Under the pieces are notes generated by a model. That model ran no database searches. It had not been told where the DNA came from and saw nothing but the letters and a program-made list of their open reading frames with translations. The translations under genes and the position numbers were made by a program. Source: Clostridia bacterium (GTDB lineage Bacteria; Bacillota; Clostridia; Oscillospirales; Acutalibacteraceae). From it: 46,894 bases of DNA. Where the stretch lies: assembly GCA_017416345.1 (NCBI GenBank), contig JAFQCR010000036.1:1-46894 (forward strand), read 5' to 3'. Position 1 is the first letter of the stretch, and every line of letters starts with the position of its first letter. Below are positions 1 through 46,894 of this stretch, one piece after another.

Positions 1-1
1 G

Positions 2-2617
2 GTATACAGCGGAATCGAAAAAGAGCTTGTAAATAAAGGAACGGCTACCGGCGGTTCGATGCAGTATGCCCTTGGCGCAGACGGCACAACGGCCCCTGCA
101 AGCGGCTGGAGCACCTATGTCCCTGTGGGCAGGGATGCAGGCACCTATTACGTCTGGTATAAGGTGGTCGGCGACGAGAATCACAACGACGTTGCTCCTG
201 CCTGTGTTGCCGTAACCATTGCGAAGAAGCAGATCACAAAGCCTGCGGCAGACAACAGCACCTTTACCTATAACGGCAGTTATCAGACTTATGCAATGAA
301 CGGAGATCCTGCGTTCATCATTGATAACAACGTGCAGAAGAATGCGGGCAGCTATACCGTTACCGCTACACTGCAGGACACCGCCAACTACGAGTGGGCA
401 GACGGTACAACTGCGGTGCTGGAGTACACCTTTAAGATCGAGCAAAAGGAAATCGGTATCTCCTGGAGCAATACCGCGCTTACCTACAACGGAGCGGCAC
501 AGAGACCCACAGCAACCGCCACGGGAGTTGTGACAGGTGAGCAAATCGCTCTGCTGCTCAACGCACCCGAAACCAACGCCGGAAGCTACACCGCAATGGT
601 ACAGGGTATTGACGGTGAAGCGGCGCAAAACTACAAGCTTCCCGCTGGCAGAAGCACCACGTTTACCATTGAGCAGCAGGCCCTTACTATCGTTTGGGGC
701 AACAGCAGCTTTACCTATGACGGTGCAGAAAAGTTCCCGGCCTTTAACGTAGAAGGCATCTGGAATGCAGATGATGTCCAGGTTACCAAAGAAGGCGCAC
801 AGACAAATGCAGGTGAATATACCGCAGAGATATCCGGTCTTACCGGTACAGCCGCAGACAACTATAAGCTCACCGGCACTCTGGCAAAAGCATTTGTTAT
901 TAATAAAGCAGAGCAAGCCGCACCAACCGGACTTTCCAAAACTGATGAAACCATCTCCAAAAAAGCAGACGGTACGATTAGTGGAATTTCTTCCAACATG
1001 GAATACCGCAAGGAAGGCGAAGCTACCTATGAAGCTGTGAACAGCACTGTGCTTGAAAATCTTGTTGCAGGAAAGTATTATGTACGTTATGCCGCAGATA
1101 ACAACCACAATGTATCTTCTGATGCGGAAATTACTATTGGTGCCGGCAGAAAGCTAACTGTTACCGTTCCGCAAAATCAGATTGGATACACACTGATAAC
1201 GACTACACCGGAACTTGATTATTATGGTTCTATCCGTGTGGAATTCAAATTGCTTCCCGGCTATTCTATGACCGAGAACTTTGAAATCTACAACGGAACA
1301 GAACCTATCTGGCAACACTTTAACCAGCAGACGGGCATTTTAGAGTTAACCTTTGTTGCAAGTGATTTTGATTTGACTGTTGCAGGTGTTGCAGATATTT
1401 CCGCACCGGTTGCAGAGATCGACATTAAGAACAATAAGTGGACGAACTTCTGGAACGACATTACCTTTGGCCTGTTCTTTAACGAAACTCAAGACGTTAC
1501 CATCACTGCAGCCGATGCGGGCAGCGGCGTGAATACGATTCAGTATTATCTGGCAGACGATGAACTGGAAATTGATGAAGTAAGAGCAATCACTGATTGG
1601 GTTGACTATAACGGTACATTTAAGATTGATCCCAACAACCACTATGTTGTCTACGCCAAGATTACCGACAATGCAGGCAACACCCTGTATATAAACTCTG
1701 ACGGTATTGTTTTAGACAACATTGCACCTACGCTTGAAGGTATTGAGAATGGTAAAACCTATTACGGCGACCTTACCGTGATTAAATCTGATGAGCAGTT
1801 CTACGACATTAAGGTTGTAACACTTGACGGAGAACCAATGGGCTTTGCCGAAGGTACTTACGGTCTTATTCCTGCCGATAATGCAGAGCATATTGTTGTG
1901 GTTGAAGATCACGCAGGCAACAAGACCACCTACACTGTGACGGTTATGAAGAACTATACCGTAACCTACAAGGCTGACGGTGAGCCGATCTCTACCGAAA
2001 CCGTTGGACACGGCAAGGACGCAAACCTTCCCGCTGTTCCTGCAAAGAACGGATACGTTGGCAAGTGGGACAGCGACGGCAAGAACATCACCGGTGATAC
2101 AACAATTACGGTGGTTTACACGGAAATTCCTGTTGTAAAGCCCAATGAAGTGAAACCGGAGGATAAGACCGACCTTGAGGATACCAAGAAGCAGCTTAAA
2201 GATATGCTGAAGGATCACTCCTACACCGATGAAGATAAAAAGAACATCCAAGATGCCATTGACGATATCGACGATGCTCTTGAAGTGATCGGCAATGTAG
2301 AAGCGGTTGAGGAATTGATCGACAAGCTCCCCGACCCCATTAAGAAGGACGACGAGCCTGCCATCAAAGCAGCAGACGATGCCTACAATGCACTCACCGA
2401 CTATGAGAAATCTCTTGTAGACGAGGGTGCAAAGAAGGCTCTGGACGATGCCAAGGTAGCTCTCGCAGAACTTAACAAGCCTGCTGACACCGACATTCCT
2501 CAGACCGGAGATAACAGCAATATAGCATTGTGGATCGCACTTCTCTTCATCAGCGGTGGTGCAGTTATCACACTGACCGTAGTTGACAGAAAGAGAAGAA
2601 TGGCAAACAATAGATAA
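2..2617 (+). CDS. Sortase-anchored surface protein with MBG-like repeats (5' end outside window)
   Basis: The frame is open to the left edge, so this is the C-terminal part of a larger exported protein. Numbered from the first internal ATG (59), three repeats with the F/LTYNG or FTYDGA start and a NAGxYT middle lie at about residues 57-285, resembling MBG-type bacterial Ig-like domains. An Ig-like part with the DNAGN and DHAGNKTTYTV signatures follows (about 430-650), then an InlB/B-repeat-like stretch ending TITVVYTE, then an acidic helical region. The C-terminus carries IPQTGD (an LPXTG variant), a hydrophobic segment and a basic tail RKRRMANNR, so sortase should attach it to peptidoglycan. 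It is probably a multidomain stalk or adhesin; no catalytic domain is visible. A terminator follows directly. Confidence 0.85.
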   Translation, partial: VYSGIEKELVNKGTATGGSMQYALGADGTTAPASGWSTYVPVGRDAGTYYVWYKVVGDENHNDVAPACVAVTIAKKQITKPAADNSTFTYNGSYQTYAMNGDPAFIIDNNVQKNAGSYTVTATLQDTANYEWADGTTAVLEYTFKIEQKEIGISWSNTALTYNGAAQRPTATATGVVTGEQIALLLNAPETNAGSYTAMVQGIDGEAAQNYKLPAGRSTTFTIEQQALTIVWGNSSFTYDGAEKFPAFNVEGIWNADDVQVTKEGAQTNAGEYTAEISGLTGTAADNYKLTGTLAKAFVINKAEQAAPTGLSKTDETISKKADGTISGISSNMEYRKEGEATYEAVNSTVLENLVAGKYYVRYAADNNHNVSSDAEITIGAGRKLTVTVPQNQIGYTLITTTPELDYYGSIRVEFKLLPGYSMTENFEIYNGTEPIWQHFNQQTGILELTFVASDFDLTVAGVADISAPVAEIDIKNNKWTNFWNDITFGLFFNETQDVTITAADAGSGVNTIQYYLADDELEIDEVRAITDWVDYNGTFKIDPNNHYVVYAKITDNAGNTLYINSDGIVLDNIAPTLEGIENGKTYYGDLTVIKSDEQFYDIKVVTLDGEPMGFAEGTYGLIPADNAEHIVVVEDHAGNKTTYTVTVMKNYTVTYKADGEPISTETVGHGKDANLPAVPAKNGYVGKWDSDGKNITGDTTITVVYTEIPVVKPNEVKPEDKTDLEDTKKQLKDMLKDHSYTDEDKKNIQDAIDDIDDALEVIGNVEAVEELIDKLPDPIKKDDEPAIKAADDAYNALTDYEKSLVDEGAKKALDDAKVALAELNKPADTDIPQTGDNSNIALWIALLFISGGAVITLTVVDRKRRMANNR

Positions 2618-2632
2618 ATAGAGATTAACCCT

Positions 2633-2668
2633 AAAGGGCGATGACAGAATCCGTCATCGCCCTTTTCA
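2633..2668 (+). terminator. Rho-independent terminator after the surface protein
   Basis: A perfect stem of about 13 bp (AAAGGGCGATGAC against GTCATCGCCCTTT) with a 7-nt loop, followed by a short T run. Confidence 0.85.
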
Positions 2669-2727
2669 CATCTCAATTTGAAATAAAAAAACAATTGGAA
2701 ATTCTACTCATAATTTCTACAAAAAGT

Positions 2728-2743
2728 GTGATACTAATATCAC
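2728..2743 (+). promoter_or_regulatory. Inverted repeat upstream of spoVT
   Basis: GTGATA-CTAA-TATCAC lies about 30 bp before the spoVT start. It overlaps GATACTA, which resembles a sporulation sigma (SigF/SigG type) -10 element, with CATAA a plausible -35 about 16-17 bp upstream. It could be the promoter, an autoregulatory SpoVT site, or both. Sequence match only. Confidence 0.35.
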
Positions 2744-2773
2744 ATTAAAATTGTAAAAAGAGGAGATTAATAT

Positions 2774-3316
2774 ATGAAAGCAACAGGTATAGTTAGAAGA
2801 ATCGACGACCTTGGTCGTGTGGTTATTCCGAAGGAGATACGCCGTGTGCTCCGCATAAGGGACGGTGATCCGCTTGAGATCTATACGGCGGGGGACGGCG
2901 AGGTCATCTTCAAAAAATATTCGCCCATCGGCGAGCTTGCGCCCATCGCCGTGCAGTATGCCGAGGCCATGATAAAGCATACCTCGTGCCCCGTTATCAT
3001 ATGCGACCGTGACCATTGCATCGCCGCTGCAGGCATCACTCGCCGTGAGGTGCTTGAGCGCCGTGTTTCGCCCGAATTAGAGGAGCTGGTCGAGTCCCGT
3101 GCATCGTATTTTAAGGGTGTGTCCTCGGGAGAAGCCCCCAAGGTGCTGGAGGGTTTTGACCGCACGGCCTCGGTGATCGTGCCGATCTTAAGCGCAGGCG
3201 ATCTGACGGGAGCCGTCATAATGCTGACCCCCGACGACGGCGCCAACCCCACCGACACCGACATATCGCTGTCCAAGGTCGCCGCATCGTTTTTGGGCAA
3301 GCAGATGGAAGAATGA
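2774..3316 (+). CDS. spoVT: Stage V sporulation protein T (AbrB-type transition regulator)
   Basis: 180 aa, the usual SpoVT length. The N-terminal swapped-hairpin AbrB/MazE DNA-binding domain (residues 1-50) starts MKATGIVRRIDDLGRVVIPK and continues with the typical EIRRVLRIRDGDPLEI. Residues 55-178 form the GAF-like ligand domain of this family. SpoVT is a forespore-specific DNA-binding regulator that adjusts SigG-dependent genes during spore maturation. The start follows AGAGGAG at good spacing. Other sporulation genes (spoVAC here, ylbJ/yqfC/yqfD later) support an endospore former. Confidence 0.95.
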   Translation: MKATGIVRRIDDLGRVVIPKEIRRVLRIRDGDPLEIYTAGDGEVIFKKYSPIGELAPIAVQYAEAMIKHTSCPVIICDRDHCIAAAGITRREVLERRVSPELEELVESRASYFKGVSSGEAPKVLEGFDRTASVIVPILSAGDLTGAVIMLTPDDGANPTDTDISLSKVAASFLGKQMEE

Positions 3317-3704
3317 CCGACCAACAAAAAATGAATGATGAATAGTGAATATTGAATAATGAGAATTCCGGTGTCGGTGTTGCTGACAAAAAACGGACGG
3401 CCATTGGCCGCCCCTACGACAAGGTAAATTGACATTTGTAGGGGACGGCGCCCACGACGTCCCGAACACCGGCTTTCAGAGGCTCTCCCGTTGGGAGAGC
3501 TCCCGACGGATGTCGGGCGAGAGGGCTCGCAAGCCTTCTTGTGAGTTTTGATATATTGTAGGGAAGGCATTTATGCCTTCCGAATCGTGCGCACACATAG
3601 GTGCGCCCCTACGGAAAGCCAATTGATGTTTGTATGGGAGGGCCTCTGCGCCCTCCCAAAAAGCAGCTTATGTCGGCAAAGAAGGTAATTTCAAGAGGTG
3701 TTTT
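3317..3704. repeat. Intergenic mosaic of palindromic repeats
   Basis: No gene is visible. After an AT-rich stretch built on repeated ATGAAT/GTGAAT words, a string of short palindromes follows: one ending CCCCTAC (3395-3417), one starting GTAGGGGACGGCG (3437), a two-hairpin cassette at 3478-3526 (GGCTCTCCC-GTTG-GGAGAGC then CCCGAC-GGAT-GTCGGG), GTAGGGAAGGCATTTATGCC (3558), and GCGCAC...GTGCGCCCCTAC (3588-3612). Open frames on either strand are by-products of the repeats. The end of the stretch carries the spoVAC ribosome-binding site. Confidence 0.75.
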
Positions 3705-4151
3705 ATGAATATGAACGATCCGCAAGGGTACTCAAAAATGGTGGCGGCGGCATCCAAACCGTCGCCCATTGTAAAGGACACCGTCCGTGCGTTTTTGGTC
3801 GGCGGTGGGATATGCGTGCTGGGACAACTGCTGCTGACGGCCTATCTGCCGCTTTTTGAGGACGAGCAAAGTGCCAAAACGCTTGTATCGGTCACGCTGA
3901 TCTTTGCGGCGGCGGTGCTGACCGGCTTCGGCGTGTTTGACAAGATAGCCAAATTCTCGGGAGCAGGCACGCTGGTGCCCATCACCGGCTTTGCCAACTC
4001 GATGGTTTCCCCTGCCATAGAATACAAAACCGAAGGCTTCATATTAGGGGTTGGTGCCAATATGTTCAAGATCGCAGGCCCTGTCATCGTCTACGGCACG
4101 GTTGCGAGTGTGGTTTACGGGGTTATTTATTGGATAACAATATTGCTTTAG
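3705..4151 (+). CDS. spoVAC: Stage V sporulation protein AC
   Basis: 148 aa, the normal SpoVAC size, with four hydrophobic segments and the conserved C-terminal GFILGVGANMFKIAGPVIV region. SpoVAC is an inner-membrane part of the SpoVA channel that moves dipicolinic acid into the forespore and out at germination. ATG 3705 is chosen because AAGAGGTG lies just upstream; an upstream start would read into the palindromic repeats. spoVAD and spoVAE, the usual operon partners, do not follow. Instead there is a hairpin element and accessory genes, and two further copies of this gene's last ~40 codons lie at 8215 and 9683. Confidence 0.93.
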   Translation: MNMNDPQGYSKMVAAASKPSPIVKDTVRAFLVGGGICVLGQLLLTAYLPLFEDEQSAKTLVSVTLIFAAAVLTGFGVFDKIAKFSGAGTLVPITGFANSMVSPAIEYKTEGFILGVGANMFKIAGPVIVYGTVASVVYGVIYWITILL

Positions 4152-4152
4152 A

Positions 4153-4565
4153 GAAAGGCCCCCTTGCCTAAAGGGGGCTGGATTTTTGCGAAGCAAAAAG
4201 ACTGAGGGAGTTGCGATTAGGGATAATTCGCCCAAAACAGTGTCTTTTTGCGGTATAATGCGTCAAAAGCCCACGGTACGCGTCAGCGTTACCGTGGGCT
4301 TTTTCCTTTTATACCAACAAAAATTCATTTGTTTTGGGTGCTATGCAGTTTTGTAGGATGAAATTTGAAGTTGCTGCGAAGTTGAAAAATGCAGGAATAC
4401 TGCCGTATTTCAAGGCTTTTCAACGAGCGGCGGCTCAAATTTCACCGAAAAACCGATTTCTCCCTAATCGCAACTCCCTTGGGGGATTGATTTGTGTTCT
4501 CTCAATCCCTCCGTCAAAAATCAAAGATTTTTGCCACTTCCCTTTAGGCAAGGGAGGCTAAAAAA
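4153..4565. repeat. Two inverted two-hairpin cassettes interrupted by a MITE
   Basis: The left cassette (4155-4204) has stem GGCCCCC...GGGGGC, then a second stem TTTTTGCGAAGCAAAAA. The right cassette (about 4496-4561) is the same design in reverse: GGGAGGC preceded by its partner, a second hairpin AAAAATCAAAGATTTTT, and CAATCCCTCCGTC. Together they form an imperfect inverted repeat like the one at 9808-9951. A 275-bp MITE (4205-4479) sits between the arms, evidently inserted later. Confidence 0.65.
4205..4479. mobile_element. 275-bp MITE, copy 1
   Basis: It is bounded by 19-bp terminal inverted repeats AGGGAGTTGCGATTAGGGA (4205-4223) and TCCCTAATCGCAACTCCCT (4461-4479), a perfect match. Inside is a strong palindrome, AAGCCCACGGTA...TACCGTGGGCTT, near 4269-4302. 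A second copy at 16480-16754 has the same length and about eight mismatches by eye. There is no transposase. A short open frame inside (from 4334) exists in both copies but has no recognisable protein features. Target-site duplication is unclear. Confidence 0.85.
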
Positions 4566-4593
4566 GGCTTGACCGTTATGGGCAAGCCTTTCT
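4564..4593 (-). terminator. Terminator for the AraC-type gene
   Basis: AAAGGCTTG and CAAGCCTTT pair around a short loop. The left arm lies just past the stop codon and the right arm overlaps the last codons of the minus-strand gene. T-rich sequence follows on the minus strand. A near-twin lies at 9955-9982. Confidence 0.65.
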
Positions 4594-5385
4594 TGTAGTC
4601 ATATTTCTGTAATTCTGTGGGGAAAGCCCTGTCTTTGACTTGAAAAACTTTGAAAAAGATAACACATCTTGAAAGCCTACCGAATTTGCAATGCACGTGA
4701 CCGGCATATTTGTTGTTTTTAAAAGATTCTCTGCGTATTGAAGCTTTTTATCCAAAATGTATTGCTTGGGTGAGGTGAATAACCGTTTTTTGAAGATGGT
4801 GAAAAGATATGGCTGACTGACACCCAAAAACTCGGTGAGCTCTTTTACCGTTATCGGAAGATATAGGTTAGCGTTTACGTATTTCTCGGCGGCTTCTATA
4901 TATACCTCTGCATTTGTTTTCTGAGAGAGGCTTACAGCTATTTTTGGATGATGTTTGAAAATCCGCAAAAAGGTTTCGAGCATTTCAAAAGGGTTCACGA
5001 CATAAGTATTTTTCTTTATCAGGTCTGTGGACAGTTCTTTTACGACCTCTTTATAATCATAACTGAAAATGTTTGTGTTTTTATCCGCACCGAAAAGCCC
5101 AAAAATTTCCGACATTTTTTTATCGTCTGAAATTACCCACAAAAACTCCCACGGATTTTCCTTGTCGGGATAATAATGCTCACGCATATTTGGAGTTATT
5201 AAAAAGCCTTGACCTGCACAAACGGGGTTTCCGTTAAAATATCCTTTCCCCGATATGACGTAGTGAATGATATATAGGTTTCTCACACCAACGCCAAACC
5301 TTGTGACAGATGGGTCGGAGGCATAGCCTATGTTTGTTATGTTAAGAAGAGGACACTCTGAATCGGAAATAACACTATATCTCAT
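4576..5385 (-). CDS. AraC-family transcriptional regulator
   Basis: 269 aa. The N-terminal ~150 residues match the cupin-like AraC ligand domain (IIHYVISGKGYFNG, then GQGFLITPN). The C-terminal ~100 residues carry two helix-turn-helix motifs, LTEFLGVSQPYLFTIFKKR and IANSVGFQDVLSFSKFFKSK, ending in the usual SPQNYR. It is divergent from the glycyl radical enzyme gene and probably activates it in response to a substrate, a common arrangement for sugar or small-molecule catabolism. ATG 5385 is preferred over GTG 5394 because AAGAGG is correctly spaced for it. The gene is AT-richer than spoVAC, consistent with acquisition. Confidence 0.9.
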   Translation of the reverse strand: MRYSVISDSECPLLNITNIGYASDPSVTRFGVGVRNLYIIHYVISGKGYFNGNPVCAGQGFLITPNMREHYYPDKENPWEFLWVISDDKKMSEIFGLFGADKNTNIFSYDYKEVVKELSTDLIKKNTYVVNPFEMLETFLRIFKHHPKIAVSLSQKTNAEVYIEAAEKYVNANLYLPITVKELTEFLGVSQPYLFTIFKKRLFTSPKQYILDKKLQYAENLLKTTNMPVTCIANSVGFQDVLSFSKFFKSKTGLSPQNYRNMTTRKACP

Positions 5386-5454
5386 TTTAAACACCTCTTT
5401 ATTATGATTTTACCATACACTATTATGAAAATGCAATAGCAAAATACCAATCAA

Positions 5455-5469
5455 AACGATACAATCGTT
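5455..5469. promoter_or_regulatory. Inverted repeat in the AraC/GRE divergent region
   Basis: AACGAT-ACA-ATCGTT lies in the 114 bp between the divergent genes, about 30 bp before the proposed glycyl radical enzyme start. It is a candidate operator for the AraC-type protein. Sequence symmetry only. Confidence 0.35.
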
Positions 5470-5499
5470 ATAAATTACAAAGGGGTGTGTGTTGTGATT

Positions 5500-7459
5500 A
5501 TGAAAAAGTTGCTATATATTGGTGAACATGCGGCTGCAGGGTTGTTTGAAAAACCGCAGGGCAGCCTTTTTTTTGAGAAAAGCTATGGGTTTACGTCGCT
5601 TTTATGAGAATTGCCAACTTCCGGAATATACAGGTAATTCGTTATATCCGTCGGGCAGAGTAGTATCTCCCAATTATATGAGCGGTCTTCCGGTTAATTA
5701 TAAAAAGATTAAAGCCCAAGACGAAGAAATATTAAAACTCATACAAAAAGACTTTTGCTGTTATCAGTCAAGCGTGCCTGAAGAACATACCGTTGCTGGC
5801 AATATGTATACACACTCTATGCCAAACTATGAACGTATTCTAAGAGAGGGTTTCTTATCGTATATTCCACGTATAGAGAAAATCAAAGATAGCGATATGC
5901 GTGAGGGCTTGATGCATTTGATTAACGGAATTGAATGTTATATTAAACGATGTGTTGCATATCTGGAGTCGGTCGGAGCTGACGGTAACCTTATTTCGGC
6001 ATTAAAACAGGTGCCGATGCATCCTGCAAGGGATCTATATGAAGCGGTTGTCTGTTGGAATTTTGTCTTATATCTTGACGGCTGCGATAATTTGGGCTGT
6101 GTGGCGAGCGGGCTATATCCTTACTATAAAGGGGAAGATATAATAAATCTGCTCCGAAACCTATTTGATAATTTGGATGTAAACGACGGTTATACTATGG
6201 CTTTGGGAATGGATTACAATCCTTTGACATTACAATGCCTTGAGGCCGTCAAGGGAAAACGCCGACCAATGATTGAACTGTTTGTAGACCAAAATACTCC
6301 CAATGAAATCTGGGAGAAGGCTTTCGAGAGCATTCGAACATCAAACGGCCAACCTGCATTTTATAATCCGCAGGTGTTACTTGGTGGATTACAAAAGAAA
6401 TTTAAAAATATTCGCGATGAGGACATAAAGAAGTTTTGCGGTGGCGGATGCACTGAAGCCATGCTGGCAGGGCTTTCCAACGTGGGTTCTCTTGATGCAG
6501 GAATCAATCTGCTGCTGATTCTTGAAAAATGTATAAAAACCGAACTTGTAATAGCCAAGGACTTTGACGACTTTTATATGAAGTATATTAACGCAGTAAA
6601 AGAGGTTGTTGACACAGTCACAACAGAAATCGGCAATTCTCAAACAGAGAGAGCAAAGCACAATCCGTTGCCTATGCGCACTTTGCTTATTGATGATTGC
6701 ATTGATAACGGCCTTGATTATAATAACGGTGGCGCAAGATATAAATGGAGCATTATAAATTTTGCGGGAATGATTAATGTTATTGATGCAATGCTGGTTA
6801 TTCGTGATTATATTTTTGAAAATAATATTTTTAGTGCGACAGAATTGATAGCAAAGCTTGAAAAAAATGATAAAGATTTTCTTGTCCGGTTGAGAAATCA
6901 CAGTGTTAGCTTTGGCAGTGATAATTCTGATGCAAATTCCTTCTCAAATAAAATATCAACCGACATTTTTTCAATGCTTGATGATAAAAAGCCTCCTTTT
7001 GGTGAAGGCTTCTTGCCGGCGTCTATCCAGTTTATGTCACAAGTGAAAGCAGGAAAAAAGGTTGGTGCCACACCCGACGGAAGAGAAGCAGGTGCACCGC
7101 TTTGTGATTCCCTAGCTGCTATATTCGGAAAAGATACCAAGGGCCCTACCGCATTGCTGAACAGCGTCACTTCCTTAAATTTAAATCGCGCGCTTGGCGT
7201 GCCGGTACTGAATTTTAACATCGATCCTGATTTTAAGGATGAGGTACTAAAGGCCTTGATTTTGGGTTATATGAAGCAGGGTGGAATTCAAATACAAATC
7301 ACTTGTATTTCAAGAGAAATGTTGGAAGAGGCCTATAGGAATCCGGAAGAACATAAAAACCTTGTTGTGCGAGTAGGCGGATATTCTGAGTATTTCTATC
7401 GTTTGAACGATGAATTGAAGCGAATGGTTATAGAGCGGACGATTCAAAATGAGGTGTGA
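5500..7459 (+). CDS. Glycyl radical enzyme of unknown substrate, probable early frameshift
   Basis: The pyruvate formate-lyase superfamily is indicated by a C-terminal glycyl-radical loop RVGGYSEYF (Gly codon 7379-7381) and the active-site loop FCGGGCTEAML (Cys codon 6449-6451). GCTE, rather than the Cys-Cys of pyruvate formate-lyase, resembles the GCxE of dehydratases and C-N lyases, so a radical elimination is more likely than pyruvate cleavage. The long open frame begins at TTG 5519 with no ribosome-binding site. ATG 5500, behind AGGGGTG, reads MKKLLYIGEHAAAGLFEKPQ but is in another frame and stops 35 codons on. Dropping one T from the T8 run (5567-5574) joins the two into a continuous protein of about 652 aa. 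The alternative start ATG 5585 would give a shortened but intact protein. The activase gene overlaps by 4 bp. Confidence 0.85.
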
Positions 7460-8193
7460 TTTTGCAAGGAAAGATTATAAATATTACACGCTTTTGCACC
7501 GATGACGGACCGGGGATACGAACTACTGTGTTTCTAAAAGGCTGTCCACTCAGATGTATTTGGTGCCATAATCCCGAATCGCAAAAATCGGATGAAGAAC
7601 AATATGTAAACGGAGAAATAGTCGGCAAAACAATTTCTGTGCAAGAGATATTTGATGAAATCTTGAAGGACAAGGTTTTCTACGAAACTTCTGGAGGTGG
7701 AGTAACGATTTCCGGAGGAGAGCCGTTGTATCAGCCGGAATTTACAACAGAAATTTTAAGGCTTTGCAAAGAAAGTAATCTACATACCTGTATTGAAACC
7801 AGTGGTTTTGCGATAGAAAGCACCATTCGAAAAGTCTTAAAATACTGTGATTTGGTGCTTTTTGATATAAAAGAAACGGATGCCAAAAAGCTTTTGGAAT
7901 ATACAGGCGCTACACTAAATATTGTTTTGCAGAATCTAAAAATTGTCAATGATATGAAAATACCGTTTGTAATCAGATTGCCAATTATCCCCGGTATTAA
8001 TGACCGGAATGAGCACTTTTTAAAAGTGAAGGCAATTGCGGAAGGGTTAGTGTTTTGCCGCGGTATTGAGATTATGCCGTATCACAAATTAGGGGAATAT
8101 AAGTACCAACAGTTAGGCAAAGAGTATCTTTGCCGGAACATTGTTGAGCCATCCAAGGATGATGTAGAAAAATGGAAAAGTTTATTAAAATGA
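7456..8193 (+). CDS. Glycyl radical enzyme activating enzyme (radical SAM)
   Basis: 245 aa. It carries the radical SAM cluster motif CPLRCIWC (CxxxCxxC), the family start FCTDDGPGIRTTVFLKGC, SGGEP (SAM binding), and ETSG and RLPIIPG strands. It would install the glycyl radical on the upstream enzyme. It lacks the ferredoxin-like insert with extra cysteines seen in many dehydratase activases, so it resembles compact PflA-like activases. The GTG start overlaps the upstream TGA (GTGTGA), which implies translational coupling and a 1:1 pair. A spoVAC 3' remnant begins about 20 bp after the stop. Confidence 0.93.
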   Translation: MILQGKIINITRFCTDDGPGIRTTVFLKGCPLRCIWCHNPESQKSDEEQYVNGEIVGKTISVQEIFDEILKDKVFYETSGGGVTISGGEPLYQPEFTTEILRLCKESNLHTCIETSGFAIESTIRKVLKYCDLVLFDIKETDAKKLLEYTGATLNIVLQNLKIVNDMKIPFVIRLPIIPGINDRNEHFLKVKAIAEGLVFCRGIEIMPYHKLGEYKYQQLGKEYLCRNIVEPSKDDVEKWKSLLK

Positions 8194-8214
8194 CTGTGTC
8201 TTATATTGACAGCA

Positions 8215-8337
8215 GCAGAAGGATTTATCTTAGGTGTTGGTGCAAATATGTTCAAGATCGCAGGACCGGTTATTGTTTACGGTACCGTAGCAAGTGTTAT
8301 TTACGGAATCATTTATTATATATGTACGATAGTGTAG
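8215..8337 (+). pseudogene. spoVAC 3'-end remnant 1 (40 codons)
   Basis: Read from 8215, the frame gives AEGFILGVGANMFKIAGPVI and continues in register with the SpoVAC C-terminus to a stop at 8335-8337. There is no start codon or ribosome-binding site. It differs from the intact gene (3705-4151) mostly at synonymous positions, with one identical run of about 20 bp (AATATGTTCAAGATCGCAGG). Homology begins at the same codon as in remnant 2. The TAG stop lies inside a GTAGGGGCGGC palindrome. Confidence 0.85.
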
Positions 8338-8360
8338 GGGCGGCAGAATGCCGCCCCTAC
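8334..8360. repeat. GTAGGGG...CCCCTAC palindrome
   Basis: A 27-bp near-perfect palindrome, GTAGGGGCGGC then AGAAT then GCCGCCCCTAC. It overlaps the stop codon of the spoVAC remnant and belongs to the same family as the palindromes near 3.4, 32.6-33.2 and 37.5-37.95 kb. Confidence 0.8.
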
Positions 8361-8384
8361 ATTGTTGTCTCTTCAGCAAAGAAT

Positions 8385-8411
8385 AAACCCCCGGTTGAAC
8401 CGGGGGTTTTG
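8385..8411. terminator. Bidirectional terminator
   Basis: AAACCCCCGGTT-GA-ACCGGGGGTTTT has a strong GC stem with A and T tracts on both sides. It is placed between the activase/remnant and the convergent esterase gene, so it can serve both strands. Confidence 0.85.
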
Positions 8412-8422
8412 ATTTAAAAAAA

Positions 8423-9484
8423 TTACAAACCAATTTCGTGGTAAAGCTTTTCTATCACTTTTGCAATACGGTAAAATCCAAGGTCATTTGGATGAATTCC
8501 TTCAACGGTACAGATCTCGCGGTCTTTTTTGCCAAACAAGGTTTCACCGTCAATAAAATAAACGTTATTATCGCCGTTTTCACGCGCCTTTAAATAGGAT
8601 TTATATATTACTTCCCTACGTTTATCCGAATTGGGAAAATTATCAAAGCAAGGAACAGACATAAAAACAATCGGCACATCTTTTTTTGCCTTGCGATAAA
8701 TTTGATAAAAAGGAAAATGTGTTTTTTCAAGATATTCTGCATCAGGAGCATTACCGTCATATGCCATAAAGAATAAGCTGCAATCAATTCCTGTCAGATA
8801 TTCCGCCATCAAAGGCTCGCCCTTGCAATTACCCGAGAATCCTAAATTTATAAAATCAATATTATTCCATTTTGACAGCATAGCAGTATATGAGCAATCG
8901 GGACGGGAGGCGCAGCCACCTTGGTCTACTGATGCGCCATAATACAGAATCGGTGCAATGTTGCGATACTTTTCGGGTTCATATAAAGTAGCCGAGGAAT
9001 CTAAATATATTTTTAAATCGCTGACACCGTTATACAAAGGAAAAAACAGGATGTATTCGTGTACGCCCTCGCCCTCAATTTTCACCTCACCTGTATATCC
9101 GTTTTTCTCATCGTGATTCGGACGGAAAACCGAAACGGTTTTGTAGGTATCTTCCAGTTTTTCCACCAAAGCAAACCCACAGCTGCCGGTGAGCGGCATA
9201 TGGGGCATTTGGACCAGAGAAGGATATGTAACAGAAATACCAATGGTGGATGAATTTGTAGAGAATCGTATTCTGCCGCCTGATGTATGGGTTGAAAGAT
9301 AGCCGACGCTGTCACTTACTTTCTTGGCAACACAATTATCCATTCTGACGAATTGATGCAAGTCTTCATCATAAAAAACACCGTAAAGATCAAATTTATC
9401 GCAGGGAATGGTATAACATGCTTTGTCGGTGGCTTTTTTAAACTCTTCTTTTTTGAAATTTATATCTATTTTTTCCATTTTCAT
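8423..9484 (-). CDS. SGNH/GDSL hydrolase with N-terminal GxDLY-type domain
   Basis: 353 aa. The N-terminal part (about 20-180) carries DLYGVFYDE and a beta-rich region resembling the GxDLY domain found ahead of GDSL hydrolases. The hydrolase part has YGASVDQGG (Ser block), NLGFSGNCKGEP (Gly block), YDGNAP (Asn block) and EGIHPNDLG (catalytic His). Such proteins are usually intracellular carbohydrate or acyl esterases. ATG 9484 is chosen because AAGGAGG lies at correct spacing; a longer frame to 9514 has none. There is no signal peptide. It sits between the two spoVAC remnants as the single cargo gene of the second module. Its link to the glycyl radical enzyme is positional only. Confidence 0.87.
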   Translation of the reverse strand: MKMEKIDINFKKEEFKKATDKACYTIPCDKFDLYGVFYDEDLHQFVRMDNCVAKKVSDSVGYLSTHTSGGRIRFSTNSSTIGISVTYPSLVQMPHMPLTGSCGFALVEKLEDTYKTVSVFRPNHDEKNGYTGEVKIEGEGVHEYILFFPLYNGVSDLKIYLDSSATLYEPEKYRNIAPILYYGASVDQGGCASRPDCSYTAMLSKWNNIDFINLGFSGNCKGEPLMAEYLTGIDCSLFFMAYDGNAPDAEYLEKTHFPFYQIYRKAKKDVPIVFMSVPCFDNFPNSDKRREVIYKSYLKARENGDNNVYFIDGETLFGKKDREICTVEGIHPNDLGFYRIAKVIEKLYHEIGL

Positions 9485-9682
9485 ATTATTGTTCCTCCTT
9501 GGAGTAACCGTCATCGTATATATTTTGACTCTGTTAAAAATGTTTTCCGGTCTTAATATTTTATTATATCATACCGAGTACATCTCCGCAAATATTATAT
9601 AGTATTACCGTCTTAATGTAAAGGTTTTTCCTTAATTGTGTCTTAATGAAACTGCAAATGAATGAGTCCTACTTGCACACAA

Positions 9683-9805
9683 GCAGAGGGATTCATCCCG
9701 GGTGTTGGCACGAAGATGTTTACCATCGCAGGACCTGTGATTGTGTACGGCGTGGTGGCAAGTGTGATTTATGGGGTTATTTATTGGATTACGACATTGT
9801 TTTGA
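9683..9805 (+). pseudogene. spoVAC 3'-end remnant 2 (40 codons)
   Basis: Read from 9683: AEGFIPGVGTKMFTIAGPVI, continuing to VIYGVIYWITTLF and a stop at 9803-9805. It is the same part of SpoVAC as remnant 1 and homology starts at the same codon. There is no upstream start. It is more diverged from the intact gene than remnant 1, with substitutions at otherwise conserved positions (L to P, A/N to T/K, K to T), so it is the oldest or most foreign copy. A two-hairpin cassette pair follows, as it does after the intact spoVAC. Confidence 0.85.
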
Positions 9806-9807
9806 TA

Positions 9808-9951
9808 AAAAGGCCCCCTTGTGTAAAGGGGGCTCCGTCCGCAGGACGGTGGGGGATTGTAACCTTGCGAGAAAACGGCAATTTTTCTTGACAAAACAAT
9901 CCCTCCGTTTCGCTTTCTCTCAACACCTCCCTTTACACAAGGGAGGCTAAA
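9808..9951. repeat. Inverted pair of two-hairpin cassettes
   Basis: The left arm has GGCCCCCTTGTGTAAAGGGGGC then CCGTCC-GCA-GGACGG then GGGGGATTGT. The right arm is its approximate reverse complement, with CAATCCCTCCG, then CTCCC-TTTACACAA-GGGAGG. The arms can pair with each other across about 40 bp as well as fold locally. It is the uninterrupted counterpart of 4153-4565. Confidence 0.7.
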
Positions 9952-9954
9952 AAA

Positions 9955-9982
9955 GGCTTGACCAAATCGGTCAAGCCTTTTA
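9955..9982 (-). terminator. Terminator for the 9984-10856 gene
   Basis: AAAGGCTTGACC-AAAT-CGGTCAAGCCTTTT is a 12-bp stem just past the stop of the minus-strand gene. It is nearly the same sequence as at 4564-4593, so this was probably the single original terminator facing spoVAC before the insertions. Confidence 0.75.
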
Positions 9983-9983
9983 G

Positions 9984-10856
9984 TTACGTATTTTCGGTGG
10001 CGGTAAGCCCTGTGAGCTGTTCAAAGGCGGGGAGCTCGTAGCAGGGGAACCAGATGCCCCATTGCTCGCCACTGAGGTCAAGCTCCAGAATGTGGTACGA
10101 CTTGCAGTAAAAGCAGTCATACTCGTCGGTGGTGAGCTTATACTGCCTGTATTTCTCGGAATCGAGGTCGTCGTCCTTGTTCCAGCTTTCCACCCTTATT
10201 TTCTTTTTGACTGTGGTGATGGCCTTAAGGCCGGATAAGGGAAACGCATATTTGCCGTCCATGTTTGCCAGATACAGATTTTCGGAATCGGCAAAGATGC
10301 GGACGATGGGATTAAAATACGGTGCTATCACCGCCGAATTTTCCTGCACCTTGATCTCGCCGTTTTTGACCTTGTAGAAAAAGTTGAGGATATCGACCTC
10401 TTTGGCATCGGGCGGTACGGCAAGCTCGGCAAAAATACTGTCGTGAATGCGGTCCATATCGTCAAGCGTTTGTTGGCTCTCGTCGGCTGACAGCATCTCT
10501 TTTTCCTTGCGTTTGGACAAAATTTCAAGAATGACGTAAACGACCAGACAGGCTACGCCCAGCCATATAAGCCACGAGGCATTTCGGTAGACCGTTGAAA
10601 GAGTTATCTCCTCATCCTCCAATATTGCCTTGGCAATACCCAGCACGACCGCTGCGCCTACAACTCCACAGGCCGCCTTTCCGATGCGAAGACCCAAGGG
10701 AAGCTTGCTTTGGTCGATGGTCTCCTCAAAGGCTTCCTGAGAGCGCTCCAGCGCCTCGGATAACGCAGGTGACGGCTTTTGTACCAAAAATTTCTCGCCG
10801 TTCAGCGTTTCGTTGTTTTTGTCGGTCGTTCGGTCGATTCCCAAAAAAGGTTTCAT
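9984..10856 (-). CDS. Unrecognised two-TM membrane protein
   Basis: 290 aa, not recognised. A polar N-terminus is followed by two hydrophobic segments (about 56-78, GKAACGVVGAAVVLGIAKAI, and 91-111, WLIWLGVACLVVYVILEIL). A soluble C-terminal half of about 170 residues has mixed beta character (FADSENLYLANMDGKYAFPL, DLSGEQWGIWFPCYELPAF), which could be a PH-like sensor fold; that is a guess. The start follows GAGGGGA. A likely promoter on this strand is TTTACT-N17-TATCAT around 10922-10950. It was probably the convergent neighbour of spoVAC before the 4.2-9.7 kb material arrived. Confidence 0.75.
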   Translation of the reverse strand: MKPFLGIDRTTDKNNETLNGEKFLVQKPSPALSEALERSQEAFEETIDQSKLPLGLRIGKAACGVVGAAVVLGIAKAILEDEEITLSTVYRNASWLIWLGVACLVVYVILEILSKRKEKEMLSADESQQTLDDMDRIHDSIFAELAVPPDAKEVDILNFFYKVKNGEIKVQENSAVIAPYFNPIVRIFADSENLYLANMDGKYAFPLSGLKAITTVKKKIRVESWNKDDDLDSEKYRQYKLTTDEYDCFYCKSYHILELDLSGEQWGIWFPCYELPAFEQLTGLTATENT

Positions 10857-10878
10857 AATATCCCCTCTGTGTTAATGC

Positions 10879-10899
10879 GAGTCGATTCGGGGTCGACTC
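10879..10899. promoter_or_regulatory. Inverted repeat in a divergent intergenic region
   Basis: GAGTCGA-TTCGGGG-TCGACTC lies 20-40 bp upstream of the 10856 start, between the divergent genes. It could be an operator or an mRNA leader hairpin. Confidence 0.35.
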
Positions 10900-10982
10900 T
10901 CCTCATATTAAGCAAATGATACCATATGCAAAAATAAAAGTAAAGATAAGATGGGGTTTATTACAGCCTTGAAAAATTTTTA

Positions 10983-11018
10983 CCCCCCTTAAATTTAAGC
11001 TGTGGGGCGGGGTATTAT
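10983..11018 (+). promoter_or_regulatory. CCCCCTT-N22-TATTAT promoter element
   Basis: A C6 run and TT (10983-10990), then exactly 22 nt, then TATTAT (11013-11018). Read as a sigma promoter this is TTAAAT-N18-TATTAT preceded by a C tract. The same spacing recurs at 12797 and 17684. A second candidate promoter, TTGACA-N17-TAAACT (11037-11065), lies downstream in the same leader. Confidence 0.5.
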
Positions 11019-11036
11019 ATGTATACCGCAAGGCGG

Positions 11037-11065
11037 TTGACAAAAGCGGCGGTTTGTGATAAACT
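11037..11065 (+). promoter_or_regulatory. Sigma-A-type promoter for the 11212 gene
   Basis: A perfect TTGACA (-35), 17-nt spacer and TAAACT (-10), with about 145 bp of leader before the ATG. Confidence 0.45.
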
Positions 11066-11211
11066 GTCAGCAGAACGTTTGACGTTTGACATCTGTTTTT
11101 GGAAAAAGCATGACTGAACCAACGGGTGAAGTCTGCCCATTTTCCGAAAGCAGTTTTTTGTTTTCGGAGAAAGTTTGGTTCGTCTAATACATTTTTCAGG
11201 AGGACAAAAAT

Positions 11212-11442
11212 ATGTCAAACTTCAGATCAGACCCCACCGCAGGCGCCGCTATCGGTGCCGTAGACCGTGAGCTCGGCCTGCTCAAAAAGCAGGCGCTCCG
11301 AATCCAGGAACTGAATCGGCAAGGTCTTTTGACCGACGAACAGCTGGCCGCCGCCGAAAGGCAGTACGTCGGCATCTACCGCCCCCTTCTCATAAAAGCC
11401 TTAAGCGGCAAGCTTGAGGACAAAAAGAAGGGGGGACGGTGA
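11212..11442 (+). CDS. Small protein of unknown function (76 aa)
   Basis: A real gene by its signals: AGGAGG ribosome-binding site, promoter upstream and a strong terminator directly after. It is not recognised. It is hydrophilic and mostly helical, with MSNFRSDPTAGAAIGAVDRE followed by a basic-acidic helical region and a lysine-rich end KKKGGR. It sits immediately upstream of two TIR-domain genes and shares the CCCCCTT-type promoter with the larger one, so a role in the same process is possible but unproven. Confidence 0.75.
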   Translation: MSNFRSDPTAGAAIGAVDRELGLLKKQALRIQELNRQGLLTDEQLAAAERQYVGIYRPLLIKALSGKLEDKKKGGR

Positions 11443-11453
11443 AGCTTGAAAGG

Positions 11454-11485
11454 AAATCAGCACAGCTTCGGCTGTGCTGATTTTA
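11454..11485 (+). terminator. Rho-independent terminator
   Basis: AAATCAGCACAGC-TTCG-GCTGTGCTGATTTT is a perfect 13-bp stem closed by a stable UUCG tetraloop with a T tail, 11 bp after the small gene. Confidence 0.9.
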
Positions 11486-11530
11486 ACCGAAGAAAAATTT
11501 GAAAAAGCGTTACAAATAATATTTTTTGAC

Positions 11531-11559
11531 TTGTCAAACTGATTTTATTGTGTTATCAT
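11531..11559 (+). promoter_or_regulatory. Promoter for the TIR-TM2 gene
   Basis: TTGTCA (11531-11536), 17-nt spacer, TATCAT (11554-11559), about 58 bp before the proposed GTG start. There is no C tract, unlike the neighbouring promoters. Confidence 0.5.
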
Positions 11560-11616
11560 ATTGTTGATTATGGATATATTCAATTCATTTTAAAAATGAG
11601 TTTCAGGAGGGATACC

Positions 11617-12693
11617 GTGTCCAATACCAACGAAAAGCCGTATGTTTTTGTCAGCTATGCCCATGCTGACAAGGAGATAGTTATGCCGACCATCAATGCG
11701 ATGACCTCTAACGGCATCAACATCTGGTACGACGGCGGAATTGAGGCCGGAAGCGAATGGCCGGAGTATATTGCGGAAAAGGTCATTTCGTGTACAAGAT
11801 TTATTTTGTTTGTGAGCGACAATTATCTCAAGTCGCAGAACTGTAAGCGTGAGCTGAACTTTGCCATCTCCCGTAAGAAAGAGATACTTTCGATCTACCT
11901 TCACGATGTTGAGCTTTCTCCCGGTATGGAGATGCAGTTGGGTACATATCAGGCATTTTTCAGAAACCGTTTCGCCACCAACGAGCTGTTTTTCCATGCT
12001 CTTTGCAAGGAGCATTTCTTTGATCCTTGCCTTTTGTCGGGTCTTGGCGGCAAGGCCGGTGCACAGTCGTCGGGCACGGGTACTGCCACGGCCGCAGGTG
12101 CCGGTGCAGGCGCTTCGGCCGCATCGGGCACCAACACCGCTTCGGGCGGTACGGCAGGCGGCTACGGCTCAAATAACGCAGGCTACCCCGGTGCAAACGG
12201 TGGATATAACGGCAGGAACAACGGTTACCCCGGTGCCAACGGCGGCTACAACCGAGGCAACAACGGCTACAACGGTCAGCCCTACCCGGGCAACAACGGC
12301 CAAGGCTATAACGGCGGCTACAACCGAGGTAACGGCTACAACGGTCAACCCTACGGCGGTAACAACGGTTATAACGGCGGATACAACGGCGGATACAACG
12401 GCGGAACATATCAGCCTCCCGTTTACACTCCGCAGAACGGTCCCGTTTACGATACCACAAGATCCGCCCTCCCTGTAAAGAGCAGGATCGTTGCGGCGCT
12501 GCTGGCCATTTTCCTCGGCGTTTTCGGAGCGCACAAGTTCTATCTCAAAAAGCCGTTTTTGGGCGTTCTTTTCATCATAGGTATGTTTATCCTGCCCGGC
12601 ATTCCCGCCGCTATCGGCTTTATCGAGGGCATCATAATGCTGGTCCAGACCGACGAAAAGTTCGAGCAAAAGTATAAATGCAGGACTAAATAG
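11617..12693 (+). CDS. TIR-domain protein with Gly/Asn-rich linker and C-terminal TM2 membrane domain
   Basis: 358 aa from GTG 11617, preceded by CAGGAGGG; an in-frame extension upstream to 11548 lacks a ribosome-binding site. Residues 8-135 form a TIR domain (YVFVSYAHAD start, INIWYDGGIEAGSEW, FVSDNYLKSQNCKRELNFAI with the glutamate expected in NADase-type TIRs). Residues about 145-285 are a low-complexity linker of repeated NGGYN/NNGYNGQPY units. The C-terminus is a TM2 domain (KSRIVAALLAIFLGVFGAHKFY and a second hydrophobic hairpin). The protein therefore tethers TIR to the membrane through a flexible linker. Bacterial TIRs commonly cleave NAD or make cyclic-ADPR signals in defence; that role here is inference. 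Confidence 0.85.
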   Translation: MSNTNEKPYVFVSYAHADKEIVMPTINAMTSNGINIWYDGGIEAGSEWPEYIAEKVISCTRFILFVSDNYLKSQNCKRELNFAISRKKEILSIYLHDVELSPGMEMQLGTYQAFFRNRFATNELFFHALCKEHFFDPCLLSGLGGKAGAQSSGTGTATAAGAGAGASAASGTNTASGGTAGGYGSNNAGYPGANGGYNGRNNGYPGANGGYNRGNNGYNGQPYPGNNGQGYNGGYNRGNGYNGQPYGGNNGYNGGYNGGYNGGTYQPPVYTPQNGPVYDTTRSALPVKSRIVAALLAIFLGVFGAHKFYLKKPFLGVLFIIGMFILPGIPAAIGFIEGIIMLVQTDEKFEQKYKCRTK

Positions 12694-12708
12694 CTTTACA
12701 TTAAGATC

Positions 12709-12745
12709 AAACACCGCAAGGAGTTACCCCTGCGGTGTTTTTTGT
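12709..12745 (+). terminator. Terminator after the TIR-TM2 gene
   Basis: AAACACCGCA pairs with TGCGGTGTTT, followed by more T residues. It separates this gene from the TIR-TPR gene, so the two are transcribed independently. Confidence 0.85.
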
Positions 12746-12796
12746 CGGTTTTGATTTACTTTTTAAGCCTTCGGTGATATAATTGAAAAAACGCTA

Positions 12797-12831
12797 CCCC
12801 CTTAAAGTCCTGCTTTGAAGGGTGGTATCAT
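12797..12831 (+). promoter_or_regulatory. CCCCCTT-N22-TATCAT promoter for the TIR-TPR gene
   Basis: CCCCCTT (12797-12803), 22 nt, TATCAT (12826-12831), about 42 bp before the ATG. The architecture and spacing are identical to 10983-11018 and 17684-17718. Confidence 0.6.
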
Positions 12832-12873
12832 ATACTCAAGTAACAGGCACAATTTCGCTTTACGGAGGAAAAT

Positions 12874-15800
12874 ATGGCACAGTTAAAGTACAAAACAAGA
12901 GGAATGACCAACCCCAAGGGAAAACCCAGGGTGTATTTTTGCTGTCATCCCGAGGATCACGCAAGGTATTTTGATGATATATCGGATATGCTGCTTGAAA
13001 AGCAGAACTGTGCGATATGGTACCTTGATGACGGCGGCGAAATGACCGAGGAGGAGCTTTTCGGTGACCTTCGTCAGATGCAGCTGTTTGTTATGCCGGT
13101 TACCGAAAAGCTGCTTTACAGCAGTAACCGTGCGCTGGATGTTGAGTTTAAGTTTGCGGTGGAAAACCGCATTCCCGTGCTGCCCTTGATGCAGGAAAGC
13201 GGTCTTGAGGACGCCTTCAACCAAAAGTGCGGAGACATTCAGTTTTTGGATAAGAATATCAAGGATGCCACCGCCATCAGCTTTGATGAAAAGCTGGAGA
13301 AGTTTTTGGCGGCCGTGCTTATCGGTGACGAGCTTGCCGAAAAGATACGTGCGGCCTTTGATGCCTACGTTTTCTTAAGCTACCGCAAAAAGGACCGAAA
13401 ATATGCGCAGGAGCTTATGAAGCTCATCCATAAAAAGCCGTTCTGCCGTGATATTGCCATCTGGTACGACGAGTTTTTGACTCCCGGTGAAAATTTCAAC
13501 GATTCCATCCGTGATGCGCTTCAAAAAAGCGGACTTTTTGTGCTGACCGTCACACCTAACCTGGTCAATGAGGTCAACTATATAATGACCACCGAGTATC
13601 CTATGGCCAAGGCCGAGGGCAAGCCGATACTGCCTGCCGAGCTGGTGCCGACCGACAAGGGACTGCTGACCTCCAAATATGACGGCATTCCGCAGTGCAC
13701 CGACGCTCACAACGACGGTGAGCTTACGGGCGCTTTGCTTGATGCCATTACGAAAATGGCTATCAAGGAAAACGACCAATCGCCCGAGCACAACTTCTTT
13801 ATCGGCCTTGCATACCTTGGCGGTGTTGACGTTGAGGTCGACCACGAGCGTGCTCTGGAGCTTATAACCTCGGCCGCCGAGGCAGGACTTCAAGCGGCCG
13901 TTACCAAGCTTATCGAAATGTATGACAACGGTATCGGTGTCAAAAGGTCTTATGAGACCGCCGCAAAATGGCGTGAGAAAAAAGCACAGCTTATGCGTGC
14001 CGAATATGAAGCCGAGCCTTCCGAGAATGGGTTGAACGACCTTTTCTGGCAGGTCGTGGAATGCGGCGATGCCTACCGTGATCTCGGTCAGCCCGAGGTG
14101 GCCGTAAAGCATCACAATATTGCCCGTGAGCTGGTCGAAAAGTCGGGCTTTCTGGAGGGCTCACGCCGCTTGAAGCGTGACCTCACCGTCAGCTACAACC
14201 GTCTCGGCAATATATATAAAAACGAGGGCAGGTTGGCGTTGGCCAAGGATTGTTACCGCAAGTCGCTCGATGCCCGTGTGGCCATAACCTCAGAGGATGA
14301 CAGCGATTCGATGAACGACCTCACCATCTGCTATATGAACCTCGGTAACATCAGTAAGGAAGAGGGCAAGCTGGCCGAGGCGGAGGAAATGTACCAAAAA
14401 GCGCTTCAGATACGTGAGGCTCTGGTCAAAAAGTCGCCGACCGTCTTCCGCAGGGAAAGCGTTTCAACGGCCTATACCGCCTTGGGAAACGTTGCGCAGG
14501 ATAAGGGCGACCTTGATACTGCGTGGGAGTACCATTACAAGGCGTTCTGTATCGACCGCGACATTGCCGCCGAGCTCAACACAAACGATGCAATGGTGTC
14601 GCTGGCCATCAGCCACAACAAGCTCGGTAAGATACATCAGGCCAGAGGCGATCTTGCCAAGGCCAAGGAAGAGTTTATCGAGGCGGCCAAGCTGAGGATG
14701 GAGGCTGCCGAAAAGACCGACACCATGAATGCCTGGGCAGGCCTTTCGATGTGCTATATAAACATCGGTGACATCTGCACCGATATGGGCGACCTTAACG
14801 GTGCGGAGAAGTATTACTACAACGCCCTTGAGATCCGCAGGGAGCAGGCCCAAAAATACAAAAACCTTGCCGTGCGTGAAAGATTGGGTCTTATTTGCAG
14901 CCGATTGGGAAATCTTTATAAAAATAAGGGTGATCTTGAACGATCGCTGGAGTTTTACGGCAAGGATCTTGAGATAACGAAAAAGATCGCCGAGGAGACC
15001 GGTACGGTCGCAGCACGAAGGAGCCTTGCGGTCAGCTATTCCAAGCTTGCAACGGTTTATAAGAACGAAGGCAAACTGACCAAGGCGCTGGAAATGCTGA
15101 TGAAGAGCTACGAAATAGACGAGGCTCTGGCCAACGAGACCGGCATGGTCACCGACCGTTGCAACCTTTCGGTATCCTGCCAGAAGCTCGGTGATATCTT
15201 CAAGCAAAACGGCGATACGGGAAAAGCCAAGGACTATTATGTTAAGGACTATGAGCTGAGCCTTAAGCTTGCCCAAGAGACCGGCACCGTAAAAAGCCGC
15301 GGAGACCTTTCGGTAAGCCTTAACAAGCTGGGCGCCCTGGTCGAATCTCAGGGTGAGCTGGAGGAGGCTCTGGAGTATTACCGAAAGGCGTACGATATCC
15401 GTCTTGCGCTGGTGAAGGAGACCAATACCGTTGATGCCAGAAGAAAGCTTGCCATAAGCTACGAAAATATCGGTGATGTAATGAAGGCACAGGGCAAGAT
15501 TGCAGAGGCTTTGGAGTACTATGAAAAAGAGCTTGCCATCGACCTTCAGCTTGTGGATGAGATCGGCACGGTTGAGGCCAGAACCGACCTTTCGGTCGAC
15601 TACAACAAGATCGGTGCTATTTACAAGAGCAAGAAGGAGTACGAAAAGGCGAGAGATTATTATCTGAAGTCGCTCGAATTACGTGAGGCGCTGGCCAAGG
15701 AGACCGGCACCGTGGCGGCACGGCGCAACCTTTCCATAAGCTACAACAACCTCGGCAATGTGTACAGTCAGCTTGGCGGTAGCGAGACCGCCCGTAAGTA

Positions 15801-16458
15801 CTATGAGCTGGATCTTGAGCTCAGCATTGCTTTGGCCGAGGAAAGCGAGCAGATAAGCGACCGCAGGAATCTTGCCATCAGCTACCGCACATTGGGCAAC
15901 CTTTGCAAGGAAAGTAAGGAGTATGCCGAGGCCTGTGATTTCTACATCAAGGGAGCCGAAACAAGAGCGGCTGTAAGCCACCGCCTCAACAGCACTAAGG
16001 ATTATTGGATAATTGCGGAAAACTACCGTGATGCAGGCACCTGCCGTGAGGAGCTCGATGATATCGAGGGCGCTGTCAAGCTGAATCTTGAGGCCTTGAA
16101 GTGGAGAGAAAAGGCGTTGGGCAAGATCGAATCCGAGGACAGCCTCCGCAAGGTATCCTTCAGCCTGTCAAGGCTGGGCCGACTTTATAAGAAGCTGGGC
16201 GATTACCCTAAGGCACGTGAGGCTTATACACGTGACCTTGAGATCAGCAAGCAGCTGGTAGAGAAGTCGTTTACGCCCCAAAACCGAGAGAATCTGGCCA
16301 TATCGTACCAGACCTATTCGACCGTGGCAGGGGACGCCAAAAAGGAATACCTTTCAAAGGCGTTGGAGCTGATGACGGCGCTGTGCGCAGAGTACCCCGA
16401 CAACGAGGGCTACCAAAAGCGCCGTGACAACTACACAAAATGGCTCAACCAAGCATAA
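12874..16458 (+). CDS. Large TIR-TIR-Sel1-TPR protein
   Basis: 1194 aa, start behind GGAGG. A first TIR-like domain (about 17-155; PRVYFCCHPEDHARYF, AIWYLDDGG) looks degenerate. The second (about 167-300; DAYVFLSYRKKDRKYAQEL, AIWYDEFLTPGENF, YIMTTEYPMAK) keeps the usual TIR strand and Glu positions. Residues about 305-375 resemble Sel1 repeats (AYLGGVDVEVDHERALELI). From about 390 to 1180 run roughly 15-16 tetratricopeptide units with a ~48-residue period, marked by repeated ETGTVxARRxLxxSYNxLG. There is no signal peptide or TM, so it is cytosolic. The TPR solenoid probably senses a partner and the TIR is the effector. STAND-like nucleotide-binding motifs are absent. Defence or stress signalling is inference. 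Confidence 0.9.
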   Translation: MAQLKYKTRGMTNPKGKPRVYFCCHPEDHARYFDDISDMLLEKQNCAIWYLDDGGEMTEEELFGDLRQMQLFVMPVTEKLLYSSNRALDVEFKFAVENRIPVLPLMQESGLEDAFNQKCGDIQFLDKNIKDATAISFDEKLEKFLAAVLIGDELAEKIRAAFDAYVFLSYRKKDRKYAQELMKLIHKKPFCRDIAIWYDEFLTPGENFNDSIRDALQKSGLFVLTVTPNLVNEVNYIMTTEYPMAKAEGKPILPAELVPTDKGLLTSKYDGIPQCTDAHNDGELTGALLDAITKMAIKENDQSPEHNFFIGLAYLGGVDVEVDHERALELITSAAEAGLQAAVTKLIEMYDNGIGVKRSYETAAKWREKKAQLMRAEYEAEPSENGLNDLFWQVVECGDAYRDLGQPEVAVKHHNIARELVEKSGFLEGSRRLKRDLTVSYNRLGNIYKNEGRLALAKDCYRKSLDARVAITSEDDSDSMNDLTICYMNLGNISKEEGKLAEAEEMYQKALQIREALVKKSPTVFRRESVSTAYTALGNVAQDKGDLDTAWEYHYKAFCIDRDIAAELNTNDAMVSLAISHNKLGKIHQARGDLAKAKEEFIEAAKLRMEAAEKTDTMNAWAGLSMCYINIGDICTDMGDLNGAEKYYYNALEIRREQAQKYKNLAVRERLGLICSRLGNLYKNKGDLERSLEFYGKDLEITKKIAEETGTVAARRSLAVSYSKLATVYKNEGKLTKALEMLMKSYEIDEALANETGMVTDRCNLSVSCQKLGDIFKQNGDTGKAKDYYVKDYELSLKLAQETGTVKSRGDLSVSLNKLGALVESQGELEEALEYYRKAYDIRLALVKETNTVDARRKLAISYENIGDVMKAQGKIAEALEYYEKELAIDLQLVDEIGTVEARTDLSVDYNKIGAIYKSKKEYEKARDYYLKSLELREALAKETGTVAARRNLSISYNNLGNVYSQLGGSETARKYYELDLELSIALAEESEQISDRRNLAISYRTLGNLCKESKEYAEACDFYIKGAETRAAVSHRLNSTKDYWIIAENYRDAGTCREELDDIEGAVKLNLEALKWREKALGKIESEDSLRKVSFSLSRLGRLYKKLGDYPKAREAYTRDLEISKQLVEKSFTPQNRENLAISYQTYSTVAGDAKKEYLSKALELMTALCAEYPDNEGYQKRRDNYTKWLNQA

Positions 16459-16790
16459 AAAAGAACCCCACATTCCCTTAGGGAGTTGCGGTTAGGGATA
16501 ATTCGCCCAAAACAGTGCCTTTTTGCGGTCTAATGCGTCAAAAGCCCACGGTACGCGTCAGCGTTACCGTGGGCTTTTTCCTTTTATACCAACAAAAATT
16601 CATTTGTTTTGGGTGCTATGCAGTTTTGTAGGATGAAATTTGAAGTAGCTGCGAAGTTGAAAAATGCAGTAATACTGCCGTATTTCAAGGCTTTTCAACA
16701 AGCGGCTTCTCAAATTTCACCGAAAAACCGATTTCTCCCTAATCGCAACTCCCTTTTGAACGGGAGTGTGGGGTCTTGCTTTGGCTGTTA
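16459..16790. repeat. Terminator hairpin split by a MITE
   Basis: AAGAACCCCACATTCCC before the MITE and GGGAGTGTGGGGTCTT after it are complementary apart from one or two positions, so the terminator of the TIR-TPR gene has been opened at its loop by the 275-bp element. It probably still folds as a long-looped hairpin. Confidence 0.65.
16480..16754. mobile_element. 275-bp MITE, copy 2
   Basis: Same ends and length as copy 1 (4205-4479). Left end AGGGAGTTGCGGTTAGGGA has one change in the inverted repeat; right end TCCCTAATCGCAACTCCCT. About eight mismatches in 275 positions by eye, so roughly 97% identity and recent movement. There is no coding capacity beyond a shared short open frame. Confidence 0.87.
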
Positions 16791-17261
16791 AGGATAATCA
16801 AAGCCGCCGCCGTTTACGTTACAGCGCCGTAGACGCTTGATGCCTTTTATAAGGCCTTTAAAAGCGCCGTGCTTTTGGATGGAGATTATCATATACTGCG
16901 AGCAGGACGGCTCAAAACGGCATTTGTTACGCACCGTCGACGGTGCGTAACGCTGATATATCAACACCAGAGCCACCATCCACGACCGTGCACGCAGGAG
17001 GATGTAGATGAGCAACAAGGCACATACCGCAAGCACCGACAAAAGCACATTTAATTTAAAATAGACTGCAACAAAAATCAATGCCGCGGCAAATAACAGC
17101 GGCAAAGAAAGGTTAAGTATTATCGAAAACCAATTGATGTGCGGCCGAATCAGCTTGCGAACATAGTTCACGCTGCGCGGGTCGGACTCATCGCCCTGCA
17201 TCTGCCGTTTTAAGGCTTCGATGTCGGGCTCACCCTCGGCCGAGAAAATAAATTCCTTCAA
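16788..17261 (-). CDS. yidD: YidD-like membrane protein insertion factor with N-terminal membrane extension
   Basis: 157 aa. Residues about 97-157 match YidD closely: LIYQRYAPS, CRFEPSCSQYMIISIQKHGA, KGLIKGIKRLRRCN and GGGFDYP. YidD assists YidC/Sec-dependent membrane protein insertion. Most YidD proteins are 70-110 aa; here ~95 extra N-terminal residues contain two hydrophobic segments (LNLSLPLLFAAALIFVAVYF and VLLSVLAVCALLLIYILL). The start is TTG 17261 behind AGGAGG. It is not next to rnpA/rpmH but downstream of a DUF4177-like gene in an apparent two-gene operon. Confidence 0.85.
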   Translation of the reverse strand: MKEFIFSAEGEPDIEALKRQMQGDESDPRSVNYVRKLIRPHINWFSIILNLSLPLLFAAALIFVAVYFKLNVLLSVLAVCALLLIYILLRARSWMVALVLIYQRYAPSTVRNKCRFEPSCSQYMIISIQKHGAFKGLIKGIKRLRRCNVNGGGFDYP

Positions 17262-17314
17262 AATGTCCTCCTAAGAACAGCGGCGTTCACACACACGCCG
17301 AAAGCAAAGGGCTA

Positions 17315-17536
17315 TTAGGCCTCTCTGCAGAAAATGAGCATGTAGTAGTTAACAGGAGTGGGCTGCTGGAAGCAACCGGGCTTCTCGGTAACTGTTACAA
17401 CCTCCATGGAGTGATACTCCCAACCCTGAGCTGCCTCACGGTTGATGATGTTTGCGAAAAGGTCAAATGCTGCCTGGGTGTTTCCCTTGGAAACGCTTAT
17501 GTCCATAGGACCGGGAACTGCTTTGTACTGTTTCAT
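17315..17536 (-). CDS. DUF4177-like small protein
   Basis: 73 aa. MKQYKAVPGPMDISVSKGN and the GWEYHSMEVVTV segment fit the short DUF4177 family (function unknown), which typically has a YKVV-like start and a GWExxS/V motif. Start behind GGGGAGG. The promoter is clear (17612-17640). It is upstream of yidD-like on the same strand, 53 bp apart, with a small hairpin (CGGCGT/ACGCCG, 17280-17299) in between that may tune downstream expression. Confidence 0.75.
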   Translation of the reverse strand: MKQYKAVPGPMDISVSKGNTQAAFDLFANIINREAAQGWEYHSMEVVTVTEKPGCFQQPTPVNYYMLIFCREA

Positions 17537-17611
17537 AATAAAATCCTCCCCAAATTTAAATTGCGTATGTGTGAATCCGCTATGCTTTAACTTAATAAAG
17601 TTTACATTTTC

Positions 17612-17640
17612 AGTATATAATATTCGACAAAATATGTCAA
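17612..17640 (-). promoter_or_regulatory. Sigma-A-type promoter for the DUF4177-yidD operon
   Basis: On the minus strand: TTGACA (17635-17640), 17-nt spacer, TATACT (17612-17617). It is among the best -35/-10 pairs in the window. Confidence 0.7.
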
Positions 17641-17683
17641 TGTTAAATATTTAATTTTCTTAACAATTTTTTGTTTTTTCAAG

Positions 17684-17718
17684 CCCCCTTGAAACCGAGG
17701 CGGCAGAAGGTGTATAAT
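17684..17718 (+). promoter_or_regulatory. CCCCCTT-N22-TATAAT promoter for the transglutaminase lipoprotein
   Basis: CCCCCTT (17684-17690), exactly 22 nt, TATAAT (17713-17718), 28 bp before the ATG. It can also be read as TTGAAA-N18-TATAAT preceded by a C5 tract. Confidence 0.6.
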
Positions 17719-17746
17719 GATAACATCAAAGAAAGGGAGAGAACGA

Positions 17747-19168
17747 ATGAAAAGATTTCTTTCGGTCATATTAGCAGTTGCGGCGGTGCTTCAGCTTGCT
17801 GCCTGCGGCGGCCTTGGAGGGAACGATACCGCCAAGGTAGATACCATCGGTAATACCTCGCAAAGCGAGACCGATCTGAGCTCCGATACAAGCTCCGACA
17901 ACGCTTCCGACTCCGACAGCTCGGTGTTTGACGGAGTGAGCAGCTACGAGGATCTGCTTGACCGTATTGATGACAATTACGATATCGAGGAGACCGAGGA
18001 CGAGGACGGCGGTATAAACATTGAGATCAAGGTCCCCGATCCCGATGATGACGACGACAACGGCCCTGCAATACCCGATATTGACACGGTTCGTCCCGAT
18101 CCCAAGCCGCAGCCTCAACCCGAGCCGGAACCTGAACCTGAACCTGAACCCGAACCCGAGCCGGAACCGGAGCCGGAGCCTCAACCTAAACCGGAGCCCG
18201 AGCCGCAGCCTGAACCCGAACCCGAACCGCAGCCCGAACCGGAACCCGAACCCGAACCCCAGCCTCAACCTCAACCTCAACCCAAGCCCGAGGTCAAGCC
18301 GACCTATACCTACACAACTGGTCAGAGGCACACCGAGGTGGCTTTAGAGGACTACTACCTTTACGGTCTGCTCAACGACACTCAAAAGGGCTGGTACCGC
18401 ACCATCCATGAGGCGGTCGAAAACCTTGAGGGCAGCGCAGAATTTGACGGCAGGATGTCGGAAAACCGCAATTACTATATCTTCTTTATCTATATGTTCG
18501 ACCATCCCGAGCATTTTTATCTCGGCAACACGTTAACGCTGTACAGCCACGGTAACGGTACGAGCGAGATAAAGATCTGCTACTCCGACGGCGAGACCTC
18601 CTCTAAAGGTGAGCTCACGCCCGAGCTTCATGAGAGAATTATTGAGCAAAAGGCCGAGTTTGAGTCCGAGGTCAACCGTATTATCAGCACCATCCCTGCC
18701 GATGCACCCGACGTATGGAAGGAGCGCCTCATCTATCAGCGCATCCTGCTTGACAGCCATTATAACCTCGGTGCTCAATGGAACGGTGTGTGCGAGCCTA
18801 ACTGGAACGCCTACGGTATCATCGTCAACAAGTACGGTGTGTGCGAAGCCTATTCCGAAGCCTTCCAGCTTCTGTGCCTGAAGGTGGGCATCAATTCCAC
18901 CTCGGTCGTGGGCACCGCAGGCGGCGGGCACAAGTGGAACGCCGTGCAGCTTGACGGCGAATGGTACATCTGCGACATCACCTTCGACGATCCCATCGGC
19001 GGCGGTGAAAACGATGCCTACTTCTACTATTTCAACCGCACAACGGCCGAAATGGAGGAGATGCACCACTCCACCGAGGGCAGCGATTACCCCGGCCCCA
19101 AGGCTACCGCCACCAAGTATTCGTTTGAAAACTCCTTCGGCGACGAAAGCCGTTACAAATTCGGTTAA
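17747..19168 (+). CDS. Lipoprotein with Pro-Glu stalk and transglutaminase-like domain
   Basis: 473 aa from ATG 17747 (GGGAGAG upstream). The signal peptide [20 protein letters not shown] ends in a lipobox (LAAC). Then comes an acidic Ser/Asp linker, a PEPEPEPQP-type stalk (about residues 115-185), and a C-terminal transglutaminase-like domain with the triad Cys ([11 protein letters not shown]), His (GGGHKWNAV) and Asp (CDITFDDP). It is anchored outside the membrane and the stalk could span the wall. Such domains act as peptidases or crosslinkers on cell-wall or secreted proteins; the substrate is unknown. It shares a promoter type with the TIR-TPR gene. Confidence 0.88.
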
Positions 19169-19178
19169 AATTTAAGCG

Positions 19179-19208
19179 TGAGCGCTCCGAAAGGAGCGCT
19201 CATTTTTT
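19179..19208 (+). terminator. Terminator after the transglutaminase lipoprotein
   Basis: TGAGCGCTCC-GAAA-GGAGCGCTCA followed by TTTTTT. Confidence 0.92.
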
Positions 19209-19334
19209 GCCTAAAGTCGTTAATTTACATTCTTTTTACGGTTTGTTACATTGCAGTTTGCCGTCGGCGAAGGTATAATATGGCAGTACACAAGATCTGC
19301 GTGAAAAAGTGACGTTGAATCGTTGATATTCCTG

Positions 19335-19363
19335 TTGACTTTCGTGGGATGTAATGGTATACT
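19335..19363 (+). promoter_or_regulatory. Promoter for the GH16 lipoprotein
   Basis: TTGACT (19335-19340), 17-nt spacer, TATACT (19358-19363), 36 bp before the ATG. A second candidate, TTGCAG-N17-TATAAT, lies at 19251-19279. Confidence 0.6.
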
Positions 19364-19399
19364 ATAACCGTTGTATAAAATATTTAAGGAGAGAAACCA

Positions 19400-21232
19400 A
19401 TGAAAAGATTTTTATCGCTTATTTTGGTAGTTTTTCTGGCTGTCGGTCTGCTTGCCGCTTGCGGCAAAGACAGCTCTGACAGCGGATCGACCGGCTCCAA
19501 CGCCTCTAACGGTTCGACCGACGCACCGCAGGGTGATGACAGCATTTTTTCGACCGAGGACGTAAAGTACGCCGACGCCAACAACGAATCGGTCTACCGT
19601 GTAGTCCGCCCCGAGTTTGATTCTGAATCTTTGGCATGGGGCGAAACCACAATTGAAACAAAATGTGCCACATATGTTTTCAAAGAGATCAGAAGCAAGG
19701 TGGGTGTAAATATCCGTAACGAGACCGACGTTAAAGACGGTACCGACATTTACGAGATACTTATCGGTGACACCAACCGCCCCGAGACCCAAAAGGTCAA
19801 GCAGTATCTCTTTGCCACCACCGGCGGCCACACCACCGACTATATAATCGGCTCCGTTGGCAAAAAAATCGTTATTTATTCTTCGGGTGAGGAGACCTTG
19901 ATGAAGGCTTGTGAGTACTTCATTGAGAACTTCGCCAAAAAAGAGGGCGTCAAAGGCGGTATCAAGTATGTTTACGAGCCTGCTGATACCCAAAACGATG
20001 TTTATATCAATAACGTATCGCTTGCCAACTATAAGATCATCCGCAAGCACTACAATGAGTCTTATATGACCCAGGCGCAGATCGATAACCTTATCAAGAC
20101 CGCTCTCGATACCTATGCTTATGCCATTGATTATTATGAGGACGAGTATGAGGCCGAAAGCGATTACGAGATAATCGTCGGCAACGCAAAGCGTCCCGGT
20201 GTTACCGCTATTGCCAATGCTGACGAGTATAAGATAACCGTCAGCGGCAAGAAGGTATACATAAACGGCGGCTCGGTGCAGGCTACCGCTATAGCCGTTT
20301 CGGAGTTTTTGAAGCTGATGGCCAAGGGCAAGCTGACCGATGCCGACAGCGTTGACGGCAACTACAGCGCCACCGTTGAAAAGTATGGCAAGTCGAAGTA
20401 TTACACCCGTGTGTGGGGCGACGATTTTGACGGCACCGAGGTCGACCTTACAAAATGGGTACACGTTGGCGAAAATGCATACTCGAGCGGCGGCTTTAAT
20501 GGCCGAACCGCTGTCCGCTCCAAGGATCCCGGCCGTGTGTTCGTGTCCGACGGAAAGTTCAACATCCTTGCGGGCTATGACGATGATTATTACTACGGCG
20601 GTATGCTTATGACCGACCGCACTATGCTTTATAAGTACGGCTATCTTGAGATGAGTGCGCTTCTGCCCGATGCACCCGGTCTTTGGACCTCGCTGTGGCT
20701 CGACTCACGCTGGCACGCACAGAACGGCAAGCAGCCCGAGGTCGGCGTTTACTACGACTTTGAGATAGATATCAACGAGTGCTTCGGTAACGCTTCGGCC
20801 GTTGCAGCCAACTGCCACAAGTGGCCTACCGCCCTCGGAGAGCAGGATGGCTACGAGCATACCTCGCTTGACCATCCCGAATACAAGCAAAAGAGGCGCA
20901 CCTTTATCGACGAAGGCGTAAACTTTGGCGACGGACTGCACACCTTCGGACTTTTGTGGGACGAGACCCAGATGACCTTCACCTGCGACGGTGAGCCCTA
21001 CTTCTCGTATGCCATCAACACCACTATTGAGGATCTTGACGGCTTCCACGCTCTGTGCTACATCCGCTTGAGTGCCGCCATCGGCTTTGCAGGCAACCCC
21101 ATGGGCGAGATCATCCCCGATGACGACCCCAGATGGCAGACCAGAAACGCCATGGTCGTTGATTATGTCCATCTCTATCAGCTTCAGGACGGCAAACAGA
21201 TCACCGTCACCGGCGACGATATTTTCAAATAA
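19400..21232 (+). CDS. Lipoprotein with C-terminal GH16 (beta-glucanase-like) domain
   Basis: 610 aa. Lipoprotein signal MKRFLSLILVVFLAVGLLAAC with lipobox LAAC, then a Ser/Gly linker. Residues about 50-320 form an unrecognised repeated alpha/beta region; two similar halves each carry a YEILIGDT/YEIIVGNA motif. Residues about 335-600 are a GH16-type fold: WGDDFDG start, LWTSLWLDSRW, and the catalytic signature EIDINE with both glutamates. GH16 enzymes cut beta-1,3/1,4-glucans, laminarin and related polymers; the substrate cannot be assigned. Start behind AAGGAGAG. Confidence 0.88.
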   Translation: MKRFLSLILVVFLAVGLLAACGKDSSDSGSTGSNASNGSTDAPQGDDSIFSTEDVKYADANNESVYRVVRPEFDSESLAWGETTIETKCATYVFKEIRSKVGVNIRNETDVKDGTDIYEILIGDTNRPETQKVKQYLFATTGGHTTDYIIGSVGKKIVIYSSGEETLMKACEYFIENFAKKEGVKGGIKYVYEPADTQNDVYINNVSLANYKIIRKHYNESYMTQAQIDNLIKTALDTYAYAIDYYEDEYEAESDYEIIVGNAKRPGVTAIANADEYKITVSGKKVYINGGSVQATAIAVSEFLKLMAKGKLTDADSVDGNYSATVEKYGKSKYYTRVWGDDFDGTEVDLTKWVHVGENAYSSGGFNGRTAVRSKDPGRVFVSDGKFNILAGYDDDYYYGGMLMTDRTMLYKYGYLEMSALLPDAPGLWTSLWLDSRWHAQNGKQPEVGVYYDFEIDINECFGNASAVAANCHKWPTALGEQDGYEHTSLDHPEYKQKRRTFIDEGVNFGDGLHTFGLLWDETQMTFTCDGEPYFSYAINTTIEDLDGFHALCYIRLSAAIGFAGNPMGEIIPDDDPRWQTRNAMVVDYVHLYQLQDGKQITVTGDDIFK

Positions 21233-21245
21233 TTCGGTAAACCTT

Positions 21246-21276
21246 AAAGCGCTCTTCATAGAAAGAGCGCTTTTTT
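21246..21276 (+). terminator. Terminator after the GH16 gene
   Basis: AAAGCGCTCTT-CATAG-AAAGAGCGCTTTTTT. Confidence 0.9.
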
Positions 21277-21298
21277 GTTGGATTTTGTCTTTTCGGGG

Positions 21299-21328
21299 TT
21301 TACATTCGGTAGCATTGTATGGTAGAAT
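21299..21328 (+). promoter_or_regulatory. Promoter for the 21397-22948 gene pair
   Basis: TTTACA (21299-21304), 18-nt spacer, TAGAAT (21323-21328). Confidence 0.4.
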
Positions 21329-21396
21329 GTATGCAATGCATTTTTGCAAAAAAGCCTTATTACAAATGAAAATTGAACCAAAAGGGGATAAAACAA

Positions 21397-22287
21397 ATGG
21401 CTAAAAGTATGCTTTCTTTTTGTGCGCCGTTCCCGGCGCTCACAGCCAACCGACTTTGGACGGAGTATTATTCGGCGCAGCATTTTGTTATCGGCCGTGT
21501 TGCCGATTGGTCGCTGATGGCGGTCTCGACAAGCTGTATTGAGGTAAACGGTGTAAGAGGCTACGCCGCCTGGCATATCGACAGGGAATTTGCCGAAAAG
21601 ATCATCAACAATAATCTGTCGTTTCTCACCACCTTGATCAGCAATACCAACAAGGACGATGCCGATCTGTTCATCCGTGCTGACGGCGGTGTTGAGGATC
21701 TCACAAAGCTCCGTGACGAGGTTCAGAGCGGCCAAAAGGAGAGCTTTATCGACCCCGAGCTTGAGGAAATGCTCAAGACCTATCTCGACCCCCAAAAAAT
21801 GAAGGCCAACCGCAAGCACAACAAGGCGATCCATAAGTCGTTCCCCACGGTCAAGCAGCCGTGGTATGTCGAGATATTCAAGGGTCCGTTGAGAAGGATA
21901 CTTTGGGGCCTTGTAGTGCTGGCGGTCAGCGGTGTTTTCCCGCCGCTTATGGCTTTGGGCGGATTATTGTGCATACCGTTTTTCTTCTGGGGCGAGTATT
22001 CCTCGGATGAATGGACCGAGACTTCAAAGACTGCTTCGTGTGATAAGTGCGGGGTTGAGGGTAAGATCAAGCTGGTCAAGCTGACCAACCGTATGTACAT
22101 CCCGTTTTTAAGAAGGATAACCTCGATCCCTTATATGAAAAAGTATTATTACGTTTGTGACGGTTGCCTCCAAAAGCATTTGGGCGAGGAAAACTTTTCG
22201 CAGATCCTGGCCATGGCCAAGACCGATATGGCCACCGTTAAGGAGATCACCAAAAAAGAGTATGAAGAACTGCTCAAAAACCAATAA
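21397..22287 (+). CDS. Unrecognised membrane protein with zinc-ribbon-like cysteine pairs
   Basis: 296 aa from ATG 21397 (AAAAGGGG upstream; the frame's earlier ATG at 21373 overlaps that site). Not recognised. The N-terminal ~150 residues are soluble, with the word AAWHIDREFAEKIINNN. A hydrophobic hairpin follows (ILWGLVVLAVSGVFPPLM, LGGLLCIPFFFW). The C-terminal part has CDKCG and, ~50 residues on, CDGC, a likely four-cysteine zinc site. The next gene overlaps the 3' end by 26 bp, so the two are probably co-translated. Confidence 0.75.
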   Translation: MAKSMLSFCAPFPALTANRLWTEYYSAQHFVIGRVADWSLMAVSTSCIEVNGVRGYAAWHIDREFAEKIINNNLSFLTTLISNTNKDDADLFIRADGGVEDLTKLRDEVQSGQKESFIDPELEEMLKTYLDPQKMKANRKHNKAIHKSFPTVKQPWYVEIFKGPLRRILWGLVVLAVSGVFPPLMALGGLLCIPFFFWGEYSSDEWTETSKTASCDKCGVEGKIKLVKLTNRMYIPFLRRITSIPYMKKYYYVCDGCLQKHLGEENFSQILAMAKTDMATVKEITKKEYEELLKNQ

Positions 22288-22948
22288 ACGCACTGCTGAC
22301 CGTGTAGCATCCGTGATGTACACGGTTGCGCTTTTTGTGCTGATATTAACGGTTTCGGTGGCTTTGCCGATATATTTCCGCCCGTTTTATTACCTGCATG
22401 TCGATGCGTTGGAGCTCGACTTTTCGAGCGGCTACTCCAAAGCCGAGGTTTTCACGGCCTACAACGGCCTTATGGACTATCTCACGATGCCGTGGGAGGA
22501 ATTTTCGGTCGGCAAGATGGCATTTTCGGCCGAGGGGCAAGCGCATTTTGCCGATTGCAGAGTGCTGATTGTTATAAATTCTATCCTGCTGACCGTCGCG
22601 GCGGTCGGTGCGGCCGTTTTGAAGGTGTTAAGCAAAAAGGGCAGGGTCAAATTGTTAGGATTCGGCAGGTTTCCCTGTGGATTCTGGGCAGGTGCGGCGG
22701 CTTTGGCTGCGGTGCTGATCGTGGGGACGGCGGTCGCAATCGATTTTGACGCCGCCTTTGAGTTTTTCCACAAGTCTTTCTTCACAAACCAAAACTGGGT
22801 GTTCGACTGGCGCACCGATGAGGTCATACTCATTCTCCCGTGGCGGTTTTTCCGCAACTGCGCCGTGCTCATACTGTCCTCAATAACCCTGCTGTCGACC
22901 GTCGCCGTCACACTCGGCGTGATAAAAAGGAAAAGATCCAAGCTGTAA
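22262..22948 (+). CDS. TIGR01906/DUF1461-type integral membrane protein
   Basis: 228 aa. Residue pattern and topology fit the TIGR01906 (DUF1461) family: N-terminal TM, extracytoplasmic YNGLMDYL, HFADCRVLI, further TMs, and the C-terminal FFTNQNWVFDWRTDEVILIL then PWRFF block. The function of this family is not established. ATG 22262 overlaps the end of the previous gene; an alternative is ATG 22317, inside the signal-like segment. Transcription ends at the strong hairpin just after. Confidence 0.78.
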   Translation: MKNCSKTNKRTADRVASVMYTVALFVLILTVSVALPIYFRPFYYLHVDALELDFSSGYSKAEVFTAYNGLMDYLTMPWEEFSVGKMAFSAEGQAHFADCRVLIVINSILLTVAAVGAAVLKVLSKKGRVKLLGFGRFPCGFWAGAAALAAVLIVGTAVAIDFDAAFEFFHKSFFTNQNWVFDWRTDEVILILPWRFFRNCAVLILSSITLLSTVAVTLGVIKRKRSKL

Positions 22949-22977
22949 GTAATTACAGCTTGGATCTTTTTTTGCTT
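22931..22977. terminator. Bidirectional terminator
   Basis: A 17-bp perfect stem (AAAAGATCCAAGCTGTA with TACAGCTTGGATCTTTT) and a T7 tail. It overlaps the 3' ends of the two convergent membrane-protein genes. Confidence 0.92.
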
Positions 22978-23906
22978 TTTTCGATATTCTTTTCCCACAT
23001 ATCGGCATTGTCGATATAAATTTCAAAAAGTTGGGAATAGGTAGGTATTCTGTAAAAATGCCCTCGGCGGGAGGGGACGGGAGGACCAACCACGCCAAGA
23101 AACACCCCAAGCACCGAAACCGTTACCCAATTCGGGAAATAGCACAGCACAAGCATTATTATGAAAGAAGACGAATAATAGCCGCCGAGTATGATGTAGG
23201 ACAGCCATTTGTGCGGCAAGATCCTTCGCCAAAAGCGGTAAGGTATTGCCAATGCGTTGAACAAAGTGAACAAAGGAACGGATATCAGCGCCGAAACGGC
23301 GGCAATTGCAATAAATGCAATGAACTGCTCTGTCGAAGCGCCGGGGGAGTTTATCAACAGTATCACATAAAACGGGCACAGCAAAATGATTGCCGCAAAT
23401 ATAACCACGTCAAAAACCAAGGTTGCCACGCCCCTGATCTTTGCATCAAGCTCTTTGCAGTATTTCTTGGCGATGGATATTATGCAAAGAGGCGCTTTAT
23501 CAAGAACGATATGCTTTCCGCCTTTGGTGTAGATGATGGCTCGGAAGCCTTTTTTACTGTCGGTCTTAAACCGTTGCTTTGAATCCAGGGCGTATTCGAT
23601 TTTTTCAACCGTTTCCCAACGCACCATACCTTTTGGATAGTGAATGCCGTCTTTTGCAAGCACGCAGATGATACGCCCAAAGCAATATACGTTGAGAACT
23701 TTAAGAACCATAAACGGCAATGCAAAGCAAAAGCCGACCCAAACGCCGACCGCGAGATCCGACAAATAGTCAGAAGTTATGTGACCCTTGTTGAACAGCG
23801 AGTTGGCAAAAATAGAATAAACAACCAAAAATACTGTTGCAAACAGAGCTATAAGAGGAATATTGAAATACTGACGGCGAAGCTTCTTCCCGTTGATGCT
23901 TTTCAA
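22953..23906 (-). CDS. Unrecognised multi-pass membrane protein
   Basis: 317 aa from TTG 23906, chosen for AAGGAGG seven bases upstream; the frame extends to 23978 without a site. About six hydrophobic segments: two near residues 15-75, a soluble loop (about 80-140, with KGMVRWETVEKIEYALDSK and YTKGGKHIVLDKAP, which could be a small PH-like domain), then four more at about 160-285. No family recognised. It ends in a basic tail within the shared terminator. Confidence 0.72.
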   Translation of the reverse strand: MKSINGKKLRRQYFNIPLIALFATVFLVVYSIFANSLFNKGHITSDYLSDLAVGVWVGFCFALPFMVLKVLNVYCFGRIICVLAKDGIHYPKGMVRWETVEKIEYALDSKQRFKTDSKKGFRAIIYTKGGKHIVLDKAPLCIISIAKKYCKELDAKIRGVATLVFDVVIFAAIILLCPFYVILLINSPGASTEQFIAFIAIAAVSALISVPLFTLFNALAIPYRFWRRILPHKWLSYIILGGYYSSSFIIMLVLCYFPNWVTVSVLGVFLGVVGPPVPSRRGHFYRIPTYSQLFEIYIDNADMWEKNIEKSKKRSKL

Positions 23907-24005
23907 AGAGTTTCCCTCCTTGCGGTGTGATGGCTTAAATGTGATAAAAGGTGTCTGAACACAGGTGAAAACGAACAAAAGGTGTCTGTTCTCCTACCGA
24001 AGACT

Positions 24006-24323
24006 TTATGAATAAATTTTTTCCAAAAAACTCCATATAGTAAATAATACAAGCGTTATGATTATGTGAACAATGGGCAAAAAGCTTATAAGACTTAATT
24101 TTTTCTTATGAAATGTATTTATGGTTGAAGCGATATATGTTATGGGGTACGTTCCTGCTAATAACATAGAAAACACAGCAGCAAAAGCGAGCAGAAAAGA
24201 TTGCTCTGAAAGCATTCCGATATTTGCGAGAGATATTATAGACCCAAGAATTGTAATCAGAGAAATTGGAACGGGCAACGCCTGTATGACAGTAACTGTC
24301 CAAATCAAAACTTTGTTTTTCAT
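24006..24323 (-). CDS. Small three-TM membrane protein
   Basis: 105 aa with three hydrophobic segments (VLIWTVTVIQALPVPISLIT, LLAFAAVFSMLLAGTYPITY, LISFLPIVHIIITLVLFTI). Not recognised. Its ATG overlaps the TGA of the four-helix-bundle gene (ATGA), so the two are translationally coupled. It is AT-rich like the rest of the 24-30.7 kb region. Confidence 0.65.
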   Translation of the reverse strand: MKNKVLIWTVTVIQALPVPISLITILGSIISLANIGMLSEQSFLLAFAAVFSMLLAGTYPITYIASTINTFHKKKLSLISFLPIVHIIITLVLFTIWSFLEKIYS

Positions 24324-24673
24324 TTTGTGTTCTCCATTGCGGTTTTGCAAGAAGCAATTAACATTACGTGTAAAGAAGTACATTTGGATGATAATGCTTT
24401 GAAAGTTTGCTCATCAATATACTTTGTTCGGTATAACAATCCAAGCCAATATCCCGTTTCACTTGCTTCTTTGAGAGCAATTTCAAATTTAGATATAAAA
24501 TCCTTTGTATCTTGTGCATATTGTGCTTCGTGAATATTGGCACCGATGCTTGTACCACTTCTGCAGATTTGGTTGGATATAATCGTTTCGTGATTCGCTT
24601 TCAGATATTTAACGAGGTTTATAATGTCAACCGAAAAGTCCATCGAAAGTTCGACGAGTTTGTTTTCTTTCAT
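24320..24673 (-). CDS. Four-helix-bundle protein (S23/TIGR02436 family)
   Basis: 117 aa. The typical pattern is present: VELSMDFSVDIINLVKYL, then ICRSGTSIGANIHEAQ and FISKFEIALKEASETGYWL. Related genes occur in 23S rRNA intervening sequences and, as here, as stand-alone genes in variable regions, including diversity-generating retroelements; no reverse transcriptase is present in this window. Function unknown. Start behind AAGGAGGTG. Confidence 0.88.
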   Translation of the reverse strand: MKENKLVELSMDFSVDIINLVKYLKANHETIISNQICRSGTSIGANIHEAQYAQDTKDFISKFEIALKEASETGYWLGLLYRTKYIDEQTFKALSSKCTSLHVMLIASCKTAMENTK

Positions 24674-24719
24674 AATTGCACCTCCTTCTCCGTTATTATA
24701 TCACAAATCGCTTGTTTGT

Positions 24720-24892
24720 CAAATGATGTATTGCCTACGGCGATATGATGTTATGCTCCGCATAATGATGTTGCTCGTTTCACTCGCAATGATGCGATGT
24801 TTGTCCCAAAATGTGGCGAAGCCACACATCATTAGGCGTAGCCGTCATCATTGGGTGTTGCCCAACATCATTTGCCGAAGGCAAACATCATT
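24720..24892. repeat. Mini-hairpin array with ATGATG/CATCAT linkers
   Basis: About seven or eight tiny hairpins with different stems, each joined by the constant word (A)ATGATG or its complement: TTATGCTCCGCATAA, TTGCTCGTTTCACTCGCAA, TGTGGCGAAGCCACA, GGCGTAGCC, GGGTGTTGCCC, TTTGCCGAAGGCAAA. Linkers read ATGATG on the left and CATCATT on the right, so the whole block is roughly mirror-arranged about 24800. There is no coding frame across it. Confidence 0.8.
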
Positions 24893-24894
24893 CA

Positions 24895-24939
24895 AAAAGA
24901 CCTCTTTTGTCCAGTAGACAAAAGAGGTCTTTTTGTTGG
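24895..24939. terminator. Strong hairpin after the mini-hairpin array
   Basis: AAAAAGACCTCTTTTGTC-CAGTA-GACAAAAGAGGTCTTTTT is an 18-bp stem with A and T runs on both sides, so it can terminate in either direction. It is likely the terminator for the minus-strand restriction operon. Confidence 0.85.
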
Positions 24940-25002
24940 CTATGGGCTACAAAAAAGATATTTTTGCCGTTTTTGCGTATGAATTCGAACTCTCACAAAT
25001 AC

Positions 25003-25263
25003 TTAATCTGTAATCTTATCTTTTTTCGCTGCTTCTACTATTGCTGATGCTTCGCTAAGCCTAAGATCCCAATACTTTTGTAGCATAGCTATGATTTTAT
25101 CAGAGGGAATCCCGCATTCAAGCATTGCATCTACTGCTCTACTAAATCCCCAAACTCTTTCTTCAAACACAGCATCATCAATTACTTGATTTCCCGCATC
25201 ACGCACGGTTTGTAATAGTTCAACTCCGAGTTTTGAGACCATATTTTTAAAATTTGAGTTCAT
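25003..25263 (-). CDS. Small protein downstream of the restriction system (86 aa)
   Basis: Not recognised. Helical and acidic, with KLGVELLQTVRDAGNQVIDD and VDAMLECGIPSDKIIAMLQK. Start behind GAGGAAAT. It is the last gene of the minus-strand run regulator - RMS fusion - HEPN-like - this gene, 70 bp after the previous stop, so probably in the same transcript. Confidence 0.65.
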   Translation of the reverse strand: MNSNFKNMVSKLGVELLQTVRDAGNQVIDDAVFEERVWGFSRAVDAMLECGIPSDKIIAMLQKYWDLRLSEASAIVEAAKKDKITD

Positions 25264-25333
25264 AGGTTATTTCCTCTTCTTTTATTTATCGTATTCAAAA
25301 ATGGCTTACTGATTTGTGGGCATTTCCCACAAA

Positions 25334-26116
25334 TCATATGTAGCCCATTTCTTGGCAGTGGTCTGATACCGCTTTCTTAAAGTCTTTCAATTTTGCCTGA
25401 TACCCTCTGTGCGCAGTAATCAAGCCGCTGACACTCATTTCGTTGCATACGAGCAACTCGTTCACGGATAGCTTAAATGACTGAATCATTTGCTCAGAAA
25501 TGACATCTTTGGGGTTGTCGTATCCGTCATATTCACCCTGGCAAAAGCTCAGCAACACCTCCGAAAACCACTTGCGGATAGGCTTGTCCATGCACCTGTG
25601 AATGCACGACATAGAAGTGAGAACACTATTAGCCTTAGCATCAAAGCCATCTTCCGTCAATATTTCAAACTTTCCGGATGCGTGTGCCATTTCGTTTCTT
25701 GTATCAACCAGATCGCTAACAGCAGAAATCTGAGAGCGGTCTAATTCTATAATTTTGAACAGCCTTGCAATATCTTTTTCAGGAATCAAACTATACGCAA
25801 ATATCGAGTCCGCATCTTCGATTTTCAAGTCTCTTTCCCGTCCATTGTACGGGCGTGCAAATACGATGGCATCTTTGTAGCGTTTCGGCTCAATTTGCCC
25901 GATTTTCCACGCCGTACAATAGATATAGGTCATATAAAGAAGATGTAGACCAAAATACGCAAACTGATATTGCCCATATTTGTAGTTTACCGCAATGAGA
26001 TTGGTAATGTTCTGGATGTAATTGATTACGTCCTCTTCATCGGCGGGATCAATGGGAAGATAATTTAGTATTTCCTGCAGGTATGGTACCTCTGTATAAT
26101 CAACTACATCAGACAC
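25334..26116 (-). CDS. HEPN-like protein in the restriction-modification operon
   Basis: 260 aa. No full-length family recognised. VDTRNEMAHASG contains R-N-x-x-x-H (Rx4H), the catalytic motif of HEPN ribonucleases, within a helical protein; this supports but does not prove a HEPN fold. GTG 26116 lies two bases after the stop of the RMS gene, with GGGGTGAG as its ribosome-binding site, so it is tightly coupled to it. HEPN proteins beside restriction systems often act as abortive-infection effectors (established for the class; inferred here). Confidence 0.7.
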   Translation of the reverse strand: MSDVVDYTEVPYLQEILNYLPIDPADEEDVINYIQNITNLIAVNYKYGQYQFAYFGLHLLYMTYIYCTAWKIGQIEPKRYKDAIVFARPYNGRERDLKIEDADSIFAYSLIPEKDIARLFKIIELDRSQISAVSDLVDTRNEMAHASGKFEILTEDGFDAKANSVLTSMSCIHRCMDKPIRKWFSEVLLSFCQGEYDGYDNPKDVISEQMIQSFKLSVNELLVCNEMSVSGLITAHRGYQAKLKDFKKAVSDHCQEMGYI

Positions 26117-26118
26117 TT

Positions 26119-29046
26119 TTACTCACCCCAAACTTCCTTTATACGGGTTTCAATTTTTTCGGTGAAAACTTTTATGAGTTGCTTGGATGGCTCAATTAGA
26201 GATTGTTCATAACTAATCTGGTCAAGGATTTTCTTCTGTTCCTCAAGAGATGGAACCGGAATACGATACTGTTTGACATAGTTAATGTCAATTCGCTGCT
26301 GACCAGCAGTACCAGTCATAAACGATTTCCCACCATCAATAAACTCGGGGGTATTGATGTGATAGAAAATCCACTCCGGATATACGAGCGAGGTGTTTGC
26401 TCGTATTACGATATACTCAGTAGACCCGAAGCCGATACCATTTGTCAGATTTCGAGCAATGGCAGCTTTCCCGTTTTCAAAGCAAGGTGTAATCTTCGCA
26501 AGAAGAATATCATTATCTCTGAAATAGGTAAAGCCAGAAAGCACTTCGGAGAGCTTTCGCTTCTCTTTTGGTGCAAATGTAACATCGAAAGTATTGATAT
26601 CAGCCATGGGAACAAACGAAACCTCGGTATCCTCCGGCAACGCCTTGGCCTCATCTTTAGAAGGCTTGAACATCGCTATTTCTGCTAATGTTTTGTAAGT
26701 ATCAGCCTGGCAAATAATCTGAGGAGTATAGTTTGACACAACAGCCCTGGCACCTGTGATTATGTGCTGGTATCCCTCAAGCTCTTCAACCATCTTCTGT
26801 TGAATTGCTACAGGAATTTGGTGTATCGGGAGATCTAACAAATATTTGGCATCTACACGAGGGAGCTGGCCACCACTAACTCCATTTAGAACCATCTCGT
26901 TAAAACGAGCGCTTCTAAAAATACGGCTATACAATTCTGGCAGTATGCTGTCTTTATCTTTGGCTCTGAGAACAATAATGTCTGTTGAACAAATGCCGTC
27001 TGTGTTCGGATAAGCGACCTTGTTTAATGCAGGTCTCAACCTACCATATAGAATATCAGACTTCTTAAATACTCGTTTAGCACTTCTGATAGAATCAATC
27101 TCACATTCAAGTTCACCTAAGAGTCTTCCGGTTGACGGCTCTATGTTCTCTAAACCAATGTATACCGTCCAGCCAGTTTCCTCAACAGGGTTTATTGTGT
27201 CCGAAACAAGTTCAAATAGATCTCCAACCTTGACTAACGGCCAATTATTTTTAGATGCAATTGTTTCATTAGAACGATACCGGCTACCGACAAGGATATA
27301 AGAATTTCTTCGCACTTTATCAAGCGAGATAACCTCAAAACCCACCTTCAGCATATCTGCAGCCTGATCCTTATCTAACTTTCGATATTCTTCATATCTT
27401 GTTAAATCGCTGGGAGTATCAAGCTTGCGGCGATGATTGTCGAGTGTGTATCCATCGCTCTTGACATCAAAATACCAAAAATCTTTCTTCTTTTCCGATG
27501 CCTTAATCTTTTTGTTTACCTTGGTCGCATAAATAATATCGGTTTTTACACCAGTATATGGCAGAAAAACACCTTGCGGCAAAGAAATTATGCTCTGGAG
27601 CTGGCAGTGATCCAGCAAATACTCACGAGTTTTCGCAAGATCCTTGCGGAACAGGAAGCCTTCCGGAACAACAAGTGCCATACGTCCATTTTCGGCAACA
27701 CTATTGATTGCCTTCATACAATGCTGCACACAGATGCTATCGCCATTTGTGCTTGGAAGATCATAAAGATTTCCGTGTTTCGTTTTCTGCGAATACGGCA
27801 TATTTGCGAGGACAATGTCAAATCCTCTGTGGTGCAAAACACCGTTCTCATCCGTATAGGTTTCGGTTCCATCAATGGGATTGGCCAAACTGTCGAGCAT
27901 TTGGATGTTGCTGTGTCCATCACCAGCCAAAATCATATTCATTTTGGTGATTCGGGCAGTGTTTGTAATTTCGTTGCCGTATACTGTAGACTCCCGCAAG
28001 GTTTTTATATTCGCTTCGGTTCGAGCCATATTGTTATGGATATACCGGAAACTCTCAATAAGGAAACCGCCAGTGCCGCAGAACGGGTCATAAATTTTTT
28101 CGCCAATCTGCGGATTCACCAAGCGCACCATTGTTTTGACAATATGACGAGGCGTGAAGTATTCGCCCAAATCATTCTTGGTGGAGGTAGATGCTTTCAA
28201 GAAATATTCAAAAGCATCACCCTTAACATCGCTGTCCACATCGGTAAGCATAAGGGGATCAAGCTTATCCATGATCTCCTTTAAGATGCTTGCATCCCTA
28301 ATCTGCAAGGGCGTAAAAATATCCGTATCATAGAGTGCGTTCAGCTTGTCATATACAGTTTTGTTTATATACTCAATGCGTGTAGAAATGGGAATTTGCT
28401 TAATGCTGTCCCAACTGCAAGCAATATCAAATTTAGTTGGAATGCCAGCTTCACGCTTAATCTGCTCGCTTTCGCTGATAAGCTTCAAGAACAGAATGTT
28501 TGCAAATTCTCCGAAGCGTTCAATGCCGGCACGCAGACCTTCTCCACGAAGCATATTGTTTGCTTCATCAAAAATGCGAATAAGCTCTTTTCGGTCATAC
28601 TGAACTTTAGGGCTAACGGTATTTACTTCGAAGGACGTCAAATAACGCAAAGCAAGAGCTTCGCGGATAAATTCATCTACTTCCTCACCGTTAAGAATCG
28701 GAGGTCTATTTGCTACAGTATGAAATGCTTTGCAGAAAACACCGTCAGTAGCGAATACGAGAGGTGCTTCAATAGCTTTTGCGTACTGGATACCTTGCTC
28801 CAATGCGGCATCAAGCCGAACACCTTTCTTTTTAGCTTCGATAACGATCAAAGGCTTGTCGCTATCTTTCGAGTACAAAACATAGTCCGGACGCTTTCCG
28901 CCGAGCTTCTTTTTTTCTGCTTCAGAACGAGGTTGTTCGTAATAAACATTCTGCTCTTTACCGCTTAATTTCCAACCGAGGTTTTCAAGGCTACGGTCGA
29001 TGAGCACACGGGTTTCTGCTTCTAATGGCATTGTATTTGTATTCAT
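26119..29046 (-). CDS. Single-chain restriction-modification-specificity protein (Type IIG/I-like RMS fusion)
   Basis: 975 aa. Residues 1-125 form an HsdR-N-like nuclease: RPDYVLYSKDSDKPLIVIEA then KK, i.e. PD-(D/E)xK type. Residues about 150-590 form an HsdM-type N6-adenine methyltransferase with the helical N-domain, motif I DPFCGTGGFL and motif IV NMPY (the second position is usually P; here M). Residues about 620-975 form an HsdS-like region with two target-recognition domains, each ending in a helical spacer (PIHQIPVAIQQKMVEELEGY; RIPVPSLEEQKKILDQI). No helicase/translocase domain is present, so cleavage near the site (Type IIG style) is expected. The ATG overlaps the TAA of the upstream regulator (TAATG); AAGGAGGG precedes it. 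Confidence 0.92.
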   Translation of the reverse strand: MNTNTMPLEAETRVLIDRSLENLGWKLSGKEQNVYYEQPRSEAEKKKLGGKRPDYVLYSKDSDKPLIVIEAKKKGVRLDAALEQGIQYAKAIEAPLVFATDGVFCKAFHTVANRPPILNGEEVDEFIREALALRYLTSFEVNTVSPKVQYDRKELIRIFDEANNMLRGEGLRAGIERFGEFANILFLKLISESEQIKREAGIPTKFDIACSWDSIKQIPISTRIEYINKTVYDKLNALYDTDIFTPLQIRDASILKEIMDKLDPLMLTDVDSDVKGDAFEYFLKASTSTKNDLGEYFTPRHIVKTMVRLVNPQIGEKIYDPFCGTGGFLIESFRYIHNNMARTEANIKTLRESTVYGNEITNTARITKMNMILAGDGHSNIQMLDSLANPIDGTETYTDENGVLHHRGFDIVLANMPYSQKTKHGNLYDLPSTNGDSICVQHCMKAINSVAENGRMALVVPEGFLFRKDLAKTREYLLDHCQLQSIISLPQGVFLPYTGVKTDIIYATKVNKKIKASEKKKDFWYFDVKSDGYTLDNHRRKLDTPSDLTRYEEYRKLDKDQAADMLKVGFEVISLDKVRRNSYILVGSRYRSNETIASKNNWPLVKVGDLFELVSDTINPVEETGWTVYIGLENIEPSTGRLLGELECEIDSIRSAKRVFKKSDILYGRLRPALNKVAYPNTDGICSTDIIVLRAKDKDSILPELYSRIFRSARFNEMVLNGVSGGQLPRVDAKYLLDLPIHQIPVAIQQKMVEELEGYQHIITGARAVVSNYTPQIICQADTYKTLAEIAMFKPSKDEAKALPEDTEVSFVPMADINTFDVTFAPKEKRKLSEVLSGFTYFRDNDILLAKITPCFENGKAAIARNLTNGIGFGSTEYIVIRANTSLVYPEWIFYHINTPEFIDGGKSFMTGTAGQQRIDINYVKQYRIPVPSLEEQKKILDQISYEQSLIEPSKQLIKVFTEKIETRIKEVWGE

Positions 29047-29312
29047 TACGCACCCTCCTTGTTGCCCATTTTTCTAAGTTCGGTATTTGCTTTACCTGTG
29101 AGTGAATATTTTCCTCGGCTGCTGAGTTGAACAATATAACCATTCGTTTTCAATTCACCAATAATTGTATTTACTTTAGTTTTTGTAAAATGCAATATAT
29201 CAGCAATTTCTTGTTGTGATAACTTGACAATTTGCTCATTATTAACGGAAATCTGCCGATTTGCCATACATTCTAAAACTCTGTATTTATCATTTACAAA
29301 GAATCCAGACAT
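29046..29312 (-). CDS. Winged-helix regulator of the restriction operon
   Basis: 88 aa. The helix-turn-helix/winged-helix pattern is VKLSQQEIADILHFTKTKVN then TIIGELKTNGYIVQLSSRGKYSL (recognition helix and wing). It is first in the operon and overlaps the RMS start, so it probably controls RM dosage as controller proteins do. Ribosome-binding site GGGGGGG nine bases upstream. Two ATATCAGT repeats in its promoter are candidate binding sites. Confidence 0.8.
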   Translation of the reverse strand: MSGFFVNDKYRVLECMANRQISVNNEQIVKLSQQEIADILHFTKTKVNTIIGELKTNGYIVQLSSRGKYSLTGKANTELRKMGNKEGA

Positions 29313-29348
29313 TGCAAATACCCCCCCAAAAAATACTTCGGTCTTAAA

Positions 29349-29386
29349 ATTATACCATATCAGTCCAAAAACGTCAATATATCAGT
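29349..29386 (-). promoter_or_regulatory. Promoter and direct-repeat operator of the restriction operon
   Basis: On the minus strand: TTGACG (29372-29377), 17-nt spacer, TATAAT (29349-29354). Two copies of ACTGATAT (29357-29364 and 29379-29386) are 22 bp apart, two helical turns, flanking the -35 element. This is a plausible autoregulatory site for the winged-helix protein. Confidence 0.6.
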
Positions 29387-29447
29387 CTCGATTTGTGGAG
29401 AAATGTAAGTTTCTTGTGCTATAATCATCCGCAAAGGAGTTGATAAA

Positions 29448-30587
29448 ATGAGAACTTACACGCAAAAAGAAAAACAAGCGGTCATTGACCGTGTTATATC
29501 CGGTGAGCCGTCTGCGCATATCCTCGCCGACACCGATATACCCAAGAGCACCTTTTACAGTTGGTTACGCATTTATCGAGAGGAACAAAACGCTGCCAAT
29601 AAGAGAACGGTGGACATCCGCAATTTTCACTTGCTTGAAAACAAAGTCACACGCTTGGAAAGTATCGTTGAAATTCTCAAATCTGCAACCTGCACGCCGA
29701 AGTCGCCATTAAGACAACGGTTATATGCTGCTGAACAGCTTTACGGTAAATATAACGTGCACATAATCTGTGATGCGTTTGACATTTCCCGAGGAACATT
29801 TTATAACCACGTTCTCCGCAACAAGAAAGACAACACGTGGTATGCGATACGTCGGGAAGAACTACGGCTTCGCATACAGGAGATTTACGACGAAAGCAAT
29901 CAGATCTTCGGTGCCGCTAAAATTGCGGCAGTCATGAAAAGTGAAGGCTTCAAAGTCAGTAATGAAATGGTACGCACGCTTATGCGTGATATGGGGTTAG
30001 TCAGCATTCGTCAGTCGGCGAAGAAATTATACGAAGACGAAGGGCGCAAGTATAAAAATCACCTTAACCAAGAGTTTGACACGAACAAGCCGAACGAAGT
30101 GTGGGTTAGTGATGTTACCTATTTCAAGTACGGCGAAAATGCTTATTACATTTGCGTGATTATTGACCTGTTCTCACGTATGGTCGTGGGTTATAAAATT
30201 GGAAAGACCAACAGCACGCAGCTTGTAAAATCTACTTTTCAAATTGCCTATAAAGCACGTCAGCCGGATTCAAGTTTGATCTTCCATACTGACCGCGGCG
30301 GCAACTATCGTTCCAAAACAATGAACGACTATATGCGTTCACTACACATCACGCATTCCTTTTCACGTGCGCACGTGCCGTATGACAATTCTGTAATGGA
30401 ATCGTTCTTCGCTTCTTTGAAGCGTGAGGAATTGTATCGCACGAAATACCGTTCGGAAGCAGACTTCCGAAGTGCGGTGGACAAGTACATTGTATTCTAC
30501 AACACCAAACGTCCACACAGGAAATTGCAATACAAGACTCCCGAACAGAAGGAAGAGGAATATGCCTTGAAGGACGCGGGTTTATAA
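29448..30587 (+). CDS. IS3-family (IS150-like) transposase, single reading frame
   Basis: 379 aa in one frame. The N-terminal helix-turn-helix region (residues 1-60) starts MRTYTQKEKQAVIDRVISGE; a HTH_21-like middle part is FGAAKIAAVMKSEGFKVSNE. The integrase core has DDE residues in WVSDVTYFK, FHTDRGGNYRS and ESFFASLKREE. Most IS3 elements make this protein by frameshift between two ORFs; here it is continuous. Start behind AAAGGAG. Terminal inverted repeats could not be fixed with confidence; the element probably lies between about 29390 and 30610. Confidence 0.92.
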   Translation: MRTYTQKEKQAVIDRVISGEPSAHILADTDIPKSTFYSWLRIYREEQNAANKRTVDIRNFHLLENKVTRLESIVEILKSATCTPKSPLRQRLYAAEQLYGKYNVHIICDAFDISRGTFYNHVLRNKKDNTWYAIRREELRLRIQEIYDESNQIFGAAKIAAVMKSEGFKVSNEMVRTLMRDMGLVSIRQSAKKLYEDEGRKYKNHLNQEFDTNKPNEVWVSDVTYFKYGENAYYICVIIDLFSRMVVGYKIGKTNSTQLVKSTFQIAYKARQPDSSLIFHTDRGGNYRSKTMNDYMRSLHITHSFSRAHVPYDNSVMESFFASLKREELYRTKYRSEADFRSAVDKYIVFYNTKRPHRKLQYKTPEQKEEEYALKDAGL

Positions 30588-30732
30588 GACACGTGCAGTC
30601 GGACTAATGGGTTCGAAAAGGTTTGCTTTTAAATCTTCGGATTTTAAAATTTGCGTTTTTCTGTTTTTAGTCCAGCTGACAAAAAGAAAATGCGACCTCG
30701 AAAAGCCGCATAAATACTGGGTTTTATAATAA
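30588..30732. other. Right flank of the transposase gene; att-like sequence
   Basis: No gene. AT-rich, with an ATTTTAAA palindrome near 30640 and, at about 30696-30724, CTCGAAAAGCCGCATAAATA then CTGGGTTTT. The core GCATAAAYACTGGGTTTT recurs after guaA at about 46580-46597, which suggests a shared recombination or terminator sequence. Confidence 0.4.
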
Positions 30733-30782
30733 AAACACCATTGAGTCTGAACTTGAGGGTTCAGATTTCAATGGTGTCTTTA
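30733..30782 (-). terminator. Terminator of the tRNA operon
   Basis: On the minus strand ACACCATTGA...TCAATGGTGT with an inner TCTGAAC/GTTCAGA helix, then TTTTTATT, just downstream of tRNA-Gln. Confidence 0.75.
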
Positions 30783-30784
30783 GA

Positions 30785-30859
30785 TGGCTGGGGTGGCAGG
30801 ATTCGAACCTACGAATGCAGCAGTCAAAGTGCTGTGTCTTACCGCTTGACGACACCCCA
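30785..30859 (-). tRNA. tRNA-Gln (TTG anticodon)
   Basis: 75 nt including encoded CCA (30785-30787). Acceptor TGGGGTG pairs with CACCCCA; the T-arm contains GGTTCGAATCC; anticodon loop CTTTGAC gives TTG. The 3' end faces the accessory island at 24-30.7 kb, the usual orientation for integration next to a tRNA. Confidence 0.95.
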
Positions 30860-30957
30860 ACATATAAAATTGAAGGCTTACCTTTTTTGGCTCGGTTTTT
30901 GAGGCTTTTTGGCATTAAAATCGGGCGCTTTTTGAAAAAAGGTAAAAAAAATAAAAG

Positions 30958-31034
<77 letters not shown>

Positions 31035-31126
31035 CACATTTTTAAACAAACGTGCCTTAAGCACACGGACTATTATATCCACCGAAAGGCCATTTGTCAA
31101 TAGTAAATTTTCAAAATTCGCAAAAA

Positions 31127-31345
31127 TTACAGTTTAAAATCCTTCGGGTCGTAGTCACGGCCGATATCCTTGACCCTCGGTACACGCTTTAAGGGGTCGT
31201 AACGGTAGGAGCGACAGCTGTCCAGAGGCTTGGTCACGCCGTGCTTCATGCAAAATATCTCCTCTCCGCCCGAAAGCGGACGACCCTCAAGGCAATACGC
31301 ACAGGCAGGGCTTATCGACTTGTCAAAAAACTTACTGTTTCCCAC
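31127..31345 (-). CDS. Small cysteine-containing protein of unknown function
   Basis: 72 aa from GTG 31345, preferred over the in-frame ATG at 31375 because GGGAGG lies just ahead of the GTG. Cysteines at ACAYC, IFCMKHG and DSCRSY could bind one zinc. The C-terminal RYDPLKRVPR pattern is one I associate with short conserved hypothetical proteins of Ruminococcaceae, but no function is known. It lies between the tRNAs and ylbJ, on the same strand as both. Confidence 0.7.
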   Translation of the reverse strand: MGNSKFFDKSISPACAYCLEGRPLSGGEEIFCMKHGVTKPLDSCRSYRYDPLKRVPRVKDIGRDYDPKDFKL

Positions 31346-31398
31346 GGTATCGCCTCCCAAAAGCTTTTTTACCATTATACTCCCGTTTTATTGCGCTG

Positions 31399-32466
31399 TC
31401 AATATTTTTTGAGGTCAGCCTCCGTACTTGAGGAATTGTGGATAAAGCTTAACAGCACAAGGCACAGCACCACCAACGATGCCGCTGCCAAGGGGCTTGT
31501 GTGCACGGCGGCCGTTGTCCCGAACGTTCCTGTGCTGATTGAGCGAGGGAAAACGACCTCGGCTACGGCGATAAGACCTGCCGAAAGCGCACCGTGGGCA
31601 AGTCTTGACAAAAAGATCGATCGCAACGGCGGCTGCAGGGCATGTGCGGCGGCCGTGACCTGAAAGATAACCGAGATTCCTCCGAACCCAAGCAAAAATG
31701 CCGCCAAGGGCAGATCTTGTCGGGTACAATGGGTCAACCCAACCGTGACCTCGGATAGCATTGTTACCACCCGTGACACCGACTGCGGCAGGTAAGAAAG
31801 CAATCCGCCAAGACCCGAAAACACCACTACAAAGGCCGAAACCGTCAGCATGGTGGAGGCCGCATCGCCCACCGCCCTCACAAATGCATCCGAAACGGCA
31901 GGGCAGAGGTCTTTTTTTAAGGCTTGCGGTTGCCTGTGCGGCGGTGAAAACCGTCGGTCGGGCAAAAAACGCACCGTAGCGGTCAAGATAACGGTCGCTA
32001 AAAGATGCACTATAAGTAAGCGCACGCCGTCCGAGGTGCTTTCCAGCATCGCCGAACCGACCGCCGTGACGATAAAAGCAGGGCCTGCGTTGACCGAAAA
32101 GGTCAGCATTTTTAAGGCCTTGGCACGGGTCACGGTGCCGTTTTCGTAAAGAGTGTTAATAAGCCTTGCGCCCACGGGGTAGCCCGAAACGGCGGCCAAA
32201 AGCCATACCGTGGCGCATTGGCCGTCGAGCCCGAAAAGCGCTTTTGTGGCGGGGGATACCACCCTGCCAACGGTGTCTGCGATGCCCGAATACGCAATAA
32301 AAAGTGCCACCGCCGTGAACAAAAACAGCGAGGGCAAGACCTTGTCGGCACAAAGCACAAGTCCCTTTTTCACGCCCTCACGCACCGCCTGCGATCCGAC
32401 CGTGATACCCACGGCAACCAAGACTCCCACCGCCGCCAAAATGCTCTTTTTCAAGCGTAATACCAT
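31399..32466 (-). CDS. ylbJ: Sporulation integral membrane protein YlbJ
   Basis: 355 aa, about eight to nine TM segments, with the nucleoside-transporter-like (Gate) signatures GLVLCADKVLPSLFLFTAVA, AAVSGYPVGARLI and FSVNAGPAFIVTAVG typical of YlbJ. In Bacillus ylbJ is SigE-dependent and needed for the spore cortex. ATG 32466 follows AAAGGA; the frame runs a further 228 bp upstream into the repeat region, which is not coding. The 3' end is close to the small cysteine protein gene. Confidence 0.88.
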   Translation of the reverse strand: MVLRLKKSILAAVGVLVAVGITVGSQAVREGVKKGLVLCADKVLPSLFLFTAVALFIAYSGIADTVGRVVSPATKALFGLDGQCATVWLLAAVSGYPVGARLINTLYENGTVTRAKALKMLTFSVNAGPAFIVTAVGSAMLESTSDGVRLLIVHLLATVILTATVRFLPDRRFSPPHRQPQALKKDLCPAVSDAFVRAVGDAASTMLTVSAFVVVFSGLGGLLSYLPQSVSRVVTMLSEVTVGLTHCTRQDLPLAAFLLGFGGISVIFQVTAAAHALQPPLRSIFLSRLAHGALSAGLIAVAEVVFPRSISTGTFGTTAAVHTSPLAAASLVVLCLVLLSFIHNSSSTEADLKKY

Positions 32467-32493
32467 TCCCACACCGTTCCTTTCTACATATTT

Positions 32494-32574
32494 TCGTGCC
32501 GAAGGCACATATCGGGCGCAACAGCGCATATCGAGTTTGCGGACTGAAACATATCGAGCGAAAAGCACATATCG
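32494..32574. repeat. Mini-hairpin array with ATATCG linkers
   Basis: Four units, each a different small stem-loop followed by ATATCG: GTGCCGAAGGCAC, GCGCAACAGCGC, a GTTTGCGGACTGAAAC unit and a degenerate GCGAAAAGC unit. Same design as 24720-24892 but with another linker. Confidence 0.7.
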
Positions 32575-32685
32575 ACACAGATGTCTTACCGTAGGGGCGA
32601 ACTGTGTTCGCCCGCCGAGCCCTCCTTGCCTAAAGGAGGGTGGCATTGCGAAGCAATGACGGGAGGATTTCGCAAGCCGACTATA

Positions 32686-32802
32686 TTGTATCATTTTTAG
32701 TCCATTGTAACGGTGGACACCTCATCCGTCAGGCTTCGCCTGCCACCTTCCCCTCGAGGGGAAGGCTAATTGTAGGGGAGGCCATCGGCCGCCCACCGTA
32801 AG
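32686..32802. repeat. 117-bp direct repeat, copy 1
   Basis: Three mismatches by eye to copy 2 (33061-33177). It includes a two-hairpin cassette in reverse orientation (CACCTCATCCGTC, AGGCTTCGCCT, CTTCCCCTCGAGGGGAAG) plus the start of a GTAGGGG palindrome. Confidence 0.85.
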
Positions 32803-33060
32803 ACGGCTTTGCGGGACGTCGTGGGCGCCGTCCCCTACAAGAGATCCATTCACGTCATCGTAGGGGCGATTCACGAATCGCCCTCGGTCGCATCGTGATG
32901 CGACCCTACAAAACCAATCCGCCCAACCGTAGGGGCTTTCCTGTTCGCCCGCTACAAGATGGCTTATGAACCCTCTCACCCGACATTAGACGGGAGCTCT
33001 CCCGAGGGGAGAGCCTAACCGTAGGGGCGAACTGTGTTCGCCCGCCGTAAGACGGCTATG

Positions 33061-33177
33061 TTGTATCATTTTTAGTCCATTGTAACGGTGGACACCTCAT
33101 CCGTCAGGCTTCGCCTGCCACCTTCCCCTCGAGGGGAAGGCTAATTGTAGGAGAGGCCATTGGTCGCCCACCGTAAG
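33061..33177. repeat. 117-bp direct repeat, copy 2
   Basis: Second copy of 32686-32802 in the same orientation; the differences fall in its GTAGGAGAGGCCATTGGTCGC part. A local segmental duplication of about 375-bp period. Confidence 0.85.
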
Positions 33178-33219
33178 TTGGCTTGCGGAACGACGAGGGC
33201 GCCGTCCCCTACAATAGAG

Positions 33220-33285
33220 ATAAATTATGCTTCGCATAGCTAAATTTTTGCTTTCGCAAAAGCTAAATTGCGCATGGCGCAGCTT
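33220..33285. repeat. Mini-hairpin array with GCTAAATT linkers
   Basis: Three stems (TATGCTTCGCATA, TTTGCTTTCGCAAA, GCGCATGGCGC) joined by GCTAAATT. Third linker type of the same design in this window. Confidence 0.65.
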
Positions 33286-33438
33286 ATGTTATCACAAAAA
33301 TATATGCTGACGGTTTCGAATGAATGAGCGTTTTTTGACATAACCATTATATTGAATGTTGATCAGGGCAGAGCGAATGATCCGCTTTTTTAACGGAGTA
33401 CGGGTCATTTGCTCTACTTTGTGGAAAGGTATGGTTTT

Positions 33439-33723
33439 ATGGCAAAAAAGCTCAAGCCTGACGTAGAATCCCGAAAACCCAAATGGCGGTTGTTTTCGGG
33501 CATCCCCGAGCTGTCGGGGCCCATTATACAGATCTGCGGCAACCGTGAGGTATCGGTCGACGGCTGCAAGGGGGTCATTGATTATTACGACGACCGCATA
33601 AAGCTGCGTATCGATGGCGGCTCGGTCACCTTTTCGGGCGAGGGACTTACCATAACCTCGTTTAACGAGTCGGCGGCAGTCATTACGGGTAGACTTCAGA
33701 ACGTTGAGCTTTCGGTGAACTGA
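33439..33723 (+). CDS. yqfC: Sporulation protein YqfC
   Basis: 94 aa, family length. Contains the YqfC/YabP-type pattern FSGIPELSGPIIQICGNREV then VDGCKGVIDYYDDRIKL and SFNESAAVITGRLQNVEL. YqfC works with YqfD during mother-cell stages of sporulation; the molecular role is not settled. ATG 33439 starts MAKKLKPD; GGAAAGG lies about ten bases upstream. The next gene starts one base after the stop. Confidence 0.9.
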   Translation: MAKKLKPDVESRKPKWRLFSGIPELSGPIIQICGNREVSVDGCKGVIDYYDDRIKLRIDGGSVTFSGEGLTITSFNESAAVITGRLQNVELSVN

Positions 33724-33724
33724 T

Positions 33725-34900
33725 ATGCTGATAAAATTTTTGAGATATTTTCTGGGATACGTGCGGTTTTCGGTCAAGGGCGAGTTTCCCGAGCGCTTTT
33801 TGACCCAGCTTGCGCAAAGCAACATTTCGGCGTGGGACATACGCCGCACAAGATCGGGGCTCGAAGCCAAGGTGCTGGTGAAGGATTATCTAAAATTCCA
33901 TTCGGTCAAGGCTAAAAATCGGGTCAAAACACGTGTTTTAGCCCGTTTCGGTCTGCCGTTTTTCATAAAAAAGCACCGTTTGCGTGTCGGTTTTGCCGCA
34001 GGGCTCGTGCTTTATTTTGCGGCGCTTTTCTTTTTGTCATCGTTTGTCTGGAACGTGAGGGTGGTAGGCAACGAGACCATCCCCGAAAAGGATATTCTTG
34101 CGGCCTGTGAGCGGTTGGGGCTTTATGAGGGTGTCCGACGCTCCGATATCGACCAGGGACTTTTCAGAACACGGCTGGCGCTGGAATTTGACAACATTGC
34201 GTGGGCCTCGGTCAACATTGAGGGAGTAAGGGCAACCGTCAACATTTCGGAGTCCGAGCCCGACCGTCTGCCGCCAAAGGCACCGTCAAATCTTGTGGCA
34301 GGCTTTGACGGCGTTATTACGGCTATCGAGGTCACCGAGGGCACCATCAAAACAGCCGTCGGGCAGACCGTGAGAAAGGGCGACCTGCTGGTGTCGGGCA
34401 TAACCGAGTACAAGGACGGTACCTACAGCTTCGGGGCGTCCGAGGGTGAGGTCATTGCCCAGACCGAGCGTGAGCTGGAGTGCTTTGTGCCGTTTGAGCA
34501 AACCGAGAAAAGGTATGTGGGACGGCCGATAAAACGCCGCGTTTTAACGTTTTTCGGACTTAATATACCCTTGTATCTGGGTACGGTCGAAGGGCCTTAC
34601 GAGACCGAAACGGTCTGCCGCCGCTTTGAAAAATATGAGATGTACCTGCCCGTGAAGCTGACCGAAACCGAGTTTTTAAAATATGAAACGGTCAACATCA
34701 CGCTGTCAGAGGACGAGGCTAAGCAAAAAGCCGAGGCCGAGCTTTTGAAATTGGAGGAATCGGAGCTAAATAACGCCGAAATTTTAGAAAAAAAGGTCGA
34801 TTTTGAGGTAACCGCCGCAGGTGTCAGGATAATTTCAAAATATAAATGCCGACAAAACATCGGAAAGCAGGATTTATTATTGATTTTAGAGGAAAAATAA
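33725..34900 (+). CDS. yqfD: Sporulation protein YqfD
   Basis: 391 aa, family length. Cytoplasmic N-terminus (VRFSVKGEFPERFLTQLAQS), one TM at about residues 90-110 (VGFAAGLVLYFAALFFLSSF), then a large extracytoplasmic part beginning VWNVRVVGNETI (POTRA-like) and ending in a mixed beta region. YqfD is SigE-dependent in Bacillus. Directly downstream of yqfC, so co-transcribed. Confidence 0.93.
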   Translation: MLIKFLRYFLGYVRFSVKGEFPERFLTQLAQSNISAWDIRRTRSGLEAKVLVKDYLKFHSVKAKNRVKTRVLARFGLPFFIKKHRLRVGFAAGLVLYFAALFFLSSFVWNVRVVGNETIPEKDILAACERLGLYEGVRRSDIDQGLFRTRLALEFDNIAWASVNIEGVRATVNISESEPDRLPPKAPSNLVAGFDGVITAIEVTEGTIKTAVGQTVRKGDLLVSGITEYKDGTYSFGASEGEVIAQTERELECFVPFEQTEKRYVGRPIKRRVLTFFGLNIPLYLGTVEGPYETETVCRRFEKYEMYLPVKLTETEFLKYETVNITLSEDEAKQKAEAELLKLEESELNNAEILEKKVDFEVTAAGVRIISKYKCRQNIGKQDLLLILEEK

Positions 34901-34956
34901 TGTAAAATAGTATTTGGATGAGTATATACTTTTACTTGTCACTCTTTTAAGGCTGT

Positions 34957-35952
34957 GTGATGAATTTGACGGAACAGACCATAAATATCGAGCGTGTTGA
35001 GTTTGTGTACGGACTTTTCGGAAACTTGGACGAAAACGTGCGCCTTATCGAAAAGGAGTTTTCGGTCAAGGTGGCGTTGCGCTCGGGTGAGATAAAGGTT
35101 TCGGGCGAACCCGAGGATGTTGACAAGGCCGTCCGCACCATTAACGGACTTTTGTCGCTCATAAGCCGTGGCGAGACTCTTACCGAGCAGAATATCCGCT
35201 ACATTATGTCGCTTGCCACCGACGGTGACGACAACGGCATAAAAAAGCTTTCGGATACCGATTGCATCTGCATCACCTCAAAGGGCAAGCCCATAAAGCC
35301 CAAAACAATAGGTCAGAAGCGGTATGTTGAGGCAATAAGGGACAATACCGTGACCATCGGTGTCGGCCCTGCGGGAACGGGTAAGACCTACCTGGCAGTG
35401 GCAATGGCGGTGGCGGCCTTCAGAGCCAAGGCGGTCAACCGCATAATCCTGACCCGACCTGCCGTTGAAGCAGGCGAAAAGCTGGGCTTTTTGCCGGGTG
35501 ACCTTCAGCAAAAGGTCGACCCGTATTTGCGCCCCTTATACGATGCGCTTTTTGATATGCTGGGAGCCGAAAACTTCCAGAAATGTCAGGAGCGCGGAGA
35601 TATTGAGGTAGCACCGCTTGCCTATATGCGAGGCCGCACACTGGACGACAGCTTTATCATCCTTGACGAGGCGCAGAACACCACCTCCGAGCAGATGAAA
35701 ATGTTTCTGACCCGTCTGGGTTTTAACTCAAAGGCGGTCGTCACGGGCGACATCACACAGATCGACCTGCCCGACGGTAAAAAGTCGGGATTGAAAGAGG
35801 TCTTGCACATTTTAGACGGTGTTGACGACATTTCGATATCCAAATTTTCGGAGCGTGACGTTGTCCGTCACCGACTTGTGCAGGAGATAATCAAGGCATA
35901 CGAAAAGTATGAGGAGAAAAAGCAAAGGAGCAGACACAGTGGAGAAAGATAA
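34957..35952 (+). CDS. phoH: PhoH-family ATPase
   Basis: About 331 aa. Walker A GPAGTGKTYLA, Walker B FIILDEAQN, and the family blocks ILTRPAVEAGEKLGFLPGDL and VVTGDITQIDLPDG. An N-terminal KH-like region (about 1-90) precedes the ATPase core. PhoH/YbeZ proteins associate with YbeY in RNA handling, which fits the overlapping next gene. Either GTG 34957 or ATG 34960 may start; only a weak AAGG precedes them. Confidence 0.93.
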   Translation: MMNLTEQTINIERVEFVYGLFGNLDENVRLIEKEFSVKVALRSGEIKVSGEPEDVDKAVRTINGLLSLISRGETLTEQNIRYIMSLATDGDDNGIKKLSDTDCICITSKGKPIKPKTIGQKRYVEAIRDNTVTIGVGPAGTGKTYLAVAMAVAAFRAKAVNRIILTRPAVEAGEKLGFLPGDLQQKVDPYLRPLYDALFDMLGAENFQKCQERGDIEVAPLAYMRGRTLDDSFIILDEAQNTTSEQMKMFLTRLGFNSKAVVTGDITQIDLPDGKKSGLKEVLHILDGVDDISISKFSERDVVRHRLVQEIIKAYEKYEEKKQRSRHSGER

Positions 35953-36439
35953 GGTTAAAGTTAATATTGTGAACAAGCAAAAAGCAGAAAAGATCCCAAC
36001 CGGCATCAGAATGCTGATTCGCCGTGCCTGCATTGCTGTTTTGAAAATGGAGGAGTTTCACGATTCGGCCGAGGTCGAGGTCTCGTTTGTTGACGACAAG
36101 CAGATCCACGAAATGAACCTGCAGTTCAGAAATATTGACCGCCCGACCGATGTTTTGTCCTTCCCCTTGGGTGAGGACGGTGTTTACGATATAAACCCTG
36201 CCAGCGGTGCCAAAATGCTTGGCGATATCGTCATCTCGGTCGAGCACGCCAAGGCACAGGCCGAGGAATACGGACACACCTTCCAGCGTGAAATGGCATT
36301 TTTGACGGTGCATTCGATGTTGCATTTGCTTGGCTATGACCACGTAAACGGCGGTATTGAGGCCGAGACGATGCGTGAAAAGGAGGAGGCCGTGCTGCTG
36401 CAGATGGGTCTCACCCGTGAGGTTACATTTTTAGAATAA
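35939..36439 (+). CDS. ybeY: Endoribonuclease YbeY (rRNA maturation)
   Basis: 166 aa from GTG 35939 behind AAAGGAG. Zinc motif HSMLHLLGYDH (H-x3-H-x5-H) and the preceding RPTDVLSFPL and GDIVIS blocks are diagnostic. YbeY trims 16S rRNA and takes part in 70S quality control. It overlaps phoH by 14 bp. The Bacillus order has pgpH between phoH and ybeY; here it is absent. Confidence 0.95.
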   Translation: MEKDKVKVNIVNKQKAEKIPTGIRMLIRRACIAVLKMEEFHDSAEVEVSFVDDKQIHEMNLQFRNIDRPTDVLSFPLGEDGVYDINPASGAKMLGDIVISVEHAKAQAEEYGHTFQREMAFLTVHSMLHLLGYDHVNGGIEAETMREKEEAVLLQMGLTREVTFLE

Positions 36440-36455
36440 GGTTAAGGAACATAAA

Positions 36456-37385
36456 ATGAGTGAACAAAAATCGGCTTTTATAGCCATTGTCGGACGTGCC
36501 AATGTCGGAAAATCATCGCTGATGAACTGCATTTTGGGTCAGAAGGTCGCCATCGTGTCGGACAAGCCGCAGACCACCCGTACACGCATAATGGGCGTTA
36601 AAACTCTTAATGAAACGCAGATAGTTTATATCGATACCCCCGGCTTTCACAAGCCTAAAAACAAGCTTGGTGAAAGGATGATGGACTCGGTCTCGCAGGG
36701 GTTGTCGGACGTCGATGCCGTGACGCTGGTCGTCGAGGCAAAACCCAAATTCAAGCTCGATTCCGAGGATATGCCCAAGGCCGAGCTTGCGCTTATCGAG
36801 GAGTTCAAAACCCGCCGACTTAAGGCCATTCTTTGCATAAATAAAATAGACCTTTTGGAGGACAAGAGCGACCTTTTGGAGGTCATTTCCGCCTACACGT
36901 CACTTTATGATTTTGAGGCGGTCTTGCCCATTTCGGCCAAGACGGGTGACGGTGTGGACAGCCTTGTGGCAGAGCATTTGAAGTATGCAAAGGAATCGCC
37001 GCACTTTTTTGCCGACGACGAGGTCACCGACCAGGCCGACAGCGTTATGGTGACCGAAATGATACGAGAAAAGATGCTCCATTTGCTGGATAAAGAGATA
37101 CCCCACGGAATTGCGGTGGGGCTTGAGCGCTTCTTTGAACGTGACACCGCCAAGGGTGAGCCGATAATCGAGGCCGAGGCGATAATTTATTGCGAGCGTG
37201 ATTCGCATAAGGGAATCATCATCGGCAAGGGTGGCGCAATGCTTAAAAGAATAGGCTCCTTGGCACGTGCCGATATCGAGGAATTTTTCGGCTGTAAGTG
37301 CAACCTTAAGCTGTGGGTCAAGGTCAAGGAGGACTGGCGCAACCGCGACGGCCTCATAAGAAGTTTTGGGTTGGATAATAAATAA
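36456..37385 (+). CDS. era: GTPase Era
   Basis: 309 aa. G1 GRANVGKSS, switch TTRTRIMG, G3 DTPGFHKP, G4 NKID, G5 SAKTGDG, and the C-terminal KH domain with GKGGAMLKRIGSLARADIEE. Era binds the 3' end of 16S rRNA during 30S assembly. Last gene of the yqfC-era run before a repeat-filled gap; yqzL and recO resume on the other side, in the Bacillus order. Confidence 0.97.
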   Translation: MSEQKSAFIAIVGRANVGKSSLMNCILGQKVAIVSDKPQTTRTRIMGVKTLNETQIVYIDTPGFHKPKNKLGERMMDSVSQGLSDVDAVTLVVEAKPKFKLDSEDMPKAELALIEEFKTRRLKAILCINKIDLLEDKSDLLEVISAYTSLYDFEAVLPISAKTGDGVDSLVAEHLKYAKESPHFFADDEVTDQADSVMVTEMIREKMLHLLDKEIPHGIAVGLERFFERDTAKGEPIIEAEAIIYCERDSHKGIIIGKGGAMLKRIGSLARADIEEFFGCKCNLKLWVKVKEDWRNRDGLIRSFGLDNK

Positions 37386-38060
37386 GCTAAATTCGCCGTT
37401 GATGGACTGACCCTCTCCGTCACACTTCGTGTGCCACCTCTCCCAAAAGGAGAGGCTCCGAAAGGCTCTCCCTTGAGTATAGCTCCCGACGAATGTCGGG
37501 TGAGAGGGAGAGATAAGCCAACTCACGGCGGGAGGCCGATGGCCTCCCCTACGACATGGCAATTTGTCATTTTGCAGGGGACGGCGCCTACGACGTCCCG
37601 CAAAGCCGGCTCACGACGGGCGAACGCAGTCCGCCCCTACGACAGCCTCCCTTGCCTAAAGGGAGGTGGCTGAGCGTAGCGAAGACGGAGGGATTCCGTA
37701 AGCCAACTTACGGCGGGCGATTCGTGAATCGCCCCTACGATTTGGTGAATTGATCTCTTGTAGGGACCGACCTCCCGGGCGGTCCGCGGGCGCACACACA
37801 GGTGCGCCCCTACGATTGGATTTTGTTTGTTTTAGCCTTCTCCAGTGGGAGAAGGTGGCATTGCGAAGCAATGACGGATGAGGTGTCCGCCGTCACAAAA
37901 GGCTGTAAATGATACAATTAAGTCGGCTCACGTCGGGCGAATAGGAAAGCCCCTACGGCATCCTTTAATTATATACCTCAAAAATCACCAAATTTTCTCA
38001 CGTTTAGGTGGGGCGGTTTCTCACAAAATAATTCTGTGATTATTTTGTGGGGGTAATTTT
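37386..38060. repeat. Repeat-filled gap between era and yqzL
   Basis: 675 bp without a gene. Two-hairpin cassettes at about 37411-37457 (minus), 37458-37506 (degenerate, plus), 37648-37700 (plus) and 37834-37890 (plus). GTAGGGG/CCCCTAC palindromes at about 37530-37553, 37575-37600, 37615-37641, 37714-37740, 37759-37812 and 37930-37956, most with different but self-complementary stems. It splits what is normally a tight operon, and the last ~90 bp probably hold the yqzL-recO promoter. Confidence 0.8.
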
Positions 38061-38204
38061 ATGGCCGATATGACCGCCTGGAATAAATTTTTAAACTCGG
38101 GCAGTGTGTTCGATTACATCGAATACTGCCGCCAAAGAAATAACCAAAAGGAGCAGACAAATAGTGAAGTTCACGACCGACGGACTTGTGATAAAAGAGA
38201 ATAA
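38061..38204 (+). CDS. yqzL: YqzL-like small protein
   Basis: 47 aa: MADMTAWNKFLNSGSVFDYI followed by EYCRQRNN and a polar tail. Size, the W-x-x-F-x-x-S/TG-x-x-x-DYL-like pattern and its position between era and recO all match Bacillus YqzL, a short protein of unknown function. GGGGGT precedes the ATG. The last 41 bp overlap recO in another frame. Confidence 0.75.
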   Translation: MADMTAWNKFLNSGSVFDYIEYCRQRNNQKEQTNSEVHDRRTCDKRE

Positions 38205-38922
38205 TGTCGGTGAGAGTGACCGTGTGGTGCAGGTGCTGACGAGGGACAAGGGGTTATTAAGTGCCTTTGTTTCGGGCGCACGCAAGCCCAAGTCCAAAAA
38301 CGCCGCCGCAACGGCTCTGCTTTGCTATTCGCACCTTACCTTTACACAAACCAAGGACACCTACCGCATAACCGAGTCGGAGGCCATTAACGTGTTTTTT
38401 GACCTGCGTGCCGACATCGAGCGGTTGAGCCTTGCGCAGTACATATGTGAGCTTTGTCAGGTGCTGGTGCCTTACGGTGTTGAGGGTGAGGAATATCTGC
38501 GCCTTGCGCTCAATTCCCTGCATTTTATCACCGAGGGCAGGCTTGATATTTACGCTTTGAAGGCCTTGACCGAGCTTAGGATGATGGTCATCTCCGGCTT
38601 TATGCCCGACCTTGTGGGTTGCAGAGAATGCGGCACCGACCGCAGCTTTCCGATGTGGCTTGACCTTTCGGGCGGCGATATGTTGTGTGACGGTTGCAAG
38701 GCCGCAAACCCTCAAAGCGGTCAGTTTGCCGAGCTGGACAAGACCACCTTTGCCGCAATGCGCCACATCGTTTATTCCGATATAAAGCGGCTGTATTCCT
38801 TTTCTTTGCCGCCGCAGAATGCTCGGTATTTGAGCTTTGTGACCGAGCGGTATTTAATGGCGCAGACCGACCGAAAGTTTAAGACACTTGAATTTTTCCA
38901 CAGCCTTCAAACAGCGCTGTGA
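38164..38922 (+). CDS. recO: DNA repair protein RecO
   Basis: 252 aa from GTG 38164 (AAGGAG upstream); an in-frame ATG at 38104 lies inside yqzL. OB-fold N-terminus (FTTDGLVIKENNVGESDRVV), helical middle and a zinc site CRECG...CDGC. RecO loads RecA with RecR during gap repair. Order era-yqzL-recO is conserved in Firmicutes. mutS2 follows 12 bp later. Confidence 0.95.
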   Translation: MKFTTDGLVIKENNVGESDRVVQVLTRDKGLLSAFVSGARKPKSKNAAATALLCYSHLTFTQTKDTYRITESEAINVFFDLRADIERLSLAQYICELCQVLVPYGVEGEEYLRLALNSLHFITEGRLDIYALKALTELRMMVISGFMPDLVGCRECGTDRSFPMWLDLSGGDMLCDGCKAANPQSGQFAELDKTTFAAMRHIVYSDIKRLYSFSLPPQNARYLSFVTERYLMAQTDRKFKTLEFFHSLQTAL

Positions 38923-38934
38923 GTAGGAGATACA

Positions 38935-41313
38935 ATGAATTTTATACAACACACCGAGGCCTTGGAGCTTGATAAGATACTCAGAATGCTGGCATCCCGT
39001 GCACCCATGGAGGATGCCAAAGAACGAGCATTATCCCTGCGCCCCGAGACCGACCTTAAAAAAGTCAGCACCCTGCTTTCCGAGACCGACGATGCTTTCC
39101 GACTTTCGTCGGGCTACGGCTCGCCGTCGTTCGGAAATGCAAAAAATATTGCCAATCCCGTAGCACGTGCTCAAAACGGCGGCATTTTGTCCATGCGTGA
39201 GCTGTTGGACATTGCCGAGGTACTGCGCATTATCCGATCGCTTAAAGAGTGGCGTGCGCATTGCGAAAACGTTGACTCGCCATACATAGCGCCGTTGTTT
39301 GAGGTGCTGTTGCCCAACCGCTATTTTGAGGACAAGATAACTACCGCAATCCGTTCCGAGGATGAAATGGACGACAATGCTTCGCCCAGACTTCGTGACA
39401 TCCGCCGCAGGATACACTCGTCCGAGCTTAACGTCCGTGACCGCTTGGAAAAGATGATACGCTCGAGCTCTGTTTCAAAATTCCTGCAGGATGCCATCAT
39501 CACCCAGCGTGACGGCCGATACGTTATCCCCGTAAGGGCCGACAGCCGCTCGGAGGTGCCCGGTCTCTTGCACGACACCTCCTCGTCGGGCGCAACGCTG
39601 TTTATCGAGCCGATGGCCATTGTCGAGATCAACAACGAGATCCGTGAGCTGACCATCAAGGAGCAGGAGGAGATCGACCGCATTCTGGCCGAGCTGTCAG
39701 GCGAGGTCGCGACCTTTGCGCCCAACATTATGCAATCGTACGATGCCACCGTCAGCCTTTGTCTGATATTTGCCAAGTCGTCGTTGGCCTTTGAAATGCG
39801 TGCCTGCAAGCCAAATCTTAACGACGAGGGCAGGATATACCTCAAAAACGCACGTCATCCGTTGCTGGACAAGAAAACCGTTGTCCCCGTGACCATTCCG
39901 TTGGGGGATGAGTTTGATACCCTTATCATCACGGGTCCCAATACGGGCGGTAAGACGGTTTCCATCAAAACGGTCGGCCTTTTGACCCTTATGGCCATGT
40001 GCGGACTGCTTTTGCCCGTGTCCGAGGGTAGCGAGATCGCCGTTTTCCACAATGTTTTGGCCGACATCGGTGACGAGCAGAGTATCGAGCAATCGCTGTC
40101 GACCTTCTCTTCACACATGAAGAGGATAATTGAAATTATGAATATAGCCGACGAACATTCGTTGGTGCTTATAGACGAGCTTGGAGCAGGTACCGACCCT
40201 GTTGAGGGTGCGGCTTTAGCGCAGGCAATTTTGATGCAGCTGCACCGCAAGGGTGCCAAAATTGCCGCAACCACCCACTATGCCGAGCTGAAGTCGTATG
40301 CCCTTGAAACGGCAGGTGTCTGCAACGCAAGCTGTGAGTTTGACGTGCAATCCTTGAAGCCGACCTACCGTCTGCACGTAGGGTTACCCGGTCGGTCGAA
40401 TGCATTCGCCATTTCGGAGCGCTTGGGGCTTGACCTTGAAACGGTCGGACTTGCGCAAGGTCTTGTAAAAGACGAGGACGCACGCTTTGAGCGTGTTGTT
40501 GCGGCACTTGAGACCGCCGTCCGTGAGGCCGAGCGTGACCGTGCCGAGGCACAGCGGATGAAGGGCGAAATGGAGGCTTTAAAGGCCACCCGCAAGGCGC
40601 AGGCCGATGAGCTTCAGATAAATAAAGAAAAAACCATGCAAAAGGCACGTGAGCAGGCTCAGGCCTTGGTTGACCGAGCCCGTGCCGAAGCCGAAAAGCT
40701 GTTGTCCGAGCTTGAAGCGCTTAAAAAAGGCAACGACAGCGTTGAGGAGCGCATCCGCCGAGCCCGTGCCGAAATGAAGGGCGGTTTAAAGCGTATGCAG
40801 GATGCCGCCGATCCCATTGAAAGTCAGGAAAACAAGGGCGGAGGCTTTACGGCACCGCTCAAAAAGGGTGACCGAGTGATGTTTGTCGACATCCGCAAGG
40901 AGGCCACTGTTTTGGAGGATCAGAAGGGTGACGAGGTGCTTATCCTCGCAGGCTCGATGAAGGCCAAGGTCAAGGTTTCAAGTCTTGCTCCTGTGGACAA
41001 ATCCAAAGGAACTGTCGCCAAAACACGCACAGTTAAGCGCTCGGCAACTATTGACAACAATATCCGCACCGCACAAAGCGAGATCGACATAAGAGGTATG
41101 ACGGGTGACGAGGCTGCTTTGGAGCTTGACCGATTTATCGACAGCTCGGTGCTTGGCGGACTCGGTACCGTGTGGATAATCCACGGCAAGGGCACGGGCG
41201 CACTCAAAAAAGCGGTTCACGCCTATTTGCGCACCAACCCAAGCGTTAAGGAATTCCGCTTCGGTGTTTACGGCGAGGGCGAGGACGGCGTTACCGTCGT
41301 TACGCTCAAGTAG
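38935..41313 (+). CDS. mutS2: MutS2 / RqcU endonuclease and ribosome-splitting ATPase
   Basis: 792 aa, full family length. Core and clamp region, Walker A GPNTGGKTVSIK, Walker B LVLIDELGAGTDP, long coiled coil (about 515-640; EAERDRAEAQRMKGEMEALK), KOW-like segment and a C-terminal Smr domain with DIRGMTGDEA and the HGKGTGAL loop. Family members suppress recombination and/or act on collided ribosomes. It shares the transcript with recO. No terminator is seen after it; the next gene has its own promoter. Confidence 0.96.
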   Translation: MNFIQHTEALELDKILRMLASRAPMEDAKERALSLRPETDLKKVSTLLSETDDAFRLSSGYGSPSFGNAKNIANPVARAQNGGILSMRELLDIAEVLRIIRSLKEWRAHCENVDSPYIAPLFEVLLPNRYFEDKITTAIRSEDEMDDNASPRLRDIRRRIHSSELNVRDRLEKMIRSSSVSKFLQDAIITQRDGRYVIPVRADSRSEVPGLLHDTSSSGATLFIEPMAIVEINNEIRELTIKEQEEIDRILAELSGEVATFAPNIMQSYDATVSLCLIFAKSSLAFEMRACKPNLNDEGRIYLKNARHPLLDKKTVVPVTIPLGDEFDTLIITGPNTGGKTVSIKTVGLLTLMAMCGLLLPVSEGSEIAVFHNVLADIGDEQSIEQSLSTFSSHMKRIIEIMNIADEHSLVLIDELGAGTDPVEGAALAQAILMQLHRKGAKIAATTHYAELKSYALETAGVCNASCEFDVQSLKPTYRLHVGLPGRSNAFAISERLGLDLETVGLAQGLVKDEDARFERVVAALETAVREAERDRAEAQRMKGEMEALKATRKAQADELQINKEKTMQKAREQAQALVDRARAEAEKLLSELEALKKGNDSVEERIRRARAEMKGGLKRMQDAADPIESQENKGGGFTAPLKKGDRVMFVDIRKEATVLEDQKGDEVLILAGSMKAKVKVSSLAPVDKSKGTVAKTRTVKRSATIDNNIRTAQSEIDIRGMTGDEAALELDRFIDSSVLGGLGTVWIIHGKGTGALKKAVHAYLRTNPSVKEFRFGVYGEGEDGVTVVTLK

Positions 41314-41319
41314 TGCGAT

Positions 41320-41348
41320 TTGACAATTTGCAGGATAAGTAATATAAT
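41320..41348 (+). promoter_or_regulatory. Promoter for the polysaccharide export operon
   Basis: TTGACA (41320-41325), 17-nt spacer, TATAAT (41343-41348): a perfect sigma-A promoter 39 bp before the GTG start. Confidence 0.85.
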
Positions 41349-41387
41349 GATAGAATGTCTGAAGCTTTATAATAAGGAGGTCAGAAG

Positions 41388-42224
41388 GTGGAATCCAACA
41401 ACAGCAGGTCATTTTTCGGTGACTTTAAAAAATATCTGCCGCTTTTGCAAAATCTGGCAGGCAAGGATTTCAAGCTAAAATACCGTCGCAGTATATTGGG
41501 TATTGCGTGGAGTATCCTTAACCCGTTGCTCACCATGCTGGTGCTGACGGTTGTTTTCGGATACCTTTTCGGCATCGGCAGGGGCACTTACGCCGATGTG
41601 CCCGATTTTGCGGTCTTCTATATCGTCGGCGCTTCCATGTGGAACTTTTTTTCGGAGGCGACTACGGGCTCTATGACCTCGGTCACGGCCGCCGCTTCGC
41701 TTATCAAAAAGGTATATATCCCGAAATACATTTTCCCGTTGGAAAAGTGCCTTTTTGCGCTGATAAATTTTGCATTTTCGCTGATAGCGGTCGCCATAGT
41801 TATGATAGCAAGGTCGCAGTTCCCCGGTGTCACGCTGGTGATGCTGCCCGTACCCGTTATATACTGTCTGCTTTTTGCAACGGGCATCAGTCTGTTTTTA
41901 TCGGCCGTTACCGTTTATTTTAATGACGTCATCCACCTTTACAGCGTTGTGCTGACCCTTTGGATGTACCTCACCACGCTGATCTATCCTTTAAGCCTTG
42001 TCGAGACCTGGAAGGGCACAAGCGTTATTATGACGGTGGTCGTGACGGTCATCAAGTATAATCCGATGTCGATGTATCTCACAATGTTCCGTGATGTGGT
42101 CATGAACAACACGTGGCCTTCATTGGAGCAGCATTTGTGGTGCTTCGGCTACGGTATTCTGGCAATGCTTATCGGAGTATTTACCTTCAAAAAGCTGCAG
42201 AAAAACTTTATTCTCAATATCTGA
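41388..42224 (+). CDS. ABC-2 permease for polysaccharide/teichoic acid export (Wzm/TagG-like)
   Basis: 278 aa, six TM segments, family opening LPLLQNLAGKDFKLKYRRSI then LGIAWSILNPLLTMLVLTVV, and the conserved region LTLWMYLTTLIYPLSLV followed by YNPMSMYLTMFRD. It would move a lipid-linked glycan across the membrane with the ATPase encoded next. GTG start behind AAGGAGG. No glycan synthesis genes are adjacent in this window. Confidence 0.93.
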   Translation: MESNNSRSFFGDFKKYLPLLQNLAGKDFKLKYRRSILGIAWSILNPLLTMLVLTVVFGYLFGIGRGTYADVPDFAVFYIVGASMWNFFSEATTGSMTSVTAAASLIKKVYIPKYIFPLEKCLFALINFAFSLIAVAIVMIARSQFPGVTLVMLPVPVIYCLLFATGISLFLSAVTVYFNDVIHLYSVVLTLWMYLTTLIYPLSLVETWKGTSVIMTVVVTVIKYNPMSMYLTMFRDVVMNNTWPSLEQHLWCFGYGILAMLIGVFTFKKLQKNFILNI

Positions 42225-42238
42225 TAAGGAGGAGCAAA

Positions 42239-42979
42239 ATGGCTGAATTACCGGCAGTTGAAGTGAAAAATGTTGATATGCACTTCAAAATGAGCAAGGA
42301 AAGATTGCAAAGCTTAAAAGAGCTCTTCTTAAAGTTTGTCAAGCGTGACTTAAAGTACGAAAATTTCGTGGCGCTCAACAATGTTTCGCTCACCATCGAA
42401 AAGGGTGACGTTTTCGGCATTGTGGGACTTAACGGCTCGGGGAAATCCACCCTTTTGAAGATAATTTCGGGCATACTCACGCCAACTCACGGCGAGGTCG
42501 TGACCCGTGGCGTTATCGCTCCGCTTATCGAGCTTGGTGCAGGCTTTGACCTTGAGCTGACCGCAAGGGAAAATATTTACTTGAACGGCTCGGTGCTGGG
42601 CTTTTCCAAAAAATATATGGATGAGCATTTTCAGGAAATAGTCGATTTTTCCGAAATGGAGGGCTTTCTTGATACCCCGATGAAGAACTATTCCTCGGGT
42701 ATGATCGCCCGTATCGGCTTCGCCATCGCTACAATGACGGTGCCCGACATCCTCATTGTTGATGAGATATTGGCGGTCGGCGACTTTAAGTTCCAGGAAA
42801 AGTGCGAGGCACGTATCAACGAAATGATGAACAACGGCAGGACCACCGTTATAGTGGTCAGCCATTCAATGGGACAGATCGAAAGACTTTGTAAGCATTG
42901 CGCCTGGCTGGAGCACGGCAACCTTAAGATGGTGGGCGATTGTGACACCGTTTGCGAGGCTTACAAGTCGGCATATTAA
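42239..42979 (+). CDS. ABC transporter ATPase for polysaccharide/teichoic acid export (Wzt/TagH-like)
   Basis: 246 aa from ATG 42239 behind AAGGAGGAG. Walker A GLNGSGKST, Q-loop region VIAPLIELGAGFDLELT (diagnostic for the Wzt/TagH group), ABC signature YSSGMIARIGFAIA, Walker B ILIVDEILAVGD and an H-loop VSHSMGQ. It has no C-terminal carbohydrate-binding domain, unlike some Wzt proteins. Paired with the permease 14 bp upstream. Confidence 0.94.
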   Translation: MAELPAVEVKNVDMHFKMSKERLQSLKELFLKFVKRDLKYENFVALNNVSLTIEKGDVFGIVGLNGSGKSTLLKIISGILTPTHGEVVTRGVIAPLIELGAGFDLELTARENIYLNGSVLGFSKKYMDEHFQEIVDFSEMEGFLDTPMKNYSSGMIARIGFAIATMTVPDILIVDEILAVGDFKFQEKCEARINEMMNNGRTTVIVVSHSMGQIERLCKHCAWLEHGNLKMVGDCDTVCEAYKSAY

Positions 42980-43042
42980 GCATCAGATTTTCAGTCGGCC
43001 AAGGGCGACCTTGGCCGTGATTTTGTACGATTGGGTGAAACT

Positions 43043-43891
43043 ATGGAAAGACAGAAAAGGATAGCCGCAATACATGATATTTCGGGCTTCGGCAAGTGTG
43101 CGCTTACCGTAGCTCTGCCGGTCATTTCTGCGGCAGGGATAGAGGTCTCGGCAATTCCTACCGCCGTTTTGTCCACCCACACGGGAGGGCTTAAGGGCTA
43201 TACCTGTCTTGATCTCACCGACGAAATGCCCAAGATTGCCCACCATTGGAAAACACTTGGGCTGACCTTTGATGCTGTTTACAGCGGTTATCTCGGCTCG
43301 GAACGGCAGATAGATATTGTGAGTGATTTTATCGATACCTTTTGTCAAAACGGCAGCTTTGCCATAGTCGACCCCGCAATGGCCGATAACGGTAAAATGT
43401 ACGCCCTGCTTGATATGAAATTTGCCAAGGCCATGAAGCGGCTGTGCCAAAAGGCCGATATCATCGTCCCCAATATGACCGAGGCGGCGTTTTTGCTCGA
43501 CCGTGAGTATTTCCACGGCCCGTATACAAAAGAGTATATCGAGTCCACCGTGCGTGAACTGTCTCGGCTCGGCCCTAAAAAAATAGTTCTGACGGGCGTA
43601 TGCTTTGAGGAGAACACCATCGGTGCGGCAAGTTATGACGCCGAAAGCGACACGGTGACCTATTATTTCCGTGAGCGTGTTGAGGGAATGTTCCACGGCA
43701 CGGGCGATGTTTTTGCAAGTGCGCTGACGGCGGCGTTGCTCCGTGGCAAGACGCTTGAAAAGGCGTCCGAAATAGCCGTCGATTTCACGGTCGACAGCAT
43801 CCGCCGCACCGCCGAGGGCGGCACCGACCACCGCTACGGAGTGGATTTCGAGCGAGGCTTGGGCGACCTTATCAAAACGCTGGATGAATAA
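43043..43891 (+). CDS. pdxY: Pyridoxal/pyridoxamine kinase-like protein
   Basis: 282 aa from ATG 43043 (GGGTG just upstream). Ribokinase fold with HDISGFGKCALTVALPVISA, PTAVLSTHTGG, YSGYLGS, VVDPAMADNG-like IVDPAMADNGKMY, PNMTEAAFLL and the catalytic GTGD. Phosphorylates vitamin B6 vitamers in PLP salvage. PdxK/PdxY cannot be separated by eye, so the symbol is tentative. Terminator follows. Confidence 0.9.
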   Translation: MERQKRIAAIHDISGFGKCALTVALPVISAAGIEVSAIPTAVLSTHTGGLKGYTCLDLTDEMPKIAHHWKTLGLTFDAVYSGYLGSERQIDIVSDFIDTFCQNGSFAIVDPAMADNGKMYALLDMKFAKAMKRLCQKADIIVPNMTEAAFLLDREYFHGPYTKEYIESTVRELSRLGPKKIVLTGVCFEENTIGAASYDAESDTVTYYFRERVEGMFHGTGDVFASALTAALLRGKTLEKASEIAVDFTVDSIRRTAEGGTDHRYGVDFERGLGDLIKTLDE

Positions 43892-43932
43892 GCAACCTAA
43901 AAGCCAAAAATACAGTATATGATTAAACACCC

Positions 43933-43964
43933 GACCCTGCGTGAAACTTTACGCAGGGTCTTGA
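43933..43964 (+). terminator. Terminator after the pyridoxal kinase gene
   Basis: GACCCTGCGT-GAAACTTT-ACGCAGGGTC followed by a weak T run (TTG). Confidence 0.7.
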
Positions 43965-44020
43965 TAATTGGAACGATCCATACAATTTTTATTGTGAAGT
44001 GTTTTTCTGCTGTCGTGCAC

Positions 44021-44049
44021 TTGATAATCTTTTGTGCGCACAGTATAAT
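44021..44049 (+). promoter_or_regulatory. Promoter upstream of the CofE-like gene
   Basis: TTGATA (44021-44026), 17-nt spacer, TATAAT (44044-44049). A second candidate, TTGAAA-N17-TAAAAT, lies at 44125-44153, closer to the gene. The leader of 130-235 nt contains a GTCAGTC/GGCTGAC stem near 44175-44210 but no riboswitch I recognise. Confidence 0.6.
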
Positions 44050-44284
44050 TTAAAGTCAGAAAACCCCAAAAACAGACAATGTTTCCGTTTTTTCAAAAAT
44101 TATCGTCAGTCATTCAAATTTTTCTTGAAATATGGCTGCAGTTGGGGTAAAATATATCAGTAATAATGGTTCGTGTCAGTCGAGTTGTCCAGCATTGGTG
44201 CTTTGGCTGACTGTACCTGCTATAGATATTTGCTATCCCGAAAGTGTAAAAAGCTTTCTAAATATGGAAGGAATGTGTTTTTTA

Positions 44285-45487
44285 ATGGACAAGAAAGAAC
44301 GTAGAGTCGGTACTGTTTCGCGCGGTATCCGCTGTCCTATTATCCGTGAGGGAGATGACCTTGCCGCCATCGTTGCAACAAGCGTGCTTGAGGCTGCCGA
44401 GTGTGAAGGCTTCGAGCTGCGTGACCGTGACGTTATCGCCATGACCGAGTCGATCGTGGCACGTTCGCAGGGCAACTATGCATCTGTGGACGACATTGCG
44501 GCCGACGTTAAGGCAAAATTCGGCGGTGAGACCGTCGGTGTCATTTTCCCGATTTTGTCCCGTAACCGTTTTTCTATCTGCCTTAAGGGCATCGCAAAGG
44601 GCTGCAAAAAGATCGTTCTTATGCTGAGCTATCCGTCCGATGAGGTCGGCAACTCGCTCGCAACCTACGATCTTATTGATGCCAACGGCATCAACCCGTA
44701 TTCCGATGTTCTGTCGCTCGAAAGATACCGTGAGGTCTTCGGCATTCAGAAGCTGGAGTTCACCGGTGTTGATTATGTTCAGTACTACCAGGATCTCATC
44801 CGTGAGTGCGGCTGTGAGGTCGAGGTCATATTTGCAAACCAGGCCAAGGCTATCCTTGACTACACCGATAAGGTATTGACCTGTGATATCCATACCCGTG
44901 CCAGAACCAAGCGCTTGCTCAAAGCCGCAGGTGCCAAGCTTGTATTGGGACTTGACGAGATCTTGAACGCTTCCGTATCGGGCAGCGGTTGCAACGAAAA
45001 ATACGGTCTTTTGGGTTCTAACAAGTCGACCGAGGATAAGATCAAGCTCTTCCCCCGTGAGTGCAAGGATCTTGTGCTTGATGTTCAGAAGAGAATATTC
45101 GAGGCCACCGGCAAGCACGTTGAGGTCATGGTCTACGGTGACGGCGCATTCAAGGATCCGCAGGGCAAGATATGGGAGCTGGCCGACCCGGTCGTTTCTC
45201 CCGCCTTTACCGACGGACTTATCGGCACCCCCAACGAGCTGAAGCTGAAGTACCTTGCCGATAACGATTTCAAGGATCTTTCGGGTGAGGAGCTGAAAAA
45301 GGCCATCTCCGATTCCATCAAGAAGAAGGACGGCAGCAGCCTTGTCGGCAATATGGCCGCCCAGGGAACCACCCCCAGACAGTTGACCGACCTTATCGGT
45401 TCGCTCTGCGACCTGACCTCGGGCTCGGGCGATAAGGGAACTCCCGTGGTCCTTGTTCAGGGATATTTCGATAACTATACTAACTGA
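44285..45487 (+). CDS. CofE-like F420-0:glutamate ligase family protein
   Basis: 400 aa from ATG 44285. The N-terminal two thirds follow the F420 ligase family (RDRDVIAMTESIVARSQGNY, SRNRFSICLKGIAKGCKKIV, SGCNEKYGLLGSNKSTEDKI, VEVMVYGDGAFKDP and ADPVVSPAFTDGLIG). CofE adds glutamate to coenzyme F420, but Clostridia of this type are not known to make F420 and no other F420 genes are seen, so the substrate is unknown. GGAAGGA is about 12 nt upstream. It lies directly upstream of the GMP synthase gene, separated by a hairpin. Confidence 0.85.
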   Translation: MDKKERRVGTVSRGIRCPIIREGDDLAAIVATSVLEAAECEGFELRDRDVIAMTESIVARSQGNYASVDDIAADVKAKFGGETVGVIFPILSRNRFSICLKGIAKGCKKIVLMLSYPSDEVGNSLATYDLIDANGINPYSDVLSLERYREVFGIQKLEFTGVDYVQYYQDLIRECGCEVEVIFANQAKAILDYTDKVLTCDIHTRARTKRLLKAAGAKLVLGLDEILNASVSGSGCNEKYGLLGSNKSTEDKIKLFPRECKDLVLDVQKRIFEATGKHVEVMVYGDGAFKDPQGKIWELADPVVSPAFTDGLIGTPNELKLKYLADNDFKDLSGEELKKAISDSIKKKDGSSLVGNMAAQGTTPRQLTDLIGSLCDLTSGSGDKGTPVVLVQGYFDNYTN

Positions 45488-45494
45488 TAATTTT

Positions 45495-45526
45495 CAAGCA
45501 AAGCCGAGCCAGCTCGGCTTTGCTTG
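45495..45526 (+). terminator. Hairpin between the CofE-like gene and guaA
   Basis: CAAGCAAAGCCGAGC pairs with GCTCGGCTTTGCTTG. The stem is perfect but the following sequence is not a T run, so it may be an attenuating or processing hairpin rather than a full terminator. Confidence 0.6.
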
Positions 45527-45555
45527 ATGCACTTATATATATTGGAGGAATATTT

Positions 45556-46557
45556 ATGGAAAACAATGTACGTCCCGCAAGTATGGCTCGTATTACAAAT
45601 TTCGACCTTGCCAACGCCTTTATCGACGAACAGGTAGAGGCCGTCCGTCAGCAGGTCGGTGATAAGAAGGTACTGCTTGCTCTGTCCGGCGGTGTAGATT
45701 CGTCGGTCGTTGCCGCATTGCTTATAAAGGCTATCGGAAAACAGCTTGTCTGTGTTCACGTAAACCACGGCCTTATGCGTAAGGACGAGTCCGAAAACGT
45801 TATCAAGGTGTTCGGTCAGGAGATGGATGCCAACCTTATATATGTTGACGCTACCGACAGATTTTTAGATCTGCTCAAAGGTGTCAGCGACCCCGAATCC
45901 AAGAGAAAGATCATCGGTAAGGAGTTTATCGAGGTCTTTGCCGACGAGGCAAGAAAGTTAGAGGGCGTTGAGTTCTTGGCACAGGGTACCATTTACCCTG
46001 ATATTCTGGAGAGCATCAAGCAGGCCGAGGGCAAAAAGGCCGTAAAGAGCCACCACAACGTCGGCGGTCTGCCCGAGGATCTGAAGTTCTCGCTGGTCGA
46101 GCCCATCAAGCTTCTCTTTAAGGACGAGGTTCGTGTTGTCGGTGAAGCATTGGGACTGCCCCATGCAATGGTATACCGTCAGCCGTTCCCGGGTCCCGGT
46201 CTTGGAGTAAGATGCCTCGGCGCAATCACCCGTGACCGCTTGGCAGCACTCCGTGAGGCCGATGCGATCTTGCGTGACGAGTTTGATAAGTGCGGCCTTG
46301 CCGAAAAGGTATGGCAGTACTTCGTTGTTATCCCCGATATCAAGAGTGTCGGCGTAAAGGACGAGAGCCGTTATGAGGGCTGGCCTGCCATCATCCGTGC
46401 CGTCAACACCACCGATGCAATGAGCGCAACTATCGAGGAGATCCCCTATGCAGTGCTCCATAAGATAACCGACCGTATCACCAAAGAGGTAGAAGGCATC
46501 AACCGAGTATTGATGGACCTCACCCCCAAGCCGGTCGGAACCATAGAGTGGGAATAA
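45556..46557 (+). CDS. guaA: GMP synthase ATP-pyrophosphatase subunit (no glutaminase domain)
   Basis: 333 aa from ATG 45556 behind GGAGG. P-loop LALSGGVDSSV, FLAQGTIYPD, KSHHNVGGLP, the dimerisation block RQPFPGPGLGVRCLG and the C-terminal DLTPKPVGTIEWE. This is the C-terminal half of usual bacterial GuaA (~510 aa); the N-terminal class I glutaminase is missing, and upstream is the CofE-like gene, so it is not a truncation artefact at a contig edge. Activity on XMP would need free ammonia or a separate glutaminase, as with archaeal two-subunit GMP synthases. Confidence 0.93.
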   Translation: MENNVRPASMARITNFDLANAFIDEQVEAVRQQVGDKKVLLALSGGVDSSVVAALLIKAIGKQLVCVHVNHGLMRKDESENVIKVFGQEMDANLIYVDATDRFLDLLKGVSDPESKRKIIGKEFIEVFADEARKLEGVEFLAQGTIYPDILESIKQAEGKKAVKSHHNVGGLPEDLKFSLVEPIKLLFKDEVRVVGEALGLPHAMVYRQPFPGPGLGVRCLGAITRDRLAALREADAILRDEFDKCGLAEKVWQYFVVIPDIKSVGVKDESRYEGWPAIIRAVNTTDAMSATIEEIPYAVLHKITDRITKEVEGINRVLMDLTPKPVGTIEWE

Positions 46558-46655
46558 TACCAAAAACGCTGAAAACCCGCATAAACACTGGGTTTTCGAG
46601 GTTTCAAAAAGTCTCGTGACAACGTTTTGACAACAATTTCAGATTATTCATAAAT

Positions 46656-46697
46656 AAAGAGCTAACAGATTTTTGTTACAAAGTCTGTTAGCTCTTT
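46656..46697. terminator. Bidirectional terminator
   Basis: AAAGAGCTAACAGA and TCTGTTAGCTCTTT form a 14-bp stem with a T6 tail, between guaA and the convergent partial gene. Confidence 0.85.
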
Positions 46698-46701
46698 TTT
46701 G

Positions 46702-46894
46702 TTAGTCATTAAATTTGTTAAGCACCTTGATAATATGCACGGTCGATAGAACGGCGTTATAGCATAGTTCGGCATCCATTTGTGTAGCGGTTCTGTTATG
46801 GGTAAGTTCGTTTGAAAAATCAATAGATGATTTTGCAAACTTAATTTCTCGTTCCTTACTACGTTTGTGAAGACAGTAATGAATATAAGCTTCA
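46702..46894 (-). CDS. 3' end of an unrecognised gene running off the right edge
   Basis: About 63 codons, open to the window edge, ending IIKVLNKFND then stop (46702-46704). The visible part is helical and polar (EIKFAKSSIDFSNELTHNRT, QMDAELCYNAVLSTVHI). No family recognised. It is AT-richer than guaA, and the guaA 3' side is a known insertion point for genomic islands, so this may be the start of an accessory block. Confidence 0.6.
   Translation of the reverse strand, partial: EAYIHYCLHKRSKEREIKFAKSSIDFSNELTHNRTATQMDAELCYNAVLSTVHIIKVLNKFND

Follow-up and report, generated by a model that had tools for sequence, protein, structure and literature searches.

The spoVAC locus and its displaced tails

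The window, a 46,894-nucleotide stretch of DNA from a Clostridia bacterium (Acutalibacteraceae) contains an intact spoVAC and, behind it, two partial copies that cover no more than its last 40 codons, both open to the stop, as a sequence-only reading of this DNA had described (Table 1). That reading also had the homology of both copies begin at the same codon, and this shared start can be sharpened to a GA dinucleotide, which in the intact gene lies at position 4032, within codon 110; the last 40 codons counted from there form the end that is re-made. Measured from GA to GA, the 2 modules are 4186 bp (A) and 1468 bp (B) in length. The cargo claimed for them was confirmed by profile matches, with an AraC-type regulator, a glycyl radical enzyme, and its activase in A and an SGNH esterase in B.

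Table 1. Positions of spoVAC, displaced tails, cassettes, and cargo genes in the window
Feature	Position	Strand	Description
Intact spoVAC, platform gene	3705..4151	+	TIGR02838, 175.1 bits against a cut-off of 164
Cassette A	4152..8214		Multi-gene, untypical: glycyl radical enzyme and activase sense, AraC antisense
AraC-type regulator, cargo of A	4576..5394	-	HTH_18 1e-18, AraC_binding 7.1e-07
Glycyl radical enzyme, cargo of A	5519..7459	+	PFL-like 9.7e-40, Gly_radical 4.6e-17; start codon uncertain
Glycyl radical enzyme activase, cargo of A	7456..8193	+	TIGR02494 2.7e-79, above cut-off
P arm and GA, junction 1	8198..8222	+	GTCTTA-N14-GAAGG; subtype A, one mismatch
Displaced spoVAC tail 1	8215..8337	+	GA at 8218
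Cassette B	8338..9682		Typical: single antisense gene and shared promoter
SGNH/GDSL esterase, cargo of B	8423..9514	-	Lipase_GDSL_3 4.9e-30, GxDLY 4.3e-26
Cassette promoter of B	9594..9622	-	TTTACA-17-TATAAT; same pattern in 74/121 antisense cassettes
P arm and GA, junction 2	9666..9690	+	GTCCTA-N14-GAGGG; near subtype C
Displaced spoVAC tail 2	9683..9805	+	GA at 9686
290-aa protein, no assigned family	9984..10856	-	Relatives are cassette cargo elsewhere

Other elements of the sequence-only reading did not hold. The core that it proposed, AATATGTTCAAGATCGCAGG, is unsupported, as the exchange point is the GA, about 30 bp upstream of AATATGTTCAAGATCGCAGG. It had also rebuilt one ancestral junction from terminators, but GGCTTGACC follows the stop within 70 nt in 29 of 82 intact genes as well as in 36 of 149 tails, so it marks no single ancestral junction. 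Finally, the gene encoding the 290-aa protein had been taken as a fixed flank, which is unsafe since relatives 48% to 56% identical to it are cassette cargo in loci L062, L066, L073, L132, L233, and L236. Pfam returned nothing for this protein at E 0.01. A promoter-like TTTACT-17-TATCAT lies near its gene at 10916-10944, and no P site or tail was found with it there. From its sequence relatives, the gene could possibly belong, as cargo, to a third cassette whose right end was lost.

A recurrent junction and its cassettes in related genomes

A search for spoVAC 3' tails yielded 204 hits, 192 of them in distinct contexts, across 129 loci that remained after removal of contained copies (overlapping loci were retained). 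An exact GA start was found in 149 of the 192 distinct tails (157 before contexts were made distinct), while the 43 without a GA(A/G)GG start, being degenerate, partial, or out of register, were excluded from site counts. GTCCTA stands exactly 20 nt before the GA in 138 of these 149 tails, or in 147 if one mismatch is allowed, compared with none of 82 intact genes and a background of 0.25%. The junction consensus is TTGACANNAGCA-GA(A/G)GG. With at most one mismatch, this P-GA junction was present in 26 of 398 family genomes, representing 16 of 135 genera, while a reversed-pattern control gave 0 matches, so the observation in the window is not due to chance. Where a locus also contained the intact gene, 89 of 91 GTCCTA-GA tails were located downstream of it on the same strand; one tail in locus L102 lies upstream of the intact gene, which counts against the model proposed below.

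The tails are not decayed full-length paralogs, as they have a single shared start and a P arm, and 137 of 157 GA-starting tails run uninterrupted to a stop at codon 38-43. Alternative cargo at the same place in relatives, which the sequence-only reading had called for, is abundant in many genomes. As for empty sites, spoVAC without detected tails occurs in three relatives of the same genus, but an empty site facing the same neighbor was not seen, and neither spoVT nor the gene for the 290-aa protein lies beside spoVAC in the stretches of these three that were examined. Within the part of the open PMC papers that was covered, we found no earlier description of such cassettes behind spoVAC.

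By sequence, the right end of a cassette consists of the P arm, followed by a displaced tail, and spoVAC itself stays whole. Excluding 14 of 155 closed cassettes, which were of zero length or exact duplicates, together with all cassettes at locus edges, leaves 141 unique cassettes between tails with a median length of 969 bp. A single ORF is present in 102 of them, and in 121 the largest ORF is antisense, against 19 in which it is sense (p=2e-19). The shared promoter, positioned just inside P, was found in 74 of the 121 antisense and 0 of the 19 sense cassettes (shuffles expect 0.02). An extended, ICE-like P arm occurs in 9 of 141. We scanned 112 cargo proteins, picked from 213 ORFs plus one, with Pfam and PADLOC. 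No Pfam match at E 0.01 was obtained for 7 of 10 recurrent cargo proteins, and PADLOC matched type I restriction, specificity, methylase, and several candidate-defence models (among the matches listed, covering 25 of 128 families).

Serine recombinase triplets and the apparent exchange of tails

The suggestion to look elsewhere for an integrase proved productive, as nine loci from eight lineages contain three tandem large serine recombinases, and in 9/9 a spoVAC tail begins 27-320 bp past the third gene. These proteins carry Resolvase and Recombinase domains, are similar to TnpX and to further serine recombinases whose structures are known, and cluster by their position in the tandem. In two of these genomes the other (left) end of the element truncates spoVAC at the same GA, giving spoVAC body-GA-P', and the attP arms obtained from those left ends read GTCCTA-N14-GA-N14-TAGGAC. 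The elements of G399 and G401 have GA at both ends, which makes their insertion site-specific, with a core that is very short; TndX likewise cuts at GA, according to the part of the source considered (PMC3672683). For the element of G139, the spoVAC end was not found in roughly 40 kb upstream. Profiles for conjugation proteins, run on the partial elements that were read, gave a clear match to NlpC/P60 and weak ones, below cut-off, to TrbL_4 and PrgI.

Triplet loci carry P subtypes B and C, with P inexact in 3 of 9, and the commonest subtype, A, was not seen with any triplet. Triplets are also rare: a single true relative turned up among 398 family genomes (plus two matches at 36% identity) and one among the 394 genomes of an order-wide search. 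None was found in the window's genome. The sole large serine recombinase of that genome was rejected as the enzyme, being 25% identical over part of its length, and its two Phage_integrase proteins are both on another contig. In 1.30 Mb around the arrays, a profile search with few seeds found no other large serine recombinase, and a tyrosine integrase was rejected as a candidate, with one place only (L059) matched by a search with two Xer-like seeds.

One clean case of two genomes sharing a cassette along with its tail is the pair L070 and L159. Their spoVAC bodies differ, the sequence from GA through the tail and cassette is near-identical, and identity is gone past the right-hand GA, so that both breaks fall at GA. 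Near-identical discrete cassettes were found again at different loci in separate assemblies. Among cassette pairs at least 93% identical, which are non-independent, the left tail is kept throughout in 1 of 17, and left tails look exchanged over their whole length; right tails showed no significant cassette-specific excess. Body and tail were compared in the 57 of 82 intact genes left after filtering. From these comparisons, tails seem to have been exchanged after insertion. The earlier view that the tails came from other species is thus partly right, but later tail exchange appears also to be at work. Target-duplicating insertion behind the stop codon was rejected because the L070/L159 cassette brings its own tail, although most other pairs do not. 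Insertion into the spoVAC 3' end that restores the gene, as first proposed from the window, is supported by the recurrent precise junction, the other cargo, the L070/L159 pair, and the nearby recombinases elsewhere.

Proposed mechanism, alternatives, and known systems

We consider it likely, from the sequence patterns above, that a short array of mobile gene cassettes occupies the 3' part of spoVAC in the window, inserted there site-specifically and moved in trans by elements with the serine recombinase triplet. Serine recombinases probably insert the cassettes. A circular cassette (P-GA-tail) would recombine with the B-GA-tail site of spoVAC, and the product would again hold an intact B-GA-tail site, so cassettes are expected to pile up at the spoVAC-proximal end. 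The enzyme would be the triplet, carried on larger, probably conjugative elements whose P arm is similar and which use the same GA in spoVAC. With a P' arm at their left end where cassettes have a tail, those elements truncate spoVAC. The cassettes would depend on them as non-autonomous partners mobilized in trans, arrays would outlast loss of the triplet element, and homologous recombination or gene conversion would later exchange imported gene ends with host copies. Counting against this model are the rarity of triplets and their absence from the window's genome, the lack of a triplet with P subtype A, the inexact P at three triplet loci, the single cassette pair that keeps its left tail, and the weak conjugation matches; moreover, the proposed pairing of P-GA-B' with B-GA-B' is not the same as the textbook attP x attB reaction.

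Another recombinase might instead move the cassettes at GA, with triplet elements merely using the same site. The abundance of arrays relative to triplets and the lack of any triplet seen with P subtype A favor this, but we regard it as rather unlikely given that this site, with P subtypes B and C, is where all nine loci of the triplet clade lie and that the 1.30 Mb around arrays, searched with few seeds, revealed no other large serine recombinase and a single tyrosine recombinase place. Triplet elements do integrate at spoVAC, some blocks such as cassette A are multi-gene, and both accretion in tandem and islands lacking a recombinase are described for single att sites in the portions consulted of PMC5704250 and PMC3146451; the blocks could accordingly be decayed, tandemly accreted remnants of serine-recombinase ICEs or mobilizable elements, similar to CIMEs, with no cassette system of their own. 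This reading is unlikely, since decay would not yield single-ORF cassettes in 102 of 141 cases, mostly antisense and with a shared promoter at a fixed place, the left junction is of the spoVAC type with no P' arm, and near-identical discrete cassettes recur at different loci.

The apparent exchange along the length of the left tails speaks for tails that are truncated tandem spoVAC paralogs, or for an entry of cassettes through homologous recombination alone within the 3' end. The common GA start, the conserved P arm at fixed spacing, and the two breaks at GA in L070/L159 make either case very improbable, and a single crossover in the tail would leave a cassette-specific excess in right tails, where no significant one was seen. 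Nearly all source genomes are metagenome assemblies and several contigs end within arrays, but an assembly artifact is hard to credit at all when one fixed junction recurs in 16 of 135 genera against a control of 0 and near-identical cassettes appear in separate assemblies.

If a serine recombinase system comparable to integrons does operate in anaerobic gut Firmicutes, as the cassette-array model proposes, then gene-cassette capture would have arisen more than once, and a reservoir of small proteins, mostly of unknown function, would be opened. Repeated insertion into one gene would be tolerable because each cassette supplies the gene end, and the displaced tails would constitute an ordered record of insertion, each a fossil of a former end of the host gene.

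Integrons are the textbook natural system for stacking single genes as cassettes. Small, mostly single-ORF cassettes in arrays, a site per cassette, a renewed insertion platform, cargo mostly of unknown function, and arrays without a resident recombinase are shared with integrons and CALINs as these are presented in the consulted part of PMC8618304. The tandem single-ORF trait is a functional resemblance only. In the spoVAC arrays, no integron integrase or attC-like site was seen. Large serine recombinases are the enzymes linked to them, a protein gene provides the platform with its 3' end, and cargo is antisense with its own shared promoter. The system is therefore integron-like and not an integron, as enzyme and site differ. 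We give an even chance to the broader proposal of a second, independently evolved integron-like system, in which the triplet, traveling on separate elements, would capture and shuffle single-gene expression cassettes with a common promoter behind a sporulation gene, and arrays would persist in its absence.

SCC elements use ccr serine recombinases, insert at the 3' end of a chromosomal gene (rlmH/orfX), and form composite tandem elements. The target here is spoVAC and not rlmH/orfX, the sites are other, and the enzymes are a triplet of large recombinases. SCC elements have been brought into comparison with the ssrA islands of Dehalococcoides, 15 of which are without an integration module (excerpts of PMC3146451). 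These islands share with spoVAC arrays a serine recombinase, tandem arrangement behind one gene, and a gene 3' end repeated at each boundary; they differ in their ssrA target, 20-bp repeat, DsiB/DsiA, larger size, and multi-gene content (same excerpts), whereas spoVAC arrays have a coding repeat of 120 bp, single-gene cassettes, and a common promoter. Streptococcal ICEs also possess triplets of serine integrases in tandem, clustering by position, gene-disrupting insertion, and very short direct repeats, but they target mutT, traG, and hsdM, and cassette arrays are not mentioned in the text examined (PMC4701971). CIMEs, as characterized in part of PMC5704250, likewise have no recombinase of their own, retain att sites, and accrete in tandem. 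They keep both attL and attR, whereas spoVAC cassettes have an attR-like right end and a left end that is B-GA-tail and not B-GA-P'.

Displaced spoVAC ends and their junction

The sequence-only reading had described two downstream copies of the last 40 codons of spoVAC, each behind an unrelated block of genes, and this is confirmed; the common start of homology it had noted resolves, at all three ends, to a GA dinucleotide. A SpoVAC search of 398 genomes of the family gave extra short matches in several, and in a closer search of 27 of those genomes many matches were limited to approximately residues 107-147. Loci were drawn from regions of those genomes, from a motif scan of a genome collection (101 stretches; most titles name Oscillospiraceae or Clostridia MAGs, and ruminant gut samples are a frequent source), and from one contig of a viral collection. 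Once contained copies were removed, 129 loci were left; 128 of them gave hits, comprising 82 intact genes and 204 tail hits, 192 of these distinct. Where a locus has an intact gene, 89 of the 91 distinct tails starting at GA lie downstream of it on the same strand, the exceptions being in L065, whose intact gene is split by Ns, and L102. Genome G313 carries spoVAC intact twice, at L059 and L060, and a separate array of tails accompanies each copy.

Features of the window
Feature	Position	Detail
Large protein upstream of spoVT	59-2617	weak MBG_2, Flg_new and OmpL47-type domain matches
Intact spoVAC	3705-4151	GA at 4032
Stretch with inverted ends, behind intact spoVAC	4156-4559	
Glycyl radical enzyme (cassette A)	5519-7459	PFL-like match starts only at residue 234
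P-GA junction, first tail	8198-8222	GTC(C/T)TA-N14-GA; GA at 8218
Shared promoter of cassette B	9594-9622	
P-GA junction, second tail	9666-9690	GTC(C/T)TA-N14-GA; GA at 9686
Stretch with inverted ends, behind second tail	9811-9948	
Possible third cassette	9984-10856	

GTCCTA stands exactly 20 nt ahead of GA in 138 of 149 distinct tails starting GA(A/G)GG (147 with at most one mismatch) and in none of the 82 intact genes; the background is 0.25%. Since the codon preceding GA is nearly constant in tails (GCA; 94-97% per base, n = 160) and varies among intact genes, and the two profiles match from GA onward, the boundary falls at GA. The cassette-end arm carrying GTCCTA, here called P, occurs as subtypes A (TGTGTCCTATATTGACAGCA), B (GGGTCCTAAGTTGACACAA and similar), and C (GGGTCCTACTTGACCACAA). 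With up to one mismatch allowed, a pattern search detected P-GA in 26 of the family's 398 genomes, from 16 of its 135 genera, and the reversed control pattern matched no genome in the same search.

A recurring stretch similar to CTGTCGACCGCGGCCACTCGCTCAGGTCGC lies at the expected tail start in L133, L156/L233, L231, L234, and L235, and may be an insertion into tails. The stretches with inverted ends in the window (AGGCCCCCTTG..TAAAGGG / CCCTTTA..CAAGGGAGGCT) possibly represent a small mobile repeat; similar ends lie behind tails in L060, L067, L068, and L074.

Cassette content and transfer

Across 89 loci we counted 141 unique closed cassettes. Their median length is 969 bp (5-95%: 468-4107), and 102 encode just one ORF of 60 aa or more. 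Judged by the largest ORF, 121 run antisense to spoVAC and 19 sense, and 1 has none; the 25 cassettes of 1.8 kb or longer split evenly, 13 to 12. In 74 of the 121 antisense cassettes, the strand encoding the antisense gene carries TTTAC(A/T)-17-TATAAT just inside P at a near-constant distance; mononucleotide shuffles predict 0.02 by chance, and none of the 19 sense cassettes has the motif there. Cargo is diverse: ORFs of 80 aa or more number 213, some surely spurious, and fall into 139 clusters. Pfam matches among 112 proteins scanned include oxidoreductases, dehydrogenases, glycosidases, HAD hydrolases, and AraC/MerR/LysR regulators, most families appearing once; 7 of 10 recurrent cargo proteins had no Pfam match, and the cargo of one 12-kb cassette includes a type I restriction subunit. 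Cassette A of the window is of an untypical, multi-gene kind. The N-terminal part of its glycyl radical enzyme is short or divergent, given where the PFL-like match begins, and relatives of this enzyme (67%) and of the AraC protein (58%) occur in another array genome (L068).

The gene beyond the second tail had been taken as the flank that would face an empty site. That role is unsafe, as relatives 48-56% identical are cargo elsewhere (e.g., L062, L066, L132, and L233). It has a promoter similar to the cassette promoter, lacks both P site and tail, and is absent from the stretches examined of three same-genus genomes; it is possibly what remains of a third cassette after loss of the right end.

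Cassettes more than 90% identical are found in separate loci. The spoVAC bodies of L070 and L159 differ (identity 0.58 over 240 nt, ungapped; 0.72 in the last 120 bp), whereas from GA on the tail is identical and the cassette 99.4% identical, until identity in the right tail stops directly after GCAGAGGG. This is a single unit, transferred from GA to GA with its tail. Among 57 intact genes, pairwise identities correlate at 0.30 between the two halves of the body and at 0.05-0.20 between body and tail segments, as expected if gene ends get replaced. Among cassette pairs sharing at least 93% identity (17, not mutually independent), the left tail is common throughout only in that of L070 and L159. 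In the 40 pairs with 80% identity or more, the excess identity of left tails is 0.01 at GA and climbs to 0.14 by the stop, and that of right tails is not significant; within arrays, tails are most like the host's own gene at tail bp 9-45. We read these patterns as a putative exchange, after insertion, between host copies and the gene end that was imported.

Serine recombinase triplets at the same site

On L099, the viral-collection contig, three tandem large serine recombinases directly precede P-GA and a spoVAC tail. Related triplets occur in L231, L238, L250, L247, L255, L256, L257, and L262, the first gene being cut by the contig end in L238, L250, and L262. As L099 and L231 are nearly identical, these nine loci represent eight lineages. 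A spoVAC tail lies 27-320 bp past the stop of the third gene in all nine. Six carry an exact GTCCTA-N14-GA, L256 departs from it by one mismatch, and in L247 and L262 the match is inexact. The three proteins group by position, and the second is similar to structurally characterised serine recombinases, TnpX among them. TndX cleaves at GA (PMC3672683).

The other element end was recovered in genomes G399 and G401, whose triplets sit on other contigs, as spoVAC body, GA, and TGAG(T/C)GTGATATAATAGGACTC; the large element therefore truncates spoVAC. Its attP would be an inverted arm pair, GTCCTA-N14-GA-N14-TAGGAC. In genome G139, spoVAD comes after the displaced tail. Element genes include a RecD2-like helicase, a ParM-like protein, and NlpC/P60, with weak TrbL and PrgI matches.

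A proposed route to cassette arrays

We propose that a cassette circle would bear P-GA-tail and recombine with the B-GA-tail of spoVAC, B being the side upstream of GA, to give B-GA-new tail-cargo-P-GA-old tail. spoVAC would remain whole and the insertion site be renewed, the newest cassette lying next to the gene. The enzyme, putatively the triplet and for subtype A as well, would be supplied in trans by an element possibly lost later. Sites could conceivably pair in a non-textbook way, since according to PMC5704250 the best-characterised serine IME has an integrase that performs insertion and excision with no directionality factor. Neither the rarity of the triplet nor the seldom shared left tails of near-identical cassettes fit simply, and the single large serine recombinase encoded in the window's genome is no close relative. 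The spoVAC cassettes would resemble CALINs in that the recombinase source is possibly gone from array carriers, and the chances that they form a second integron-like system seem to us evenly balanced.

SCC is an established example of serine-recombinase islands that are stacked and carry repeated gene ends. Such islands at ssrA are described in PMC3146451, serine triplets on ICEs in PMC4701971, and tandem accretion in PMC5704250. The open PMC papers searched gave no account of such single-gene cassette arrays, and none of spoVAC serving as a target.

In L248 (9500-10209, genome G033), a more distant large-serine-recombinase triplet is followed by TTGACACGTTCA-GA and then by spoVT from its 9th residue. 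A sister element may therefore target spoVT, another sporulation gene, at a GA near its 5' end.
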